A stretch of 63,278 nucleotides of DNA, taken from Eubacteriales bacterium. Lineage in GTDB: Bacteria; Bacillota; Clostridia; Tissierellales; GPF-1. Location: the NCBI GenBank assembly GCA_030625815.1, contig DAOUQF010000021.1, forward strand, positions 1 through 63,278. The letters are read 5' to 3'. The notes beneath the pieces were generated by a model. The model saw nothing but the letters and a program-made list of their open reading frames with translations. It did not search any database and was not told the DNA's origin. Shown in pieces: positions 1-63,278 of this stretch (position 1 is the first letter of the stretch; the number at the start of each line of letters is the position of its first letter). The position numbers were made by a program, and so were the translations under genes.

Positions 1-102
1 AAAGTCGACCGCTACATGGATTATTATAATCATTCTAGAGCTCAGTGGAACTTAAAGAAGCTGACTCCTGTAATGTACAGAAATCAGCTTCTTGCTGCAT
101 AG
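1..102 (+). pseudogene. IS3-family transposase OrfB, C-terminal end only
   Basis: Frame 1 reads in from the window edge and stops with TAG at 100-102, giving 33 residues that include YMDYYNHSRAQWNL and LTPVMYR. This is the usual C-terminus of the DDE integrase-type transposase (OrfB) of IS3-family elements, where a Y-x-x-x-YN-x-x-R-x-Q stretch is followed by a leucine-rich L-x-P-x-x-YR motif. The catalytic residues would lie upstream, outside the window, so it cannot be said whether the element is intact. The inverted repeat right after the stop supports the call. It is the only mobile element seen in the window. Confidence 0.85.
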
Positions 103-135
103 TCTCTTTTTATCGTGTCCTTGACACGGGGTCCA
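103..135 (+). mobile_element. Right terminal inverted repeat of the IS3-family element
   Basis: Read inward from 135 on the minus strand, the end begins TGGACCCCGTGTCAAGGACA. A terminal TG and a GGACCCC-type tip are typical of IS3-family inverted repeats. It contains a small internal inverted repeat (GTGTC-CTT-GACAC). The tip lies 2 bp from the stop codon (138-140) of the GGDEF-EAL gene. The left end and any target duplication are outside the window. Confidence 0.75.
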
Positions 136-137
136 TT

Positions 138-2450
138 TTATTCGGATCCTGTTTTTTCTTTCTCCAACGGATCCGACAAATGCAAGCGATCCAACATCCG
201 CTTCAATCCCTTTTTCGAAAGAGGCTTTCCAAACAAATAACCCTGAACAATATCACAGCCTCGATCTTCCAGGTAATGCATCTGTTCGTAGGTTTCCACC
301 CCTTCTGCAATCAATTCAAGCCCCAAATTTTGAACAAGATCAATGATCGTGTTCAAAATGGAAGATTCTTTTCCCCCTTCATCGATTTGATCAATAAATG
401 ACTTATCGATCTTCAGGGTATCAAATTCCAATTCCTTCAAATAATTCAACGAAGAATACCCCGTACCGAAATCGTCGAGTGCGATCTTAATTCCAATCTT
501 TCGTAAACCCTGCAAAAGATTCAAGACATAGGTTTTCGATTCAATCAAAATATTCTCTGTGATTTCCAACTCCAGCAATTCTGGATTCATTCCGGAAATT
601 CCGAGTGCCCGGTTCACAATCTCCACAAAGTTTTTTTGCTTCAATTGAACCGGAGAAATATTCACGGATACGAACAGGTCCCGACCGAACTGCTCACACC
701 ACTTCACATTTTGTTTGCAGGCTTCCACCAAGATCCATTCGCCCATGGCATGAATCATGCCGGTTTCTTCCGCAACTGGAATAAATTCAGACGTTGAAAT
801 CATTCCCACATCATCGTTAATCCAACGCAATAGAACCTCGTTCCCTCGGAGGCTTCGATTATCCAAATAATATTGCGGCTGGTAATAAAGCGCCAACTCT
901 TTTTTCACCATGGCTTCCCGCAACCGTTTTTCCAGCTCCATGCGGTGCACCACTTGATCCTTCATGGACTTGTCATAAAATTGATAATTGTTTCTGCCCA
1001 GCTCCTTCGCCCGATACATTGCGGTATCTGCGTTACGAAGCAGATCCTCCACGCTGTCCCCGTCATCCGGGAAAAAAGCGATCCCTGAGCTAATGCTTAA
1101 GTAAAGAAGACGCTCCTTGATTTTCATCGGTTCCTCAAGGCTATGTTCCAAACGATGAATCACTTCCACCACTTCATTTTTCTGCTGAACATCTCGAATG
1201 ATAATAATAAATTCATCTCCACCAAGGCGACCAACCACATCATATTTCCGCAAACAATCCGAAAAGCGTCGGCTTGCTTCAATGAGAATTTCATCTCCAA
1301 AAAAATGTCCAAAGGTATCATTGTAGTTTTTAAAATTGTCGATATCGATAAAGACGATTGCCGTTCGCAATTCCCGTTGCCGAGAATAATACAGCGCCTG
1401 ATCCAATTTATTGATTACCGATGCCCGGTTGGGCAGTCCCGTCAAATCATCAAAATAGGCAATCTTTCGAATCGTCCGCTCCTGCTCCCTAAGATCCGTC
1501 ACATCATTCCACGTGATCGTAACGCCCGAGGGGCTTAACTCCGCATTGAAAAAAGGAACCGCGACAATATTGAAGACCTTTGTCTTGCCGACTCGAATTT
1601 GAATCTCTCGCTCTCGAAAGATCGGTTTTTCCTTTTTCAACGCATCCGCGATTATTCTTCGCATTTCCATTTGATCCCGCTCACCGCTAAGCACCTCATA
1701 AATCAGAAAATGATCTCGCTCCGATTTGCCGGCTGCAAGGACTTGATAGAATTTTCGATTCGCCATCAACACTTCACCGGAAGCGTTGCAATTGAAGATG
1801 ATATCTGGTGAATTATCCACCAATACCTGATATCGCTCCACGCTATCGTTTAATTTCTTCTCCACATAATCTCGCGACAATTCATGCTCAAAAAACGAAA
1901 AAGCCATCATCGACATCATCGCAATTCCCACACATTCCGACAGAATCAAAATCCAAGCCAAAACTCCACCGACCATCAGACTTTGCGCTATCATAAGCTT
2001 GACAAAGTGCAACGCCGCCAATAGAACAGATACACTCACTTGATGAATCACACGGATTCTCGACTTCGCCTTCAGGATCAAAAATGCCTCGATCAAAAGA
2101 AATGGAATCGTCAAGGAAGCTATCTCAATCAGTAAATTCGGCGCGTCAAGCAGCACTAAATTCACGCATGCCATCAAGTAGGTAACAAGCCCTGCCGCTC
2201 GTCCTCCATATAGGAGTGCGACGGCTACCAAAATCATCTGTGAAGGAATCAGGTTGTCGACTCCCAAATATAATGGCAAGAAATAAATTATGATCCCAAG
2301 GGCACCTAGTATTCCACCCAAAAGCAGCGCACGCCAAAAGCGAGAGCGCTTCACTATCTTTGGATAAATATTCCCAAAGAGAAAAGCCCCCGTAATGAAT
2401 AACGCAATATTCAGGGTAAGCTCAAAAACAAATTCAGAGTACTGTATCAT
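138..2450 (-). CDS. Membrane-bound PAS-GGDEF-EAL c-di-GMP turnover protein
   Basis: A 770-residue protein. Residues ~5-190 form a hydrophobic multi-span region resembling the 5TM receptor type of LytS/YhcK. A PAS domain (~205-320), a GGDEF domain (~335-495) and an EAL domain (~505-755) follow. GGDEF is intact at ~410-414 and an RxxD inhibitory site (RKYD) lies five residues before it. The EAL motif reads EVL, while the catalytic ENIL, DDFGTGYSS, K and IAEGVET blocks are kept. Both cyclase and phosphodiesterase activity are therefore possible. The ATG at 2450 was chosen over an upstream in-frame TTG because GGGAGGGCGGGA lies directly before it. The stop is 2 bp from an IS3 end, so the insertion spared the reading frame. 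Confidence 0.9.
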   Translation of the reverse strand: MIQYSEFVFELTLNIALFITGAFLFGNIYPKIVKRSRFWRALLLGGILGALGIIIYFLPLYLGVDNLIPSQMILVAVALLYGGRAAGLVTYLMACVNLVLLDAPNLLIEIASLTIPFLLIEAFLILKAKSRIRVIHQVSVSVLLAALHFVKLMIAQSLMVGGVLAWILILSECVGIAMMSMMAFSFFEHELSRDYVEKKLNDSVERYQVLVDNSPDIIFNCNASGEVLMANRKFYQVLAAGKSERDHFLIYEVLSGERDQMEMRRIIADALKKEKPIFREREIQIRVGKTKVFNIVAVPFFNAELSPSGVTITWNDVTDLREQERTIRKIAYFDDLTGLPNRASVINKLDQALYYSRQRELRTAIVFIDIDNFKNYNDTFGHFFGDEILIEASRRFSDCLRKYDVVGRLGGDEFIIIIRDVQQKNEVVEVIHRLEHSLEEPMKIKERLLYLSISSGIAFFPDDGDSVEDLLRNADTAMYRAKELGRNNYQFYDKSMKDQVVHRMELEKRLREAMVKKELALYYQPQYYLDNRSLRGNEVLLRWINDDVGMISTSEFIPVAEETGMIHAMGEWILVEACKQNVKWCEQFGRDLFVSVNISPVQLKQKNFVEIVNRALGISGMNPELLELEITENILIESKTYVLNLLQGLRKIGIKIALDDFGTGYSSLNYLKELEFDTLKIDKSFIDQIDEGGKESSILNTIIDLVQNLGLELIAEGVETYEQMHYLEDRGCDIVQGYLFGKPLSKKGLKRMLDRLHLSDPLEKEKTGSE

Positions 2451-2492
2451 TCCCGCCCTCCCAATTCTCAGAATTTTCAACTATATGCATTA

Positions 2493-2501
2493 AGTATAAC
2501 A
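2493..2501 (-). promoter_or_regulatory. Extended -10 promoter candidate for the GGDEF-EAL gene
   Basis: The minus strand reads TGTTATACT, an extended -10 (TGn-TATACT), about 45 bp before the chosen start. No good -35 box is visible. The site is inferred from the motif only. Confidence 0.35.
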
Positions 2502-2540
2502 CGTTCATAAACTTCCATCACTGTTTGTTTTTGGAAATAA

Positions 2541-2567
2541 AAAAAACGGTGAATTTCACCGTTTTTT
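2541..2567 (-). terminator. Rho-independent terminator of the isc operon
   Basis: A 12-bp stem, AAAAAACGGTGA and TCACCGTTTTTT, with a 3-nt ATT loop gives a U-run on the minus strand just after iscU. The A/T flanks would also allow termination on the plus strand. Confidence 0.85.
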
Positions 2568-2577
2568 CCAACTTCCC

Positions 2578-3030
2578 TTAAAATTCTCCGATTTCCTCGA
2601 TCAGATCATGATGATCATCATCCGCATCTGGATCAAAGCCTTCCAATTCCGGGTATTCTTTACCGAATTTTTTCGCATAATCAAAGATTGCTGCTTTTAA
2701 GGCTTGCTCCGCCAATACCGAACAATGCACCTTTACAGCCGGCAACCCGCCCAAAGCATCCACTACCTGCTTGTTTGTCAGCTGCAAGGCTTCCTTAACC
2801 GCTTTCCCCTTGACGATCACTGTCGCAATTGATGAGGCTGCGATCGCAGATCCACAACCGAATGTCTTGAATTTAATGTCTTCAATAATTTCATCCGCAT
2901 TGATGCGAAGATAAATACGCATGATATCGCCGCATTTCACATTACCAACTTCGCCCATGCCGTCAGCGTTCTCGATTTCCCCTACATTGCGTGGATTCGT
3001 AAAATGATCCATTACAATTTCTGTATACAT
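2578..3030 (-). CDS. iscU: Fe-S cluster scaffold protein IscU/NifU
   Basis: A 150-residue scaffold on which sulfur from the desulfurase and iron are assembled into clusters. The three conserved cysteines appear in VKCGDIM, FGCGSAIA and VHCSVLAEQAL, the NifU N-terminal/IscU pattern. The open frame extends further upstream, but MYTEIVMDHF is the family start and has AAAGGGG before it, so the ATG at 3030 was used. The start lies 1 nt after the iscS stop, so the two are translationally linked and form the third and second genes of iscR-iscS-iscU. The acidic, aspartate/histidine-rich C-terminus (~residues 137-150) is a variable tail. Confidence 0.93.
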   Translation of the reverse strand: MYTEIVMDHFTNPRNVGEIENADGMGEVGNVKCGDIMRIYLRINADEIIEDIKFKTFGCGSAIAASSIATVIVKGKAVKEALQLTNKQVVDALGGLPAVKVHCSVLAEQALKAAIFDYAKKFGKEYPELEGFDPDADDDHHDLIEEIGEF

Positions 3031-3031
3031 C

Positions 3032-4207
3032 TTATTTTGCCCCTTTCGCTTCCTCATATAATGGCGACATTCTTCGCAATCGATCAATAATCGGCGGAAG
3101 CTGTTCCAAGATATAATCAATATCATCTTCAGTCGTAAAATCCCCAATGGTCAACCGCAAGGATCCATGTGCAATATCGTGTCCCAAGCCTATGGCCATC
3201 AAAACATGGGATGGATCCAAGGAGCCGGAGGTACATGCGGAGCCGCTCGAACCGGCAATCCCTACCATGTCCAAACTCAATAAAATGGACTCCCCCTCGA
3301 TATATTTAAAACATACATGCACATTCCCGGGATGTCGCTGATCCCGATCTCCACTCACACGGGTATCCGGAATTGCAGCAATCAATCCTTCGATCAACTT
3401 CTCTCGCAGGGAAACCAAGCGTTCCACATGCTCGTCAAACTGATCATACGCAATTTCCACCGCCTTGGCGAATCCAACAATCCCTGCAACATTTTCCGTG
3501 CCTGCGCGTCTTCGTCGTTCTTGCGCTCCGCCTTCTATCAAATTCGGAATTCGAATCCCTTTTCTCACATAGAGAGCGCCAACCCCTTTGGGTCCATAAA
3601 CTTTATGGGCTGAGAACGTCATCAAATCGACAGGCAATTCACTCAAATCAATCCGTAAATTCCCCAGTGCCTGTACGGCATCCGTGTGGAAAATAATTTG
3701 ATGTTTTTTTGCAATCTCTCCAATTTCAACGATGGGCTCAATCGTTCCGATCTCATTGTTGATATACATAATGGTAATTAAAATGGTTTGATCGGTAATC
3801 GCCGCTTCCACAGCCTTTGGATCCACAAGCCCTTTTTCATCAACATCTAAATACGTAACGTCAAATCCCTCTTTTTCCAAGGTTTCGCAAACATGCAAAA
3901 CTGCATGATGTTCAATTTTGCTTGTAATGATATGATTTCCTTTGCTCTTTCTTGCCTTTGCAATTCCCTTAATCGCCCAATTATCGGCCTCGGATCCCCC
4001 CGAAGTAAAATACAATTCCTCCGGCACGCAATGAAGATGATCCGCAATCCGCTTTCTTGCGGCGTCCATATCATGTTTTGCCTGTCTGCCAGTTGAATAA
4101 ATACTTGAGGCATTCCCAAATTTTTCTGTGAAATATGGGAGCATTTCCTGCAGGACCTCTTCCTTAACAGGAGTTGTTGCCGAATAATCCATATATACTA
4201 GACGCAT
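3032..4207 (-). CDS. iscS: Cysteine desulfurase IscS/NifS
   Basis: A 391-residue PLP enzyme that removes sulfur from L-cysteine as an enzyme persulfide and passes it to IscU. It shows the N-terminal YMDYSATTPV block, the PLP lysine in SAHKVYGPKG and the catalytic cysteine in the mobile loop SSGSACTSGSLDPSHVL, the long-loop group I (IscS/NifS) type. Position between iscR and iscU fits a housekeeping Fe-S operon. A second class-V enzyme of a different group lies at 34059-35201. Length and motifs are full and no defects are seen. Confidence 0.95.
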   Translation of the reverse strand: MRLVYMDYSATTPVKEEVLQEMLPYFTEKFGNASSIYSTGRQAKHDMDAARKRIADHLHCVPEELYFTSGGSEADNWAIKGIAKARKSKGNHIITSKIEHHAVLHVCETLEKEGFDVTYLDVDEKGLVDPKAVEAAITDQTILITIMYINNEIGTIEPIVEIGEIAKKHQIIFHTDAVQALGNLRIDLSELPVDLMTFSAHKVYGPKGVGALYVRKGIRIPNLIEGGAQERRRRAGTENVAGIVGFAKAVEIAYDQFDEHVERLVSLREKLIEGLIAAIPDTRVSGDRDQRHPGNVHVCFKYIEGESILLSLDMVGIAGSSGSACTSGSLDPSHVLMAIGLGHDIAHGSLRLTIGDFTTEDDIDYILEQLPPIIDRLRRMSPLYEEAKGAK

Positions 4208-4218
4208 GCCATTCCCTC

Positions 4219-4668
4219 CTAGTTGTTCTTCATATCGGGTATGGAATCTTGAAGATTCCGATATTGTTCATCCAACATATCTTGAAGGCTGATATTATCC
4301 ACAACCTCATTAATGCTTTCATAAATTCGATCATAGATCATTCTGGAAACGCAGAAATCCGAATGATCGCAAGAATTCTCGCCATCTGTCACGCAAGAAG
4401 CCGGTGCCAAAGACCCTTCCAACAATTCAAGAATTTCCCGCACACTAATCTCCGACGGCTGCTTGGCCAGTAAATAACCGCCTTGCGCACCGCGTACACT
4501 TTTCAACAATCCCGCTTTTCGCAAAGGACTCACCAATTGTTCCAGATAATGGATCGAAATTCCTTGCCTCTCCGCAATTGTCCCTAGACTGATAGGCCCA
4601 GAGCCATCATTTAAAGCCAAATCAAACATTGCTTTTAAACCGTAACGGCCCTTTGTTGATAATCTCAT
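4219..4668 (-). CDS. iscR: Rrf2-family Fe-S sensing regulator IscR
   Basis: A 149-residue transcription factor. Residues 1-60 form the winged helix typical of Rrf2 proteins (MRLSTKGRYGLKAMFDLA, then an SI-HYLEQL recognition region). Three cysteines in C-x7-C-x5-C spacing (~residues 92-106) match the [2Fe-2S] ligand cluster of IscR-type members. It is the first gene of the isc operon and very probably represses it when clusters are plentiful, which is inferred from the family. AAGGAGGGCTT precedes the start. A consensus-like promoter with a flanking inverted repeat lies directly upstream. Confidence 0.92.
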   Translation of the reverse strand: MRLSTKGRYGLKAMFDLALNDGSGPISLGTIAERQGISIHYLEQLVSPLRKAGLLKSVRGAQGGYLLAKQPSEISVREILELLEGSLAPASCVTDGENSCDHSDFCVSRMIYDRIYESINEVVDNISLQDMLDEQYRNLQDSIPDMKNN

Positions 4669-4693
4669 AAGCCCTCCTTCTAATTCCTAGTTA

Positions 4694-4746
4694 TTTACTT
4701 GGAATTCGTGCATTTCTAGAATAATATATCCGAGTAAATCTGTCAA
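4694..4746 (-). promoter_or_regulatory. iscR promoter with inverted-repeat operator candidate
   Basis: On the minus strand TTGACA (4741-4746) and TATTCT (4718-4723) are 17 bp apart. An imperfect inverted repeat, TTTACTTGGA at 4694-4703 and TCCGAGTAAA at 4729-4738, brackets the -10 box and differs at one position between arms. Position suggests the autoregulatory site of the Rrf2 regulator. The promoter is seen directly, and the operator role is inferred. Confidence 0.65.
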
Positions 4747-4756
4747 GATTAAATTC

Positions 4757-4783
4757 GAAAAAAAATCACTCCCTCGAGTGATT
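4757..4783 (-). terminator. Terminator of the DUF554 gene
   Basis: An 8-bp stem, AATCACTC and GAGTGATT, with a 4-nt loop is followed by a U-run on the minus strand. The TAA of the DUF554 gene lies in the stem. Confidence 0.8.
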
Positions 4784-5465
4784 AAAAAATTGCTAGGAAA
4801 AGAATCGGCAAAAAGACCGCCGGCAGCATGTTTCCAACCGGAATTCTTTCCTTCCCGATCTCCAAGATATTCAGCCCCAGTCCAAGAATCAAGATCCCTC
4901 CCACGGCAGACATTTCCGTCACAACCTGCTCCGTCAGAATTGGCGTCAAACTGGATGCCAACAAGGTAATCGCTCCTTGATACAAAAAAACAACAACGGC
5001 GGAGAACAGAACTCCGATCCCCAATGTAGATGAAAGGATCAAAGATGTGATTCCATCCAACAAGGATTTTGCGAACAAAGTTTCATGATTCCCTTGCAGC
5101 CCGGACTCAATGGCGCCAACAACCGCCATTGCACCGACGCAAAAAATCAAGGATGCCGTAACAAATCCCTCGACAAAAGGACTGTCCCCCCGCCCAAATC
5201 TTTGATTCAGCCGCTCACCCAGTTTATCCAAGCGCGCTTCAATCTTCAAGGCAGTCCCCAGCAATGTCCCCACAGCCATGGAAAGGATCACCAATAAGAA
5301 ATTTTCCGTTTTCAACGCGCCGCTAATTCCGATAATCAGCACCGCAAGTGAAATCGCTTTGATCACGGCCTTCGAATAGTTTTCTTTAATTCCTTGCTTC
5401 ACAAGAAGCCCTAAAAAAGTGCCGATCAAGATCGCACCCGTATTTACGATTGTACCCGTTAACAT
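4782..5465 (-). CDS. DUF554 family integral membrane protein
   Basis: A 227-residue, very hydrophobic protein with about six to seven membrane spans, starting MLTGTIVNTGAILIGTFLG. The NTGAI-G-x-x-G start, the GFVTASLIFCVGAMAVVGAI block and the ILGLGLNILEIGKERIPVGN end are the DUF554 (YqgA/YdfK-like) signature. Its function is unknown; transport has been suggested only from topology. An upstream in-frame TTG would add seven residues, but GAAGGACGG before the ATG at 5465 and the family start favour the shorter form. It is a single-gene unit, divergent from pepT, with its own terminator. Confidence 0.85.
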   Translation of the reverse strand: MLTGTIVNTGAILIGTFLGLLVKQGIKENYSKAVIKAISLAVLIIGISGALKTENFLLVILSMAVGTLLGTALKIEARLDKLGERLNQRFGRGDSPFVEGFVTASLIFCVGAMAVVGAIESGLQGNHETLFAKSLLDGITSLILSSTLGIGVLFSAVVVFLYQGAITLLASSLTPILTEQVVTEMSAVGGILILGLGLNILEIGKERIPVGNMLPAVFLPILFLAIF

Positions 5466-5514
5466 CCGTCCTTCACTCCCAATCAATAAATTTAATTATA
5501 CCACGAATTCGTAT

Positions 5515-5543
5515 TTGCACAATTCTCAACAATTGACTACACT
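5515..5543 (+). promoter_or_regulatory. pepT promoter
   Basis: TTGCAC at 5515-5520 and TACACT at 5538-5543 are 17 bp apart. The ATG lies 31 bp downstream of the -10 box and AAGGAGG lies just before it. Confidence 0.6.
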
Positions 5544-5574
5544 CAAAGAAGAGAAACCCTTAAGGAGGACAAAA

Positions 5575-6786
5575 ATGACTGTTGTTGAACGCTTTATCCG
5601 CTACGTAAAAATCAATACCCAATCAGAAGAGGGAACCGCTCGATTTCCCAGCACCGATGTGCAATGGGATCTTGCTCGCCTATTGGTAGAAGAATGCAAA
5701 AGCCTCGGCCTGACTCAAGTATTTGTTTCCGAACACGGCATTGTAACAGCTACCCTGCCAAGCAATACCGAGGGCGCCCCCACCATGGGATGGATTGCCC
5801 ATATGGATACCTCGCCGGATCTGTCCGGGAACCATGTACAGCCTCGTTTTGTCGAAAATTATGATGGCGGATCCATTCAGCTGAATGAAAATTACGAATT
5901 GAATCCCACTGATTTTCCAGAATTGAAAAACTATCTTGGGCAAACCATCATCACAACCGATGGAAACACCCTCTTAGGCGCCGACGACAAGGCAGGAATT
6001 GCCGAGATTCTGGCAGCGCTCGAAATCCTGATTCAAAACCCAGATCTTCCCCATGGCACCATCCGTCTGGCCTTTACCCCGGATGAAGAGGTTGGCCACG
6101 GCACTTCCAACTTCGATATCACGGCTTTTGGCGCGGATTTTGCCTATACCATCGATGGCGGCGCCCTTGGCTCCATTGAATTCGAGAACTTTAATGCGGC
6201 TACTGGAATCGTAACGATCCAGGGCAGAAATGTTCACCCAGGCGGCGCGAAACACAAAATGATCAATGCAAATCATCTTGCCATGGAGTTCGACGCCCTG
6301 CTTCCCCACTTCGATCGACCGGAATACACCGATGATTATGAAGGGTTTTTCCATCTGATGAAAACCGACGCTTCCGTCGAGGAAGCAAAACTCGTCTATA
6401 TCATTCGCGATCACGATGCATCTGCTTTCGAATGGAGAAAGGATTTTTTTATTAAGTGCGCAGACCAACTCAATCAAAAATATAACCAGAAACTGGTTTC
6501 CGTTCACGTAAAAGACAGCTATCAAAATATGAGGGAAATGATCATGCCTCACTACCATGTCGTGCAAACTGCCCTCGATGCCATGGAGACAATTGGCATC
6601 ACCCCGAGAGTTGATCCCATCCGCGGCGGAACCGATGGCGCACGCTTGTCCTATTTGGGACTCCCGTGCCCAAACCTATTCACCGGTGGCCACAACTACC
6701 ATGGACGATATGAATTCATTCCAGTTGAATCGATGGAAAAAGCCGTTGCTGTATTGGTTGAAATTGCTAAACGAACCAGTAAATAG
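5575..6786 (+). CDS. pepT: Peptidase T (aminotripeptidase, M20B)
   Basis: A 403-residue cytosolic zinc tripeptidase that frees the N-terminal amino acid of tripeptides. Visible M20 motifs are AHMDTSPD (first zinc ligand and catalytic Asp), GADDKAGIA (bridging Asp), TPDEEVGHG (general base Glu and zinc Glu), DGGALG, and the C-terminal IRGGTDGARLS and FTGGHNYHG. Its length is normal for PepT (~408). The open frame runs ~50 codons further upstream, but TTAAGGAGGAC before the ATG at 5575 and the family start MTVVERFIRYVKI fix the start. It is expressed from its own promoter and ends in a terminator that overlaps the next gene's control region. Confidence 0.95.
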   Translation: MTVVERFIRYVKINTQSEEGTARFPSTDVQWDLARLLVEECKSLGLTQVFVSEHGIVTATLPSNTEGAPTMGWIAHMDTSPDLSGNHVQPRFVENYDGGSIQLNENYELNPTDFPELKNYLGQTIITTDGNTLLGADDKAGIAEILAALEILIQNPDLPHGTIRLAFTPDEEVGHGTSNFDITAFGADFAYTIDGGALGSIEFENFNAATGIVTIQGRNVHPGGAKHKMINANHLAMEFDALLPHFDRPEYTDDYEGFFHLMKTDASVEEAKLVYIIRDHDASAFEWRKDFFIKCADQLNQKYNQKLVSVHVKDSYQNMREMIMPHYHVVQTALDAMETIGITPRVDPIRGGTDGARLSYLGLPCPNLFTGGHNYHGRYEFIPVESMEKAVAVLVEIAKRTSK

Positions 6787-6805
6787 GTATGGGCAAAAGC
6801 TCAAA

Positions 6806-6835
6806 TTGACAGAGAACAAGACCTCCCCATATAAT
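6806..6835 (+). promoter_or_regulatory. Consensus promoter of the lipoate ligase gene
   Basis: TTGACA at 6806-6811 and TATAAT at 6830-6835 are both perfect hexamers with an 18-bp spacer. The -10 box lies in the loop of the pepT terminator. The predicted transcript would start at about 6842, inside or just before the 3-prime arm, leaving the ribosome-binding site unpaired. Confidence 0.8.
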
Positions 6836-6859
6836 GAAGAAAAACTGGGGAGGTTTTTT
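6821..6859 (+). terminator. pepT terminator whose 3-prime arm is the next gene's RBS
   Basis: ACCTCCCCA (6821-6829) and TGGGGAGGT (6846-6854) form a perfect 9-bp stem followed by Us up to 6859. The GGGGAGG of the 3-prime arm is also the ribosome-binding site of the GTG start at 6860. Confidence 0.85.
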
Positions 6860-7840
6860 GTGCTTATAATTCGTAGTGATCGCACCGACGCACCTTTTTT
6901 TCATGCCGCTGAAGATTTCTTGATGGATAATACCCTTGAACCGGTCTTTATGCTTTGGCGCGCAAAGAAGTGCATTCTGTTGGGAAAAAACCAAAACGCT
7001 TGGAAACAGGTGAATCTTGACTATATCAAAGAACGAGAGATCCTTCTGGTTCGGCGCTCATCCGGTGGAGGCACTGTCTTTTGCGATCTGGGAAATATCA
7101 ATTTTTCCTTTATTGAAAATCACGGAACTGAAAAGGTCAATAATTATCGGCTCTTTACAAAACCGATTGTAGACGTACTCAACAAGATGGGCATTCCCGC
7201 TATTTTCAGCGGACGAAACGACTTGACGATCGAAGGACAAAAATTCTCTGGTAACGCGCAGTATCGAAAAAAGAATCGCCTCCTTCACCATGGAACCCTT
7301 CTATTTTCAGCCGACCTCAAGGATCTTGCCGGCGCCCTCAAGACCGATCCGCTAAAGTACAAGGACCGGGGCATCGAATCCGCTGCAAAGCGAGTGACCA
7401 ATATCACCTCTCATCTATTGGAGCCGATGGATGTGCTTGATTTCCGCGAATTGATCTACACCCACATGCTGTCAAAAGACGCGGATGCAATGGTCCGCGA
7501 TTTCACGGAAGCAGAGGTTTTGGAAATCGAAAAAATCGCCGATCAAAAGTATCGAGACTGGAACTGGACCATTGGCCAGTCACCCAAATACGACTTTCAT
7601 CGCGAACATCGATTTGCCGGCGGAATTGTCGAAATCGATCTTTCTGTACAAAAGGGACTCGTGACCGACATCATTTTTCACGGCGATTTCTTGAGCCGTC
7701 TCGACTTGACGGATATTCAGCTCGCCATGGTCGGACAGCGCCATGATCCCGAAACACTTTTTGCGATTCTCAAGCAATTCCCGCTAGAAGAGTATTTCTA
7801 CGGAATTACCAAAGAAGAATTGCTCTCCCTATTGTTTTAA
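6860..7840 (+). CDS. lplA: Lipoate-protein ligase LplA
   Basis: A 326-residue cytosolic enzyme that activates lipoate with ATP and attaches it to lipoyl domains. The N-terminal BPL/LPL catalytic domain shows [19 protein letters not shown] (the RR-x-x-GGG-x-V-x-H/D-D block) and [18 protein letters not shown] with the catalytic lysine region. A C-terminal accessory domain follows (~residues 245-326, [12 protein letters not shown]-type). The start is GTG (VLIIRSD) with GGGGAGG 6 nt upstream; longer in-frame extensions run into pepT and are unlikely. It lies 11 bp before lipA, so salvage and synthesis of lipoate are paired. Confidence 0.92.
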
Positions 7841-7851
7841 AGGAGGATCCT

Positions 7852-8712
7852 ATGATCAAACGAAAACCAGAATGGCTTCGCATCGACATGCAGGCCTACC
7901 ATCCAAAAGAATTAAAACGAGTTAAAGCTCTGATTGAGAAAACCGGTCTGCATACCGTTTGTCAGGAGGCCAATTGCCCCAATCAATACGAGTGCTTCAG
8001 CAAACGCACCGCAACCTTTATGATCTTGGGCAGTCAATGCACCCGCAATTGCAAGTTCTGCAATATCACCCACGGTGTCGCCGGCGCGCCCGATCCAAAT
8101 GAACCGGAAAAGGTTGCGAAAGCGGTTGAATCTTTGGGTCTGAAATACGCGGTCATCACCTCGGTCACCCGAGACGACTTGCCCGACGGCGGCGCCGAGC
8201 ACTTCGCCAAAACCATTCGCGCCCTCAAAAAAAGAACCCCCGATGTGAACGTCGAGGTTCTGATTCCCGACTTTCAAGGGAATGAGGCTGCGCTTCAGAT
8301 TGTCATCGATGCGGCTCCCGAGGTCATCAATCACAATATCGAGACGATTGCTCGCCTCTATGACACCATCCGCCCTGAGGCGAACTATCAACAAACCCTC
8401 ACACTGATTCAACGGGTAAAGAAAACCGCGCCGAATATCAAAACCAAATCCGGCATTATGGTGGGCTTGGGAGAAACGCCAGAAGAGGTGAAAAAGGTCT
8501 TGCGCGACCTCCATGCCCACGGATGCGAAATGTTAACGGTCGGCCAATACCTGGCGCCCAGCCGCGAACACGCGGAGGTTGTAGAATATGTAACCCCCGA
8601 ACAATTCAAGGCCTATGAAGCCTATGCCAAATCCCTTGGATTTGTTCATGTTTCCAGCGGTCCTTTTGTTCGTAGCAGCTATCACGCCGCAGATCCATTT
8701 GAAAATCAATAG
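7852..8712 (+). CDS. lipA: Lipoyl synthase (radical SAM)
   Basis: A 286-residue radical-SAM enzyme inserting two sulfurs into protein-bound octanoyl chains. Both cluster motifs are present: the auxiliary C-x4-C-x5-C ([12 protein letters not shown]) and the radical-SAM C-x3-C-x2-C (CTRNCKFC). The C-terminal RSSYHA carries the conserved serine that ligates the auxiliary cluster. AAAGGAGGATCCT precedes the start. It is cotranscribed with lplA. No octanoyltransferase (LipB/LipM) is in the window, so the source of octanoylated protein is not shown. Confidence 0.95.
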
Positions 8713-8717
8713 CTGCC

Positions 8718-8746
8718 AAAAAGGAATCGCTTAGCGATTCCTTTTT
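8718..8746. terminator. Bidirectional terminator between lipA and the antiporter gene
   Basis: A 13-bp perfect stem, AAAAAGGAATCGC and GCGATTCCTTTTT, with a 3-nt loop that contains the antiporter stop codon. A/T tails serve both convergent genes. Confidence 0.88.
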
Positions 8747-10002
8747 AATGCCAATTCAAAATCTTCAATTGAAATCACCTTTCGAATGGTGCTGCCCTGG
8801 ATCACAATCGAGAAGATTACAACCATGTAGCTTAGGGCTTGAATCCGATTACTTAGAACACATTCCGGCAATTGCAGCGCTAGTGCAATTGTAAGGCCTC
8901 CCTTCAATCCGCCCCAGGTCAGAAGACGCATCAAATTCCAGCGGTTGCAACTCAATTGCATGCGCTTTCGATAGATCATCACCGGAAGATATACAGCCAA
9001 AAACCGACCCAGAATCCCGATTCCAATAACAAAAAAACTTTCCAGCCACAATTGCTCAAAGAAGGTCAAAAATACAACCTGAAACCCAATCATCATAAAG
9101 AGAAATCCATTTAAGATCTGATCCCCCATCTCCCAAAAGATATTTAAGAGTGAATGGGGATTGCAGACAATGTCAATATCATGAACCCGTGTCGCGATGG
9201 TGATCCCAACAATCACCACAGCCAGCGGACCATTCACCTGTAAAGTAGTTGCCGCAGATATCGTAAAAAACACCGATGCCGTCGTCACAAAAATCGCGGT
9301 AATATCTTCGCGAATCCGAGCGAGCAAGAATACAATCAAAATACCGACAACAAGACCCAGCAAGACCCCGCCAAGAATTTCCTCCCCCAAAATTCGTACA
9401 ACTTCTCCTGCCCGCACCACCTCTGGATGCAATTTCACGCCCAAAAGAATTAAAAAGAGTGTATAACTCACTCCGTCATTGAACAAAGATTCCCCAGAAA
9501 TCAAGACCTCCAACCGCTTTGGCAGCTTCATCTCCCTTAAAATACTTAAGACTGCAATCGGATCCGTTGGGGCGAGAATCGCTCCGAAAAGAAAGACATC
9601 AATCCAACCAAACCCAATATGAAAGATTCCCTCCAGTACAAGATACAAAAGAACGCCATAGATCAGCGTTGAAAAAACAACCCCCAGGCTCGCAAGGACT
9701 AAAATCAATCCTCGATCCGGCTTGAGATCTCGGCTGGACAAGTGAATCGATCCGGCAAACAAAAGAAAGCCCAAGGCATATTCCAATAAAAAGGTTTTAA
9801 AATCAATCAGGGTTAAGTATTTCAAAAAAATGGTATGCCCAAAGGGAATACCCACCAACTCGCATAAAATTAAAAAAACTGAAAACCCCAAGGATAAGAC
9901 CGTCAAACCGATTGTAAAAGGGAAATGAAGGAACCGCTCATTGATAAAAACAAAGATTGCGGCAACCATCATCAAAACGGCAAAAACTTGTGAAAAAGTC
10001 AT
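8731..10002 (-). CDS. CPA1-type Na+(K+)/H+ antiporter
   Basis: A 423-residue protein with about 12 membrane spans. Signature blocks of the NhaP/CPA1 family are FGAILAPTDPIAVLSI (unwound helix with the TDP motif) and ISGESLFNDGVSYTLF (ND pair for ion and proton binding). A conserved LLTWGGLKGGLTIALAL block sits near the C-terminus. It probably exchanges cytosolic Na+ or K+ for protons. There is almost no C-terminal cytosolic domain. GAAGGAGGGATATT precedes the ATG. It follows the thioredoxin-like gene on the same strand, but a hairpin separates them. Confidence 0.9.
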   Translation of the reverse strand: MTFSQVFAVLMMVAAIFVFINERFLHFPFTIGLTVLSLGFSVFLILCELVGIPFGHTIFLKYLTLIDFKTFLLEYALGFLLFAGSIHLSSRDLKPDRGLILVLASLGVVFSTLIYGVLLYLVLEGIFHIGFGWIDVFLFGAILAPTDPIAVLSILREMKLPKRLEVLISGESLFNDGVSYTLFLILLGVKLHPEVVRAGEVVRILGEEILGGVLLGLVVGILIVFLLARIREDITAIFVTTASVFFTISAATTLQVNGPLAVVIVGITIATRVHDIDIVCNPHSLLNIFWEMGDQILNGFLFMMIGFQVVFLTFFEQLWLESFFVIGIGILGRFLAVYLPVMIYRKRMQLSCNRWNLMRLLTWGGLKGGLTIALALQLPECVLSNRIQALSYMVVIFSIVIQGSTIRKVISIEDFELALKRNR

Positions 10003-10039
10003 AATATCCCTCCTTCATTTTTCCTTTACCCGTAATAGC

Positions 10040-10065
10040 AAAAATGACGCCTTTCGGCGTCATTT
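10040..10065 (-). terminator. Terminator of the thioredoxin-like gene
   Basis: A 10-bp stem, AAATGACGCC and GGCGTCATTT, with a TTTC loop and a short U-run (five) on the minus strand, lies between the thioredoxin-like gene and the antiporter. It may be leaky, since the antiporter has no obvious promoter of its own. Confidence 0.7.
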
Positions 10066-10067
10066 CC

Positions 10068-10397
10068 CTATGCTTCTCGATTGATTTGTTCAATTCGTTC
10101 CATAATCTGATCAAGCTCTTCCAATCGCAAGAATCGGCCCGCTTCATACACCCGCTGCCCATCAAAATACACATGGATCGTTGGGGCGGCAAAAACTTGA
10201 TAATGGCCTCTTGCTTCAGGCACATCCTCGATCATCACTAATCCCAAGTCCATCTCCGCGCGCTCTTGATACCGCGCCTCTACCTCTTGACGCATGGATT
10301 TGCATACCGAACAAGCCTCTGAAGCAAAATAAACCAAGCGAAAACCTGATTCCGCTATAAATTTCTGAATTTCTTCTATCCTAAGTAGTGGTTTCAT
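10068..10397 (-). CDS. Thioredoxin-like thiol-disulfide protein
   Basis: A 109-residue single-domain thioredoxin fold with an active-site C-x-x-C (EACSVCKSM, ~residues 29-32) and the cis-proline region (FAAPTIHVYFDG). There is no signal peptide, so it is cytosolic. CSVC differs from the CGPC of housekeeping thioredoxin, so the redox partner is unknown. It may handle protein disulfides or low-molecular-weight persulfides. GGGGGGATGAT precedes the ATG. Its promoter carries an ATACC-N7-GGTAT inverted repeat over the -10 box (see separate entry). Confidence 0.85.
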   Translation of the reverse strand: MKPLLRIEEIQKFIAESGFRLVYFASEACSVCKSMRQEVEARYQERAEMDLGLVMIEDVPEARGHYQVFAAPTIHVYFDGQRVYEAGRFLRLEELDQIMERIEQINREA

Positions 10398-10414
10398 ATC
10401 ATCCCCCCGAAACC

Positions 10415-10442
10415 ATTATACCTAACGGGGGTATGATGTCAA
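10415..10442 (-). promoter_or_regulatory. Promoter of the thioredoxin-like gene with CsoR/CstR-like repeat
   Basis: Minus strand TTGACA (10437-10442) and TATAAT (10415-10420) are 16 bp apart. An inverted repeat ATACC (10418-10422) / GGTAT (10430-10434) with a C/G-rich centre overlaps the -10 box and spacer. C/G-tract repeats flanked by AT are typical of CsoR/CstR-family operators. The regulator is not in the window, so this is inference. Confidence 0.6.
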
Positions 10443-11683
10443 CCTCGAATCTGACCGTTTCCATAGATAATATACTTGGTTGTGGTCAATGCCTCGACAC
10501 CCATTGGTCCGCGGGCATGCAATTTTTGCGTCGATATACCGATCTCCGCACCGAACCCAAACTCCGATCCATCCGTAAACCGGGTGGATGCGTTCACATA
10601 GACAGCCGCCGCGTCCACTTCATTTAAGAACTTTTGTGAGGCGGAGTAGCTTTCTGTTAAAATCGCTTCCGAATGTTTGGTGCTGTAGGTCGCAATATGC
10701 TCAATCGCTGCTTCCAAACTAGGCACAACGCGAATCGCCAGCTTCAGATCCAAATATTCATTCGCCCAGTCCCATTCGGTGGCTGGAATAATTGTATCGG
10801 CAAATCCGCAAACACGCTCGTCTCCGTGACATTCCACGCCTTTGGCCTCCAGCTCCTGAAGCATGTCCGGAAGAAATTCATCCGCTACCGCTTCATGCAC
10901 CAGCAGGGTTTCCAATGCGTTGCAAACCCCTGGTCGCTGTACCTTCGCATTGATCACGATTAATTTTGCCTTTTCAAGATTTGCGCTTTCATCAACAAAA
11001 GTATGGCAATTCCCAACGCCGGTCTCGATGACGGGCACACTTGCATTCTCGATGACGGATTGAATCAATCCGGCGCCGCCTCTTGGAATCAACACATCCA
11101 GATATTCATTCAATCGCATCAATTCCCGCGCAGTTTCACGAGACGGATCTTCCAGCATCTGCACCGCATCCGGAATCGACCCAACTGCTGTCAAGGCCTC
11201 TTTGATGATCTTGACAAACACTTGATTGGTTTCGAAGGCTTCCTTCCCGCCTCGCAGAATCACCGCATTGCCCGATTTGAAGCTCAAAGCAAAAGCATCA
11301 ACGGTTACATTGGGCCGCGCTTCATAGATCATTCCTAGCACGCCAATCGGCACCCGTTTTTGCCCGTAGATCATGCCATTGGGATGAGTCCTCATCCACA
11401 AGACCTCTCCAACAGGATCCTTCAAAGCAGCCGTCTGGCGCACGCCTTCCGCAATCCCTTCGATTCGGTCCGCTGTCAATAGCAGCCGATCCAAGAGGGA
11501 ACCCCGTACGCCGTTCTCTTCCGCTTTGCCCATATCCTTTGCATTGGCAGCCAAGATCTCTGCCTGATTTGCCAATAATGCTTCCGCTACTGCCTGAAGG
11601 GCTTGGTTTTTCTCTTCACTGCCCAAGATTGCCATTTTTATCGACGCGCCTTTTGCCAGTTTTCCCAAATCTTTTACGCTCAT
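10439..11683 (-). CDS. proA: Gamma-glutamyl phosphate reductase
   Basis: A 414-residue NADPH-dependent enzyme of the aldehyde-dehydrogenase superfamily that reduces gamma-glutamyl phosphate to glutamate semialdehyde, the second step of proline synthesis. The catalytic cysteine is in QRPGVCNALETLL. VPIGVLGMIYEARPNVT and the C-terminal SEFGFGAEIGIST are family hallmarks. Eight upstream codons were dropped: the ATG at 11683 follows GGAGGAAAAT and shares its A with the proB TAA stop, giving tight translational coupling. The open frame before it lies inside proB. Confidence 0.95.
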   Translation of the reverse strand: MSVKDLGKLAKGASIKMAILGSEEKNQALQAVAEALLANQAEILAANAKDMGKAEENGVRGSLLDRLLLTADRIEGIAEGVRQTAALKDPVGEVLWMRTHPNGMIYGQKRVPIGVLGMIYEARPNVTVDAFALSFKSGNAVILRGGKEAFETNQVFVKIIKEALTAVGSIPDAVQMLEDPSRETARELMRLNEYLDVLIPRGGAGLIQSVIENASVPVIETGVGNCHTFVDESANLEKAKLIVINAKVQRPGVCNALETLLVHEAVADEFLPDMLQELEAKGVECHGDERVCGFADTIIPATEWDWANEYLDLKLAIRVVPSLEAAIEHIATYSTKHSEAILTESYSASQKFLNEVDAAAVYVNASTRFTDGSEFGFGAEIGISTQKLHARGPMGVEALTTTKYIIYGNGQIRG

Positions 11684-12486
11684 TATTTTCCTCCTCCATG
11701 AAACCATGTACCAATGGGTTTTCCATCCAGAATCTCAAACAATTGATCGATATTCTCGCCAGACGAAATAATCGTCTCAATGCCATTTTTCTTTGCAATC
11801 CGTGCGGCAATCACCTTCGTCGCCATCCCGCCGGTTCCCTGACTGCTTCCCGGTCCGCCTGCAATCTCCTGAATTTCCGGTGTGATTTCCTTCACTTCCT
11901 CGATCAGCTTTGCATCCGAATTTTTCCTCGGATCCTGATCATACAGCCCTGCGATATCCGATAAAATGACGAGCACATCCGCCGATAACAAGCCGGCTAC
12001 TATCGCCGACAGGGTGTCATTGTCACCAAACCGACTCTCCTCGATTTCTTCCGTGGAGATTGTATCATTTTCATTGACAATGGGAATCGCACCCATGGAC
12101 ATCAAGGTTTGAAATGTCCTTTTTGCATTATTGCTCTTAATGGGATGATCCATTACATCCTTGGTAAGAAGAATTTGTGCAATGGGCTGATTATAGGTTG
12201 AAAAAAAGTTTTCATAGACCTGCATCAATCGACCCTGCCCTACGGCGGCAACCGCTTGGGTTTCCGCCAAGGTTTTGGGCCGCTCGTTCAGACCCAGACG
12301 CCCCATGCCAAACCCGATAGCGCCCGATGATACAAGAATGACCTCCTTGCCCGATCGCTGCAGATCCGATAAAACAAAGGCCAAACGCTCAATTTTTCGT
12401 AGATTCATCCCCCCCTGAGGGTGGGTAAGTGAAGAGGTTCCGATCTTCACGACAATCCGTTTACATGCCTGAATTCGCTTACGCAT
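11683..12486 (-). CDS. proB: Glutamate 5-kinase, short form without PUA domain
   Basis: A 267-residue ATP-dependent kinase making gamma-glutamyl phosphate, the first step of proline synthesis. The amino-acid-kinase fold is complete: KRIVVKIGTSSLT at the start, SSGAIGFGMGRLG, IVNENDTIS, RFGDNDTLSA and GTGGMATKVIAA. The ~100-residue C-terminal PUA domain of the E. coli-type enzyme is absent, as in several other bacterial ProB proteins. Product feedback should still be possible through the kinase domain. TTAAGGAGTCGTT precedes the ATG. It is first in the proB-proA operon. Confidence 0.93.
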   Translation of the reverse strand: MRKRIQACKRIVVKIGTSSLTHPQGGMNLRKIERLAFVLSDLQRSGKEVILVSSGAIGFGMGRLGLNERPKTLAETQAVAAVGQGRLMQVYENFFSTYNQPIAQILLTKDVMDHPIKSNNAKRTFQTLMSMGAIPIVNENDTISTEEIEESRFGDNDTLSAIVAGLLSADVLVILSDIAGLYDQDPRKNSDAKLIEEVKEITPEIQEIAGGPGSSQGTGGMATKVIAARIAKKNGIETIISSGENIDQLFEILDGKPIGTWFHGGGK

Positions 12487-12520
12487 AACGACTCCTTAAA
12501 TTGCGAATATTTTGCCTATC

Positions 12521-12549
12521 ACTATATCACACTAAAGTGCTTTAAACAA
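12521..12549 (-). promoter_or_regulatory. proBA promoter
   Basis: Minus strand TTGTTT (12544-12549) and TATAGT (12521-12526) with a 17-bp spacer. No T-box or other long leader fits in the ~30 nt leader. Confidence 0.6.
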
Positions 12550-12559
12550 GAAAACTCCT

Positions 12560-12588
12560 TTGACATCTCCCGCCTCTTTGTCTACACT
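12560..12588 (+). promoter_or_regulatory. Promoter of the HAD nucleotidase gene
   Basis: TTGACA (12560-12565) and TACACT (12583-12588) are 17 bp apart. It is divergent from the proBA promoter; the two -35 boxes are only 10 bp apart. Confidence 0.7.
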
Positions 12589-12618
12589 AAAGGAGATGAT
12601 GAATAAGGAGAGAATAGA

Positions 12619-13191
12619 ATGACTACACACGCCCTAACGATTTGTGTCGATATTGACGGTACCTTAACGAAACCCTATGCCTGGCTTGAATACACCGCCG
12701 AGGTCTTCAACAAGACGATCACCTTGAATATGTACCAGACCTGCTATACGGCGAAAGCCTTGGGAATCGAATCTGAAGAATATGCGAATTTCTATCTCGC
12801 AAACGGTAAAACCTTTTACTACGACTTATGTGAAATTCGTCCCTATGCCGACCGTGTCATGACTTTGCTCGATCAAAAGCATCGCGTTCATATCGTCACC
12901 TCACGGGAAAAACAATTTGCTGGCATTACCCAGCAGCTTTTAAGCGATCATGAAATCCCCGGCACCCTTCATGTGCTTGAGAGCTTCGACAAGGTTACCC
13001 CCGCAAAAGAATTGGGCTGTCAATTGTTTATTGAGGACAATCTCGAGATTGCCAGTTCATTGGCGGAAGCCGGATTTCCAGTCCTTCTGATGGATTGCGC
13101 ATACAATCGAAAACCCCTGCATCAATTGATTCGCCGCGTATCCGATTGGGAAGAGATTGAATCAATCATACATTCCATGTCTCATGAATAG
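12619..13191 (+). CDS. HAD-family 5-prime nucleotidase-like phosphatase
   Basis: A 190-residue cytosolic protein. HAD motif I is CVDIDGTLT (nucleophile and acid/base Asp), motif II is the T-S of HIVTSRE, and the motif IV acidic pair is FIEDNLEIA. The overall layout matches the NT5C/deoxyribonucleotidase-like and YqfW-type proteins, which dephosphorylate small phosphate esters. The substrate cannot be read from the sequence. AAGGAGAGAATAGA precedes the ATG. It is monocistronic, with its own promoter and a strong terminator, and lies next to a nucleoside hydrolase, which hints at nucleotide salvage. Confidence 0.78.
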   Translation: MTTHALTICVDIDGTLTKPYAWLEYTAEVFNKTITLNMYQTCYTAKALGIESEEYANFYLANGKTFYYDLCEIRPYADRVMTLLDQKHRVHIVTSREKQFAGITQQLLSDHEIPGTLHVLESFDKVTPAKELGCQLFIEDNLEIASSLAEAGFPVLLMDCAYNRKPLHQLIRRVSDWEEIESIIHSMSHE

Positions 13192-13196
13192 AACAA

Positions 13197-13226
13197 GAAC
13201 CGATCCTAGGATCGGTTCCTTTTTTT
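13197..13226 (+). terminator. Terminator of the HAD nucleotidase gene
   Basis: A 22-bp perfect palindrome (13197-13218), starting GAACCGATCC, is followed by CT and a run of Ts. Confidence 0.88.
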
Positions 13227-13251
13227 GCACACTTTCATTTTGCCAATACTA

Positions 13252-14169
13252 TTATGCCCTTGCGATTGCCGATTGAACCAACTCCATGATTCGATCTCGC
13301 TCCACACTCTCGTAAATCAATACATTTCGCTCTTCTTCCGGCGCGCAAAAATCCGCAATCGTCTGTCCGCGGCCAGGGCCCCAGCCTGTATCCAGCGTAA
13401 CCTTCGCCATACGGCCTGTAAAGGCTTCCGGCTCCATCAGGGACGCAACGGCACAGGTATCGTGCATCTGATCAACAGCAAGCCCCATACGCTTCGCAAA
13501 GGCGGCGTGATGCCAAAGAAATTTGGCCGCCGTTTTCGCAAGCTCGGTGCCCACGGCTTCGATACTCTCAATCTCTTGATCTCGAATAAACATCTGATAC
13601 GTCAAATTCAACCCACTCATGCGAATCGGCACACCCGAAGAAAACACAATCTGCGCCGCCTCTGGATCATGCCCGACATTGGCCTCGGCGACCGGCGAAA
13701 TATTGCCAAAACTCGTCGATCCGCCCATGATGGAAATCTCCTCGATCCGCCCCTTGACTTCCGGATACATGCGCAACAACAAACCGATATTCGTCAAGGG
13801 ACCAATTGCGATCAGCGTAATTTTTTCCCGACTCGCCATCAGGGTGTTTTTCATCCATTCCACTGCATGAACCATTTCCGGCTTTCTATCTGCCTCCGGC
13901 AGGATTACCTCTCCCAATCCATTGGGCCCATGAACAAACTCCGCGATCGTCAGTGGTTGAATCAACGGACGATCCGCCCCCTTGGCCACCGGAATATCCG
14001 GTCGCCCATAAAAAGAAAGCAGATCTAACGCATTCTTCGTCGTTACTTCAATGCGATGATTTCCCGCCACCGTCGTTACCCCTAAAATCTCATGCTCCGA
14101 CTGACAGAGCAGCAAGAGCGCAATTGCATCATCCAGTCCCGGATCGCAATCAAAAATAACTTTCCTCAT
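13252..14169 (-). CDS. Inosine-uridine preferring nucleoside hydrolase
   Basis: A 305-residue enzyme that cleaves the N-glycosidic bond of ribonucleosides to base and ribose. The calcium-binding DCDPGLDDAIAL motif at the N-terminus is diagnostic. Further conserved blocks are ITLIAIGPLTNIGLLL, IMGGS, NVGHDPEAA and HDTCAVASLM, with His and Asp for leaving-group activation and metal binding. Whether it prefers purine or pyrimidine nucleosides cannot be decided. AGGAGGAAAAA precedes the ATG. It follows the diguanylate cyclase gene on the same strand with a 9-nt gap, so cotranscription is likely. Confidence 0.92.
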   Translation of the reverse strand: MRKVIFDCDPGLDDAIALLLLCQSEHEILGVTTVAGNHRIEVTTKNALDLLSFYGRPDIPVAKGADRPLIQPLTIAEFVHGPNGLGEVILPEADRKPEMVHAVEWMKNTLMASREKITLIAIGPLTNIGLLLRMYPEVKGRIEEISIMGGSTSFGNISPVAEANVGHDPEAAQIVFSSGVPIRMSGLNLTYQMFIRDQEIESIEAVGTELAKTAAKFLWHHAAFAKRMGLAVDQMHDTCAVASLMEPEAFTGRMAKVTLDTGWGPGRGQTIADFCAPEEERNVLIYESVERDRIMELVQSAIARA

Positions 14170-14178
14170 TTTTTCCTC

Positions 14179-15264
14179 CTAATACACCGTGGTATGATTC
14201 TTCCCTTTTGCCTTTGCTTCATATAAATAGCCATCTACGCGTTTCATAATGGCTTCGAAATTATCATTGCGAGAAATTTCCGTTACCCCAAAGCTGCAGG
14301 TAACCACCCTTCCTTCAACTGAAAATTCCTTCTCGATCTCGATTCGAATACGCTCCGCTACAGAATAAGCCTCAAGTTTTCCCGCATAGGGCATCAGAAT
14401 AATAAACTCTTCTCCCCCCCAGCGCGCAAGAACATCTCGATCCCGTACCATTCTACGAGCGATTTTAGAGACCTTCTTTAAAACACGATCGCCCTCCAAA
14501 TGTCCAAATTCATCGTTGACCTTTTTAAAATCATCGATATCAAACATAATCGTCGCAACACGTTCATCCTCGATACTTGCAAGATATTTCATCAACTCGT
14601 CATCAAATTTTTGCCGATTATAGATCTCCGTCAATGGATCCATATCCAGCATTTCCTTAAGATTCATACTATTGATATACTGCTTGCGCTGATAAATATT
14701 TCCTCGCACTGCATTGACATAACTAATCCCAATAATAATACATACGTACAAAATCCAGGCAACCGATTGAAACTGCTCCGGCTGATAGGTATAGACCGCA
14801 TGATAAATAAACGCAGATCCGGAAATCCCAGTAGAAATCAAATGATAAACCGCGCGATTGGGAATCAGAAAGATGCCTAAAATAACGCAAATCATACCAA
14901 GAAACTGAATCATAAGATCGCCGCTCTTCTGATAGACGACAAACATTTGAACAAATAGCAAACTGACAGCAATCTCTGTCAGAAGCATAATCACGGGATA
15001 CAAGGTAAATCCCGTTCCAAACCGCAGCCAGATATACAAGATCATCATCAACCCCAAGAAAAGAGACCGATTAAAAAAAGCCCAAACAAAATCAGCATGG
15101 GGACGGAGAAAGAACCAGTCTGGAATTAAAAACAGCGCATACAAGATTCCCAGCATCAAAAGACTCCTTTTCAAGAAGCCCATCGAGCTTTCGAAGAATT
15201 GATCAAAATATGCTTTTTCCAATACTTTATTCTGAAAGATGCCCAGCAATCGATTGATCTTCAT
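14179..15264 (-). CDS. Membrane-anchored diguanylate cyclase
   Basis: A 361-residue protein with about five to six membrane spans (~residues 30-190) and a C-terminal GGDEF domain (~200-361). The active-site motif is GGEEF and is preceded at the right distance by an RxxD inhibitory site (RDRD). No EAL domain or PAS domain is visible. Start at 15264 because AGGAGGAATATT lies just before it and the 16 upstream codons overlap the promoter area. It is the second c-di-GMP gene in the window, supporting active c-di-GMP signalling. The ligand or stress sensed by the membrane part is unknown. Confidence 0.9.
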   Translation of the reverse strand: MKINRLLGIFQNKVLEKAYFDQFFESSMGFLKRSLLMLGILYALFLIPDWFFLRPHADFVWAFFNRSLFLGLMMILYIWLRFGTGFTLYPVIMLLTEIAVSLLFVQMFVVYQKSGDLMIQFLGMICVILGIFLIPNRAVYHLISTGISGSAFIYHAVYTYQPEQFQSVAWILYVCIIIGISYVNAVRGNIYQRKQYINSMNLKEMLDMDPLTEIYNRQKFDDELMKYLASIEDERVATIMFDIDDFKKVNDEFGHLEGDRVLKKVSKIARRMVRDRDVLARWGGEEFIILMPYAGKLEAYSVAERIRIEIEKEFSVEGRVVTCSFGVTEISRNDNFEAIMKRVDGYLYEAKAKGKNHTTVY

Positions 15265-15283
15265 AATATTCCTCCTGCGTCTC

Positions 15284-15338
15284 ATTATATCAAATGCATC
15301 GACGCCTTTCATTACTCCTTCACAAATCCATGATAAAA
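15284..15338. promoter_or_regulatory. Divergent promoter region, cyclase / two-component operon
   Basis: Minus strand TGATATAAT (extended -10, TATAAT at 15284-15289) serves the cyclase. Plus strand TGATAAAAT (extended -10 ending at 15338) serves the response regulator. Neither has a strong -35 box. Confidence 0.45.
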
Positions 15339-15355
15339 TAAATTTGGAGGGAAAA

Positions 15356-16039
15356 ATGGATAAAATATTGTTGGTTGATGATGAAAAAAAACTAATGGAA
15401 GTTTTGGTTGCTTATGTGAAGCAATCAGGGTTTATACCCATTTCTGCCTATACCGGAACGGAAGCGCTGAAACTCTTCCACGATAAAAAACCCGCCCTTG
15501 TTGTTTTGGATCTTATGTTGCCGGATTTGAACGGTGAAGAAGTCTGTAGACAGATCCGTCGAGTCTCTTCGGTTCCAATCATTATGTTGACTGCCAAAGG
15601 ACAGCTGGAAAACCGCCTGAACGGACTTCAATTGGGTGCCGACGATTACTTGATTAAACCCGTCAGTCCCAAAGAATTGATCCTGCGCATTCAAAATCTC
15701 CTCAGACGCAGTCACTTTGGCACGCCCTTGGGGAAAATTTTTCTATCGAAGAGCTTCTGGATTGATCTGGAAGCTGAGCAAGTTTTCCGAAATAATCATG
15801 AGATCCACCTGACGCCCATCGAGTATCGACTCTTATCATTTTTTGTTCGAAATCCGAATCGGCCTCTCAGCCGCAGCTTGATCATTGAAAGAGCCTTGGG
15901 TTATGACTACGAAGGAGACGAAAGAACCATCGATGTTCATATCAAAAACCTTCGCAAGAAACTTGAAGAGGATCCAAAGTCACCAAAGCTGCTTGTTACT
16001 GTATTTGGAAAAGGGTACCGATTCGAGGTGATTCCATGA
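15356..16039 (+). CDS. OmpR-family response regulator
   Basis: A 227-residue DNA-binding regulator. The receiver domain (~1-115) has the acid pair D8/D9, phospho-acceptor D52 (VVLDLMLPD), a conserved T/S and K (MLTAKG). The C-terminal winged helix (~130-225) shows LTPIEYRLLSFF and RTIDVHIKNLRKKLE. The ORF is open 39 codons further upstream, but TTTGGAGGGAAAA before the ATG at 15356 and the canonical MDKILLVDDE define the start. It overlaps the histidine kinase by 4 nt (ATGA). The operon continues into a SHOCT protein and a small exported protein, which are plausible targets or modulators. Confidence 0.95.
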   Translation: MDKILLVDDEKKLMEVLVAYVKQSGFIPISAYTGTEALKLFHDKKPALVVLDLMLPDLNGEEVCRQIRRVSSVPIIMLTAKGQLENRLNGLQLGADDYLIKPVSPKELILRIQNLLRRSHFGTPLGKIFLSKSFWIDLEAEQVFRNNHEIHLTPIEYRLLSFFVRNPNRPLSRSLIIERALGYDYEGDERTIDVHIKNLRKKLEEDPKSPKLLVTVFGKGYRFEVIP

Positions 16040-17385
16040 TGAAAAAAGCCTTTTCTTTCTCCCATATCCTATTCGCCTCATTTTTACTGATTGCACTCGT
16101 TATTTTATCGAGCACTTTGATCCTTGAGCACTTTGTTTTTGATAATACCTTCGGAAACTACCTGCAAGACCAAACGATTTCTGAGGATCTTGACTGGGTT
16201 TCATTCATTGAAGAAACCCTGACTGCGGGCAGCGACCCAACCTTTGATCTTCAACGAGCCGCCATGATGGATGATCTTCAATTCACTTTTCTTGATGAAT
16301 CAGGAAATATCATTGGATTGATCGACTCAAATTCCATGGGCATGGGACATATGCAACGCGACCATCTAACTCTAATTGAAAGAGATTACCCCCTGGAAAA
16401 CACGCCTTTTGCGATGGTTCGTATCGGACGTCCAGAAAATACGATTCTATCCTTGCCGGAAGCGAACTTCCGAAAAAACTTGAATCAAGGATATGTATTG
16501 ATCGGATTGTTCAGCTTGATCTTTGCAGGCTTCATAGCCTTATGGCTTAGCCGGCGTGTTTCAAAACCCATTCAATCTTTGGAGCATTATGCGGATTCAA
16601 TCACGAACCAAAATTGGAATGAACAACCGCCTTCCGCAAGTTCATTAAAAGAGGTTGCTTCTCTCCGCGATTCCTTGATTCATTTATCCACTCGATTGCA
16701 GGTTCAAAATCAGTTGAGACGACAATTAACCACCAACATGTCCCATGAGTTGCGAACCCCCTTAAATGTCCTCTTGAATCAAATAGAAGCCATCCATGAC
16801 GGTGTTCTTCCCTTAACGCCAGAACGAAGCAACTCGTTGATTCAGGAAATCCATCGGCTGTCACGACTGGTTGCGCAAATCGAAGATCTAAACGATCTTG
16901 AACAAAAACCCGAAACGATTTCGAAACCCTTCAATTTGTCGAAAACCCTGCGGGAAGTATCGAACGCCTATCTGTCATTATTTAAAGAACGCAGAATTTC
17001 GTTTGCTGCCGAGGTCTCTGATTCCCTTGAAATCAATAGTCAAGAAGACACGATCCGACAAATCCTCTTCAATCTCTTGGAAAACGCCTTGCGCTATACC
17101 CCGGAATCCGGGCAGGTGAAATTGGAAGCAAGAAAAGAAAATCAAGAAATCTTGATTACGATTCAAGATAACGGCACCGGAATTCCCGAAGGTGCTTTGC
17201 CGCATATCTTTGATCGATTCTATCGCGTCGATCCGGCAAGAGCCAAGGAAACAGGTGGTTCTGGTCTAGGTCTATCCATTGTAAAAGAGTTGTTGAATAC
17301 GATACAGGGGACAATCACATGTGAAAGCCGGGTAGGCAAAGGAACCGTCTTTCACATTCGACTCCCGCTTGAGCTTCTTCATTAA
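16036..17385 (+). CDS. Sensor histidine kinase
   Basis: A 449-residue membrane kinase. There is one span at ~8-30, an extracytoplasmic sensor of ~115 residues, a second span at ~152-172, HAMP (~173-225), a HisKA domain with phospho-accepting H237 (MSHELRTPLN) and a HATPase_c domain with N box (LLENALRYTPE), G1 (DNGTGIP), F (FDRFYR) and G2 (GGSGLGLSIV). The sensor region has methionine- and histidine-containing stretches (SMGMGHMQRDH). This would suit metal sensing but is not proof. ATGATG at the start overlaps the regulator stop. Confidence 0.93.
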   Translation: MMKKAFSFSHILFASFLLIALVILSSTLILEHFVFDNTFGNYLQDQTISEDLDWVSFIEETLTAGSDPTFDLQRAAMMDDLQFTFLDESGNIIGLIDSNSMGMGHMQRDHLTLIERDYPLENTPFAMVRIGRPENTILSLPEANFRKNLNQGYVLIGLFSLIFAGFIALWLSRRVSKPIQSLEHYADSITNQNWNEQPPSASSLKEVASLRDSLIHLSTRLQVQNQLRRQLTTNMSHELRTPLNVLLNQIEAIHDGVLPLTPERSNSLIQEIHRLSRLVAQIEDLNDLEQKPETISKPFNLSKTLREVSNAYLSLFKERRISFAAEVSDSLEINSQEDTIRQILFNLLENALRYTPESGQVKLEARKENQEILITIQDNGTGIPEGALPHIFDRFYRVDPARAKETGGSGLGLSIVKELLNTIQGTITCESRVGKGTVFHIRLPLELLH

Positions 17386-17430
17386 ATTTTCATATCTCTC
17401 CTTTACACTGTAACTGAAGGAGGGGTTTCC

Positions 17431-17622
17431 ATGATGTTTATATGGATCTTGGCAATCGGCGGGATCATCTGGTATTTGGGAATAACAGATTCCTCATCCA
17501 AAAGGAATAACGGGTATCGATCATCTCACGCCAAAGAGATCCTCGATCAGCGATTCGCACAGGGTGAACTCAATGAATCCACCTATCTTAAAATGAAGCG
17601 TCAACTTGAGGAGGAAACATGA
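17431..17622 (+). CDS. Small membrane protein with SHOCT domain
   Basis: 63 residues. An N-terminal membrane span (~2-17) is followed by a linker and a C-terminal SHOCT motif (AKEILDQRFAQGELNESTYL, ~35-60), a short oligomerisation-type motif often found at the ends of bacterial membrane proteins. AAGGAGGGGTTTCC precedes the start. It overlaps the next gene by 4 nt and follows the histidine kinase by 45 nt, so it is part of the two-component operon. No enzymatic role is predicted. Confidence 0.8.
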   Translation: MMFIWILAIGGIIWYLGITDSSSKRNNGYRSSHAKEILDQRFAQGELNESTYLKMKRQLEEET

Positions 17623-17963
17623 TGAAAAAATGGATAATTATCGCATTGATTATTGCTTTAGCCGCTATTCCGTTTGTCACAGCATTTGCGGATGAGGCCG
17701 AAGCAAACGAGCAGGAACAGAGGTTTCTCATTCGCCTGGAAAGCAACCGAGACTATATTCAAAAATTGCTTGATGCCGAATTGATTACGGAAACAGAAGC
17801 GGAAGAACGATTCGCCTTTTTCGATGAGCGGATTGCTGACGTCATGGAAAATGGCTTTGACTCCTACGGTTCAGGCTTCCACCATGGTTTCGATTACGCA
17901 GAAAGTATGCATCCGCGCGGCGGCCGAGGTTTCGGCGGCTATGGCGGAGGTTTTTGTCACTAG
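17619..17963 (+). CDS. Small exported Gly/His-rich protein (DUF2680-like)
   Basis: 114 residues. A signal peptide (MMKKWIIIALIIALAAIP, with cleavage likely after VTAFA) is followed by a short charged helical region containing LDAELITETEAEERFAFF, which resembles the helical repeat of DUF2680/YckD-type proteins. The tail is rich in Gly, His and Phe (GSGFHHGFDYAE ... GGRGFGGYGGGFCH) with a single cysteine near the end. Such tails could bind metals, but this is inference. It is the last gene of the two-component operon and is followed by a strong terminator. Confidence 0.75.
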   Translation: MMKKWIIIALIIALAAIPFVTAFADEAEANEQEQRFLIRLESNRDYIQKLLDAELITETEAEERFAFFDERIADVMENGFDSYGSGFHHGFDYAESMHPRGGRGFGGYGGGFCH

Positions 17964-17966
17964 AAT

Positions 17967-18002
17967 AAAATGACGGCACCCAATTTTGGGCGCCGTCATT
18001 TT
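17967..18002. terminator. Bidirectional terminator
   Basis: An 11-bp stem, AAAATGACGGC and GCCGTCATTTT, with an inner CCC/GGG pair lies between the convergent exported-protein and lipoprotein genes. Confidence 0.88.
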
Positions 18003-19170
18003 ATTCCTTTTCATAATAGAACCGTGCGCGATTCATGCTTATGCCGTCCTTGCCGGATCGGACTTGAATCCGATAGATTCCCGGCTGCTGGGGTGCCCAA
18101 CACCACTCAAAACCCTCTACAACATCCATGCTTTCATCATAATGCGGGACAAAATGCTCCTCCTGCAATTCTTCTATGGCAAATGAAACCCAATCGTCTT
18201 CCGTTGTTCCTTTGATTACTAAAACTTCTTGCTTCATGGTATAAAATCGCGTCTGTGAATCCAAAGTGAAATCTATCCACGGGCCAGTGAAGATTTGTAT
18301 CTTATCCAACTCCTTGTCAAAGACCAAGTCAAGGGGATATGTCGCCAAAGGCTTTCCCAGGTAATAGACCCATGCAATGCCTGACCATTCAACCCCGGGC
18401 GTCAAGACCCCGCTCCGCGTTTCAATGACATAGATATCCTCCTCGCTATGTCCCGAAGCGCCCTGGCTAAAACGCTCTCCATCATTGCTTCGGATGCGTA
18501 TGCCGGGCAATCCATCCAGTACATCGACGCCTTCCCGATTGATCTCCAATTTCAAGATCACATATGCTTCATCGCCTTCGACCCGGGTTGCAACCTGTTC
18601 AGGCAGCTCCCATTCCCATTCGATCAGAGACAGCATTCTGGTTTCCGGATCCCAGGAACTCTGCAGACCAAACAGGATTTCAAAATCCGTTTGAGCCAGC
18701 ATAATCCTCTCCCCTTCAAACACTAAGGGAAATTGCAACCCGTAAGGCGAGCCGCGCTTATCCAAAAAGATTCGCTGCACCCGATTGTTCTCAAACTGGA
18801 ATTGAAGCTCGTCTTTTTGTATCTCCGACTTGCCGCTATCCGTCCAGCTCCAGCCGAAACGCTCCATCATCGCAGGCAAATATAAATACGGAACCCCCTC
18901 CATATATTGCCCAACAACTTCCTCGCCGTCTACTATTCCCTCGTCTTTAAACGCAAAAGCAACTCTGTTTTCTACACAATACGTCCCCTGAACCACTTGC
19001 ATTTCCGGCCCCTCGTTTTTCGTTAGAACCGGCAACGGAGCATCCTGAATCTGTTTTTCCTCTTCAATGGGTGTAGGCGCCTGATCCAACTTTCCATCAG
19101 ATTTTTCCGCGCATCCAGAAAAAAGAAGAATCACTAAACAAATCCAAGGTAAAACCTTAACCTTGTTCAT
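18001..19170 (-). CDS. Putative lipoprotein of unknown function
   Basis: 389 residues. The signal peptide ends in a lipobox, LFSGC (Cys at ~20), so the protein should be lipid-anchored on the outside of the membrane. After a short linker, residues ~70-180 (GVPYLYLPAMMERFGWSWTD, then a FGLQSSWDPETRMLSL segment) resemble the copper-amine-oxidase-N-like/stalk repeats common in Firmicute surface proteins. The C-terminal ~90 residues look like a beta-sandwich. No catalytic motif is recognised. GGAGGGGATTTG precedes the ATG at 19170, so 16 upstream codons were excluded. Confidence 0.75.
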   Translation of the reverse strand: MNKVKVLPWICLVILLFSGCAEKSDGKLDQAPTPIEEEKQIQDAPLPVLTKNEGPEMQVVQGTYCVENRVAFAFKDEGIVDGEEVVGQYMEGVPYLYLPAMMERFGWSWTDSGKSEIQKDELQFQFENNRVQRIFLDKRGSPYGLQFPLVFEGERIMLAQTDFEILFGLQSSWDPETRMLSLIEWEWELPEQVATRVEGDEAYVILKLEINREGVDVLDGLPGIRIRSNDGERFSQGASGHSEEDIYVIETRSGVLTPGVEWSGIAWVYYLGKPLATYPLDLVFDKELDKIQIFTGPWIDFTLDSQTRFYTMKQEVLVIKGTTEDDWVSFAIEELQEEHFVPHYDESMDVVEGFEWCWAPQQPGIYRIQVRSGKDGISMNRARFYYEKE

Positions 19171-19200
19171 CAAATCCCCTCCTTTCTTATATTTTAACAT

Positions 19201-19226
19201 AAAAAAATCAAAGGGCAATAGCCCTT
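19201..19226 (-). terminator. Terminator of the pyr operon
   Basis: Stem AAGGGC/GCCCTT with a 4-nt loop and a slightly interrupted U-run (minus strand) directly after pyrE. Confidence 0.7.
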
Positions 19227-19231
19227 CGATC

Positions 19232-19807
19232 CTATTTCTTCATTTCTCTCGATCCCGGTTTTACCAGCTCAATCTCGCCTGCCTCGCAGAGCGGACACGA
19301 CTCTGGCTCATAGGACTCAATCGCCAACTGAATCGCCGCATAGACTGGAAAATCCAGATCAAACCCCGCCGGTCTTCTGTCTGCAATACACGCCAGACCG
19401 ACCACAACTCCCCCAAGCTTTTCGAGGGCTTTTTTTGTCTCTACCGTTGATTTCCCGGTCGTTACAACATCCTCGGCAATGATGATCTTCGCTCCCGATT
19501 TAATATGGAAACCGCGCCTGAGTTGCATCTCGCCGTCTTTTCTTTCCGTAAACAAGGCTTCTTTCCCGCATTGACGGCCCAACTCGTAGGCGACAATCAC
19601 GCCTCCCATGGCTGGTCCCACAATCACATCAACCTCAATCTCGTTAAGCATCTTCGCCACTGGCGCCAATACCTTTGCCGCCTGATCCGGAAAACGCAGC
19701 ACCTTTGCACATTGTACATATTCTCCAGAATGTCGTCCCGAAGACAATAGAAAATGTCCCTCTAGAAAAGCTTCCGTTTCTTTTAAGATTCCTTTAATTT
19801 CACTCAT
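19232..19807 (-). CDS. pyrE: Orotate phosphoribosyltransferase
   Basis: A 191-residue enzyme joining orotate and PRPP to give OMP. The PRPP-binding motif is IIIAEDVVTTGKSTVETKK (acidic pair then TTGKST). The substrate lysine loop is FTERKDGEMQLRRGF. The C-terminal extension ends with a CPLC pair and LVKPGS, seen also in other PyrE proteins. The ATG at 19807 has GGAGGAAAAAC upstream; upstream in-frame codons lie in pyrD. It is the last gene of pyrB-I-C-F-K-D-E. Confidence 0.95.
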   Translation of the reverse strand: MSEIKGILKETEAFLEGHFLLSSGRHSGEYVQCAKVLRFPDQAAKVLAPVAKMLNEIEVDVIVGPAMGGVIVAYELGRQCGKEALFTERKDGEMQLRRGFHIKSGAKIIIAEDVVTTGKSTVETKKALEKLGGVVVGLACIADRRPAGFDLDFPVYAAIQLAIESYEPESCPLCEAGEIELVKPGSREMKK

Positions 19808-19818
19808 GTTTTTCCTCC

Positions 19819-20718
19819 TTATACAATTCCAATAATTTCTTCCAAGGCTTTTACCCCTTCGCGCTCCATCCATCGCTCCAATTCCGCAGGAATCTGAAAA
19901 ATCTGATCCGGATTCGTGAAGAATGCAGTTCCGATCTGTACCGCACTCGCGCCAGCCATCAGAAACTGAATGACTTCATCGGCATTGGTAATTCCGCCCA
20001 TTCCGACAATCGGCAGCTTGGTTGCCTTTGCGGTTTGATGAACCATCCTGAGGGCGATCGGTCGAATCGCAGGACCGGAAAGTCCCGCATAGGTATTGTT
20101 GAATACGATATGACGCGACTTTGTGTCTATCGCCATGGCTTGCACCGTATTAATCAAGCTGATGGCATCGGCGCCTCCCGATTCGCAAGCCTTCGCGATC
20201 TCGCCGATATTTCCTACGTTCGGCGACAGCTTCACCATCAACCTTTTTCTTGTATTGGCTCGTACCGCTTTAGTGATAAGCTCGGCGCTTTTTGCTTCCG
20301 TGCCAAAAGCCATGCCGCCCGCCTTGACATTCGGACAGGAGATATTCAATTCCAGGATATCGTAATCGCAGCCTTCCAGCCTTCGAATGGCTTCCAAGTA
20401 AGTTTCCAGGGTACTTCCCCCCACATTCACAACTGAAATCAGGTTCCGATCTTGAATTCTGGGCCAGATCTCAGACGCAAAGGCATCCACACCAGGATTC
20501 TCGAGCCCGACTGAGTTCATCATCCCCGCGGGCGTCTCCCACACACGAATGCCTTCATTGCCGTCTCTCGGCTCCAGGGTCAGTCCCTTATAACTGATGC
20601 CGCCCAGTTTTTCTATATCGTAGTATTCCGCATATTCCTCGCCAAAGCCAAAGGTGCCCGATGCGGCAATGATGGGATTCTTTAGTTCAAGATCAAGAAA
20701 TTTGATGCTTGTCTTCAT
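19819..20718 (-). CDS. pyrD: Dihydroorotate dehydrogenase B, catalytic subunit
   Basis: A 299-residue FMN protein oxidising dihydroorotate to orotate. The class 1B type is shown by its length, the catalytic cysteine region (LELNISCPNVKAGG) and its partner PyrK directly upstream. Further motifs are NPIIAASGTFGFG, VKLSPNVGNI, GMGGITNADEVIQFLMAGAS and VQIGTAFF. Electrons go through PyrK to NAD+. The start at 20718 has GGGGAGGAAGTATTCT before it and lies 26 nt inside the end of pyrK, so the genes overlap. Confidence 0.95.
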   Translation of the reverse strand: MKTSIKFLDLELKNPIIAASGTFGFGEEYAEYYDIEKLGGISYKGLTLEPRDGNEGIRVWETPAGMMNSVGLENPGVDAFASEIWPRIQDRNLISVVNVGGSTLETYLEAIRRLEGCDYDILELNISCPNVKAGGMAFGTEAKSAELITKAVRANTRKRLMVKLSPNVGNIGEIAKACESGGADAISLINTVQAMAIDTKSRHIVFNNTYAGLSGPAIRPIALRMVHQTAKATKLPIVGMGGITNADEVIQFLMAGASAVQIGTAFFTNPDQIFQIPAELERWMEREGVKALEEIIGIV

Positions 20719-21427
20719 AGAATACTTCCTCCCCTTCAAATACCGGACCATCCTTGCAGGTCTTCTTGTTTCCACTCTTGGTTTTGCAGGTGCAGACCAG
20801 GCAAGCGCCAACTCCGCATGCCATCCGTTTTTCAATGGATACGTAGCTTGGAATGCCCGCGTCACGCGCCATCTTGACCACCGCTTCCATCATGGGATGA
20901 GGCCCACAGGTAAAGACCGCATCATATTTCGTCATATCCAGCCCGTCCGTCACAAGACCGCCGACAACAAATTGCGTATCCGTGGCAGCCTGAACAAACT
21001 CTTCTTCCAAAAAGATCTGTTCTGCAAATCCCAATCGCAAATCAACCGCTTGTCCCTGTGCTTTCAGGTTTTTTGCTGTTGCATGCAGGGGCGCATTGCC
21101 CAGACCACCGCCAACCAGCAAGATCTTCCCTTCTATCGCCGGGAATCCGTTCCCGTAGGGACCTTGAAGTTGGATCTCGTCATTCACTTTCAATTGCGCC
21201 AAAATTTCCGTGCCCTTTCCGACAACCTTAAAGACAAATTCGACTTTGCCTTCATTATAGTCGAATACGCTAATGGGTCTGCCCAAAAGCGGCGCTTCCT
21301 GCCATGCCCGCAGCATATAGAATTGCCCGGGTTTCGGTGTTGTCTCTGTCGAAACAATCAAATGGACAATCTCCTCGCCCACTTCTCGAATAGAGAGAAC
21401 TCTTCCTTCGCTTCCCTCTACACCCAT
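20693..21427 (-). CDS. pyrK: Dihydroorotate dehydrogenase B, electron-transfer subunit
   Basis: A 244-residue flavin/Fe-S subunit that passes electrons from PyrD FMN to NAD+. The ferredoxin-reductase-type FAD domain (RPISVFDY), NAD domain (LLVGGGLGNAPLHA, FTCGPHPMM) and C-terminal [2Fe-2S] motif (MACGVGACLVCTC, then KKTCKDGPVF) are all present. It overlaps pyrF by 10 nt and pyrD by 26 nt. Confidence 0.95.
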   Translation of the reverse strand: MGVEGSEGRVLSIREVGEEIVHLIVSTETTPKPGQFYMLRAWQEAPLLGRPISVFDYNEGKVEFVFKVVGKGTEILAQLKVNDEIQLQGPYGNGFPAIEGKILLVGGGLGNAPLHATAKNLKAQGQAVDLRLGFAEQIFLEEEFVQAATDTQFVVGGLVTDGLDMTKYDAVFTCGPHPMMEAVVKMARDAGIPSYVSIEKRMACGVGACLVCTCKTKSGNKKTCKDGPVFEGEEVFYEDKHQIS

Positions 21428-22275
21428 TGCAAAATCTCCTCGCGCATCATTTCTGTCTTGGCTTGAATCACCTTGGCAAAATCAATGCCTTCCTCCACGC
21501 CCTGATGCGCGGTAATCAATCCACGGGATGAGTTCACCACCATGCAGCGTGATTTCGTCAATACGCGAGCCAGGTCTTTTCCGGTGCCTCCCTGCGCGCC
21601 GTATCCCGGCACAAGGAAGAAGGTGTGCGGCATAGCCGCTTGGATCTCTTCAAATGCTTCCGGCGCCGTCAATCCGACTACCGCGCCGATGGCATTGAAA
21701 TTTCCTTCTCGCGGCAACCTCGAGCCCCATTCTTCAATCTTGCGCGCCACTTCCAAGTAGAGCGCGCCCTTTTCTGTTTGAAGCTCCTGAAAATCCACCG
21801 CTGACGGATTCGAAGTGCGAAGCAGAACAAAAAGTCCTTTTCCCTCTTTTTCCATAAATGGAAAGTATGGTGTAATCGCATCTTCCCCCATATACGCATT
21901 GACGGTCATAATATCCGACTCAAAGTCTCCGCCGAAATGTCCCTGCGCGTACATCCCCGCTGTCGAAGCGATATCGCCCCGCTTCACATCGGCAATCACG
22001 ATATTTCCCCGCTCCCGTGCAAACTGCAAGGTTCTCGCATAGGCTCTGAGACCTTCCAGCCCTAAGGCTTCATAGCAAGCGATCTGCACCTTGAAGCAGG
22101 CAACCGCCTCTTCCGTATGCAGAATTATTTCTTTGTTGAATCGAAAGATTTTTTCCTCTCGTGATAATCCAGCGTCATTTTTCAATATTTCCGGCAAATA
22201 CGCCTCTCGCACATCCAGACCCAAACAAACCGGTCCCTTGCTTTCACTTCTTTTCGCTAATTCATGCATTTTCAT
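21418..22275 (-). CDS. pyrF: Orotidine 5-prime-phosphate decarboxylase, type 2
   Basis: A 285-residue enzyme making UMP. The active-site block IVIADVKRGDIASTAGMYA (D-K-x-x-D, with the second Asp from the partner subunit) and the VPGYGAQGGTGKDL phosphate loop mark the longer PyrF subfamily 2 (about 280 residues) rather than the ~230-residue E. coli type. Its start overlaps the end of pyrC by 14 nt. GGGAGCAAGAATAG precedes the ATG. Confidence 0.95.
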   Translation of the reverse strand: MKMHELAKRSESKGPVCLGLDVREAYLPEILKNDAGLSREEKIFRFNKEIILHTEEAVACFKVQIACYEALGLEGLRAYARTLQFARERGNIVIADVKRGDIASTAGMYAQGHFGGDFESDIMTVNAYMGEDAITPYFPFMEKEGKGLFVLLRTSNPSAVDFQELQTEKGALYLEVARKIEEWGSRLPREGNFNAIGAVVGLTAPEAFEEIQAAMPHTFFLVPGYGAQGGTGKDLARVLTKSRCMVVNSSRGLITAHQGVEEGIDFAKVIQAKTEMMREEILQWV

Positions 22276-23419
22276 CTATTCTTGCTCCCTTCCGGATTGT
22301 TTGTTCGATCTTCCCGATGACATGATCCCCAAGGAATGGGGTGTTTTCCGATTTTGAGTAGAAAACATCCAATACTCGTTTTTCATCCGGCTTAAGAATC
22401 ACGAGGTTTGCCTCCATCCCAACTTCCAGCTTGCCCTCTTTCGCCATCCGTTCAACCCCTAGGATCTTGGCGGGGTTCGCGCTCATCCATCGGCTGATTT
22501 CTCGAAGAGAAGCTGTTGGCATCGCGGTGCGAACCAGGGAAAAAGCCGCGTCGTACCCGGTAATTCCCGGCGATCCCGCCTCCTTGTCCGCTTCCGTATG
22601 CGGTGCGTGATCCGTTGCGACACAGTCGATGGTGCCATCCAGCAACCCTGCCAGCAGGGCTTGTCGATCCAACTCTTCTCCGAAGGGAGGATTGACGCGA
22701 TAGGCATCATTGGCTCGGTATAAATGGTGTGGCGTTACCTCGCAGCTAACCTGTACACCTCGACCCTTCGCCTCGCGAATCAGCGCTACCGAACGTTCCG
22801 TGCTCACATGGCAGATATGCAGATTGCCGCCAACCGCCTCCGCCAACAAAAGATCTCGGCGAATCATTTCCTCTTCCGGTTCTTGATGAACCATCACCAG
22901 AAAATCGTATCTCTGCGAATCCAACAAGGCTTGCACCATGATTTTCGCATCCTCAATGGGTTTTCCATCATTGGAAAAGTATCGGGTATGGGGACGCATG
23001 GTTTCATAATCAACCGGTTCTTCCCCGAATCCTTTGGTTACGGCAGACACTTGCAAAAGCTCCGCTTGCTTAAACTTTGCTGCCTTTTCTTGATTCATGA
23101 TAATCCATTTCGGCTGATCACAGATGGGGGCTGTGTTTGCCATGGCGACAACCAAGCCGTATCCGCCCTTGACAGCCGCTTGAATTCCCGACTGAATGGT
23201 TTCTTTCTGCTCCTGCCCCGGCTCGCGAAAATGACCGTGAAGATCGATAAAGGATGGCATGCAAGTCAATCCCCATCCATCAAAATCCGCTGTTCCGACC
23301 ACACTTCTCGTTTCCGGTCTCAGCACAATTCTCTCGATTTTTCCTTCCCCATTGACCCACAGGTCGCCAAAGGAATCCAGTTCCGCATCCACCAGATGCA
23401 AATTCATATATCGTTTCAT
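22262..23419 (-). CDS. pyrC: Dihydroorotase, class I-like
   Basis: A 385-residue zinc amidohydrolase closing carbamoyl aspartate to dihydroorotate. Motifs are DLHGHFREPGQ (zinc HxH plus substrate-binding R), the central His residues (VHQEPEE, LHICHVST) and ATDHAPHTEADK with the catalytic Asp. It is somewhat shorter than typical class I enzymes (~420). The N-terminus aligns with the short metal-independent strand region, so this is not obvious truncation. It follows pyrI by 2 nt. Confidence 0.93.
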   Translation of the reverse strand: MKRYMNLHLVDAELDSFGDLWVNGEGKIERIVLRPETRSVVGTADFDGWGLTCMPSFIDLHGHFREPGQEQKETIQSGIQAAVKGGYGLVVAMANTAPICDQPKWIIMNQEKAAKFKQAELLQVSAVTKGFGEEPVDYETMRPHTRYFSNDGKPIEDAKIMVQALLDSQRYDFLVMVHQEPEEEMIRRDLLLAEAVGGNLHICHVSTERSVALIREAKGRGVQVSCEVTPHHLYRANDAYRVNPPFGEELDRQALLAGLLDGTIDCVATDHAPHTEADKEAGSPGITGYDAAFSLVRTAMPTASLREISRWMSANPAKILGVERMAKEGKLEVGMEANLVILKPDEKRVLDVFYSKSENTPFLGDHVIGKIEQTIRKGARIDENA

Positions 23420-23421
23420 CC

Positions 23422-23856
23422 CTATTCTCCCCCCTCAAATTGCGTTGGAGAATCGCAGTAGCTGCAGCGGTATGTCTTCTCTTCTTCATTCGCCAGATAA
23501 AACACCGGCGCTTCTACCTTTTCATATTGCGTGATGCATCGCGGATTCTTGCATTTTAAGATACCCTCAACGCGTTTTGGCAAGACAAGGGCAATCTTCT
23601 TTGCACGATTTCCATTTTCAATGACATTGATCGTTGCGTGGGGATCAATCAGTCCCAACACTTCCAAATCCAAATTAATGTGATTCTCAATCTTGATCAC
23701 ATCTTTTTTACCCATCTTCCGGCTGGGTACATTCCGCATCAAAATCACGACATCGTTCAGTTCATCGAGTTTCAGCTGGCGGAAAATCCGATATCCGCTG
23801 CCAGCTGCAATATGATCAATGACCAATCCTTTTTTCAGCTTCGATACATTAATCAT
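23422..23856 (-). CDS. pyrI: Aspartate carbamoyltransferase regulatory subunit
   Basis: A 144-residue allosteric subunit. The N-terminal nucleotide-binding domain has [12 protein letters not shown]. The C-terminal zinc domain has two C-x-C pairs (CKNPRC and CSYC) with correct spacing. Its presence indicates an ATCase that can be regulated by nucleotides, unlike that of Bacillus subtilis, which lacks PyrI. It overlaps pyrB by 8 nt. Confidence 0.95.
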
Positions 23857-24769
23857 TTTCTTTCACCCCCAAAACTTTCATCAATAAAGCCATGCGCACA
23901 ATCATTCCATAGTGGGCTTGTTCAAAATACTTGGCTCTCGGATCTTGATCAACCTCCACCGAAATTTCATTGACTCGAGGGAGTGGATGAAGAATCATCG
24001 CGTCCGGTTTCGCTTTTTTCATTTTTTCCGCGTCCAAAACATAGATATCCTTCAATCGCAGATATTCTTCTTCTGATACAAAGCGTTCTCGCTGCACCCG
24101 AGACATATACAAGATATCCAGCTCACCCATTACGGCTTCCAGATTCTTTGTTTCTTCATAGCTTGCGTATGTGATTTCATCCTTCACATAGCTCGGCAAT
24201 TGCAGTTCGTCCGGAGAGATAAAGACAAACCGGATTCCCGCATATCGATCCATGGCTCGTATTAAGGAGTGGATCGTCCTGCCGAATTTCAGATCGCCGC
24301 ATACTCCGATGGTCAAATTCTCGAGTCTGCCCTTTTCCTGTCGAATGGTCAAAAGATCCGTCAGGGTTTGGGTGGGATGCTGATGTCCGCCGTCCCCGGC
24401 ATTGATCAACGGCTTGTCCGAAGACTCCGCTGCCAGTTTTGCCGAACCCTCCCGCGGGTGCCGCATAACGATCGCGTCCGCATAGGCGCAAATGGTTCGA
24501 ATCGTGTCGGACAGGGTTTCCCCCTTCGCCGCTGAAGATGCATTGGGATCATCAAAGCCGATAATGGATCCGCCTAAACGCAACATGGCAGCTTCAAAAG
24601 AAAATCGCGTTCGTGTGGACGGTTCGTAAAAAAGAGTGGCCAGCAATTTGCCTTTGCATGCCTCCGCGTAGGTTTCCGGCGCTTCAATAATCTTTTCTGC
24701 CAGTTGAAAGATTCCCTCCAATTCCTCTACCGAACAATCTCTAGGCTCAATAAGATGTCTACCAATCAT
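23849..24769 (-). CDS. pyrB: Aspartate carbamoyltransferase catalytic subunit
   Basis: A 306-residue enzyme joining carbamoyl phosphate and aspartate. The carbamoyl-phosphate motif is [13 protein letters not shown]. Others are the SSAAKGET loop (80s loop with the catalytic Lys), [23 protein letters not shown] and [10 protein letters not shown]. The start at 24769 ([11 protein letters not shown]) has GAAGGAGGATTTT before it, so ten upstream codons were excluded. It is first in the pyr operon, downstream of an attenuator-like leader. No carbamoyl-phosphate synthetase or pyrR is in the window. Confidence 0.95.
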
Positions 24770-24813
24770 AAAATCCTCCTTCTTTGCCTCTCTGGGCAAA
24801 ATTAAAAATGGAT

Positions 24814-24911
24814 AAAAAAAGACCTTTCTTGAAAATCAAGAAAGGTCGCAAATAGCTGTATCTAAACAGTATTTTCCTAATGCGTGACCCTTTCCAGTCT
24901 CTCGTACTGAT
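24814..24911 (-). promoter_or_regulatory. pyr operon leader with PyrR-type attenuator
   Basis: In transcript order: a hairpin whose loop reads ACGAGAG (24894-24910, CAGT/ACTG stem), an overlapping GAAAGGGTC segment (24886-24894) that can pair with GACCTTTC of the next element, and a strong terminator (stem GACCTTTCTTG / CAAGAAAGGTC at 24821-24847, then seven Us). This matches the binding-loop, antiterminator, terminator order of PyrR attenuators, although the loop matches the known consensus (CNGNGAG-like) only in part. No upstream promoter was clear. Confidence 0.65.
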
Positions 24912-24935
24912 TTAAAGATTCACTTACTGCGGTAA

Positions 24936-25493
24936 TCATATCTCAATTGGATCATTTCTGTCAACTGAAATTTCCATGTTTTGCGGAATTTCTTGCCGCA
25001 TCAAATACTCCCGGTTTTCTTCTCTTGGATTCTCGATTTGATGAGAAAAACGAAAGCCCGCTTTTTCATAGGCGCGTATCGCCCGTTTATTCTCCGGTTC
25101 CGGTCCAATCACAGCAATCCGCTCATGAAAATAATGAGGGAGCACACCTTCAACAAAAACTCTCAGCATCTGGCTCCCGAGTCCTTGATTCACCCGAGAT
25201 GCTTCTCCGATAAACAGATCGATCCCCACACTATCCGGGATTCCCACCTGTTTCGCATACTCTGAATAATGATGGAGTGCATAGGCTTGCACAAACCCAA
25301 TGGGTTCTTCCTCCATAAATGCGAGCATCGTCAGCTTTGGCGAGGTTCCATTCACGCAGGGCAAGTATTTCTCCTCGATTCGCGCCCGGGTTATGTCACC
25401 TTTTGTATACCACTCTTTTACTTCTCCGGTGTTCATCCATTGATAAAGAAGTGAAAAATCCTCTCGTTTCAGTCTCCGAAATTTCCAATCCAT
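24936..25493 (-). CDS. GNAT acetyltransferase, AAC(6-prime)-like
   Basis: A 185-residue single GNAT domain. The N-terminus (LKREDFSLLYQWMNTGEVKEWYTKG) and GIDLFIGEASRVNQGLGSQML (strand 4 plus the acetyl-CoA Q-x-x-G-x-G loop) resemble aminoglycoside 6-prime-acetyltransferases and the Acetyltransf_8 group. PENKRAIRAYEKAGF is the C-terminal motif. The substrate cannot be assigned. A resistance role is not implied, because most such chromosomal homologues are uncharacterised. It lies 9 nt after the SIS gene and before the pyr leader. Confidence 0.8.
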   Translation of the reverse strand: MDWKFRRLKREDFSLLYQWMNTGEVKEWYTKGDITRARIEEKYLPCVNGTSPKLTMLAFMEEEPIGFVQAYALHHYSEYAKQVGIPDSVGIDLFIGEASRVNQGLGSQMLRVFVEGVLPHYFHERIAVIGPEPENKRAIRAYEKAGFRFSHQIENPREENREYLMRQEIPQNMEISVDRNDPIEI

Positions 25494-25501
25494 AGCAACT
25501 C

Positions 25502-26224
25502 CTAGATATGTCGAACGCGTCCTATATACTTATCATAGAGTGCGTCATTATCGAAACCATCGACATTTTGGCTTGCGAATACGGGCAGCGGATGTCCCTC
25601 TTTTGCTAGAGCCATCATCGCTTCATTTACGATCACATTAATGGTTGCAACCCCAGACAAGGTTGAACCCGGCGCTGTTGGCAACCCGCCGACCTCCATC
25701 ATTGCGTCTCCAAACGGCACACATGAATCAATCACCAGGTCTGCACATTCAAACAATCGCTTCCCGCTGGGATGACGGCTTGTAATCTGCTCTGACTGCT
25801 TCAAGTTTGTCAGGGCGATTACCTTCACGCCCTCTTTTTGCGCGCGCATGGCCATTTCAATCGGCATGGCGTTTCTGCCGGAATTTGAAATTACAATCAT
25901 AATATCTCCAGTGCAGATATCGTATTGATCATACAGAATATCTGCCAAGCCAGGCAGTTTTTCAAGGGCGCCGCTTCGTCTTGCGCCATTTGATGTCAAC
26001 ACATCCGGATCCAGCATCGCATTGACGTTGGCCAATCCTCCCGCCCGAACAAACATTTCAATCCCGATCATATGAGAATGTCCGGTTCCAAACACATGAA
26101 TCATTCGATCTTCTCGAATATTGTCGGCTACCCACTCCGCCGCCAATTTCATTTGTTCGCCTTGTTCTTGATCAATTTTTTCCAATAATGCAATTGCATG
26201 TTTCATATAAGTAAACGTCGCCAT
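25502..26224 (-). CDS. UPF0309-type SIS domain protein (paralogue 1)
   Basis: A 240-residue sugar-isomerase-fold protein. Conserved blocks are VFGTGHSHMIGIEMFVRAGG (phosphosugar-binding loop start), VISNSGRNAMPIEMA (SIS S-x-S-G loop) and TSRHPSGKRL. The nearest structural relatives are GmhA-like phosphoheptose isomerases, but no reaction is established. It is the most divergent of three paralogues in this cluster (end: VDGFDNDALYDKYIGR instead of GADEHN...YEGRW). GATTTGGAGGAATGAAAA precedes the ATG. It is separated from the GntR gene by ~190 bp. Confidence 0.85.
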   Translation of the reverse strand: MATFTYMKHAIALLEKIDQEQGEQMKLAAEWVADNIREDRMIHVFGTGHSHMIGIEMFVRAGGLANVNAMLDPDVLTSNGARRSGALEKLPGLADILYDQYDICTGDIMIVISNSGRNAMPIEMAMRAQKEGVKVIALTNLKQSEQITSRHPSGKRLFECADLVIDSCVPFGDAMMEVGGLPTAPGSTLSGVATINVIVNEAMMALAKEGHPLPVFASQNVDGFDNDALYDKYIGRVRHI

Positions 26225-26415
26225 TTTTCATTCCTCCAAATCACTCTTCGTCTGTTAGGTTCATTTCCATTCCGCCCGGAGAACACGGAAAACTCCTTTC
26301 CCGCACTCTGGACAGCCCTTTTCGAATTAAGACATTGCCTGCATGGGTCCACGATATGAGTGTGTCCATGACATGCATGAATCCATGCCTCGCATGAATT
26401 CATGCACGAACGCGC
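26225..26415 (-). promoter_or_regulatory. GntR-SIS intergenic region with tandem 14-bp palindromes
   Basis: GCATGAATCCATGC (26375-26388) and the perfect palindrome GCATGAATTCATGC (26392-26405) are repeated with a 17-bp period, about 10 bp after the GntR stop. A third CATG-rich stretch lies at 26365-26375. No convincing promoter or ORF is seen in the rest. The repeats may be an operator or an RNA-processing/terminator structure. Confidence 0.5.
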
Positions 26416-27147
26416 CTATCGCTCCAGGGTAATTTCATATCGATACCGATCGCTGCGGTACACGGTCTTCGTATACTCAATAATCTTTCCGCTCTTCACA
26501 AAGGTTGTCCGTCTGAATAACAATCCCAAAGCCTTCTCTTTCTGGTTCAAGAGTTCAGAATCATAATCGTTGATAATCAACGGTTCAATCGTTTGCTTCG
26601 CATAAGCCAATATATATCCATATTGCTTCTCAACAAGAGAATAGAAGGATTTGTTATCGATCATATCTCCTGTTAAATCCGGAAAAAGAGACTTGGGCAA
26701 ATAGATATTCTCAATGCCCCTGGGCTCGCCATCCACCGTTCGCAATCGGCGCGCCTTAATAATCAGGCTCCCCTCCGGGATCTGAAGGCGCTGCGCATAT
26801 ATCTTGGTAGCCGGTCTGATTTCGAAATCCAGCAGTCTTGTTTCTATTCGTTTCCCTCGACTGCGCTGATCTTCCGTAAAACCCACAAGTCTCGAAATTG
26901 GCTGATTGATTTTGGGTTCCGCGACAAAAGAACCCCTTCCCTGCTCTCGATAGACAACGCCTTCATTTACCAACACATCAATGGCTTTTCTCGCTGTCAT
27001 CCGACTAATTCCATGGATCTCACACAATTCTCGTTCCGGTGGAATCGGATCTCCCGCCTGGAGTTCCATGTTGTCAATCATTTCCAAGATTATATCTTTC
27101 AACTGATAATATAAAGGGATCGGGTTTTCTTTTTGTACCTTCCGCAT
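26416..27147 (-). CDS. GntR/HutC-family (UTRA) transcriptional regulator
   Basis: 243 residues. The winged-helix domain (~1-75: PLYYQLKDIILEMI, PPERELCEIHGISRMTARKAI) and UTRA effector domain (~90-240) are typical of HutC-type sugar-phosphate-responsive repressors such as NagR/DasR. Location inside the PTS/SIS cluster makes it the probable local regulator, responding to a phosphorylated amino sugar (inference). A dre-like operator occurs upstream of murQ at 33498-33513. The start MRKVQKENPIPLYYQ has GGAAGAGAGGAACCG upstream. Confidence 0.9.
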   Translation of the reverse strand: MRKVQKENPIPLYYQLKDIILEMIDNMELQAGDPIPPERELCEIHGISRMTARKAIDVLVNEGVVYREQGRGSFVAEPKINQPISRLVGFTEDQRSRGKRIETRLLDFEIRPATKIYAQRLQIPEGSLIIKARRLRTVDGEPRGIENIYLPKSLFPDLTGDMIDNKSFYSLVEKQYGYILAYAKQTIEPLIINDYDSELLNQKEKALGLLFRRTTFVKSGKIIEYTKTVYRSDRYRYEITLER

Positions 27148-27165
27148 CGGTTCCTCTCTTCCCGC

Positions 27166-27912
27166 TTACGAATTCCAACGACCTTCATAAGCCTCTAGTA
27201 TTTTTTTGTTATGCTCATCTGCACCAGCTACATTATAGCTGATCAAAACTGGTGGAGTTTGTCCATAATCTGCCAATCGTTGATAAATCTCGGCAGTCAA
27301 TGCTTGCGCAATATACGCGCCCGTAATGGATGAAATCGAACAAACCTTCATTGGCAAGTCCTCAACCTCCAAAAGTGCGTCTCCCGTCGGACCACAATTA
27401 TCAATGACAAGATCGCCCAATTCAAACAATCTCTTGCCACAGGAATGTCGGCTTTCGACAGCTTGCGTATGCTCCATGCTTGTTACAGCGATAACCGGAA
27501 GCCCCATTTCTTTTGCCTTCAAAGTCATATCCAAGATCAAGCCATTCCGCCCTGAATTCGATACAATAATGAAAGCATCTTCCTTTTGTATATTATACAG
27601 TCCCCAGAAAGTATCCGCCACACCTTCTCTTCGTTCAAACTTCCCATCTGTAAATTCCTCATAGGTATACGCGCCTTTTAGAACCAAATCCTGATTGACG
27701 ATCCGATGCATCGGCACCAACCCGCCAGCCCGGCAACTCAATTCCATCGCAAAGCAAGCCGAGTGTCCGCTTCCGTATATATGTACCACACCACCGTTGT
27801 TGATTCGTTCCGCCAGCAATTTCGCTGCTTCTTGTATCACACCCATTTGTGTTTCTTCAATTCGATTCACGCGCTCTTTTGCCGCCTCTAAAAAAGTCTT
27901 TGCATTCACCAT
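27166..27912 (-). CDS. UPF0309-type SIS domain protein (paralogue 2)
   Basis: A 248-residue SIS-fold protein, close to its upstream neighbour. Shared blocks are GSGHSACFAMELSCRAGGLVPMH, IVSNSGRNGLILDM, SRHSCGKRLFEL, IDNCGPTGDALLEV and the end GADEHNKKILEAYEGRW. The GxGHS and SNSGRN loops would bind a phosphosugar. The reaction is unknown. An in-frame GTG three codons upstream is possible, but the ATG at 27912 is better spaced from the GGGGG-type ribosome-binding site. It is 12 nt from paralogue 3, so it is in the same transcript. Confidence 0.85.
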   Translation of the reverse strand: MVNAKTFLEAAKERVNRIEETQMGVIQEAAKLLAERINNGGVVHIYGSGHSACFAMELSCRAGGLVPMHRIVNQDLVLKGAYTYEEFTDGKFERREGVADTFWGLYNIQKEDAFIIVSNSGRNGLILDMTLKAKEMGLPVIAVTSMEHTQAVESRHSCGKRLFELGDLVIDNCGPTGDALLEVEDLPMKVCSISSITGAYIAQALTAEIYQRLADYGQTPPVLISYNVAGADEHNKKILEAYEGRWNS

Positions 27913-27924
27913 TTTCTCCACCCC

Positions 27925-28671
27925 CTATGCGTTCCAGCGACCGTCATATCGGGCGCAAACTTTGTCATTGTGTTCATCCGCTCCATTGACATTGGCGCTG
28001 ATTAGTATCGGAGGCGTGCCACCTGTCTGCTTCAAGTTTTGAAAGATCTCCGCCGTCAGCATCTGTGCTATATACGCACCCGTAATCGAGGAAATGGAAC
28101 AAACTTTCATTCCATCGCCAACTTCAATCAATGCATCTCCTTCAGGTCCACAATTGTCGATGACCCAAGGAGTCATTTCATAAAGCTTCTTGCCGCTTTC
28201 ATGGCGAGATTCCTGCGCCTGACTGTGTTCCATGCTGGTAACCACAATCAAGCGATGTCCTTTATTCTTAATAATGGTTGCCAGTTCCATAATCGTCGGA
28301 TTGATGCCAGAATTCGAAACCAGGATAAATGCATCCTTCGGTTCCACACGATACAGGTCCCACAATTGATGCGCAATCTCCGGTGTCCGTTCAATCATCG
28401 GATCCTTCAGTCTTTCCGGATCCAATTTCCCCCGCAATGCGAGGTCTTGAATACTCATGCGATGCATCGGAACCAGTCCCCCGGCACGAAATACCAACTC
28501 CATGGCAAAACACTCGGAATGTCCGGTGCCAAAAATATGAATGACGCCATCCTCTTCAATCACCCGAGCAAGTTCTTTCCCTGTTTTGATGATTGTATCC
28601 CATTGTGATGCTACCAGCTGATCTATCCGTTCTTCCGATGCACGAAAAAATACTTCTCCTGAAAGTTTCAT
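27925..28671 (-). CDS. UPF0309-type SIS domain protein (paralogue 3)
   Basis: 248 residues, clearly homologous over its full length to the next gene, with GTGHSECFAMELVFRAGGLVPMH, SRHESGKKLYEM, IDNCGPEGDALIEV and GADEHNDKV...YDGRW. The SIS loop reads SNSGINPTIM, so the arginine found in the other two paralogues (SNSGRN) is replaced by isoleucine, which may change substrate binding. GGGGGAGAGCT precedes the ATG. It may act as a heteromer with paralogue 2 (inference from adjacency and similarity). Confidence 0.85.
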   Translation of the reverse strand: MKLSGEVFFRASEERIDQLVASQWDTIIKTGKELARVIEEDGVIHIFGTGHSECFAMELVFRAGGLVPMHRMSIQDLALRGKLDPERLKDPMIERTPEIAHQLWDLYRVEPKDAFILVSNSGINPTIMELATIIKNKGHRLIVVTSMEHSQAQESRHESGKKLYEMTPWVIDNCGPEGDALIEVGDGMKVCSISSITGAYIAQMLTAEIFQNLKQTGGTPPILISANVNGADEHNDKVCARYDGRWNA

Positions 28672-28701
28672 AGCTCTCCCCCATTTCTTTTCACTTGTTA
28701 T

Positions 28702-28715
28702 GTTGATAGTACAAC
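28702..28715 (-). promoter_or_regulatory. Inverted repeat between the ceramidase-like and SIS genes
   Basis: GTTGATAGTACAAC has GTTG/CAAC arms and shares the TTG-TA-CAA character of the dre-like site at 33498. It overlaps the stop of the upstream gene. It may be a second, weaker GntR site. The similarity is modest. Confidence 0.3.
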
Positions 28716-29986
28716 TACTCCGATAAAGCGTTGCACGCTTCCAACAAACTCCGTCCTTCTTCTTCTACCGCTTCCGCAATCCCTGGAGCAAATCGACACG
28801 ATAATGCTTCATATCCGCCCTCTTCAAAGGCGAGCCGATCCGGAAAATATCCCACAATTCCATTGGTGTACCCAACAATTCCCGTAATCGTATAGGGTGA
28901 TCCCTCCATGACTCTCGCGGCTGGACCAGAAAACCATTCGCCGTTGACAAAAACCAAGACTCCCTCGCCAATACTCACGGCTGTCATTCTAACCACTTGA
29001 TCCAACTCATCCAATACCTCACTGAGCATCTTCTGAACATAAGCGCCTTGCACTTGCGTGTGCACCAAACGCAATTTCGCCGCGTCGGCGCCGGCTTGCT
29101 TCAACCGCTCTTCTTTTTCGGAAACTTCACGAATCATTTGATTCAAGGCGTCCGAAGGCGGAAGCACCTTTGCTTTCGGAGTTTTTTCCCGGGAAAGAAT
29201 TGAAAACTGATCGACTTCCCGATATTCCAGTTTCTCTAAGGCTCTGCTCACCTCATTCGCCAGCAATTCCCCCAATCTCTCCATCTCTTCAAAGCTTTGC
29301 TCTTTTCTGACAAATCGCGTACTGACATCTCCGGCCGCTCCATTGACAAAGAGAAATTCTCCAGAATGCGATTCTTCCAAGGCGCGAATAACGGCGCCGG
29401 GATATTCGGCGGAAACCTCTCGATTTGCCGCAGAGAGCACAGTCGGATGACAATTGTAATTGATAATCGTTGCCACAGGCTTCTCTTTGAGATCTACAAA
29501 AGACAAGAGAGTCAAAACAACGTCGCCTTCGCGGTCTCCGCTTCGTCGGCTTCTGCCAACTCCCGAAAACTTCTTCTGGCTCCACCCGGTCTTAACGGGT
29601 TGTTTCTGCCCGCGAGCCTTGGCTGCAACCAAAACAGCCGCCTCTTTCACCCGCAGAAAATAACTCTCGCTTACCTTGCCAAATGTATTTTGTCGAATAA
29701 AGAGCGGCGCAGAATGCGTATGGGTTGTTGCGATCAAAACATTCTCGATCGGAATTTTTAGCGCCTCCGCGATCTCCTTTTGAATGGGTTGATAATAGGC
29801 ATCATCCATCATTAGCAAGTCAAAGGCAAGCAATATACATTGCTTGCCTTCAGCTTTCAGATAAGATGCCCGCACATATAGATCATCATGCACTCCGATT
29901 GCCTCCCCTTCACGGTCGGCATATCCACCCAAAGCAATGGGCAGCTGCGGAGTTATGCATTCCTTCGAAAATCCAAACTCGAGCAT
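28715..29986 (-). CDS. Neutral/alkaline ceramidase N-domain-like hydrolase
   Basis: A 423-residue protein with the N-terminal domain layout of neutral/alkaline non-lysosomal ceramidases (PF04734). It has FSKECITPQLPIALGGYADR, TTHTHSAP and NYNCHPTVL (likely zinc histidines), and VNGAAGDVSTRFV. There is no signal peptide and no C-terminal immunoglobulin-like domain, so it is cytosolic and shorter than true ceramidases. Lying between PTS IIB and the SIS genes, it is more likely to cleave an amide in an imported amino-sugar compound than ceramide. This is inference, and the exact substrate is unknown. Confidence 0.78.
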   Translation of the reverse strand: MLEFGFSKECITPQLPIALGGYADREGEAIGVHDDLYVRASYLKAEGKQCILLAFDLLMMDDAYYQPIQKEIAEALKIPIENVLIATTHTHSAPLFIRQNTFGKVSESYFLRVKEAAVLVAAKARGQKQPVKTGWSQKKFSGVGRSRRSGDREGDVVLTLLSFVDLKEKPVATIINYNCHPTVLSAANREVSAEYPGAVIRALEESHSGEFLFVNGAAGDVSTRFVRKEQSFEEMERLGELLANEVSRALEKLEYREVDQFSILSREKTPKAKVLPPSDALNQMIREVSEKEERLKQAGADAAKLRLVHTQVQGAYVQKMLSEVLDELDQVVRMTAVSIGEGVLVFVNGEWFSGPAARVMEGSPYTITGIVGYTNGIVGYFPDRLAFEEGGYEALSCRFAPGIAEAVEEEGRSLLEACNALSE

Positions 29987-30000
29987 TCCCCCTACCCCTC

Positions 30001-30486
30001 CTATAATCCTTTTGCATTCATCAATTTCACAAAGTCTTGTTTCGGATTCGAAGGCATCATTTGAGTTGTCAATGTTCCGCCGTTTAATTCAGCAATCTTT
30101 CGATATACAGCAGCATCCTCTTTTGTTACAGCAATCGATTTTGTTACCATTTCGTATTTCGTTCCTGGCAATGGCGCTTGATTCCCCATGTTGACTTCCA
30201 CTGGTCGAATTCCCGCTTCCATCAAAGCCAAGGCATCTGTGCCAAATTTGGCAACAATCATAATCTTTTGCTTTTCATTTTCTTGGATATGCTTGATGGC
30301 ATCCTCAATGCTCAACACCAAGGTTTTCACCCCGCGTGCCGCCATTGGAAGCATCACTGTTTGGATCGGGTCTTTCGACACCTTGTCGTTCACAACCATA
30401 ATCAAGTCTGCATTGATTTGTCCAACCCATGTTGTCGTTACTTGACCATGAATCAATCGATTGTCAATTCTCATATGCTTTACCAT
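30001..30486 (-). CDS. PTS mannose/fructose/sorbose-class IIB component
   Basis: 161 residues. The phospho-accepting histidine lies in MRIDNRLIHGQVTT (~H13), the IIB(Man) active-site motif. GVKTLVLSIEDAI and VNMGNQAPLPGTKYE are family blocks. It accepts phosphate from IIA and passes it to the sugar as it moves through IIC/IID. Its ATG shares a base with the IIA stop (TAATG). GGGGGTGAAATA is the ribosome-binding site. Confidence 0.92.
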   Translation of the reverse strand: MVKHMRIDNRLIHGQVTTTWVGQINADLIMVVNDKVSKDPIQTVMLPMAARGVKTLVLSIEDAIKHIQENEKQKIMIVAKFGTDALALMEAGIRPVEVNMGNQAPLPGTKYEMVTKSIAVTKEDAAVYRKIAELNGGTLTTQMMPSNPKQDFVKLMNAKGL

Positions 30487-30881
30487 TATTTCACCCCCAA
30501 AATTGTTCTTATATCCATAATACCACTTTTCCCTGCTTCCATAACATGCTCAATCAAAGATTCAGAAAATTCAAATCGCATGCCCAATAATTCCAAAAGC
30601 ATCGGTAGGCTCATTCCCGTAATCACTGGAATCCCCTCTTTTGCCAAATACGCGGACGCATTGGAAGGAGATCCCCCCATTAAATCAACCAGTAAAATTA
30701 CCCCGTCTCCAGTATCAACCACCTTTGCGGTTTCTTTCATCTTTTCTGCCAACGATAGCGGATCATCTTGCGGATTCAATGCAAGGGCTTGAATCTGTTC
30801 CAGTTCCCCCATAATCATCTGAGCGGACTCCAACATCCCCTTTGCCATGCTACCATGGCTTGCTAAAATAATTCCTACCAT
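30486..30881 (-). CDS. PTS mannose-class IIA component
   Basis: A 131-residue cytosolic phosphocarrier. The active histidine lies in MVGIILASHGSMAKGM (~H9), and VILLVDLMGGSPSNASAYL is the conserved core. The start at 30881 has TTTGGAGGTAGAA directly upstream; a 22-codon extension would run into the hairpin at 30913-30939 and is rejected. It is separated from IID by 73 bp containing that hairpin, whereas all other PTS genes touch or overlap. Confidence 0.92.
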   Translation of the reverse strand: MVGIILASHGSMAKGMLESAQMIMGELEQIQALALNPQDDPLSLAEKMKETAKVVDTGDGVILLVDLMGGSPSNASAYLAKEGIPVITGMSLPMLLELLGMRFEFSESLIEHVMEAGKSGIMDIRTILGVK

Positions 30882-30912
30882 TTCTACCTCCAAAAAATCT
30901 TTATACAAGAAA

Positions 30913-30939
30913 CTCCCTTTACGTCTTGCGTAAAGGGAG
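30913..30939 (-). terminator. Intercistronic hairpin between PTS IID and IIA
   Basis: An 11-bp stem, CTCCCTTTACG / CGTAAAGGGAG, with a 5-nt loop, then UUUCUU on the minus strand. The weak U-run suggests partial termination or mRNA stabilisation, which would set different amounts of membrane and soluble PTS parts. Confidence 0.6.
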
Positions 30940-30954
30940 CTCCCCACTACCTTC

Positions 30955-31764
30955 TTACAGCAATCCGGCTACCGCACTCGCAAATGCGACAACGATTAAA
31001 GCAAGCAATGTTTTCAAAGGAGAAAACTTTTTGCTTGTGAGTAACCAATAGCTGAAACCGACGAGTAGCAACGGAATCATATATGGCAAAATTCCATCCA
31101 ATACGTCTTGAAGCGCAACTACTTTTTCGCCGCCTTCATATGCTTTGGTGTAAGCCAAAGGCGTCTTCACTCTTGCCATAATGGATGGAACGAATCCACC
31201 AATAACAACAAGACCCAAGATTGTTGCAATTTCAGTTATCTTGTTGATAATGCCTTCGCCAACCATTTCATGGATCAAGCCAATTGATTTTTTGTATCCC
31301 CAGTTAAATAGTGGGAATCGAATCGCAAACCAGAAGAATTGTGCCAAGAACATCAAGATTGGACCAAAAACACTGCCCTCTGCTGCCAGACCAGCGGCAA
31401 TTACACCGATGATTGGTCGCATTAATACGGATTGAAGCGTATCGCCGATGCCGGCAAGAGGTCCCATCAAACCAATTTTAATGCTTTCAGCCGCGTCTGA
31501 TCCATAGCTCTCTTCCAAGGCTGTTGCCGCACCAAAAATGATTGCAGACATTGACGGATGCGTATTGTAGAATTGCATATGACGTTGAACCGCTGCAACA
31601 CGCTCTTCGTTTGTGTCATACAATTTTTCAAATGCCGGAATCAAAGAATATGCGAATCCCAAGGCTTGCATACGTTCATAGTTCCATGACCATTGAAGCG
31701 TAATGTTATGGCGCAAAGCCATCTTTCTTAGGGTCGCTTGATCTAGTTTTCTCTCATTAGACAT
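30955..31764 (-). CDS. PTS mannose-class IID component
   Basis: 269 residues. The N-terminal amphipathic region (TLRKMALRHNITLQWSWNYERMQALGF) is followed by GLMGPLAGIGDTL, the signature of IID(Man) proteins, and C-terminal membrane spans. With IIC it forms the sugar-translocating complex. The start at 31764 (MSNERKL) has GAGGGGGTG upstream and overlaps IIC by 8 nt. Three extra codons beginning with GTG were excluded. Confidence 0.92.
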   Translation of the reverse strand: MSNERKLDQATLRKMALRHNITLQWSWNYERMQALGFAYSLIPAFEKLYDTNEERVAAVQRHMQFYNTHPSMSAIIFGAATALEESYGSDAAESIKIGLMGPLAGIGDTLQSVLMRPIIGVIAAGLAAEGSVFGPILMFLAQFFWFAIRFPLFNWGYKKSIGLIHEMVGEGIINKITEIATILGLVVIGGFVPSIMARVKTPLAYTKAYEGGEKVVALQDVLDGILPYMIPLLLVGFSYWLLTSKKFSPLKTLLALIVVAFASAVAGLL

Positions 31765-32506
31765 TCGCAACACCCCCTCGATTTTTTGTAATAATGAAGG
31801 CTAATGCCAAACCAATAAATGCCAAGCCCAATGTTGGAACTCCAAGATACGCAAACAATGCGTAGCCGATAAGCGCATATGGCCAGTTTTTGTTCAAGTT
31901 CATCATAGAAAGCAGAAGCGCAAAACCTAAGGCTGGAAGAACACTACCAGTTACTCTCATTCCATGCATAAACCATGCCGGAATCGCATTGACAACATTG
32001 TCAATAACCGCTTGACCGGCCAATACACCCAAGAAAACTGGAATGCCGCGAGACAAGCCCCAAGGAATCGTACCCATTAGATGCCATCGTTCAAGCGACT
32101 TCAAATGACCTTTTTCCAATGCACTTTCAGCACCATGCATGAAGAAAGTAGTCGTTGCACGACCCAATACGTCCAATTGCGTCATAAATAAGGCCACCGG
32201 GATCGCAATCCCTAAACCGAGCTCTGCCGCGTTTGGACCGCCAGCAGCCGCACCGATTGCAGTACCAATAATTGCAGCTGTGTTGAAATCTGGAATTGTC
32301 GAGCCACCGTAAGTCGCCATGCCCAAAGACATCAACGTTAGTGTCGCACCAATTTCAAGACCCAACTTCACATCGCCAACAACAAGACCCGTGATAAAAC
32401 CAGAGACTAACGCTTCCGCCGTTCCCCAGCCTGCCAAGGCTCCGATGATGGAGAAGTACGCCCAAATCCCTAAGATCAGAGCTGTTAAAAATCCATAATC
32501 ACCCAT
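31757..32506 (-). CDS. PTS mannose-class IIC component
   Basis: A 249-residue membrane protein with about seven spans (start GFLTALILGIWAYFSIIGAL). The LEIGATLTLMSLGMATYGGSTIPDF stretch and GAAAGGPNAAELGLGIAIPVALF are typical of IIC of the mannose/sorbose class. It is first in the IIC-IID-IIA-IIB order. AAGGAGGAATTATTTGG precedes the ATG. A terminator behind murQ, a cre box and an 18-bp palindrome lie in the 90 bp before it, so it probably starts a new transcript. The sugar cannot be read from the sequence. Confidence 0.92.
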   Translation of the reverse strand: MGDYGFLTALILGIWAYFSIIGALAGWGTAEALVSGFITGLVVGDVKLGLEIGATLTLMSLGMATYGGSTIPDFNTAAIIGTAIGAAAGGPNAAELGLGIAIPVALFMTQLDVLGRATTTFFMHGAESALEKGHLKSLERWHLMGTIPWGLSRGIPVFLGVLAGQAVIDNVVNAIPAWFMHGMRVTGSVLPALGFALLLSMMNLNKNWPYALIGYALFAYLGVPTLGLAFIGLALAFIITKNRGGVANV

Positions 32507-32537
32507 CCAAATAATTCCTCCTTATAATTTTTATTTC

Positions 32538-32555
32538 ACTTGGAATTTCCCAAGT
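32538..32555 (-). promoter_or_regulatory. 18-bp inverted repeat upstream of PTS IIC
   Basis: ACTTGG/CCAAGT arms (6 bp each) around a 6-nt centre, 32 bp before the IIC start. It is an operator candidate but differs from the dre-like site before murQ. Confidence 0.45.
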
Positions 32556-32558
32556 AAA

Positions 32559-32572
32559 AGACAACGTTTTCA
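32559..32572 (-). promoter_or_regulatory. cre box (CcpA site) upstream of the PTS genes
   Basis: Minus strand TGAAAACGTTGTCT matches the cre consensus TGWAANCGNTNWCA at every position but the last. It lies 53 bp before the PTS IIC start, as expected for carbon catabolite control of a sugar PTS. CcpA itself is not in the window. Confidence 0.7.
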
Positions 32573-32581
32573 TGCGCCTCT

Positions 32582-32611
32582 AAAAAAAAGGAAGCTTATT
32601 TCAGCGCTTCC
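32582..32611 (-). terminator. murQ terminator
   Basis: Stem GGAAGC/GCTTCC (minus strand) followed by eight Us. The murQ stop codon lies in the loop. It separates murQ from the PTS genes transcriptionally. Confidence 0.78.
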
Positions 32612-33477
32612 CGTATATATCCATCATTGGATTCAAGTCGTTTTTTCGCCGCTTGAACATCACACTCGCAAAGAACCATGACGATCGCTGTTTTCACGTG
32701 ATATTCGCATTGCTTCAAAACGATTTTGGCCGTCGCCTCATCGGTATCGGTCGCCTGCATCAAGATGCGCTCCGCTCGGGTATACAACTTTTTATTGGCG
32801 GTTTTGACATCCACCATCAAGTTCCCATATACCTTTCCCAGCCGAACCATCGCTGCTGTTGACAGCATATTCAACACCATTTTTTGAGCGGTGCCCGATT
32901 TCATCCGAGTCGAACCCGTAATCACCTCAGGGCCAACTTCAACGGCGATCTCAATATCTGCCGCTGCGCCAATCGGCGTATTTTTATTGGTGACCAAGGC
33001 AATCGTCTTGGCGCCCAATTTCTTCGCAACTTGTAAACCCGCTAAAACATATGGCGTTCGCCCGCTGGCGGCAATCCCTACCAGGATATCCTTCCCTGTA
33101 AACAAGATCTCCTCCAAGTCGTTCACCACTTGCTCTGTGGAATCTTCCACATTCTCAACTGCATTTGTAAGGGCGTATGTTCCGCCTGCAATCAATCCCT
33201 GCACCAAAGACGGGTCTGTTCCGTAGGTCGGTGGGCATTCAGATGCATCCAGCACACCCAGTCGTCCACTCGTTCCCGCACCCAAATAAATCAAGCGGCC
33301 TCCATTTTGAAGCGCTTCAACGATTCCGTCCACCGCTTCTGCAATAAATGGCAATTCCGCCTTCACCGCTAGGGATACCCCTTGATCTTCCTCATTAATA
33401 ATGGTTGCAATTTCCAAACTATTGCAGAGATCAATATCCATTGATCGTTGATTTTGCTTTTCTGTTGACCAGACCAT
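32596..33477 (-). CDS. murQ: N-acetylmuramic acid 6-phosphate etherase
   Basis: A 293-residue SIS-domain lyase that removes the D-lactyl ether of MurNAc-6-phosphate to give GlcNAc-6-phosphate. Motifs are YLGAGTSGRLGVLDASECPPT (with the catalytic Glu in SECPPT), VGIAASGRTPYV and GSTRMKSGTAQKMVLNM. Length and motifs are full. It is expressed from its own strong promoter with a dre-like operator. Its presence ties the cluster to cell-wall amino sugars, although no MurNAc-type (glucose-class) PTS IIBC is nearby. Confidence 0.95.
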   Translation of the reverse strand: MVWSTEKQNQRSMDIDLCNSLEIATIINEEDQGVSLAVKAELPFIAEAVDGIVEALQNGGRLIYLGAGTSGRLGVLDASECPPTYGTDPSLVQGLIAGGTYALTNAVENVEDSTEQVVNDLEEILFTGKDILVGIAASGRTPYVLAGLQVAKKLGAKTIALVTNKNTPIGAAADIEIAVEVGPEVITGSTRMKSGTAQKMVLNMLSTAAMVRLGKVYGNLMVDVKTANKKLYTRAERILMQATDTDEATAKIVLKQCEYHVKTAIVMVLCECDVQAAKKRLESNDGYIREALK

Positions 33478-33497
33478 TCCGCCACCTCATATTGATA

Positions 33498-33513
33498 TGT
33501 TGTATATACCAAT
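33498..33513 (-). promoter_or_regulatory. dre-like GntR operator at the murQ promoter
   Basis: Minus strand ATTGGTATATACAACA resembles the dre sites of DasR/NagR-type GntR regulators (ATTGGTATAGACAACT-like, recalled from memory). The wider region also forms ATTGATAT (33491-33498) / ATACCAAT (33506-33513) arms. It overlaps the -10 box at 33512-33517, a repressing position. Confidence 0.6.
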
Positions 33514-33540
33514 ATTAGCAAAGAGGAGAACGCTTGTCAA
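33512..33540 (-). promoter_or_regulatory. murQ promoter
   Basis: Minus strand TTGACA (33535-33540) and TAATAT (33512-33517) with a 17-bp spacer, ~35 bp before the murQ ATG. Confidence 0.78.
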
Positions 33541-33555
33541 TCCTCTTTGTGAATT

Positions 33556-34050
33556 TTAAGATAACTTCACAATTGCCTGTTGCAAGGCTTTTTCCTCTTC
33601 CGGTGTCAATCGCTCGATAGGCTTCCCCGCCTCAATCGGTTTCAAATACACCGACGAGCCTTCGGCGCCTGCATAGAGGCTAGACAACACCCAGCCATTT
33701 TGTTTCGCGTCCAATACCGCCAGGGAAAAGCTCAACTCCCGCCCCCCGACATCAAATGCACGATAGGTTACGATCCCGCGGTATTGAAATGCGCCATCCA
33801 CCAATTCCTGCAAGGCACGATCTTTTTTATGCAACTTGATAATTGACTGATTGGTTTCTTGGTTCCAGACTCGCTGTTGGTCAAGAATTTCGAGAAAACT
33901 CGCTTCCGACTCCGGCAAAATTTGCTGAATCATTCGTTGCGTTCGCCGCAACTTGATCCAAAGGAGTGAAACAACCATCATCAACCCAACTAAAACAGCG
34001 CCCGTTCCTATCATCCATAGATTTCCATACATTCGAAAAAAAGTTTCCAT
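33556..34050 (-). CDS. DUF4446 family membrane-anchored protein
   Basis: 164 residues. An N-terminal membrane span (~8-32, WMIGTGAVLVGLMMVVSLLWI) is followed by a coiled-coil-like stretch (~45-90) and a small beta domain containing VTYRAFDVGGRELSFSLAVLDAKQNGWVLSSL, the DUF4446 core. Function is unknown. Members are often found next to parA/parB in Clostridia, as here. TAGGAGTGTGT precedes the ATG at 34050, and the gap from the aminotransferase stop is 8 nt, so they form an operon. Confidence 0.85.
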   Translation of the reverse strand: METFFRMYGNLWMIGTGAVLVGLMMVVSLLWIKLRRTQRMIQQILPESEASFLEILDQQRVWNQETNQSIIKLHKKDRALQELVDGAFQYRGIVTYRAFDVGGRELSFSLAVLDAKQNGWVLSSLYAGAEGSSVYLKPIEAGKPIERLTPEEEKALQQAIVKLS

Positions 34051-34058
34051 ACACACTC

Positions 34059-35201
34059 CTACCTCATTTTTTGAATCGCTCGTATCGCTTCTAAAAAGCT
34101 TTCTATTTCTTGCATTGTGGAAAACGCACCCAAACTAACACGTACGGCGCCTTGTTCCATCGTACCCAATCGCCGGTGAATCAGCGGCGCGCAATGAAGC
34201 CCGCCCCGCGTGATGATATCAAACTGATCATCCAGCAAGAAGCTCATCTCCGCGGAATCCAAGTCCCCCAGATTAAAGGAAACAACCGGAACCCGAGGGT
34301 CTCCAATTGGCGGGCCATAAAGTTGTATCCCTGGAATTTTATTGAGTTCTTTCATCAGAACTTGCGTCAAGGCAAATTCTTGAGCAAACAATTTTTCCCT
34401 GCCCCGCGACCTGACAAAATCCAGCCCCATTTGCAGGCCTAGAATCCCCGGCGTATTCACTGTGCCTGATTCAAATCGATCGGGCATCGCATCCGGCTGC
34501 TTCAAATCGGATGACCGGCTTCCGGTCCCCCCCGTCTTAACTACAGGCAAACTCATCGGATCGCGAATGTATAAAGAACCAATCCCTTGAGGACCGTATA
34601 AACTTTTATGTCCGGTAATCGCTAAAAAATCAATTTTTGTTTTTGATAAATCGATGGGAAGAACACCGGCAGATTGTGCGGCATCCACCAAAAAATAGAC
34701 GCCCTTTTCTTTGGTGATCTCGGCAATTCTCTCAATCGGTTGAATGGCTCCCGTTACATTGGACGCATGGGTACAAACAACCAGCTTCGTGCGGGCGCAA
34801 ATTTCTTCTTCGATTTCTTTTGGGTTGACCCATCCATGATCATCCACCGTCACCAGTGAAACGGAAACCCCGCGGCTTTTTGCCAACTCAAGAGGCCGCA
34901 AAACGGAATTATGTTCGGTTTCGGTAGCAATTACATGGTCCCCCTTCTTCAGAAGTCCCAAGATCACAAGATTGATGCTATCCGTTGCGTTTGCCGTAAA
35001 GACAAAATGCAAGGGATTCTCCCCGTGAAAAATCTGATTCAACGCTTCTCTCGTTTCGTAGATGGCACGATTGGTTTCAAGTCCAAATTCATGCCCCGAA
35101 CGGCCAGGATTCGCACCATATGTTTTCATTCGATTTCCGATCTCCTGATACAAAGCCTCCGGTTTCGGATAGGACGTCGCTGCATTATCAAAATAAATCA
35201 T
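34059..35201 (-). CDS. Class-V aminotransferase, cysteine desulfurase-like
   Basis: A 380-residue PLP enzyme. It starts MIYFDNAATSYPKP, with the PLP lysine in AITGHKSLYGPQG and a cysteine in RGGLHCAPLIHRRLG at the SufS-like (group II) position with a short loop. Relatives are annotated as cysteine desulfurase family proteins. It may be a sulfur donor for thiolation or selenium metabolism rather than the main Fe-S desulfurase, which is IscS at 3032-4207. Its own promoter (extended -10 TGCTATAAT) lies at 35225. Confidence 0.88.
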   Translation of the reverse strand: MIYFDNAATSYPKPEALYQEIGNRMKTYGANPGRSGHEFGLETNRAIYETREALNQIFHGENPLHFVFTANATDSINLVILGLLKKGDHVIATETEHNSVLRPLELAKSRGVSVSLVTVDDHGWVNPKEIEEEICARTKLVVCTHASNVTGAIQPIERIAEITKEKGVYFLVDAAQSAGVLPIDLSKTKIDFLAITGHKSLYGPQGIGSLYIRDPMSLPVVKTGGTGSRSSDLKQPDAMPDRFESGTVNTPGILGLQMGLDFVRSRGREKLFAQEFALTQVLMKELNKIPGIQLYGPPIGDPRVPVVSFNLGDLDSAEMSFLLDDQFDIITRGGLHCAPLIHRRLGTMEQGAVRVSLGAFSTMQEIESFLEAIRAIQKMR

Positions 35202-35224
35202 TTTTTCACCCTCTCTACCGATTT

Positions 35225-35233
35225 ATTATAGCA
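35225..35233 (-). promoter_or_regulatory. Promoter of the class-V aminotransferase gene
   Basis: Minus strand TGCTATAAT is an extended -10 box with a perfect TATAAT (35225-35230). The -35 region is weak (TTTTGT). Confidence 0.5.
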
Positions 35234-35253
35234 TAATGACTTTCACACAAAAC

Positions 35254-35283
35254 AAAAAACCTAGGATTTCTCCTAGGTTTTTT
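35254..35283 (-). terminator. Terminator of the small-peptide transcript
   Basis: A 13-bp stem, AAAAAACCTAGGA / TCCTAGGTTTTTT, with a 4-nt loop, able to act in both directions. It closes the transcript that starts near 35523. Confidence 0.85.
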
Positions 35284-35349
35284 GCTGTTATTCAAGGATC
35301 TACTCACGTAGGACTTAAACAACATCAATGCATGTTTATATTAAGGGAT

Positions 35350-35363
35350 TGTAAACGTTTTTA
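35350..35363. promoter_or_regulatory. Second cre-like box downstream of the small peptide gene
   Basis: TGTAAACGTTTTTA matches the cre consensus with one mismatch (next-to-last base) and repeats the core found at 35553-35566. Its purpose, inside the transcribed 3-prime region, is unclear. Confidence 0.4.
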
Positions 35364-35395
35364 ATGGGGAAACAAATTCCCCTCCAGTATATATA

Positions 35396-35470
35396 CTACA
35401 TCATTAAGAGCAATCCTGCAACAGCAAAAATGCCGAAAATCATGCCCCAAACCTTTTTATCCATGACCAT
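35396..35470 (-). CDS. 24-residue hydrophobic peptide
   Basis: This gene is too short for normal ORF lists. The minus strand encodes MVMDKKVWGMIFGIFAVAGL plus LLMM: a basic N-terminus (DKK) then one ~17-residue hydrophobic segment, so probably a single-span membrane peptide. AAAAGGAGGGATC lies just before the ATG, one of the strongest ribosome-binding sites in the region. A second Met, two codons in, could also start. It has its own promoter and cre-like box (35530-35566) and terminator (35254-35283). No family is recognised. The ~270-nt transcript could also act as a regulatory RNA. Confidence 0.7.
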   Translation of the reverse strand: MVMDKKVWGMIFGIFAVAGLLLMM

Positions 35471-35529
35471 GATCCCTCCTTTTAATCAAAATACTGGTCC
35501 TTTTCCATCAAAATCCGAAATTTGATCTA

Positions 35530-35566
35530 ATCATATCACATCATATTTCCTTTGTAAACGTTTTCT
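35530..35566 (-). promoter_or_regulatory. Promoter of the small peptide gene overlapped by a cre box
   Basis: Minus strand TTTACA (35553-35558) and TATGAT (35530-35535) are 17 bp apart. AGAAAACGTTTACA (35553-35566) matches the cre consensus except at its first base and covers the -35 box, so CcpA would block polymerase. Confidence 0.65.
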
Positions 35567-35638
35567 CGCGCCTTTTCCCATGTTTATTGTTAAGTCTTCG
35601 CAACATTTATCATTTTGCCTTTTTCCCCGATTTTCGCC

Positions 35639-35664
35639 AAAAAAAAGAGTTGGTTTCCCAACTC
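35639..35664 (-). terminator. parAB terminator
   Basis: Stem GAGTTGG/CCAACTC with a 4-nt loop and eight Us on the minus strand, 10 bp after parB. Confidence 0.85.
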
Positions 35665-35673
35665 GATTTTTCT

Positions 35674-36534
35674 CTATTTCTCGTTTTTTTCCATCCATTC
35701 AATCAAATGTTGAAGATCTTCTCCATTGTAAAATTCCAAACTGATCGTTCCCTTCCCCGAAGAGGCTGCTTGAATTCGAACCTTGCGGCCAAGAGCGTTT
35801 TCCAAATTCTCTTCCACTGCTCGTATATGAATGTCTTTTTCCTTTATTTTCCTTTTTTTAGGCTCTGTTTGTGCACTTCGCACCCATTTTTCTATTTGTC
35901 GAACGGAAAACCCTTTGGCAATGGATAATTTTGCGCCCAGAATCTGCTCATCTTCCGTTTCCAAGCCCAATAAGGCGCGTCCGTGTCCGGCACTCAAGTC
36001 CCCGGCACTCACCCAATCCAATACTGGTTTCGGCAATTGCAGCAAACGCAAGGTATTGGTTACGTGCACTCGACTTTTTGTTATCTGAGAGGCAATGGTT
36101 TTTTGCGTAAATCCGAATCGATCGATCAGCTCCCGATAGGCTCGAGCCTCTTCGATTTGATTCAAATCTTCTCTCTGCAAGTTTTCGATCAAGGCGATCG
36201 CAGCGGAATCTTCATCTGAAAAAACGCGTACAATGGCTGGAATCACCTCGATTCCCGCCATCATGCATGCGCGCCAACGCCGTTCCCCGGCAATCAATTC
36301 GTAGCCATTAGGCCGCTCTCGAACCAATATCGGCTGCAAAACGCCGTGAACTAAAATTGATTCCTTTAATTCCGACAAGGCTTCTTCTGCAAAAATACGT
36401 CGAGGTTGAGATTGATTGGGTTCAATAGACGAACAGGAAATCTCTACAATTCGCTGTTCCTTTTTTTCATCAAGTTGAAAATCATCTGCAATCAATGCAG
36501 ACAGTCCTCTTCCTAATCCCCGTTCTTTTTTCAT
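35674..36534 (-). CDS. parB: Chromosome partitioning protein ParB (Spo0J)
   Basis: A 286-residue parS-binding CTPase clamp. The N-terminus KKERGLGRGLSALIADDF is the ParA-stimulating region. The C-motif GERRWRACMMAG (CTP binding) and LIENLQREDLNQIEEARAY follow. The HTH (FTQKTIASQITKSRVHVTNTLRLLQLP) reads parS. A C-terminal dimer domain follows a basic linker. It overlaps parA by 4 nt. Two parS sites are 1.4-1.9 kb upstream. It differs from the Noc-like protein at 38490 in having the full N-terminus. Confidence 0.95.
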   Translation of the reverse strand: MKKERGLGRGLSALIADDFQLDEKKEQRIVEISCSSIEPNQSQPRRIFAEEALSELKESILVHGVLQPILVRERPNGYELIAGERRWRACMMAGIEVIPAIVRVFSDEDSAAIALIENLQREDLNQIEEARAYRELIDRFGFTQKTIASQITKSRVHVTNTLRLLQLPKPVLDWVSAGDLSAGHGRALLGLETEDEQILGAKLSIAKGFSVRQIEKWVRSAQTEPKKRKIKEKDIHIRAVEENLENALGRKVRIQAASSGKGTISLEFYNGEDLQHLIEWMEKNEK

Positions 36535-37304
36535 ATCTTCCTCCTTTCCCGACGCAAAAATTCTTTGCCAAGGTTGCGATACGCGCGAGCTCCCTTTGAG
36601 CTTGGATCATACGCAATCACCGATTTCCCGAAGCTTGGTGCTTCAGCCAAACGAATATTTCTTGGCACCACCACTTGAAATACCCGATCCTTAAAGTAGC
36701 GAACCACTTCATCCTTCACCTGAATGGATAAATTGTTCCTTCGATCGTACATATTGAGAATAACGCCCTCAATCTCCAAATTTGGATTCATGGATTTCTT
36801 GATTAATTTATAGGTTTTCATTAAATGTCCCACACCCTCCAGGGCGTAATACTCGCACTGGATCGGAATGATAAAGCTCTCGACTGCCACCAATGCATTG
36901 ATGGTCAGCACCCCAAGAGATGGGGGACAATCGATAAAGATATAATCATACTCTTCCTTTAATGGTTCAATTGCCTTCTTGAGCCGATGCTCCCACTGTT
37001 CTTGAAAAACCAGCTCGATCTCAGCACCCGCCAAATCCATGCTGGACGGCAGCAAATCCAAGTTTTTTGTCTCTGTATGAAGTATTGCGTCTCTTGCCAA
37101 CGCTTCATGAATTAACACATCATAGATCGAATCTGCCACTATGTTCTGATCGATCCCCAAACCACTCGTCGAATTCGCCTGTGGATCCATGTCGATGATC
37201 AAGACTTTCTTTTTCGCCTCTGCCAACGCGGCTGTAAGATTAATTATCGTCGTTGTTTTGCCAACGCCACCTTTTTGATTAAAGATCGCTATCGCTCTTC
37301 CCAT
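36531..37304 (-). CDS. parA: Chromosome partitioning ATPase ParA (Soj)
   Basis: A 257-residue deviant Walker-type ATPase. The P-loop is KGGVGKTTTIINL, Walker A-prime is DMDPQANSTSGLG and Walker B is YIFIDCPPSLGVLT. It binds DNA nonspecifically as an ATP dimer and controls origin segregation and DnaA together with ParB. GGAGGGCAAAAA precedes the ATG. A TATAAT box (minus strand, near 37335) probably drives parAB. It is full length. Confidence 0.95.
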   Translation of the reverse strand: MGRAIAIFNQKGGVGKTTTIINLTAALAEAKKKVLIIDMDPQANSTSGLGIDQNIVADSIYDVLIHEALARDAILHTETKNLDLLPSSMDLAGAEIELVFQEQWEHRLKKAIEPLKEEYDYIFIDCPPSLGVLTINALVAVESFIIPIQCEYYALEGVGHLMKTYKLIKKSMNPNLEIEGVILNMYDRRNNLSIQVKDEVVRYFKDRVFQVVVPRNIRLAEAPSFGKSVIAYDPSSKGARAYRNLGKEFLRRERRKI

Positions 37305-37378
37305 TTTTTGCCCTCCAATTGATCATTCTTCTTTATTATACTTGATTCCTCCTTCGATAAACAGAAAAAATCCCGGTT

Positions 37379-37392
37379 ATTTCCCGGGAAAT
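37379..37392. other. Noc-binding site (NBS), exact consensus
   Basis: ATTTCCCGGGAAAT, a perfect palindrome identical to the Bacillus subtilis Noc-binding consensus as recalled. It lies between the divergent parA and tandem GNAT genes, close to both promoters. Confidence 0.75.
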
Positions 37393-37442
37393 ATTTTCAA
37401 ATTCATCAAAATCAGGTACACTATTTATAAAAGGAGGCTCCT

Positions 37443-38462
37443 ATGAAAATTATTCACGCATCCGTACCGCCGCCTGATCTTAGAAACGTCTTTCAAACCC
37501 CTGGGAACTCATCATCAATTATGATTTCCGGAGAATCCGTTGATTTGATGGCAGCGCCCATTCTAATCGCCCTTGATCCCGAGCTCATTGGATGGCTCAG
37601 TTATCGCATCCATTCACAATACATCGAAATTCTTTCCATGGTTTCCTACCAGCCAGGCCCGGACATTGACGCGTGCCTACTCCAAGAACTGGAAGACTTA
37701 GGGAAATCAAAGAAATTGACCGAAGTTCGGGTTACAACAACCAATGCCAATCTGGCAGCGCTTCAATTTTACCAGCGCCATGGATACTCCATGATTCAGT
37801 TGCATCCTCACTCCATCTCGATGTCTCGCAATAAAAATAGAGAATTTCCGCAAAGCATTGATGGAATCAAGGTTCAAGACGAGATCGTTCTAAAAAAAAA
37901 TCTCACTGAAGCAATGGATCAGCTATTCCTGCATGAAGTGTTTCACGTGAAACATCAATTGGCCCTGAAACCCTTGGCTGCATTTGATCCCAAAGAACTG
38001 ATCCCACTTTTTTCTGATCCAAAGGTTCTACGATATCAAGCTATGAAGCCCCTTGAAACCATCGAAGAAATCAGAGCCTATTACTATCGTCTGCTTTGCC
38101 AATCTGCGCAGCACAAACGACTGGTACGCGGGATCTTTGTTAATGATCAATTTGCCGGTATTATTTCTCTCCATCATATCCATCATGACCATTGCGCTCT
38201 GGGTTATTCGCTGATCCCGAGCTATTGGAAACAAGGGATCGCAACAGAAGCCGCTGAAATGATGATTCACATCGCCTTTCATGTCCTGAAACTGCGAAGA
38301 ATTCAAGCGATTACCCATCCAGACAATATTGCCTCCATACGGGTGCTGGAACGTCTTCGATTTCATCCGGAAGGAACCTTGATTGAATATCTTCAAAATC
38401 CAAGCACCGGCTGCTATGAAAATCGAGAGTCCCATGCCTTGTTACGTAAAAATCATCAGTAA
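37443..38462 (+). CDS. Tandem GNAT acetyltransferase with parS in the linker
   Basis: 339 residues. The N-terminal GNAT-like half (~20-130) keeps the TTNANLAALQFYQRHGY motif but its acetyl-CoA loop region reads PGPDIDACLL without Q-x-x-G-x-G, so it may be inactive. The C-terminal half (~175-335) is a RimJ/RimL-type GNAT with LGYSLIPSYWKQGIATEA and HPDNIASIRVLERLRF. The linker residues 166-171 (VFHVKH) are encoded by an exact parS. AAAGGAGGCTCCT precedes the ATG. It is the only plus-strand gene between parA and oriC. The substrate is unknown. Confidence 0.85.
   Translation: MKIIHASVPPPDLRNVFQTPGNSSSIMISGESVDLMAAPILIALDPELIGWLSYRIHSQYIEILSMVSYQPGPDIDACLLQELEDLGKSKKLTEVRVTTTNANLAALQFYQRHGYSMIQLHPHSISMSRNKNREFPQSIDGIKVQDEIVLKKNLTEAMDQLFLHEVFHVKHQLALKPLAAFDPKELIPLFSDPKVLRYQAMKPLETIEEIRAYYYRLLCQSAQHKRLVRGIFVNDQFAGIISLHHIHHDHCALGYSLIPSYWKQGIATEAAEMMIHIAFHVLKLRRIQAITHPDNIASIRVLERLRFHPEGTLIEYLQNPSTGCYENRESHALLRKNHQ
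37939..37954. other. parS site 1 (inside the tandem GNAT gene)
   Basis: TGTTTCACGTGAAACA, the exact 16-bp parS consensus bound by ParB. It lies inside a reading frame, at codons 166-171. Confidence 0.93.
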
Positions 38463-38463
38463 A

Positions 38464-38491
38464 AAAGCATGTTTCACGTGAAACATGCTTT
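38464..38491. other. parS site 2 within a 28-bp palindrome / terminator
   Basis: The core TGTTTCACGTGAAACA at 38470-38485 is flanked by AAAGCA and TGCTTT, making a perfect 28-bp palindrome between the stop codons of the convergent GNAT and noc genes. A/T-rich tails on both sides (six As, then TACTTTTT) let the RNA form a terminator-like hairpin for both. Confidence 0.92.
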
Positions 38492-39272
38492 ACTTTTTAA
38501 TTCGAATCACGACTTCTACATACTCTTCATGATCGATTTCTTTATATTCAGTTGCCACACCCGTGTCTTCAATCGCTTTCCACGCATTTTTCAAGGTATT
38601 TAAGTAGATTTTCGGATTAATTCTCATTTTTATTTTTTGATTCTTCGTTTGCTTTTCCAATTTCTCATTCAAGCGAATCCGCTCAACTAAATTCTCCGTC
38701 GCTTTTACCGTAAGCTGTCTTTTATAAACCAGCTCGATCACTTGCAACTGCAAAGCCTTCTTTGGCAACATCAATAACGCTCTGGCATGTCTTTCCGTCA
38801 GCCCTTTTCCCTTAACTTCCGCAAGCACCTCATCCGAAAGTTTTAAAAGTCTGCATTTGTTGGCAACCGCCGACTGGCTTTTGCCCATCATTTGCGCCAC
38901 TTGGGTTTGTGTCGCACCATATTTTTTAATCAATGCTTGATATCCCAAGGCTTCTTCTAAAAAATTCAACTCTTGACGCTGTAAGTTTTCAATCATCGCC
39001 AGGGCAGCCGATGTTTGATCCGCTACATCCACAATAATCGCTGGAATTTGCGTTTTCCCAGCAAGTTTGGAGGCTCTCAATCGCCTTTCTCCTGCGATCA
39101 GAACAAATTGATCCCCTTGACGTCGCACATGCACAGGTTGAAAAACTCCATGGTTTTGAATTGAATTTGCCAGTTCTTTCAATTGAGAAGTATCAAAATG
39201 CACCCGCGGTTGATCAGGATTCGGTGAAATTTGGCTAATTGGCAACAGATGAATCATCAATTGTTCCTTCAT
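38490..39272 (-). CDS. noc: Noc-like nucleoid occlusion protein (ParB paralogue)
   Basis: 260 residues. The ParB/Noc CTPase core has SPNPDQPRVHFD, GERRLRASKLAG and MIENLQRQELNFLEEALGY. The HTH reads ATQTQVAQMMGKSQSAVANKCRLLKL, and a basic linker and C-terminal dimer domain follow. Noc rather than ParB is supported by the rsmG neighbour, the separate parB, and two exact NBS palindromes nearby. The membrane-binding amphipathic N-terminal helix known from B. subtilis Noc is missing: the core starts at about residue 12. CTAAGGAGGTCAGAGAC fixes the start. Confidence 0.85.
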   Translation of the reverse strand: MKEQLMIHLLPISQISPNPDQPRVHFDTSQLKELANSIQNHGVFQPVHVRRQGDQFVLIAGERRLRASKLAGKTQIPAIIVDVADQTSAALAMIENLQRQELNFLEEALGYQALIKKYGATQTQVAQMMGKSQSAVANKCRLLKLSDEVLAEVKGKGLTERHARALLMLPKKALQLQVIELVYKRQLTVKATENLVERIRLNEKLEKQTKNQKIKMRINPKIYLNTLKNAWKAIEDTGVATEYKEIDHEEYVEVVIRIKK

Positions 39273-39285
39273 GTCTCTGACCTCC

Positions 39286-40005
39286 TTAGATGATGGGTTC
39301 TTTTCTTGGTTTTCCCGCCTGTCTTGGATAAATCTTGGGTGTGGACTTGATTTTCTTGATCACAAGGATTCTATGGGAAAAATCCGTATAAGGAATTTCC
39401 ACCTCAACCATTTTCTCAATCCGTCCGCCCAAGACCGTTAATGCGCGTTTCGCTTCATCGATTTCCTCATCCAGCATCGGTCCTTTCATTGCCAAAAAAA
39501 CGCCGCCTATCTTTACATAGGGGAGACAATACTCCAGAAGAATCGCAAGTCGTGCCACGGCACGGGATACTACCAGATCATATTGCTCGCGATACTGCCG
39601 ATTTTGAGCAAAATCCTCCGCTCGACCATGCAGGGTTTGAATCCCTGTCCACTGATTTTCCTCAATCACTTCATCCAAAAAGGTCAATCGCTTCTTCAAG
39701 CTGTCCAGCAAATCGATTCTCAAGCTCGGATCCGCAATCTTCATGGGAATTCCTGGAAATCCTCCGCCAGTTCCAACGTCAAGCACTCGCGCCTTCGGTT
39801 TAACCATACCGGTCGCAAAAACACATAAACTGTCTAAAAAGTGCTTGGTAATCACTTCTTCCGGCTCTCGAATCGCCGTTAAATTCACTGCCTTGTTCCG
39901 TTCCAGCAATTGATCCCGAAAATTCATGAAAAGTTCCACCTGTATCGGCGACAACTCCACATTCATCGTCTTCGCTCCTGCAAGTAAGCGCTCTCGATCC
40001 ATCAT
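39286..40005 (-). CDS. rsmG: 16S rRNA (guanine527-N7)-methyltransferase
   Basis: A 239-residue SAM-dependent enzyme. The SAM motif is [17 protein letters not shown], and [20 protein letters not shown] and [20 protein letters not shown] are family blocks. It methylates N7 of G527 in the ribosome decoding region. It overlaps mnmG by 4 nt (ATGATG start; either Met can serve). Position between mnmG and noc is the standard origin arrangement. Confidence 0.95.
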
Positions 40006-41900
40006 GCTTGTCCCTTCTTTCTTCTCTCTTGCTCAAGATAGACCAATAAGACATTAATATCCGCCGGAGAAACTCCCGAAATTCTGGAGGCTTGTCCAAC
40101 CGATCTTGGTTTCATTGCCGCAAGCTTTTGTTGCGCTTCGATTCGCAATCCCTGAATCTCTTGATAGGGAATGCTTTCTGAAAGAAATTTTCTTTCCAAT
40201 CGCTTAAATTGCTCAATCTGCCGCTGCTGTTTTTGAATATAACCCTCGTATTTCACCTGAATCTCTACCTGCTCGGTAATATCCGCAGATAATTCCGGTC
40301 TCTCCGGATCAAACACCTGTAAGCTGCTATAGTTGCATTCCGGTCGTTTCAAGACTTGAGAGAGGGACAGCCCAGTTTTTAATGCAGAACTTCCAATTTC
40401 TACCATTTTTATATTGTTGTCTTCCGTCGGAGTGACCATAATAGTCTGCAGCCGATCCAACTCGCGCTCAATCGCTTCTTCTTTCCGCGCAAATCGTTCG
40501 AACCGCATAGCGGAAACAGAACCGATGTCATATCCCTTTCGGGTGAGACGCAAATCGGCATTATCCTGGCGCAATGTCAAACGATACTCACATCGAGATG
40601 TCATCATTCGATAGGGCTCATTGGTTCCCTTGGTCACCAAATCATCAATCAATACCCCAATATACGCCTCCGACCGATCCAGCACAAAGGCCTCTTTGTT
40701 TTGAATCTGCAGTACCGAATTAATTCCGGCAATCAAACCCTGCGCAGCTGCCTCTTCGTATCCGGAGGATCCATTGACCTGACCGGCAAAATACAATCCA
40801 GAGACATCCTTGCGTTCCAAACTCGGTTTCAAATCCGTGGGATCGATACAGTCGTATTCAATCGCATACGCCTCCCGCATCACCTCAGCCTTTTCCATCC
40901 CCGGTATGGATCGCAAAAACTGCATATACACTTCCGAAGGCATGGAAGAACTCAATCCCTGAACGTACATCTCTTTGGTTTCAAGACTTTCAGGCTCAAT
41001 AAAAATCTGATGCCGATCCTTGTCAGCAAATCGAACCACCTTGTCTTCAATGGAAGGACAGTAACGCGGCCCCGTACTTTGAATCGCACCCGTGTAAAGG
41101 GGAGAGCGTTCAATATTCTCCTTGATAATTCCATGAGTCTCTAAGTTGGTATATGCCAAATAGCAAGGAATCTGATCCCGCTCGATCGATTCCGTTAAAA
41201 ACGAGAAGGGAATGATCGGTACATCGCCATCCTGAATTTCCATTTTCGAATAATCGATGGTATCACTATGAACCCGAGCCGGTGTCCCTGTCTTAAAGCG
41301 TCGAAATTGAATCCCGTTCGCTTCCAAGCGTTCCGTCAAATACATCGCTGCACGCATTTCATTGGGGCCGCCATCATAATGCATATCGCCAATAAAAATC
41401 TTGCCGCCCAGATAGGTGCCCGTTGCCATAATCACTGTCTCGGCATGATAATAAGCCCCCGTTTTGCATAAAACGCCTTGCGCAACTCCCTTATCAATCT
41501 CTATATGGATCGCTTCATTTTGCTTTAAGTCTAAATTCTTCTGCGCCTCGATCACCTGTTTCATACGGATTTGATACTTCTGCTTGTCTGCTTGCGCCCG
41601 AAGGGAAAAAACCGCCGGTCCCTTCGAGGTGTTCAACATACGGCTTTGTATCAGGGTTTCATCTGTGTTGATTCCCATTTCTCCACCCAAAGCATCGATT
41701 TCTCGTACCAAATGACCCTTGCCTGTCCCGCCAATTGACGGATTGCAAGGCATAAAGGCCACTGAATCCAAGCTGATTGTCAATAGTAGGGTTTTCATCC
41801 CCATTCTCGCTCCAATCAATGCAGCCTCACAACCCGCGTGGCCCGCACCGATTACAACGATATCATATTTTCCTGCATCATATTGTTTCCCAAATTGCAT
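40002..41900 (-). CDS. mnmG: tRNA modification enzyme MnmG (GidA)
   Basis: A 632-residue FAD enzyme that with MnmE adds the carboxymethylaminomethyl group to wobble uridine 34 of certain tRNAs. The FAD motif is [20 protein letters not shown], with [26 protein letters not shown], two further conserved cysteines ([10 protein letters not shown] and TSRCEYRL regions) and the C-terminal helical MnmE-binding domain. The start at 41900 follows AGAGGAGGTTTCT; nine upstream codons in the frame were dropped. Confidence 0.95.
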
Positions 41901-41911
41901 AGAAACCTCCT

Positions 41912-43294
41912 CTACTTCCCAATACAAAACTCTTGAAAGACCTGATCCAGCACATCTTCCGTTACAGAATCCCCGCTAATCTCTCCAAGGCTTTGCCACG
42001 CATCCTTCACATCCACTTCGAAGCAATCCACCGGCATCCCGGCCTCAATCGCTTGCAGGGCTTCTTGAATGCTTGCCGATGTCTTTTCCAGCAAATTCTT
42101 GTGCCGGACATTCGAAATCACGGTTTCATGCTGCAAATCAATGCCTCCATGGAAGAATAGATCTTTGATTGCATTCTCAAAGGTTTCCAACCCCTGCTGC
42201 GTAGCCATTGAGGTTTCGATGATCAGCGCGTTGGGAACCTCCTTCGCCATTATTTCCCGGGAAATAACTTCCTTCAAATCGCTCTTGTTCAACAAAATAA
42301 TGGCTTTTCGTTCACTTAACAAGGAGAGTACGCGATGGTCTTCTTCCTCCAATTGACAGGATTTGTCGAAGACTGCAACCAACAGGTCGGCACGTCCCAC
42401 CCAGTCAACCGCTCGATCAACTCCAATTTTCTCAACCTGATCATCAGTGTCCCGAATCCCCGCTGTATCAATCAAGCGCAGGGGAACACCGTGAAGATTT
42501 ACATATTCTTCCAATGCATCGCGAGTCGTTCCCGGCACTTCCGTAACAATCGCACGATTCTCCCTAAGCAGCGCATTCATCAAGGAGGATTTCCCCACAT
42601 TGGGTTTCCCCAAAATCACGGTTTTCACACCATCCCGCAGGATCCTTCCCGTTTCCGCCGTGCTTAATAATCGATCAACCTCTTTTAGCGCCGATTCCAA
42701 GAACCCCTTCATCCGCTGAACGGTGATTGCCTCCGCTTCATTCTCCGGAAAATCAATTGCCACCGTTATGTTGGCCAGCACCTCCAAGAGATCCCTTCGG
42801 ATTCCAGACACCTGTTCAGATAAATTGCCGGATAATTGTTTCAATGAGTTTTGATAGCTCGCATTGGTCTTTGCGGAAATCAATTCCATCACAGCTTCCG
42901 CTTGAGTCAGGTCAAATCGGCCATTCAAAAAAGCTCGTTTGGTGAATTCTCCAGGACCCGCCAGCTCCGCGCCGGATTGAAGACAAAGATGCAAGATTTT
43001 TTTCACGGCAACCATGCCGCCATGACATTGAATCTCAACGACATCTTCTCTCGTATAGGTTTGTGGGGCAGCCATATAAACCGCCAAAGCTTCATCGATC
43101 AATTCCGAAGATTTTGGATCTTCAACTCGACCGAAAACCATCCTCCGGTTGTCTTTACTCCCGATTTTTCTTCCCCGTTGCGGTGAAAAGATCTTGGTTA
43201 GAATCCGCAACGATTCTTCTCCTGAAATGCGCACAATTCCGACCCCCGCCTCACCAGGCGCAGTTGCAATTGCAGCAATGGTTGCTTCTTTCAT
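41912..43294 (-). CDS. mnmE: tRNA modification GTPase MnmE (TrmE)
   Basis: 460 residues. An N-terminal folate-binding domain ([21 protein letters not shown]) and helical domain enclose a G domain with G1 [11 protein letters not shown]3 [10 protein letters not shown] and G4 NKSD, and the protein ends in the catalytic CIGK. It acts with MnmG on tRNA U34. An exact Noc-binding palindrome (42252-42265) is embedded in the coding sequence at the region encoding [11 protein letters not shown], so the codons there serve two purposes. Confidence 0.95.
42252..42265. other. Noc-binding site inside mnmE, exact consensus
   Basis: ATTTCCCGGGAAAT, identical to the site at 37379-37392, located within the mnmE coding sequence. 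Confidence 0.72.
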
Positions 43295-43321
43295 TGTTCT
43301 CCTCGTTTCCTTCCAATTTAC

Positions 43322-43350
43322 GAAAAAAGAAACCCAGCAATCTGGGTTTC
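43322..43350 (-). terminator. Hairpin after jag
   Basis: Stem GAAACCCAG/CTGGGTTTC with a 4-nt loop and six Us on the minus strand. It separates the rpmH-jag unit from mnmE-mnmG-rsmG-noc. Confidence 0.85.
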
Positions 43351-43974
43351 TTATTTGATGTCAATTACAACGCGTCGATAAGGTTCGTCCCCAACGCTGT
43401 ATGTCGAAATACCCTCAAAGGATTGCAAAGCAGAATGAATTATTCGCCTTTCGTATGGATTCATAGGATCCAGCTTTACGCTTCTTCCTCTCCGCACGGC
43501 TTTATTCGCCATTTTATTGGCCAAATCAATTAAGGTTCTTTCCCGTTTTTCACGATAATTTTCCGTGTCCAGCAATACACGAATATATTGATCCCTTTTC
43601 TTGTTCACGATCAAACTCAATAGATATTGAATCGCATCCAAGGTATCGCCACGCTTGCCAATAATCACACCCATATCATCATGATTCTCACCAATGATTT
43701 CAACGTAGAGTTGCCCAGCTTCCCGTTCCACTTCCACTTCAGCTTGAATTTGCATCTGTGCCAATAATTCCGTTAAGAAGCGCTCTGCCATAAAAACAGG
43801 ATCCTTATCGGCGATCACCCGCACCTTTGCTTCTTTTCCGCCTATTCCTAAAAAGCCTTTGCCAGGTTCTTCCAACACTTCCACACTAACGTCTTCCGAC
43901 AATAGATCCAATTCCTCTAAAGCCATTTCAATTGCTTCTTCTACGGTACTACCAGTTTTGATAATTTCTCTCAT
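43351..43974 (-). CDS. khpB: RNA-binding protein KhpB (Jag)
   Basis: 207 residues in three parts: Jag_N (~1-50, MREIIKTGSTVEEAIEMALEEL with EEPGKGFLGIGGKEAKV), KH (~75-140, IIGENHDDMGVIIGKRGDTLDAIQYLLSLIVN) and R3H (~145-207, NYREKRERTLIDLANKMANK). It binds RNA with KhpA and influences cell elongation and division in Firmicutes. The start at 43974 has GCGGAGGACTGCG upstream. The 33 extra upstream codons lie in the end of yidC. Confidence 0.93.
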   Translation of the reverse strand: MREIIKTGSTVEEAIEMALEELDLLSEDVSVEVLEEPGKGFLGIGGKEAKVRVIADKDPVFMAERFLTELLAQMQIQAEVEVEREAGQLYVEIIGENHDDMGVIIGKRGDTLDAIQYLLSLIVNKKRDQYIRVLLDTENYREKRERTLIDLANKMANKAVRRGRSVKLDPMNPYERRIIHSALQSFEGISTYSVGDEPYRRVVIDIK

Positions 43975-44008
43975 CGCAGTCCTCCGCCTTTCGTCGCTTT
44001 CGCAACGT

Positions 44009-44800
44009 TTATTCAGCCTTAGGCTTTCGATATTTTGCGTAGAAGTACTTGTATTGGAATACAGAGAAGACATTGCTGATCGTCCAGTAAATTGTCAAAC
44101 CAACTGAATAGTTCAACGCAAACCAGAAAATCATCAAAGGCATCATAATCATCATGGATCGATTCATGGACTGTGCCATGTCCGCGCCGCCTGATGATGG
44201 TTGTTGTTGCGCTGCCGTCGTCTTACTCATCAAATAAGTTGTAAATGCAGCAACCAACGCCATTACTGGAATTGCAGCTCCGACCAACGGCAGGGAAAGC
44301 CCTCCCATTGAAATACCATTCACAACGCCATCCGCAAATACAAAATTCTCAGCTACACTAATATCTTTCACCCATAAAAACGCATGATTTAATGAATCAT
44401 AGAACGCTTGATTTCCATCAAAAACGTATCGAATGGGATCTCTCATGACCCCAAAATAGGCAATAATAATCGGAAATTGAATCAATAATGGCAAACATCC
44501 GCCAAGGGGGTTTACCCCATGCTCTTTATAAATTTCCGCAGTTTTCACTTGTAATGTTTTTGGATCATCTTTATACTTCTTTTGCAGCTCCTGTAAGTGT
44601 GGTTGAATCTGCTGCATTTCCACCATTGATTTCTGTTGCTTTCCCATCAATGGCACCATCAAGAATTTAAATATAACTGTTGTTATAATAATCGCAATCG
44701 AAAAGGCTGATAAAAAACCAAAATCAAGTCCGATTGCATTGACCGCTGTATAAATAAAATGTAATAGCTTGCCTAAGTAAGTCGCCAGAAAGTTTGTCAT
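44009..44800 (-). CDS. yidC: Membrane protein insertase YidC (Oxa1 family)
   Basis: A 263-residue insertase with five membrane spans. The first conserved span (SIAIIITTVIFKFLMVPLMGKQQKS) carries a lysine where many family members have the substrate-contacting arginine. The coiled cytosolic hairpin (EMQQIQPHLQELQKKYKDDP) and NPLGGCLPLLIQFPIIIAYFGV follow. The end has NYSVGLTIYWTISNVFSVFQ. No lipobox is seen. The C-terminal tail is short and basic (KYRKPKAE). It sits in the rpmH-rnpA-yidD-yidC-jag unit. Confidence 0.95.
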   Translation of the reverse strand: MTNFLATYLGKLLHFIYTAVNAIGLDFGFLSAFSIAIIITTVIFKFLMVPLMGKQQKSMVEMQQIQPHLQELQKKYKDDPKTLQVKTAEIYKEHGVNPLGGCLPLLIQFPIIIAYFGVMRDPIRYVFDGNQAFYDSLNHAFLWVKDISVAENFVFADGVVNGISMGGLSLPLVGAAIPVMALVAAFTTYLMSKTTAAQQQPSSGGADMAQSMNRSMMIMMPLMIFWFALNYSVGLTIYWTISNVFSVFQYKYFYAKYRKPKAE

Positions 44801-44832
44801 ATCGGGTCCCCATTTCTCCTAATTCTCTTATT

Positions 44833-45036
44833 TTAGTGGATCATATCCACCTGATGATACGGGTGACATTTCAATACCCGTCGTATCGCAAGATATGTGC
44901 CTTTAAAAAAACCATATTTCTCATATGCTTGAATCGCATACTGTGAACAAGTCGGGTAGAACCGGCAGTTTTTTCCCAGCATAGGCGATATGAATTTTTG
45001 ATACCCGCGTATCAAAAGAATCGCAATCCATTTCAT
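44833..45036 (-). CDS. yidD: Membrane protein insertion efficiency factor YidD
   Basis: 67 residues. [34 protein letters not shown] contains the paired cysteines and aromatic motif that define YidD, a small amphipathic membrane-associated protein that helps YidC insertion. It lies 4 nt after rnpA and before yidC, the classical order. The C-terminal CHPYHQVD(M) is also typical. Confidence 0.95.
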
Positions 45037-45040
45037 TATC

Positions 45041-45379
45041 TCACCGTTTCTTCACCTTTGAAATCCGCATAATATGTTCCATGGCGCTTTCAAGTTCCTT
45101 ATACGATGCGCCATTAGCGTTAGCTCTCACAATAAAAACCAGATCACTGCCTGTCAATTGATCATACTCATTCTGTCTGTAAATCTCTTTCAATACCCGT
45201 TTTAATCGATTTCGCTCAGGTGCATTGCCTACTTTTTTTGAAATAGAAAATCCAACCCGCGCAACATTTTCTCCATTTGGCTTTTGATACAAAACCAAAA
45301 GGCGATTTGCTCGAGACTTTCCTTTTCTATATACCTTCGCAAACTCACGGCTTTTTTTGATCATCAAGATCGTACCCAT
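45041..45379 (-). CDS. rnpA: Ribonuclease P protein component
   Basis: A 112-residue basic protein of RNase [26 protein letters not shown] is followed by [27 protein letters not shown], which contains the RNR motif that binds RNA. The start is uncertain: the first ATG has GGAG about 10 nt upstream, while an internal Met at codon 6 (MIKKSREF) is the more usual family start but has no clear ribosome-binding site. Confidence 0.93.
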
Positions 45380-45430
45380 TGGACATATACTCCATAATCG
45401 AATAAAAAGGCCACTAAAAAGTGACCTTTG

Positions 45431-45565
45431 TTATGCTGTTAATTTTTTTCTGCCTCTTGTTCGTCTTCTTTTAAGAATGTTTCTGCCGCTTTTCGCTGCC
45501 ATTCTTTTACGAAATCCATGCTCTTTAGATCTTTGTCGTTTTTTTGGCTGATAAGTTCTTTTCAT
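45431..45565 (-). CDS. rpmH: 50S ribosomal protein L34
   Basis: 44 residues beginning [20 protein letters not shown], with a highly basic sequence to the end ([18 protein letters not shown]), diagnostic of L34. ACAGGAGGTGCAATA precedes the ATG; upstream in-frame codons belong to the leader. It is the first gene of the leftward origin operon, with a consensus promoter at 45646-45674. Confidence 0.97.
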
Positions 45566-45645
45566 TATTGCACCTCCTGTCCTAATGCGTATATCATTCA
45601 CGATTAAACGCAAGGCTATCGTCAATTTCGTACCATTACCTGTCT

Positions 45646-45674
45646 ATTATAGAGAATGCTCCATTCGATGTCAA
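45646..45674 (-). promoter_or_regulatory. rpmH operon promoter
   Basis: Minus strand TTGACA (45669-45674) and TATAAT (45646-45651), both perfect, with a 17-bp spacer, suit high ribosomal-protein expression. Confidence 0.88.
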
Positions 45675-45855
45675 GAAATTTCGCTAAATTTAGCGGTTCT
45701 TTCCTATATATATAAATCAGGGAAATTTTTGAAAATAAATAAACGTCCACATTCCCTAGTGGGTGGAGATATAAATAAAAAAGAGAAATACAAAATCATG
45801 GGGATAGTTATCAACAGCACCCCTATCCACAATTTAATTTTCTGTGGATAATCAA

Positions 45856-45884
45856 TTGCGATTCTTCTTAGTTTTTGGTATCAT
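45856..45884 (+). promoter_or_regulatory. Candidate dnaA promoter
   Basis: TTGCGA (45856-45861) and TATCAT (45879-45884) with a 17-bp spacer, just after the first perfect DnaA box. This would give a ~290-nt leader containing two terminator-like hairpins. Confidence 0.4.
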
Positions 45885-45987
45885 AAGAATACGTTGTGGA
45901 TATGTTATCAAGATCTTCCCCATTGTGGTTGATTTGTGGATAAGAGTGTGTATAACTCGATGTTTATCCACATTTTCTATCGTGCGT

Positions 45988-46007
45988 CCCCGTTTTCAGG
46001 GGTTTTT
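45988..46007 (+). terminator. Weak terminator-like hairpin in the dnaA leader
   Basis: CCCC (45988-45991) / GGGG (45999-46002) with a 7-nt loop and five Us. A short stem, so weak. Confidence 0.4.
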
Positions 46008-46106
46008 CTTGTGTACAAATCTATCGCATTGCTTGTTGATATGCAAGATTTTTTTACTAGTACTCGACTCTTATTCACAACCAACAAAGGTTCTTGTGGA
46101 TAGTTT

Positions 46107-46133
46107 CCGACACGCGCTGTCGGGATTTTTTTT
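46107..46133 (+). terminator. Terminator-like hairpin in the dnaA leader
   Basis: CCGACA (46107-46112) / TGTCGG (46118-46123) with a 5-nt loop and eight Us, 51 bp before the dnaA start and between DnaA boxes. It could attenuate dnaA or insulate it from origin-crossing transcripts. Confidence 0.65.
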
Positions 46134-46183
46134 CCGATTTTTTGTGAATAAGAGTGTGGATAAATTGATCAGGAGGATCTCCA

Positions 46184-47509
46184 ATGACTCAACAACTTGA
46201 AGAATTATGGGGCAAAACCCTTAAACTCATCCAAACAGAAGTAACGGATGTTAGTTATAGTACTTGGTTTGAGCCACTATTGCCCTTGCGTGTCGAAAAT
46301 AATCAATTAAAACTCGGCACCAACAATGATTTTGCTAAGAAAATCTTAGAAGATCGTTACCGCCATCTCATTGAAAATGCCTTTAACAAGATCTCTGATC
46401 AAGCATGTGAAGTCGTAATTTCTCTGGCCTCTGAAGACAAGGGTCCTGACTCGCGGCGGCTAAGCGAAGAAAAACCCATTTCCAATAGTACCTTGAATCC
46501 CAAGTATACCTTTGATAAATTTGTCATTGGCAATTCCAATCGATTTGCCCATGCAGCGAGTTTGGCCGTTGCCGAGGCACCCGCTCAAGCCTATAATCCA
46601 CTCTTTATCTATGGCGGTGTCGGTTTGGGGAAAACTCACTTGATGCATGCAATCGGACATTTTATCTTAAAGCAAAATCCCAAGATGACGGTCTATTATG
46701 TATCCAGCGAAGAATTTACCAATGAACTGATCAATGCCATTCAGCATGATAAAAATGAGGAATTTCGAAATAAATTTCGAAACGTTGATGTTCTATTGGT
46801 CGATGATATTCAATTTATTGCCGGAAAAGAACGAACCCAGGAAGAATTTTTCCATACCTTTAACGCGCTTCACCACGCGGATAAACAAATTATCTTATCC
46901 AGTGATCGCCCGCCAAAAGAAATTCCGAAACTGGAAGAACGGATTCGATCTCGCTTCGAATGGGGCTTAATTGCTGATATTCAGGCACCCGATTTGGAGA
47001 CAAGAATTGCGATCCTGAGAAAACGTTCAGAACAAGATCATTTAAAAGTACCATCCAGCGTGTTGAATTTTATCGCAAATCATATTCATTCGAATATTCG
47101 AGAATTGGAAGGCGCCTTGACTCGTGTGGTTGCCTATTCATCCCTTACCAACCGTGAAATGACGGATGAGTTGGCCGAAGAAGCCCTTCGGGATATGATT
47201 TCCAAGAAAACAGCAAAAAAAATAGATACCAATGAGATTAAATCTGTGGTATCAGCTTACTATCATATCCGCATGGAAGATTATAATTCTAAAAAACGAT
47301 CTCGAGCGATCGCATTTCCACGACAAATTGCCATGTATCTGGTTCGCGACCTAACCGATCTCTCTTTACCAAAGATTGGGGAAGAATTCGGCGGCCGTGA
47401 TCATACCACAGTGATTCATGCATGCGATAAGATTTCTCAACTCATAAAAAACGATCAATCCTTCTCCGCGGAGATTGAAACCTTGATCGAAAAGATAAAA
47501 ACACCATAA
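46184..47509 (+). CDS. dnaA: Chromosomal replication initiator protein DnaA
   Basis: A 441-residue AAA+ initiator. Domain I (~1-75, [25 protein letters not shown]) is followed by a short variable domain II. Domain III has Walker [10 protein letters not shown], Walker [11 protein letters not shown] and the sensor/arginine finger region ([13 protein letters not shown]). Domain IV carries the DnaA signature [15 protein letters not shown] that reads DnaA boxes. TCAGGAGGATCTCCA precedes the ATG. DnaA boxes lie on both sides, so initiation and autoregulation are likely coupled. Confidence 0.97.
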
Positions 47510-47511
47510 CT

Positions 47512-47636
47512 TGTGGATAACATGGAATAGCTTTTACACAGTATGAACATCTTATCCACACCTGTGTTATTGTTTTTTTCTATCGTTCATCCACTTATCC
47601 ACATACTCACAGGCCTTACTACTGTTATTACTCTTT
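47512..47636. other. oriC part 2, dnaA-dnaN: DnaA boxes and unwinding element candidate
   Basis: Three perfect DnaA boxes at 47512-47520, 47552-47560 and 47595-47603 are followed by GGCC and then by triplets TTA CTA CTG TTA TTA CTC TTT (47616-47636). On the complement these read as a string of NAR triplets (TAA TAA CAG TAG TAA), the form of DnaA-trio elements that load DnaA on single strands. AT-rich DNA follows. Another perfect DnaA box is inside dnaN (48010-48018). Confidence 0.65.
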
Positions 47637-47645
47637 ATTTATAAT
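47616..47645 (+). promoter_or_regulatory. Candidate dnaN promoter
   Basis: TTACTA (47616-47621) and TATAAT (47640-47645) with an 18-bp spacer, overlapping the candidate unwinding element. Confidence 0.45.
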
Positions 47646-47668
47646 ACTTATAAGGGGGCGATTCTCCG

Positions 47669-48769
47669 ATGAAATTCATCATTGAACGCAGTCAATTAAT
47701 CAAATCTATTGCTATTGTCCAAAAAGCCATCGCATCTAGAACAACCTTGCCTGTACTGACTGGAATTCTGATTGAAACTGATAAAGAATCCTTGATCTTA
47801 ACAGGAACAGACCTTGAATTAGGCATTAGAACCAAGATCCCTGCAACCATTTATCAAGAAGGTCGAGTGGTTATCAACGCTCGAATTTTTGGGGATATCA
47901 TTCGTAAGCTGCCTGGGGACGAAGTTGAAATTACCATTGAAGACAATTATCATGTGAATATCGTCAGTGATTTTTCAAACTTTACCATTGTCGGGTCACC
48001 CGCAGATGATTATCCACAATTGCCAACATTGGAAAGCTTTCAATCATTTTCGATTCAAACGGATTTGTTGAAAAACATGGTCCGTCAAACGATCTTTGCA
48101 ACTGCCAATGATGAAACACGCCCGATCTTAACAGGAGAATTATTGGAAGTTGAAGGCGGCGAGCTTTCAATGGTTGCCTTAGACGCCTATCGTCTTGCAT
48201 ATAAACATGCTGTTGTCGATACCCAAGATCAAGTAAAAGTAGTCATTCCATCCAAAACCCTGCAAGAAGTCGTGAAAATTCTAGGGGATGATGGGGAACC
48301 TGTTTTAATTCAAGCGTCTTCTCATCATGTACGTTTTGAACTGGAAGAGACGGAAGTGATTTCTCGTGTATTGGATGGTCAATTCTTGAATTATAAGGAT
48401 ATCATTCAAAGTGATCACCGCCTTCGAGTTAAAGTGAATACACGGTTGTTTCGGGATTCCATTGAACGAGCGTCTTTATTGGCCAGGGAATCGCGTAATA
48501 ATTTGGTGAAATTAGATATTTCTGATAAAGGAATGTGGGTTCGTTCCACTTCGGAATTGGGCCATGTCGAAGAGTGTTTGCCCATTGAATTAGAAGGCGA
48601 CGACTTGTTGATTGCATTCAGTACGAAGTATTTACTGGATGGTTTGAAAGTCATCGATCAGGATGAGATTTATATGCATTTTGTTTCCAATGTCAATCCA
48701 GGAATTATTCGTCCTGTGAATGATGACTGGTATACCTACCTGGTTTTGCCAGTTCGAATTGCAGATTAA
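47669..48769 (+). CDS. dnaN: DNA polymerase III beta subunit (sliding clamp)
   Basis: 366 residues. Three clamp domains are evident, starting MKFIIERSQLIKSIAIVQKAI and ending ISNVNPGIIRPVNDDWYTYLVLPVRI-like (the conserved -P-x-R- tail with M-P-M-R changed to LPVRI). It forms a ring dimer that tethers the polymerase to DNA. TTATAAGGGGGCGATTCTCCG lies upstream. Full length, with no anomalies. It is followed by a strong terminator. Confidence 0.97.
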   Translation: MKFIIERSQLIKSIAIVQKAIASRTTLPVLTGILIETDKESLILTGTDLELGIRTKIPATIYQEGRVVINARIFGDIIRKLPGDEVEITIEDNYHVNIVSDFSNFTIVGSPADDYPQLPTLESFQSFSIQTDLLKNMVRQTIFATANDETRPILTGELLEVEGGELSMVALDAYRLAYKHAVVDTQDQVKVVIPSKTLQEVVKILGDDGEPVLIQASSHHVRFELEETEVISRVLDGQFLNYKDIIQSDHRLRVKVNTRLFRDSIERASLLARESRNNLVKLDISDKGMWVRSTSELGHVEECLPIELEGDDLLIAFSTKYLLDGLKVIDQDEIYMHFVSNVNPGIIRPVNDDWYTYLVLPVRIAD

Positions 48770-48775
48770 TCGATT

Positions 48776-48809
48776 CACCGGAATTCATTTGAATTTCGGT
48801 GTTTTTTTT
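48776..48809 (+). terminator. dnaN terminator
   Basis: Stem CACCGGAATTC / GAATTTCGGTG (11 bp with one G-T pair), 4-nt loop, eight Ts. The next gene's GGAGG begins right after the T-run. Confidence 0.85.
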
Positions 48810-48819
48810 GGAGGAGCGT

Positions 48820-49431
48820 ATGGGGAAGGATAAGGAAAGCGCATTTGTATTCTGGGGAAATCGAATCTTTGATTGGATGATTTTAAATTTTCTTTGGATC
48901 CTTACATCAATTATCAGTTTCGGAATCGGTACGGGAGCAGCAACCATGGCTTTATTTTATAGTATTCGCTATGGGATGAAAAAAGATCAGAGATCCCTCT
49001 TAAGGATCTATTGGCAAGGGATAAAAACCTTCTGGAAGCAAGGAACGCTAATCTGGGGGATTCAGATCTTGTTTGTCTTCAGTCTTTTCTTAGCAACTTA
49101 TTATGGTCATATTCTCTTTGGCAACTTTGCAAACTGGATTATTCCTCTGTATGGCGTATTGGCGTTGGAAGTGATTCTTATAGGAATTTATTTCTTTCCC
49201 TTGTGTATTCGACAAAAGGCAAGTGTCAAAGATATTCTGATTCAGAGTTTTCGAGTTGCTCATTCAAATCTGGTTCCTTCACTTCTGTTATTGGGCAGCA
49301 TGGGGATTGCTTTGTTTCTTGTGATTCGAGTGAACCTTTCTTTTCTCTATTTCATACCGAGTATCCTTGCTTGGTGGATTGATTTTTGGGTCAATGAAAG
49401 ACTTGTACCCAAAAATGAACGGGTGGAATAA
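48820..49431 (+). CDS. DUF624 (YesL-like) membrane protein
   Basis: A 203-residue protein with about five membrane spans. NRIFDWMILNFLWILTSIISFGIGTGAATMALFY and the C-terminal LAWWIDFWVNERLV resemble DUF624/YesL-type proteins, often found near carbohydrate uptake genes. The function is unknown. TTTGGAGGAGCGT lies just before the ATG at 48820, in frame with an upstream GTG that was rejected because it is in the terminator. It ends 68 bp before the phosphatase gene. Confidence 0.8.
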   Translation: MGKDKESAFVFWGNRIFDWMILNFLWILTSIISFGIGTGAATMALFYSIRYGMKKDQRSLLRIYWQGIKTFWKQGTLIWGIQILFVFSLFLATYYGHILFGNFANWIIPLYGVLALEVILIGIYFFPLCIRQKASVKDILIQSFRVAHSNLVPSLLLLGSMGIALFLVIRVNLSFLYFIPSILAWWIDFWVNERLVPKNERVE

Positions 49432-49434
49432 GTC

Positions 49435-49465
49435 TTGACTGAAGAAAGAGAGTGTTGTGTATAAT
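49435..49465 (+). promoter_or_regulatory. Promoter candidate of the phosphatase gene
   Basis: TTGACT (49435-49440) and a perfect TATAAT (49460-49465), with a rather long 19-bp spacer. Confidence 0.5.
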
Positions 49466-49499
49466 AAGGGAAAATAGAAATGAGAGGGGACTTGAAAGC

Positions 49500-50147
49500 A
49501 TGATTCAATGTGTAGTTTTTGATTTAGATGGTACCTTGATTAATACCTTGGAGGATTTGAGGGATGCCACCAATGATGTCCTCAAGGAATATGGATATCC
49601 AATCCATGATGTTGCGGCCATAAAAAAAATGGTTGGACATGGCGGATTTAAATTACTGGAACGAGCGCTTCCTGTTGGGAAAAACGGACAAGTTGAAACC
49701 GCGGAAGCGTTTGAAAAATTTAAAGACTATTATGAAAAAAGAATGACGAATAAAACAAAACCTTATGAGGGAATTGAAAACCTGTTTTTAGAATTGGAGA
49801 ATCGTGGAATTTCTATTGCCGTTCATACCAATAAACCGCAAGCAGCGGCAACTGGAATTGTTCGAGCTCTTTTTCCAGATCATTCTTTTGTCGATGTCAT
49901 AGGATACCGTTCAGAAGAAACCAAGAAGCCAGATCCGCACTTCACCCTGGAGATTGCAAAACAGGCAGGGGTTGAACCGGAAAATTGCCTATTTGTCGGA
50001 GATTCCTTAACGGATTATAGGACTGGGAAAAATGCAGGCATGCAGATTGTTTTGGTGACGTGGGGCTATCGGGATCGCGATCACCTCTCACAAAAGAAAG
50101 ACGCAAAGCTGATCGAGCATCCCATGGAATTGATTGATTGTTTATAG
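49500..50147 (+). CDS. HAD hydrolase, phosphoglycolate phosphatase-like
   Basis: 215 residues. Motif I VVFDLDGTLINT, a helical cap (~15-80), motif II VHTNK, motif III lysine in EETKKPDPHF and motif IV VGDSLTDYRTGKNAG are all complete. Class IA cap HADs of this type include phosphoglycolate phosphatase and PpaX. The physiological substrate is not determined by the sequence. The start at 49500 matches the family; 16 upstream codons lie in the leader after the promoter. It ends at a strong terminator. Confidence 0.85.
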   Translation: MIQCVVFDLDGTLINTLEDLRDATNDVLKEYGYPIHDVAAIKKMVGHGGFKLLERALPVGKNGQVETAEAFEKFKDYYEKRMTNKTKPYEGIENLFLELENRGISIAVHTNKPQAAATGIVRALFPDHSFVDVIGYRSEETKKPDPHFTLEIAKQAGVEPENCLFVGDSLTDYRTGKNAGMQIVLVTWGYRDRDHLSQKKDAKLIEHPMELIDCL

Positions 50148-50159
50148 AAAATCGGAGGG

Positions 50160-50195
50160 CTGGAAATCAAGGAAAATGATTTCCAGTCTTTTTTT
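50160..50195 (+). terminator. Terminator of the phosphatase gene
   Basis: Stem CTGGAAATCA/TGATTTCCAG with a 7-nt loop, followed by TC and seven Ts. Confidence 0.88.
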
Positions 50196-50271
50196 GTAGT
50201 CTGGTTTACAGAATCCATTACAAAAGTGTCATAAAATAAAGCTGATCTTAAAATAAGAGGAGGAGAAAACT

Positions 50272-50970
50272 TTGATCAAATTAATTGGAGTACTTATTAT
50301 TGTTATTGGTTTTATTATGAAATTTGACACGATTGCCGTGGTTTTGGTCGCGGGCGTTATTACAGGTCTTGTCGGTGGATTGGGATTTGTAGAGATTCTT
50401 ACAGTAATTGGTGAGGCATTTATCAAAACTCGTTATATGTCATTATTCTTATTGACACTTCCTGTAATCGGAATTCTGGAACGCAGCGGTTTGCGGGAGC
50501 GGGCGGCAGATTTGATACGAAACATGAAATCCGTTACAACGGGCAAGGTTTTAACAACCTATCATGTAATTCGTGAATTGGCAGCGGCGTTTTCTCTTCG
50601 TTTAGGCGGACATGTTCAGTTTATTCGTCCCTTGGTGAATCCCATGGCCTATGGCGCGGCTGAAAAGAATTTTACTGAAGTAGATGAGGAGACGGAAGAT
50701 ATCATCAAGGGTTATTCAGCTGGATCCGAAAACTTGGGCAACTTTTTTGGACAAAATGTATTTGTTGCGGCTGGTGGCGTCTTATTGATTGTTGGTACTT
50801 TGGGAGAATTGGGTGTTGAAGTGACACCGTTTGCGGTATCGAAAGCCTCCATTCCAATTGCAATTATCGCTTTAGTCTATAGCGCGATTCAAAACTATTT
50901 ATTGGATCGTCGAATTGCAAAGAAATTAAATTCAAAAAAATCAGGGAAACCTGCAGCGGAGGTAAAATAA
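50272..50970 (+). CDS. DUF969 membrane protein, putative 5-oxoproline transporter part
   Basis: A 232-residue protein with about six spans and a basic C-terminus. KFDTIAVVLVAGVITGLVGG, TLPVIGILERSGLRERAADLI and VNPMAYGAAEKNF are DUF969 blocks. It is paired with DUF979 in an adjacent gene, as is usual. Such pairs commonly neighbour pcp and are thought to move 5-oxoproline or related acids; the function is inferred from context. The start is TTG (50272) with AGGAGGAGAAAACT directly upstream; no other start is compatible. Confidence 0.85.
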   Translation: MIKLIGVLIIVIGFIMKFDTIAVVLVAGVITGLVGGLGFVEILTVIGEAFIKTRYMSLFLLTLPVIGILERSGLRERAADLIRNMKSVTTGKVLTTYHVIRELAAAFSLRLGGHVQFIRPLVNPMAYGAAEKNFTEVDEETEDIIKGYSAGSENLGNFFGQNVFVAAGGVLLIVGTLGELGVEVTPFAVSKASIPIAIIALVYSAIQNYLLDRRIAKKLNSKKSGKPAAEVK

Positions 50971-51888
50971 ATGAAATCATTATTATTAGAAATCTTTTAT
51001 GTTCTTGCTGGTTTGGTTTCGATCATAACAGCGGTTTACGCGTTGAAAGACGATAAGCATCCTCACGGAAAAGAAACAGCCTTGTTTTGGTTCTTGTTCG
51101 GAGCAATTTTCATCGTAGGAAAATACATTCCTGCACCGATCGTTGGCGTAATGCTTTTATTGATGGGTGTATTGACAGCAATCAAACGAGTGACTTTCGG
51201 TTCTTTGGCAAATGCGGCGGATGATGTGCGTCAAAAGAGTGCGGATCGAATGAAAAACAAGATTTTTATTCCCGCTTTGACCATTGGTGTGGTTGCCTTC
51301 TTTGTCGCACAAGTGTTTAAATCATTAGGCGGACTTGTCGGTTTGGGAGTTGGTGCTCTTGGAGCAACAATTATTGCAATGATTATGACCAAAGAAAAAC
51401 CCAAGCAATTTGGTTATGACGGGTCTCGTCTTTTGCTTCAAGTTGGATCTGCAAGTATCTTGCCGCAATTGCTGGCTGCTTTGGGATCATTATTTGCAGC
51501 GGCAGGCGTTGGTGAAGTCATCTCTAGCGGCATTGCCGGCGTCTTAAGCGAAGGCAATATTCTTGGCGGAGTAATCGCGTATTGTGTTGGTATGGCAGTG
51601 TTTACGATGATTATGGGAAATGCTTTTGCTGCATTTGCCGTGATTACAGCGGGAATCGGTATGCCTTTTGTATATGCAATGGGAGCCAATCCGGCGATTG
51701 CAGGCGCTTTGGCGTTGACTGCAGGCTATTGCGGAACGCTGATGACGCCAATGGCGGCAAACTTCAATATTGTGCCGGCAGCCTTGTTGGAGACTAAGAA
51801 CAAGTATCGCGTAATTATTTCACAGGTGCCGATTGCCTTGTTATTATTGGCAACTCATATTGTTTTGATGTATGTGTGGGCATTCTAA
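50971..51888 (+). CDS. DUF979 membrane protein, putative transporter part
   Basis: A 305-residue protein with ~9 membrane spans. [26 protein letters not shown], a central cytosolic loop ([15 protein letters not shown]) and [59 protein letters not shown] resemble ion-transporter-superfamily repeats. It begins at the base following the DUF969 stop, so the two are made together and probably form one transporter. The substrate is inferred from pcp directly downstream. Confidence 0.85.
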
Positions 51889-51907
51889 AAATTCAGGGGG
51901 AAGACAA

Positions 51908-52549
51908 ATGAAAGTTTTGGTAACAGGATTTGATCCATTTGGAGGAGAATCTATTAATCCGGCTTATGAAGCAGTCAAGCGATTGCCCGATGAAATTGCC
52001 GGCGCAAGAATCGTCAAGGTGGAAGTGCCGACGGTTTTTAAAAAATCGATTGAAGAGTTGAAACGGAATATCGAAGCGGAGAAACCTGAAATTGTTTTAT
52101 GTATTGGACAAGCAGGGGGAAGATTCGATTTAACGGTAGAAAGAGTTGCGATCAATTTGGACGATGCGCGGATTCCCGACAATGAAGGAAACCAACCCAT
52201 TGATGAGCCGATCTTTGTGGATGGCGAGCCTGCGTATTTTGCCAATATTCCCATCAAGGCGATGGTTCAAAATGTTCGAAAACAAAATCTGACTGCAAGT
52301 GTTTCCAACACGGCCGGAACCTTTGTTTGCAATCATCTGATGTATGGATTGATGTATTTGATTCATCAAGAGTTTCCAACGATTCGAGGCGGATTTATCC
52401 ATGTGCCTTATATTGTTGAACAAGTGGTGGAGAAGCGAAATATGCCATCCATGAGCGTTGAGAATATTGCCAAGGGATTAGAGGCAATGATTGAGGCTGC
52501 TGTTGAAAATCGAGAAGACATTAAAATTGCGGAAGGCAAAATTTGTTAG
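51908..52549 (+). CDS. pcp: Pyroglutamyl-peptidase I
   Basis: A 213-residue cytosolic cysteine peptidase (C15) that removes N-terminal 5-oxoproline from peptides. The catalytic triad is in [16 protein letters not shown] (Glu), [15 protein letters not shown] (Cys) and [12 protein letters not shown] (His). It starts [14 protein letters not shown] with GGGGGAAGACAA upstream; the 12 codons before it overlap the previous gene. Full length. Confidence 0.96.
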
Positions 52550-52557
52550 GTGAAGTG

Positions 52558-52968
52558 ATGGAAAAACCATTTTTTGTGTATGGATCCTTGATGCAGGGAT
52601 TTTGGAATGAAGAAAAATACCTAAAGGGAAAAGTGATTCGCCGAGAACCGGGAAAGACAAATGGACGGCTGTATCATATTGAAAATAAGGGATTTCCCGC
52701 TTTGATCGAAGGAACGGAGTCTGTTTACGGAGAAGTGATTTGGGTCAAGAATTTTCAAAAGATTGTTTGTGAATTGGATCAAATGGAAAGTTTTTCTGAA
52801 TCCAAGAAGCAGAAGAGTCAGTATATACGCGTTGTGAAATCCATACTGTTGGAAAATCAAGAGATTGAAGCCTATGTTTATCGATATAATTCAGAGGCAG
52901 AGTTGAATCAGGATGATCAATTACATCCAATTCCCAACGGAGCATGGCGAGAATTTATGAAGAAGTGA
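52558..52968 (+). CDS. Gamma-glutamylcyclotransferase-like protein
   Basis: A 136-residue AIG2/GGCT-fold protein. The substrate loop is FFVYGSLMQGFWN, with GRLYHIENKGFPALIEG, a VYGEVI motif and an acidic region around LDQMESF (the catalytic glutamate is expected in this part). Such enzymes release 5-oxoproline from gamma-glutamyl compounds. The ATG at 52558 has TTAGGTGAAGTG upstream; it begins 8 nt after the pcp stop, so it is in the same transcript. The activity is inferred. Confidence 0.75.
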   Translation: MEKPFFVYGSLMQGFWNEEKYLKGKVIRREPGKTNGRLYHIENKGFPALIEGTESVYGEVIWVKNFQKIVCELDQMESFSESKKQKSQYIRVVKSILLENQEIEAYVYRYNSEAELNQDDQLHPIPNGAWREFMKK

Positions 52969-53013
52969 AAAAGACCCTCCTTTTTGATATACTGTCAAGA
53001 GGGAGGGTTCTTT

Positions 53014-53706
53014 ATGGAAAAAAACAATATGAGAAATGTATTATTTGACGAGAAATTGCAGCAAGAGATGAGTCGGTTTTATCTCAAACATTTAGCTCCA
53101 TTGGGAAACCGACGTCATTTTAAAAAAGGTGAAATTATTCATCCGGCAAGCGCAGATGAAATTTATATTGTTTTAAATGGATATTTCAAGCAAGTGCTAA
53201 TCAATCGCAACGGAAAAGAGTGCTCCCTGTTTCGTCTCCGGAGGGGAACCATCTTCGGAGAGATGGATTATTTTGATGGATCACCGACCATTATGATCAC
53301 AAAGGTGTTGGAAGACAGCGAAGCCTCGGTTGTTTCAAGAGCGCTTGTAGAGATGGTCTTGAAAGAAAGGCCTATCTTGTATCGCCATTTTATTCATTCC
53401 ATTACAAGAAAATATCGCATTTTGATGCTAAAATCAGCAAGAACTATTTTGTTGGATGTAAAGGCGCGCATCAGTGATACGCTTTTGGAAATTACAGCGC
53501 AGCATGGCAATGATACCCGTGAACCCTCAACGATTGAATATGTTTATACCCATCAGGAACTGGCAGATACCGTGGGATGTTCGCGGGTGACTATCACCAA
53601 TGTGTTGAAGGAATTGAAAGCAGAGGGATATATTACCTACGACGGCCGTTGTTTTCGATTGTTGGAGCCTATTGGATTACGAAAATTGACAGATATGTAT
53701 TGGTAA
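53014..53706 (+). CDS. Crp/Fnr-family transcriptional regulator
   Basis: 230 residues. A cyclic-nucleotide-binding-type beta barrel (~20-130: HFKKGEIIHPASADEIYIVLNG, GTIFGEMDYFDGSPT) is followed by a dimer helix and a winged HTH (YTHQELADTVGCSRVTITNVLKELKAEGYI). The barrel lacks the arginine-containing phosphate-binding cassette of cAMP-binding Crp, and there is no N-terminal cysteine cluster of Fnr, so the signal is unknown. The start at 53014 follows GAGGGAGGGTTCTTT. It is monocistronic, ending in a terminator. Confidence 0.88.
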   Translation: MEKNNMRNVLFDEKLQQEMSRFYLKHLAPLGNRRHFKKGEIIHPASADEIYIVLNGYFKQVLINRNGKECSLFRLRRGTIFGEMDYFDGSPTIMITKVLEDSEASVVSRALVEMVLKERPILYRHFIHSITRKYRILMLKSARTILLDVKARISDTLLEITAQHGNDTREPSTIEYVYTHQELADTVGCSRVTITNVLKELKAEGYITYDGRCFRLLEPIGLRKLTDMYW

Positions 53707-53734
53707 AAAGAAAGCCGAATGGCTTTCTTTTTTT
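53707..53734 (+). terminator. Terminator of the Crp-family gene
   Basis: Stem AAAGAAAGCC/GGCTTTCTTT, GAAT loop and a T-run. Confidence 0.88.
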
Positions 53735-53754
53735 CACGGGGAAAGGGGTGTATT

Positions 53755-55125
53755 ATGCAGCATGGTTTAACAAAGGGAAGGGTCTCAACAACCCTTTTGA
53801 AGCTGGCTTTACCGATTATGGCAACCAGTTTTTTACAGATGGCATATAATTTGATAGATATGTTTTGGATTGGACACTTGGGGTCGTCGTCAGTCGCTGC
53901 CGTGGGAACAGCTGGTTTCTTTATTTGGTTCTCCTTTGCGATCATTATTTTGTCAAAAATTGGAGCAGAGGTATTGGTGGCGCAATATCTTGGGGCAGGA
54001 AATCATGAAAAGGCAGAACAAGTGGCGGGAAATGCCGTGAAGATCGCCGTGATCAATGGCGCGATCTTTGGCGTGCTATTGATCATATTCCGCTCTTCCT
54101 TGGTTCGTTTTTTCCAATTGGGAGATCTGCAAGTCGAGACGAACGCCATTGTGTACCTAAAAGTGATGGCTGTCTGTATGCCTTTTACATTTTTGCCGCC
54201 GATTTTTACAGGGATCATGAATGGAAGCGGAAACAGTCGAACCCCATTTTTGATCAATACCTTGGGATTGGTTGCAAATATGATTTTGGATCCTTTAATG
54301 ATCTTTGGAGTTGGAAATTTTGCCGGCATGGGAGTTCTTGGCGCTGCGATTGCGACGGTCACTGCGCAAGCCTTGGTTGTTATTTGCTTTTTGATTGTCT
54401 TTGCAAGACGAGGAAGTTTCTTGAGTCCGTTTTTTTATTTCGGTCGATTCGATCGAAAGATTGCTGAGGATATTCTTCGCTTGGGATTTCCAGTTTCCGT
54501 GCAAAGTGGGGTATTCACATTGATTGCGATGATTCTTGCCCGCGTTATCGCGCAATGGGGGCCAACAGCTATTGCTGTGCAAAAGGTTGGTTCTCAAATT
54601 GAATCAATCTCTTGGATGACTGCATCGGGGTTTCAGGTCGCGGTCAGTGCATTTACCGGTCAAAATGCAGGTGCGATGGAGATTGGTCGCGTAAAAGAAG
54701 GGGTTCGTTCCGCTTTGTCGATGATGTTTGGCCTTGGAATTTTGGCAACGGTTCTTTTGTTCTTTTTTGCAGAACCGATCTTTTCTGTTTTTTTATCCGA
54801 ATCGGAAGCTCTGTCTCTTGGGATTGATTACTTGAAAATCCTTGCCTTTTCTCAGGTATTTATGAGTCTCGAGATTACCACGGCGGGGGCATTTAACGGA
54901 TTGGGAAAAACCATGCCGCCAGCGATTATTGGGATCGGAGGAAATGCCCTTCGAATTCCATTGGCCTTGCTGTTAATCCCATCCTTGGGATTGAATGGAA
55001 TCTGGTGGGCGATCTGCATTTCTAGCATTATGAAAGGATTGATTATGGTGGGGTGGTACGGGAAAAATGAATCGACCATGACTCAGTCAATTTTGGAAAG
55101 ATTCTCCCCGAAAATTGCGGAATAA
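53755..55125 (+). CDS. MATE-family multidrug efflux protein
   Basis: A 456-residue protein with 12 membrane spans in two related halves: LKLALPIMATSFLQMAYNLIDMFWIGHLG in the first and LGFPVSVQSGVFTLIAMILARVIAQWG in the second. The layout is that of MatE/NorM-like Na+/H+-coupled exporters of cationic drugs. The conserved substrate acid and GNxxDP-type variants (MILDPLMIFGVG) are present. The start at 53755 has GGGGAAAGGGGTGTATT upstream. Its location just after a terminator suggests its own transcript or readthrough. Confidence 0.92.
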   Translation: MQHGLTKGRVSTTLLKLALPIMATSFLQMAYNLIDMFWIGHLGSSSVAAVGTAGFFIWFSFAIIILSKIGAEVLVAQYLGAGNHEKAEQVAGNAVKIAVINGAIFGVLLIIFRSSLVRFFQLGDLQVETNAIVYLKVMAVCMPFTFLPPIFTGIMNGSGNSRTPFLINTLGLVANMILDPLMIFGVGNFAGMGVLGAAIATVTAQALVVICFLIVFARRGSFLSPFFYFGRFDRKIAEDILRLGFPVSVQSGVFTLIAMILARVIAQWGPTAIAVQKVGSQIESISWMTASGFQVAVSAFTGQNAGAMEIGRVKEGVRSALSMMFGLGILATVLLFFFAEPIFSVFLSESEALSLGIDYLKILAFSQVFMSLEITTAGAFNGLGKTMPPAIIGIGGNALRIPLALLLIPSLGLNGIWWAICISSIMKGLIMVGWYGKNESTMTQSILERFSPKIAE

Positions 55126-55126
55126 A

Positions 55127-55135
55127 TGATATAAT
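55127..55135 (+). promoter_or_regulatory. Extended -10 promoter candidate for yaaA
   Basis: TGATATAAT, an extended -10 box (TATAAT at 55130-55135), 37 bp before the yaaA start. No -35 box is clear. The same motif recurs before recF. Confidence 0.45.
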
Positions 55136-55166
55136 AAAAGAGGAAAAACAAGTGAAGGAGCAAAGG

Positions 55167-55373
55167 ATGAAAATAATAAAAATTAAGACGCCTTATATTA
55201 AATTGGATCAGTTTTTAAAGTTCGCGGAATTGGTTCAAGGAGGCGGGGAAGCAAAAATCTTGATTCAAGACGGTCTTGTGGAAGTCAATGGAGAAGTCTG
55301 TACCCAAAGAGGAAAAAAACTATATAGCGGCGATCGCATTCAATTTGAAAACGAAACCTACGAAGTTCAGTAG
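55167..55373 (+). CDS. rlbA: S4-domain RNA-binding protein YaaA/RlbA
   Basis: A 68-residue single S4 fold: IKLDQFLKFAELVQGGGEAKILIQDGLVEVNGEVCTQRGKKLYSGD is the S4 alpha-L-like RNA-binding core. YaaA homologues sit between dnaN and recF in Firmicutes and are thought to act in ribosome assembly or RNA binding. GAAGGAGCAAAGG precedes the ATG; an upstream GTG in frame is less likely. No catalytic domain is attached. Confidence 0.88.
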   Translation: MKIIKIKTPYIKLDQFLKFAELVQGGGEAKILIQDGLVEVNGEVCTQRGKKLYSGDRIQFENETYEVQ

Positions 55374-55398
55374 GTCGTTTTCTATTTAATGCAGAAAA

Positions 55399-55407
55399 TG
55401 ATATAAT
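55399..55407 (+). promoter_or_regulatory. Extended -10 promoter candidate for recF
   Basis: TGATATAAT with TATAAT at 55402-55407, ~28 bp before the recF GTG start. Confidence 0.45.
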
Positions 55408-55435
55408 GAATCAGATATGCGTCTAGGAGGAAAAT

Positions 55436-56544
55436 GTGAGAATTCGGAAGATTCATTTGATTCATTATCGGAATTACCGGCTGCTCCGATGTGAATTGGG
55501 AAAAACAATTAATATTTTTTACGGGGAAAATGCCCAAGGTAAAACGAATCTTCTGGAAGCCATTCATTATCTCTCGTATGGAAAATCATTTCGCAAAGCC
55601 AAGGATCGTGACTTAATCGCTTTTGATCAGCCGGAGAGTTATATCGGTTTGGAGCTGGAACGGGGAAACGGTCATCATTTGCTGGAAGCGAAATTGGTGA
55701 AAGAAGGCACTAAAAAGGTGAGAATCGATCGCTTGGCGGTTGATCGAATCAAAGAACTGAATGAACTGTTATATGTCATCGCCTTTATTCCTGAGGACTT
55801 GCGATTGGTGAAGGGATCTCCGAAGGATCGCCGAGATTTTATAGATCGAGAGCTGTCCAAACTGAAGCCGGTTTATGCGAATAAACTGCAGCAGTATGAA
55901 CGGGTTTTGAAGCAAAGAAATTTACTGCTCAAGATGGTGGCGTACGATCCTGAAAAGGAAAAGATTCTTACGGTATATACAGCGCAATTGATTGACTTAG
56001 GGAGTCGAATCATAAAAACTCGGCAAGAGTTTTTGGCGCAATGGGAAGGATACGCGAAAGATCTGCATGGAAAGATATCAGATCATAAAGAAGAATTGGT
56101 CATGGTATACGAATCAGGTGTGCAGGGAAAATCACTGGAAGCGATCCATCAAGATTTCGAGAAACAATTGGGAGTCATGAAGAATGAAGAACGAACAAAG
56201 GGCACGAGTTTAATCGGTCCTCATCGTGACGATATCATATTTTTAATCAATGGAAAGGATGCCCGTGTTTACGCGTCTCAAGGACAACAGCGTACGATTG
56301 CCTTGTCGGTGAAATTGGCGGAAATACATTTAGTGGAGGAAATATTCCATGAAAAGCCGGTTTTGCTTCTCGATGATGTATTGTCCGAGCTGGATGCGAA
56401 AAGGAGGCGATTTCTTATTGAAACGTTTCGGTCCTTTCAAACCATCATAACCACTGCTGACAATACAGTGATGAAGAGTATTCAACACTTGAACCCAACC
56501 ATTTTTTATATTCAAAACGGGAAGGTGAACAGAGAGGATTTCTT

Positions 56545-56548
<4 letters not shown>
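55436..56548 (+). CDS. recF: DNA replication and repair protein RecF
   Basis: A 370-residue SMC-like ATPase that binds gapped DNA and helps load RecA with RecOR. Walker A is GENAQGKTNLLEAIHYLSYGKSFR, the ABC signature region SQGQQRTIALSVKLAE, and Walker B LLLDDVLSELDAKRR. The start is GTG (VRIRKIHLIHYRNYRLL) with TAGGAGGAAAAT directly upstream; the ATG overlapping it is out of frame. It overlaps remB by 4 nt. Confidence 0.95.
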
Positions 56549-58732
<2,184 letters not shown>

Positions 58733-58752
58733 GCAAGGGGGAATCGGCTGAG

Positions 58753-61248
58753 ATGGAAGAAAATCGTATTATACCGATTAATATAGAAAGCGAAATGAAA
58801 AAGTCCTATCTTGAATATGCCATGAGTGTCATTGTATCCCGTGCACTTCCGGATGTTCGAGACGGGTTGAAACCCGTGCATCGACGAATCTTGTATGCGA
58901 TGCATGAACTGAATCTACCAAGCGACAAGCCGCATCGAAAGTCCGCCAGGATTGTCGGCGACGTTTTGGGTAAGTATCATCCCCATGGCGATACAGCCGT
59001 GTACGACGCCATGGTGCGATTGGCGCAAGATTTTTCCAGCCGATACATGATGGTTGACGGTCACGGAAACTTTGGATCCGTGGATGGCGACAGAGCGGCA
59101 GCCATGCGTTATACAGAAGCACGAATGGCGAAGATTACAGCTGAGATGCTTCGGGATATTGAAAAAGAGACAGTGGACTATCGATTGAATTTCGATGAAA
59201 CCTTGAAAGAACCTACGGTTTTGCCGAGTCGTTTCCCGAATCTACTGGTTAATGGAACCAATGGTATTGCTGTCGGCATGGCAACGAGCATACCGCCTCA
59301 TAATCTGCGAGAAGTCATCAATGGCTGCATTACCTTGATCGATGACCCGGAAGCAACCATTGACATGCTGATGGAAGATATTCAAGGACCTGATTTTCCA
59401 ACGGGCGCCATCGTCAATGGGATGGAGCCGATACGGGAGGCATATCGCACAGGCCGAGGCAAGGTTCGTGTGCGTGCCAAGTCTGAAATCGAGGAAATGA
59501 ATAACGGGAAACATCGCATCGTTGTTACCGAGATCCCGTATCAAGTGAATAAAGCGCGTTTGATCGAGAAGATCGCGGATCTTGTTCGTGACAAGAAAAT
59601 TGATGGAATCACAGATTTACGAGATGAGTCAGACCGAGAAGGCATGCGCATGGTTATTGAATTGCGTCGGGATGCAAATGCGAATATTGTATTGAATAAT
59701 TTGTATAAGCATACGCAGATGGAAGACACCTTCAGCATTATCATGCTGGCCTTGGTTCACAACGAACCCAAGGTCTTGACTCTGAAACAGATGCTGCAGC
59801 ATTATCTGCGTCATCAACAAGATATTGTGGTTCGTCGCACAAAATTCGATCTTCGAAAAGCAAATGAGCGGGCGCACATTTTGGAAGGCTTGCGCATTGC
59901 GATGGATCATATTGATGAGATCGTGAAATTGATTCGCGCGTCAAATGATCGAAGCGAAGCAAGGGAACGATTGATGGAGCGATTCGGCTTGACTGAGGTG
60001 CAATCAAAAGCCATTGTTGATATGCGATTGGGTCAATTGACAGGATTGGAACGAGATAAAATTGAAACTGAGTTTGCGGAATTGCAAGTGAAGATCAAGT
60101 ATTATAAAGAAATTCTGGCAAGCGAAGAGATGGTGTATGACATCATAAAAGAAGAGTTGATCCAAATCCGAGATAAATTTGGCGATGATCGACGAACAAA
60201 ATTACAACCGTCTGCCAATGATATTTTGCTGGCGGATATGATCGAAGAAAAAGAAGTCGTGATTACCTTGACGCATTTTGGCTATATCAAGCGGATTGCG
60301 GAAGACACCTATCGCACGCAGCGGCGAGGTGGAAAGGGAATGAAAGCCTTGACCACAAGGGACGAGGATTTTGTTGAAAATATCTTGATTACATCGAGCC
60401 ATGCTGAATTGCTATTCTTTACCAACACGGGTCGGGTTTATTCCAAACAAGCCTTCTATATTCCAGAGGCGACTCGAACTGCGAAGGGTACAGCTGTCGT
60501 TAATGTGTTGGAATTGGATCCAGGTGAACGCGTAACGAATCTCTTGGCGGTTTATAAGCCAGAAGAAACGGCTGGATTGATCTTTTCTACCAAGAAAGGG
60601 ATCGTCAAGAAAACACCGCTGACAAATTTTACCAATATTCGCAGAAATGGTTTGAGAGCCGTCAATCTTCGAGAAGATGATGAGTTGATTGATGTGAAAA
60701 TGACGTCGGGAAATTCCGAAGTGATGTTGACCACGTCAAAGGGAAAAGCCATTCGATTCCAGGAAAAGCAGGTGCGCGAAATGGGTCGTACAGCTACTGG
60801 TGTTAAGGGGATCCAATTGGATGATGATGATTTCTTGGTTTCAATGAATATTGTCGACGATCCAGAACAAACCCTATTGGTTTTAAGTGAGTTTGGATAT
60901 GGAAAGCGAACAAAACTCAATCAGTATAAACCGCAAAATCGTGGTGGCAAGGGATTGATTACCTATAAGGTGACCGATAAAACGGGTCGATTGATCGGAG
61001 CCAAGCTGGTAACGGATGAGGAAGACCTGATGGTAATCAGCCAGGAAGGCATTGTGATTCGCCTTTCTTGTGAAGAGGTTTCTGTGATTGGACGAAGCAC
61101 CCAAGGGGTTCGCATCATGCATGTCAATGAATCGGATCAAGTGGTTTCCATTGCGAAGGTTGCCTTTGAGGAATCAGAGGATGAAGAAGATTTGCAAGAA
61201 ATTATCGCAGAAGAGTTGACGGAAGCAGAAGATTCTGATAATGAATAA
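58753..61248 (+). CDS. gyrA: DNA gyrase subunit A
   Basis: 831 residues. The N-terminal breakage-reunion domain has [21 protein letters not shown] and the quinolone-resistance region ([20 protein letters not shown]). The catalytic tyrosine is in [10 protein letters not shown]. The beta-pinwheel C-terminus begins with the GyrA box QRRGGKG, and an acidic tail ([21 protein letters not shown]-like) follows. It is a full gyrase, not topoisomerase IV. It is separated by 17 nt from the STAS gene, so partial cotranscription is likely. Confidence 0.97.
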
Positions 61249-61265
61249 GTGAGGGGTGGTTGCCA

Positions 61266-61580
61266 ATGAATTTACAAATCGAAGTTAAAACTGCAGAAGA
61301 GTTTGTTCAGGTTGTTCCAATTGGAGAAATTGATGTATATTCTGCACCAGCATTCAAGGAAGAATTGTTCTCTGTGATCCAGAACACGAAGAAAAATCTC
61401 GTGATCAATGGAGAAAAACTGGATTATATTGATTCGACAGGACTCGGTGTTTTAATTGGCGGACTGAAGAGGATGAGAGAAAAAGGCCTGAGCATTACCA
61501 TTACAGGTTTAAATCCAAATATCCATAAGTTATTCACCATTACTGCTTTAGATAAGCCGTTTAATATCAAGGGGGCATAA
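61266..61580 (+). CDS. STAS-domain anti-sigma factor antagonist (RsbV-like)
   Basis: A 104-residue single STAS domain. VNGEKLDYIDSTGLGVLIGGLKRM carries the phosphorylatable serine (DST-G-L-G) typical of SpoIIAA/RsbV. In the partner-switching model, unphosphorylated antagonist binds the kinase and frees the sigma factor. An in-frame TTG at 61260 would add two residues, but the ATG at 61266 is preferred. It is followed after 1 nt by the RsbW-like gene. Confidence 0.9.
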   Translation: MNLQIEVKTAEEFVQVVPIGEIDVYSAPAFKEELFSVIQNTKKNLVINGEKLDYIDSTGLGVLIGGLKRMREKGLSITITGLNPNIHKLFTITALDKPFNIKGA

Positions 61581-61581
61581 T

Positions 61582-61959
61582 ATGGATCGAATTGACTTGC
61601 GCGTTCCTGTGAAAGCTGAGTATGTGAGCATGAATCGATTGGTGTCTTCTTCTTTGGCATCTCTAATGGGTTTTGATATCGAGGCAATTGACGATATCAA
61701 GGTTTGTTTGGGAGAGGTTTGCAACCAATGTATTCAGCTTGCAGCGGTACAGGCGGAATTTTTAGCAATTGGATTTCTGCGAGATGGAGATTTGTTGCGC
61801 ATGGAGGTATCTGTAGAGGTTGAAAATGAATTAGATGAATTGACTACCAGTGGATTAGAGATGAGTCGATTAATCGTTGAGACTTTAATGGATGATTTTA
61901 TCGTAGCACAAGAAAATGGTCGGGTGCGGATCGAAATGTCTCGGAGATTGGAGGCCTAA
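61582..61959 (+). CDS. RsbW-like anti-sigma factor, degenerate kinase
   Basis: A 125-residue HATPase_c-type protein, shorter than typical RsbW/SpoIIAB (~145-160). The N-box is present as DDIKVCLGEVCNQCIQL, but the DxGxG motif is not recognisable and the G2/G-L-G-L region reads TSGLEMSRLIVETLMDDF. ATP-dependent phosphorylation of the antagonist may therefore be weak or lost, leaving sigma binding alone. The neighbouring STAS protein keeps its serine. Located between the antagonist and the sigma factor. Confidence 0.82.
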   Translation: MDRIDLRVPVKAEYVSMNRLVSSSLASLMGFDIEAIDDIKVCLGEVCNQCIQLAAVQAEFLAIGFLRDGDLLRMEVSVEVENELDELTTSGLEMSRLIVETLMDDFIVAQENGRVRIEMSRRLEA

Positions 61960-61961
61960 CC

Positions 61962-62744
61962 ATGGTCAGAGCAAAGGATCGTCCGAATTATCGCAAAAAC
62001 AAAGAAATTATTCAGAACTTGTTTCGAGAATATGCAGAATCTAGAGATCCGGCGATTCGCGATGAATTGATTCGCCGCAATCTTTATATTGCGGAAATTC
62101 TCGCGAAGAAATATGCAAATAAAGGGATCGAGTATGAAGATATCTATCAGGTCGCTTCCTTGGGATTGATCTATGCGATCGATCGTTATGATCTGACAAA
62201 GGGCTTTGAGTTTTCGAGTTTCGCGACCCCGACGATTATTGGAGAGATCAAGAAGTATTTCCGAGACAAGGGATGGTCAATTCGGGTTCCAAGACGGATT
62301 CAAGAATTATCGAAGAAGATCAATAATGCGAAACTTGATCTGGGGCAAAAACTGCATCGCCCGCCAACGGTTCAAGATATTTCCGAGTATCTTGGCGTAT
62401 CGGAAGAGAGCATATTGGAAGCCATGGAAGCGAGCAATGTCTATAACCTTCATTCCTTGGAATCAAGCTTTGATTCCGATAGCGAAGACAAGGATCTGAA
62501 TTTATCTTTATTTTTGGGAGAAGACGATCGGAACTTCCAACGCTTTGAAAACCAAGACTTCTTATTGAGGGCTATGGAGAAATTGACGGAGATTGAGAAA
62601 ACGATTCTGAAAGAGAGATATATTCAACAAAAAACCCAGGTGCGCATTGCGGAAGATTTGGGGATGTCTCAAATGACAGTTTCTCGATTGGAAAAAAGAA
62701 TAATCGCTAAATTCCGAAAGGAATTGATGCGAACAGAAAATTAG
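61962..62744 (+). CDS. RNA polymerase sigma factor, SigB/SigF/SigG group
   Basis: 260 residues. Region 2 (NLYIAEILAKKYANKGIEYEDIYQVASLGLIYAIDRYDLTKGFEFSSFATPTIIGEIKKYFRDKGW), region 3 (RVPRRIQELSKKI ... RPPTVQDISEYLGVSEE) and region 4 (LTEIEKTILKERYIQQKTQVRIAEDLGMSQMTVSRLEKR) are complete. It belongs to the stress/sporulation SigB-SigF-SigG group. It is the third gene of an RsbV-RsbW-SigB-like set. Which regulon it controls cannot be read here. Confidence 0.93.
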   Translation: MVRAKDRPNYRKNKEIIQNLFREYAESRDPAIRDELIRRNLYIAEILAKKYANKGIEYEDIYQVASLGLIYAIDRYDLTKGFEFSSFATPTIIGEIKKYFRDKGWSIRVPRRIQELSKKINNAKLDLGQKLHRPPTVQDISEYLGVSEESILEAMEASNVYNLHSLESSFDSDSEDKDLNLSLFLGEDDRNFQRFENQDFLLRAMEKLTEIEKTILKERYIQQKTQVRIAEDLGMSQMTVSRLEKRIIAKFRKELMRTEN

Positions 62745-62935
62745 AATTTCAAAATATCATGCGCTTTCAATGCTAGACTTTTGTCTGCAAGGGAAGGTGC
62801 ATTTTATTTTGTGATTCTTTCTACTATATATAGATGAAAAATGAACAAAAGCACCACTAGTGGTAGGCTGAGAAGTGACATTGAATTTAGAAAAAACTGA
62901 CAGTGTAAAGGCGTTGAAAAAGGGTAAAAAAATTG
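62745..62935. other. Noncoding region before the rrn promoters
   Basis: About 190 bp without a credible gene. A 12-bp palindrome ACCACTAGTGGT (62853-62864) and CTATATATAG-type AT runs are present, but no terminator with a U-run was found after the sigma gene. Confidence 0.5.
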
Positions 62936-62964
62936 TTGACACGGTAGTTGTCGAATGCTATACT
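62936..62964 (+). promoter_or_regulatory. rrn promoter P1
   Basis: TTGACA (62936-62941) and TATACT (62959-62964) with a 17-bp spacer, preceded by an A-rich tract (UP-like). Confidence 0.85.
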
Positions 62965-63096
62965 TAACAAGTTGCCAAAGCAAGAGCAACACTGGAAACA
63001 TTGAAATTCCAACGTTTTTCAGGTTTTAGATTATTTGTCTGATTTGGGCTTTTGATCCTGATTCAAAGAAATTTGAAAAAGAGTTAAAAATAACCA

Positions 63097-63125
63097 TTGA
63101 CAAATCGCTTAATTCTTGATAAACT
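63097..63125 (+). promoter_or_regulatory. rrn promoter P2
   Basis: TTGACA (63097-63102) and TAAACT (63120-63125) with a 17-bp spacer, preceded by AAAAAT-rich DNA. Confidence 0.85.
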
Positions 63126-63149
63126 GGTTAAGTCGCTAAAGAGCGGCAA

Positions 63150-63169
63150 TGATCTTTGAAAACTGAACA
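63150..63169 (+). promoter_or_regulatory. boxA-type rRNA antitermination site
   Basis: TGATCTTTGAAAACTGAACA resembles the Firmicute leader boxA (TGCTCTTTGAAAACT). It is located between P2 and 16S as expected for Nus-dependent antitermination. Confidence 0.7.
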
Positions 63170-63246
63170 TGACAGCCTCGAATTTGACCTTTTGGTCAAT
63201 GAAGAAGTATGAAACAAATGAAACGCCAGAAATGGTAAGAAACATT

Positions 63247-63278
63247 TTTACTGAGAGTTTGATCCTGGCTCAGGATGA
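63247..63278 (+). rRNA. 16S ribosomal RNA gene, first 32 bases
   Basis: AGAGTTTGATCCTGGCTCAG at 63254 is the universal 27F sequence near the 5-prime end of 16S rRNA, so the mature end is about 63247. The gene continues beyond the window. Confidence 0.95.

Follow-up and report, generated by a model that had tools for sequence, protein, structure and literature searches.

The window analysed here, 63,278 nucleotides long, is a whole contig from an Eubacteriales bacterium of the order Tissierellales. It covers the origin region, which is marked by dnaA (46184-47509, plus strand) with dnaN next to it. From dnaA toward lower coordinates lie rnpA, a YidC-type gene, a Jag-type gene, mnmE, gidA, gidB, a noc-like gene coding for a ParB paralogue (38490-39272), a GNAT gene (37443-38462), parA (36531-37304, assigned by Pfam), and parB (35674-36534). 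The GNAT gene encodes 339 amino acids with two acetyltransferase-type halves. It is on the plus strand, opposite to noc, parA, and parB on the minus strand, and has an AAGGAGG just before its start.

The palindrome TGTTTCACGTGAAACA, a 16-bp parS site without strand (parS1), is found within the GNAT-GNAT gene at 37939-37954 with 0 mismatches. It runs from the second base of codon 166 to the second base of codon 171, and the six codons (37938-37955, plus strand) read VFHVKH. The first-pass annotation had reported this exact in-frame site in codons 166-171, and both the site and the frame around it were confirmed. Codon 166 is an NTG in all three species of the genus (GTG, TTG, and GTG). parS1 is 8.2 kb from dnaA, with parA and parB adjoining. 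A second exact site, parS2 (38470-38485, no strand), was missing from that annotation's finding and is an amendment to it. parS2 starts 7 bases beyond the stop of the GNAT gene, between the convergent GNAT and noc genes. The two sites are 531 bp apart, both about 8 kb from dnaA. Around parS2 is a perfect palindrome of 28 bp (38464-38491, no strand), a hairpin on both strands that a pattern scan scores as terminator-like on the plus strand; the scan called 6 terminator-like sites in the region, with shuffled sequences averaging 2.7. In a second species of the genus, G002, the palindrome centred on parS2 is 44 bp, and in a locus from another family (L026) a parS has 12-base arms like those of the parS2 palindrome. 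As an RNA hairpin, parS1 is unsupported (z -0.48).

parS1 and parS2 are the only exact parS sites in the assembly (58 contigs, 3.22 Mb, 98.5% complete), in which about 0.001 are expected from the base composition of the window. Allowing up to 2 mismatches, one further parS-like site was found assembly-wide, on another contig and with 2 mismatches. On the origin contig there is no other site with 3 or fewer. The control was the parS pattern read backwards, which gave 0 exact matches in every row listed for 248 genomes of the order. At 2 mismatches it matched 2, 0, and 1 times in the genus's three genomes, which puts sites with that many mismatches at chance level.

The genus sample is three genomes, each a different species, and is the whole family in our collection. 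Both parS sites are at identical places in all three, and the full-length GNAT-GNAT proteins of the other two species are 71% and 68% identical to that of the window. In G002, whose genome is a single contig, no site beyond parS1 and parS2 fits TGTTNCACGTGNAACA. Across the three species 58% of the columns of the GNAT-GNAT gene are invariant. The longest invariant run, 17 bases, is parS, and the next longest is 14. Fully conserved windows of 16 nucleotides number only two of 1002, both inside the 17-base run, and synonymous sites of the gene are near saturation (pS 0.63-0.79). The presence in every species, the sole invariant run of at least 16 bases, and the near-saturated synonymous sites uphold the earlier proposal that selection at the DNA level keeps the site. 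Since dN (NG86) is 0.27-0.44 in the N half and 0.14-0.15 in the C half, well below a dS of at least 1.4 (one value infinite, and all near saturation, hence rough), both halves are also under selection at the protein level. A synonymous-site test was set aside as stand-alone evidence: given the amino acids, the four third positions would all match with a chance of about 0.08, a figure whose Val term rests on 4 columns. With only three species, the synonymous argument by itself is weak.

Apart from Val or Leu at 166, the residues of this stretch are conserved in the protein, and the protein might simply need VFHVKH and spell parS by chance, with no role for ParB. Such a coincidence is highly improbable given that 0.001 exact matches are expected per genome, that a second exact copy is found so close by, with both beside parA, parB, and noc, and that the codons stayed fixed despite the synonymous divergence. 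In addition, 13 aligned homologues of the second half have no VFHVKH-like string.

Four positions bearing on ParB and Noc specificity are named in the accessible part of PMC7383237. There the window's ParB has R173, T179, Q184, and G201 and its paralogue has Q, K, K, and R, with the positions assigned by eye, using the conserved K171, S172, and N178 as guides in alignments to solved ParB and Noc chains. Judged by these residues, ParB is the cognate reader, with parS-type specificity (R173, G201), and gene 38490-39272 belongs with the NBS-type proteins. The latter scores 304.5 bits with TIGR04285, under the cutoff of 315, and so we call it Noc-like. Together, the conservation among species, the invariant run, and the residue types of the two proteins make it very likely that parS1 functions in ParB loading and is maintained by DNA-level selection.

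ParB with CTP loads at parS as a clamp and slides outward. Carrying this established behavior over to the present locus by inference, ParB-CTP clamps would load at parS1 and parS2 and slide outward over noc, the GNAT gene, and parA, and the sliding ParB would build the complex on which ParA and SMC act. Another role for the sites is local, with ParB at parS1 and parS2, and Noc at a site named NBS1, silencing or tuning the GNAT gene and parA, and partition being secondary. NBS1 (37378-37393, no strand), an exact Noc-type site, is between the divergent parA and GNAT genes, parS2 is in a terminator-like hairpin, and ParB represses Pseudomonas aeruginosa genes with parS3 and parS4 upstream, according to excerpts of PMC7022226. 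We nevertheless consider local regulation as the main function unlikely. Between parA and the GNAT gene the scan finds no sigma-70-like promoter. As there is no site at 3 or fewer mismatches elsewhere on the contig and the one other in the assembly has 2, a functioning ParABS system would have to rely on parS1 and parS2 for partition as well.

The two halves of the GNAT-GNAT protein are of different types. The C-type half (residues 172-339; 37956-38459, plus strand) is RimJ-like by Pfam, matching Acetyltransf_3 at residues 173-307 with 96.1 bits (cutoff 25.4), and by alignment to homologues. Its acetyl-CoA loop, WKQGIATEA, is present in all three species. In the N-type half (residues 1-156; 37443-37910, plus strand) the GNAT Pfam matches, at residues 79-116 and 47-118, are below cutoff. 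The G-x-G/A of the acetyl-CoA loop is missing from this half in all three species and kept in all five aligned relatives, so its earlier description as degenerate was apt. It is probably an inactive relative of the GNAT enzymes and would no longer bind acetyl-CoA.

To judge by homologues, the joint of the halves is at about residues 156-166. All five N-type homologues (L016, L053, L057, L074, and L060, the last a reverse-order fusion) align over much of the N half, up to query residue 155-156 by projection, and among the clear C-type homologues the shortest begin at residue 164-168. Because of these two limits, parS1 may lie at the start of a former second gene. C-type starts were taken as the first NTG and projected gap-free, hence are soft; 12 of 39 project to residues 160-170, most others earlier, and L013 to 174, in a count that leaves out L060 and includes the genus genomes' other GNAT genes, some loci twice. 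In the alignment, VFHVKHQ stands where homologues have an N-terminal lead-in to the first strand (LETERL, for example). These alignments place parS1 over the former start region of a second gene, not in a free linker. The first-pass annotation had placed the site in a linker between the halves. It is indeed where the two GNAT types meet, but VFHVKH is better described as the extreme N-terminus of the C-type domain than as a separate linker. An AlphaFold2 model from a two-row alignment has coil at residues 167-172, between a helix and the first strand of the C half; its mean pLDDT of 45.5 is too low to confirm the boundary.

An internal translation start at codon 166 was considered and thought unlikely. 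In all three species, the 17 bases before codon 166 or before Met158 hold no AAGGAGG fragment of at least 4 bases. Because these places lack a Shine-Dalgarno-like piece, unlike the gene's own start, the C half is probably translated solely within the fusion protein.

To place the gene among its relatives, we searched 249 genomes of the order (E ≤ 1e-15, up to 8 candidates scored per genome) and overlapping samples of 391 genomes from the class (E ≤ 1e-10) and 398 from the phylum (E ≤ 1e-12, with a three-row profile), scoring up to 5 candidates in each genome of the two samples. Full-length homologues were found in three of the 249 order genomes, all of this genus and all with parS. In the class and phylum samples, the window's gene was the only fused full-length match with its domains in this order. 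Thus full-length homologues without parS, which the first-pass annotation had named as evidence against its reading, are not common within these searches. Separate homologues of the N-type and the C-type exist, and a fusion of two genes is the likely origin of the GNAT-GNAT gene. As for the suggestion that the genes fused across an intergenic parS, two GNAT types are joined at the site as it proposed, but none of the searches turned up an orthologous split GNAT pair with parS. The intergenic parS that became a linker is one version of the fusion; a parS on the second start codon would fit the domain boundaries at least as well.

An unfused pair was found in a genome of the phylum sample from an unrelated family, G738, which matches residues 14-318 with one internal stop. 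The match covers two genes, N-type then C-type, both GNAT by Pfam; they share a reading frame, and the stop of the first and the start of the second are separated by 7 codons. By eye its C-type gene looks like a member of another GNAT subfamily, and the locus has no parS at 3 or fewer mismatches. The pair is best taken as an analogue that illustrates how such a fusion could come about, and not as an ancestor. G738 was rejected as the ancestor of the locus, since no site there fits TGTTNCACGTGNAACA and nothing in its 19-kb stretch (L145) matches parA, parB, noc, gidB, or gidA (E ≤ 1e-5). The same two broad types are side by side in L060 and L126, which differ from the window in domain order or fusion state. 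L060 (874-1923) encodes the C-type GNAT then the N-type in a single frame of 349 residues and has no exact parS. L126 is an unfused pair with no parS at 3 or fewer mismatches.

We also examined the neighborhood of noc across the order. Thirty noc loci were fetched, 3 from this genus and 27 from others. The noc and parA matches tend to be close together, separated by 110-244 bp in 7 of the 27 loci, and a cargo gene adjoins noc in 9. Three of these encode a methylpurine-DNA glycosylase (L085, L099, L108), one a methyltransferase-like protein with Pfam matches below cutoffs (L104), and two a polysaccharide deacetylase (L088, L107), all on the strand opposite to noc. The other three (L095, L103, L106) encode a RimJ-like GNAT on the noc strand. 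The cargo was identified by Pfam in L085, L099, L104, L088, and L095 and by likeness in the other four. With cargo that differs between families and is on the opposite strand in 6 of 9 loci, the region after noc has the look of an insertion site next to the centromere. The RimJ-like GNATs adjoining noc, all from family f16, are candidate donors of the C half.

The position of parS at these loci also varies. In 13 of 17 stretches taken from other genera, a site follows closely on parB; it is exact in 11, has 1 mismatch in one, and reads TGTTCCACGTGGAACA in one. Four stretches carry a site directly after noc (exact in 1, at 1 mismatch in 2, and of the TGTTCC type in 1), and in 4 a site immediately precedes parA, with one stretch (L124) ending before parA is reached. 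Some relatives have a parS in the noc-parA interval. In the window, no site at 4 or fewer mismatches is present in the kilobase surrounding the end of parB. The genus is without a parS after parB, and half of its exact parS sites are inside a coding gene.

We think it probable that the locus as a whole is explained by a real parS, ParB loading at it, and an in-frame GNAT fusion with parS at the start of the second gene. An N-type gene followed by a C-type gene, both lying between noc and parA on the opposite strand, would have been joined in frame. At the fusion the parS would have overlapped or adjoined the codon that started the second gene (the NTG before TTT CAC GTG AAA CA), and the same 16 bases are now read by the ribosome as VFHVKH, with which the C-type domain begins. 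We tentatively suggest that the centromere site set the joint of the protein: a parS lying over the second start codon would have been indispensable and would for that reason have been fixed as coding sequence at the fusion.

How often parS is found inside genes bears on the order of these events. Exact parS is present in 94 of the 248 order genomes, and 27 loci (L023-L049) were fetched from those 94, with the window's genus left out. The site is in a Pfam-matched gene in 8 of the 27 (L032, L034, L035, L036, L038, L041, L042, and L043). All 8 are in family f11, the source of 21 loci; none of the 6 from other families has one. As in the window, the f11 sites are exact and inside Pfam-matched genes, here RDD, FTCD_C, CinA, and NMT1-like, with RDD genes recurring in three of the genomes scanned and FTCD_C genes in three. 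In contrast to the window, where F-H-V-K-H is read at a domain border, the frame in the 8 f11 cases is V-S-R-E-T. L044 resembles the RDD case and is outside the scanned set. L039 and L049, left out of the count, have a parS on the first NTG of a Pfam-matched frame (CinA and ParA, respectively); their true starts may be further on.

As several unrelated f11 genes carry a parS, gain of the site inside coding sequence does happen, and the two GNAT genes may have fused first without one. The parS would then have arisen by point changes in a tolerant joint, a second ParB site near parS2 being favored. According to a proposal in excerpts of PMC9040568, a parS located in coding sequence may either form there de novo or be carried in by a newly arriving gene, and a parS-bearing split pair was not found in our order, class, and phylum searches. 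A de novo site could arise elsewhere in the joint, however, and parS1 sits on the start codons of the shortest C-type homologues, with NTG kept in every species of the genus. Relatives already having a parS in the noc-parA interval also speak against it, and on balance a fusion before the parS is possible but doubtful. It is more likely that the parS was there when the genes fused.

In-gene parS sites are already known. In Corynebacterium glutamicum, parS1 lies in trpCF and the other nine of its ten sites are intergenic (accessible text of PMC7083940). In repABC replicons, parS is found within open reading frames such as cas genes, and selection on in-gene sites has been proposed (available sections of PMC9040568). 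As far as these sources describe them, the sites resemble that of the window in being read by the ribosome and by a ParB-type protein. The window's site differs in its position at the joint of two fused domains and in being one of only two exact sites, and these two features are what is special here. In the open-licence papers searched we found nothing on a parS with MFHVKH, nor on a parS/ParB centromere in an acetyltransferase fusion gene. One stretch of DNA would be under two selections in this gene, with ParB needing every base and the ribosome reading the start of a domain, and the case makes it testable whether parS can steer the points at which proteins fuse.

The Noc-like protein and its sites add to a compact origin region, with two exact parS sites, few NBS, and hardly any N-terminal extension on the protein. 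In what is accessible of PMC7383237, PMC8429893, and PMC4331003, Noc of Bacillus subtilis is likewise a ParB paralogue with Q-K-K-R, with exact TATTTCCCGGGAAATA sites adjoining. The accessible text of PMC4331003 gives about 70 NBS for B. subtilis, compared to 3, 4, and 2 sites within one mismatch in the three genomes of the genus here. For the inner 14-mer the numbers are 5, 6, and 4 (reversed control 1, 0, and 1). The same text reports an N-terminal membrane helix in all Noc homologues examined. By length alone, the Noc-like protein, unlike B. subtilis Noc, would have hardly any room for an N-terminal amphipathic membrane helix. It has 7 residues before the ParB_N domain, and the stop-to-stop frame in G001, the third species, and in G002 is 264 amino acids, which allows at most 4 extra N-terminal residues. 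The small number of NBS suggests a role other than chromosome-wide nucleoid occlusion. Only two NBS in the assembly are exact, NBS1 and NBS2 (42251-42266, no strand), both near the origin. NBS1 is exact in G001 and has 1 mismatch in G002; NBS2 is exact in G002 and has 1 mismatch in G001, and its distance to noc is equal within 1 base in all three species. NBS2 is in frame inside mnmE, at about residue 343 (VISREIM), and is thus a putative second DNA-binding site inside a coding gene of this region.
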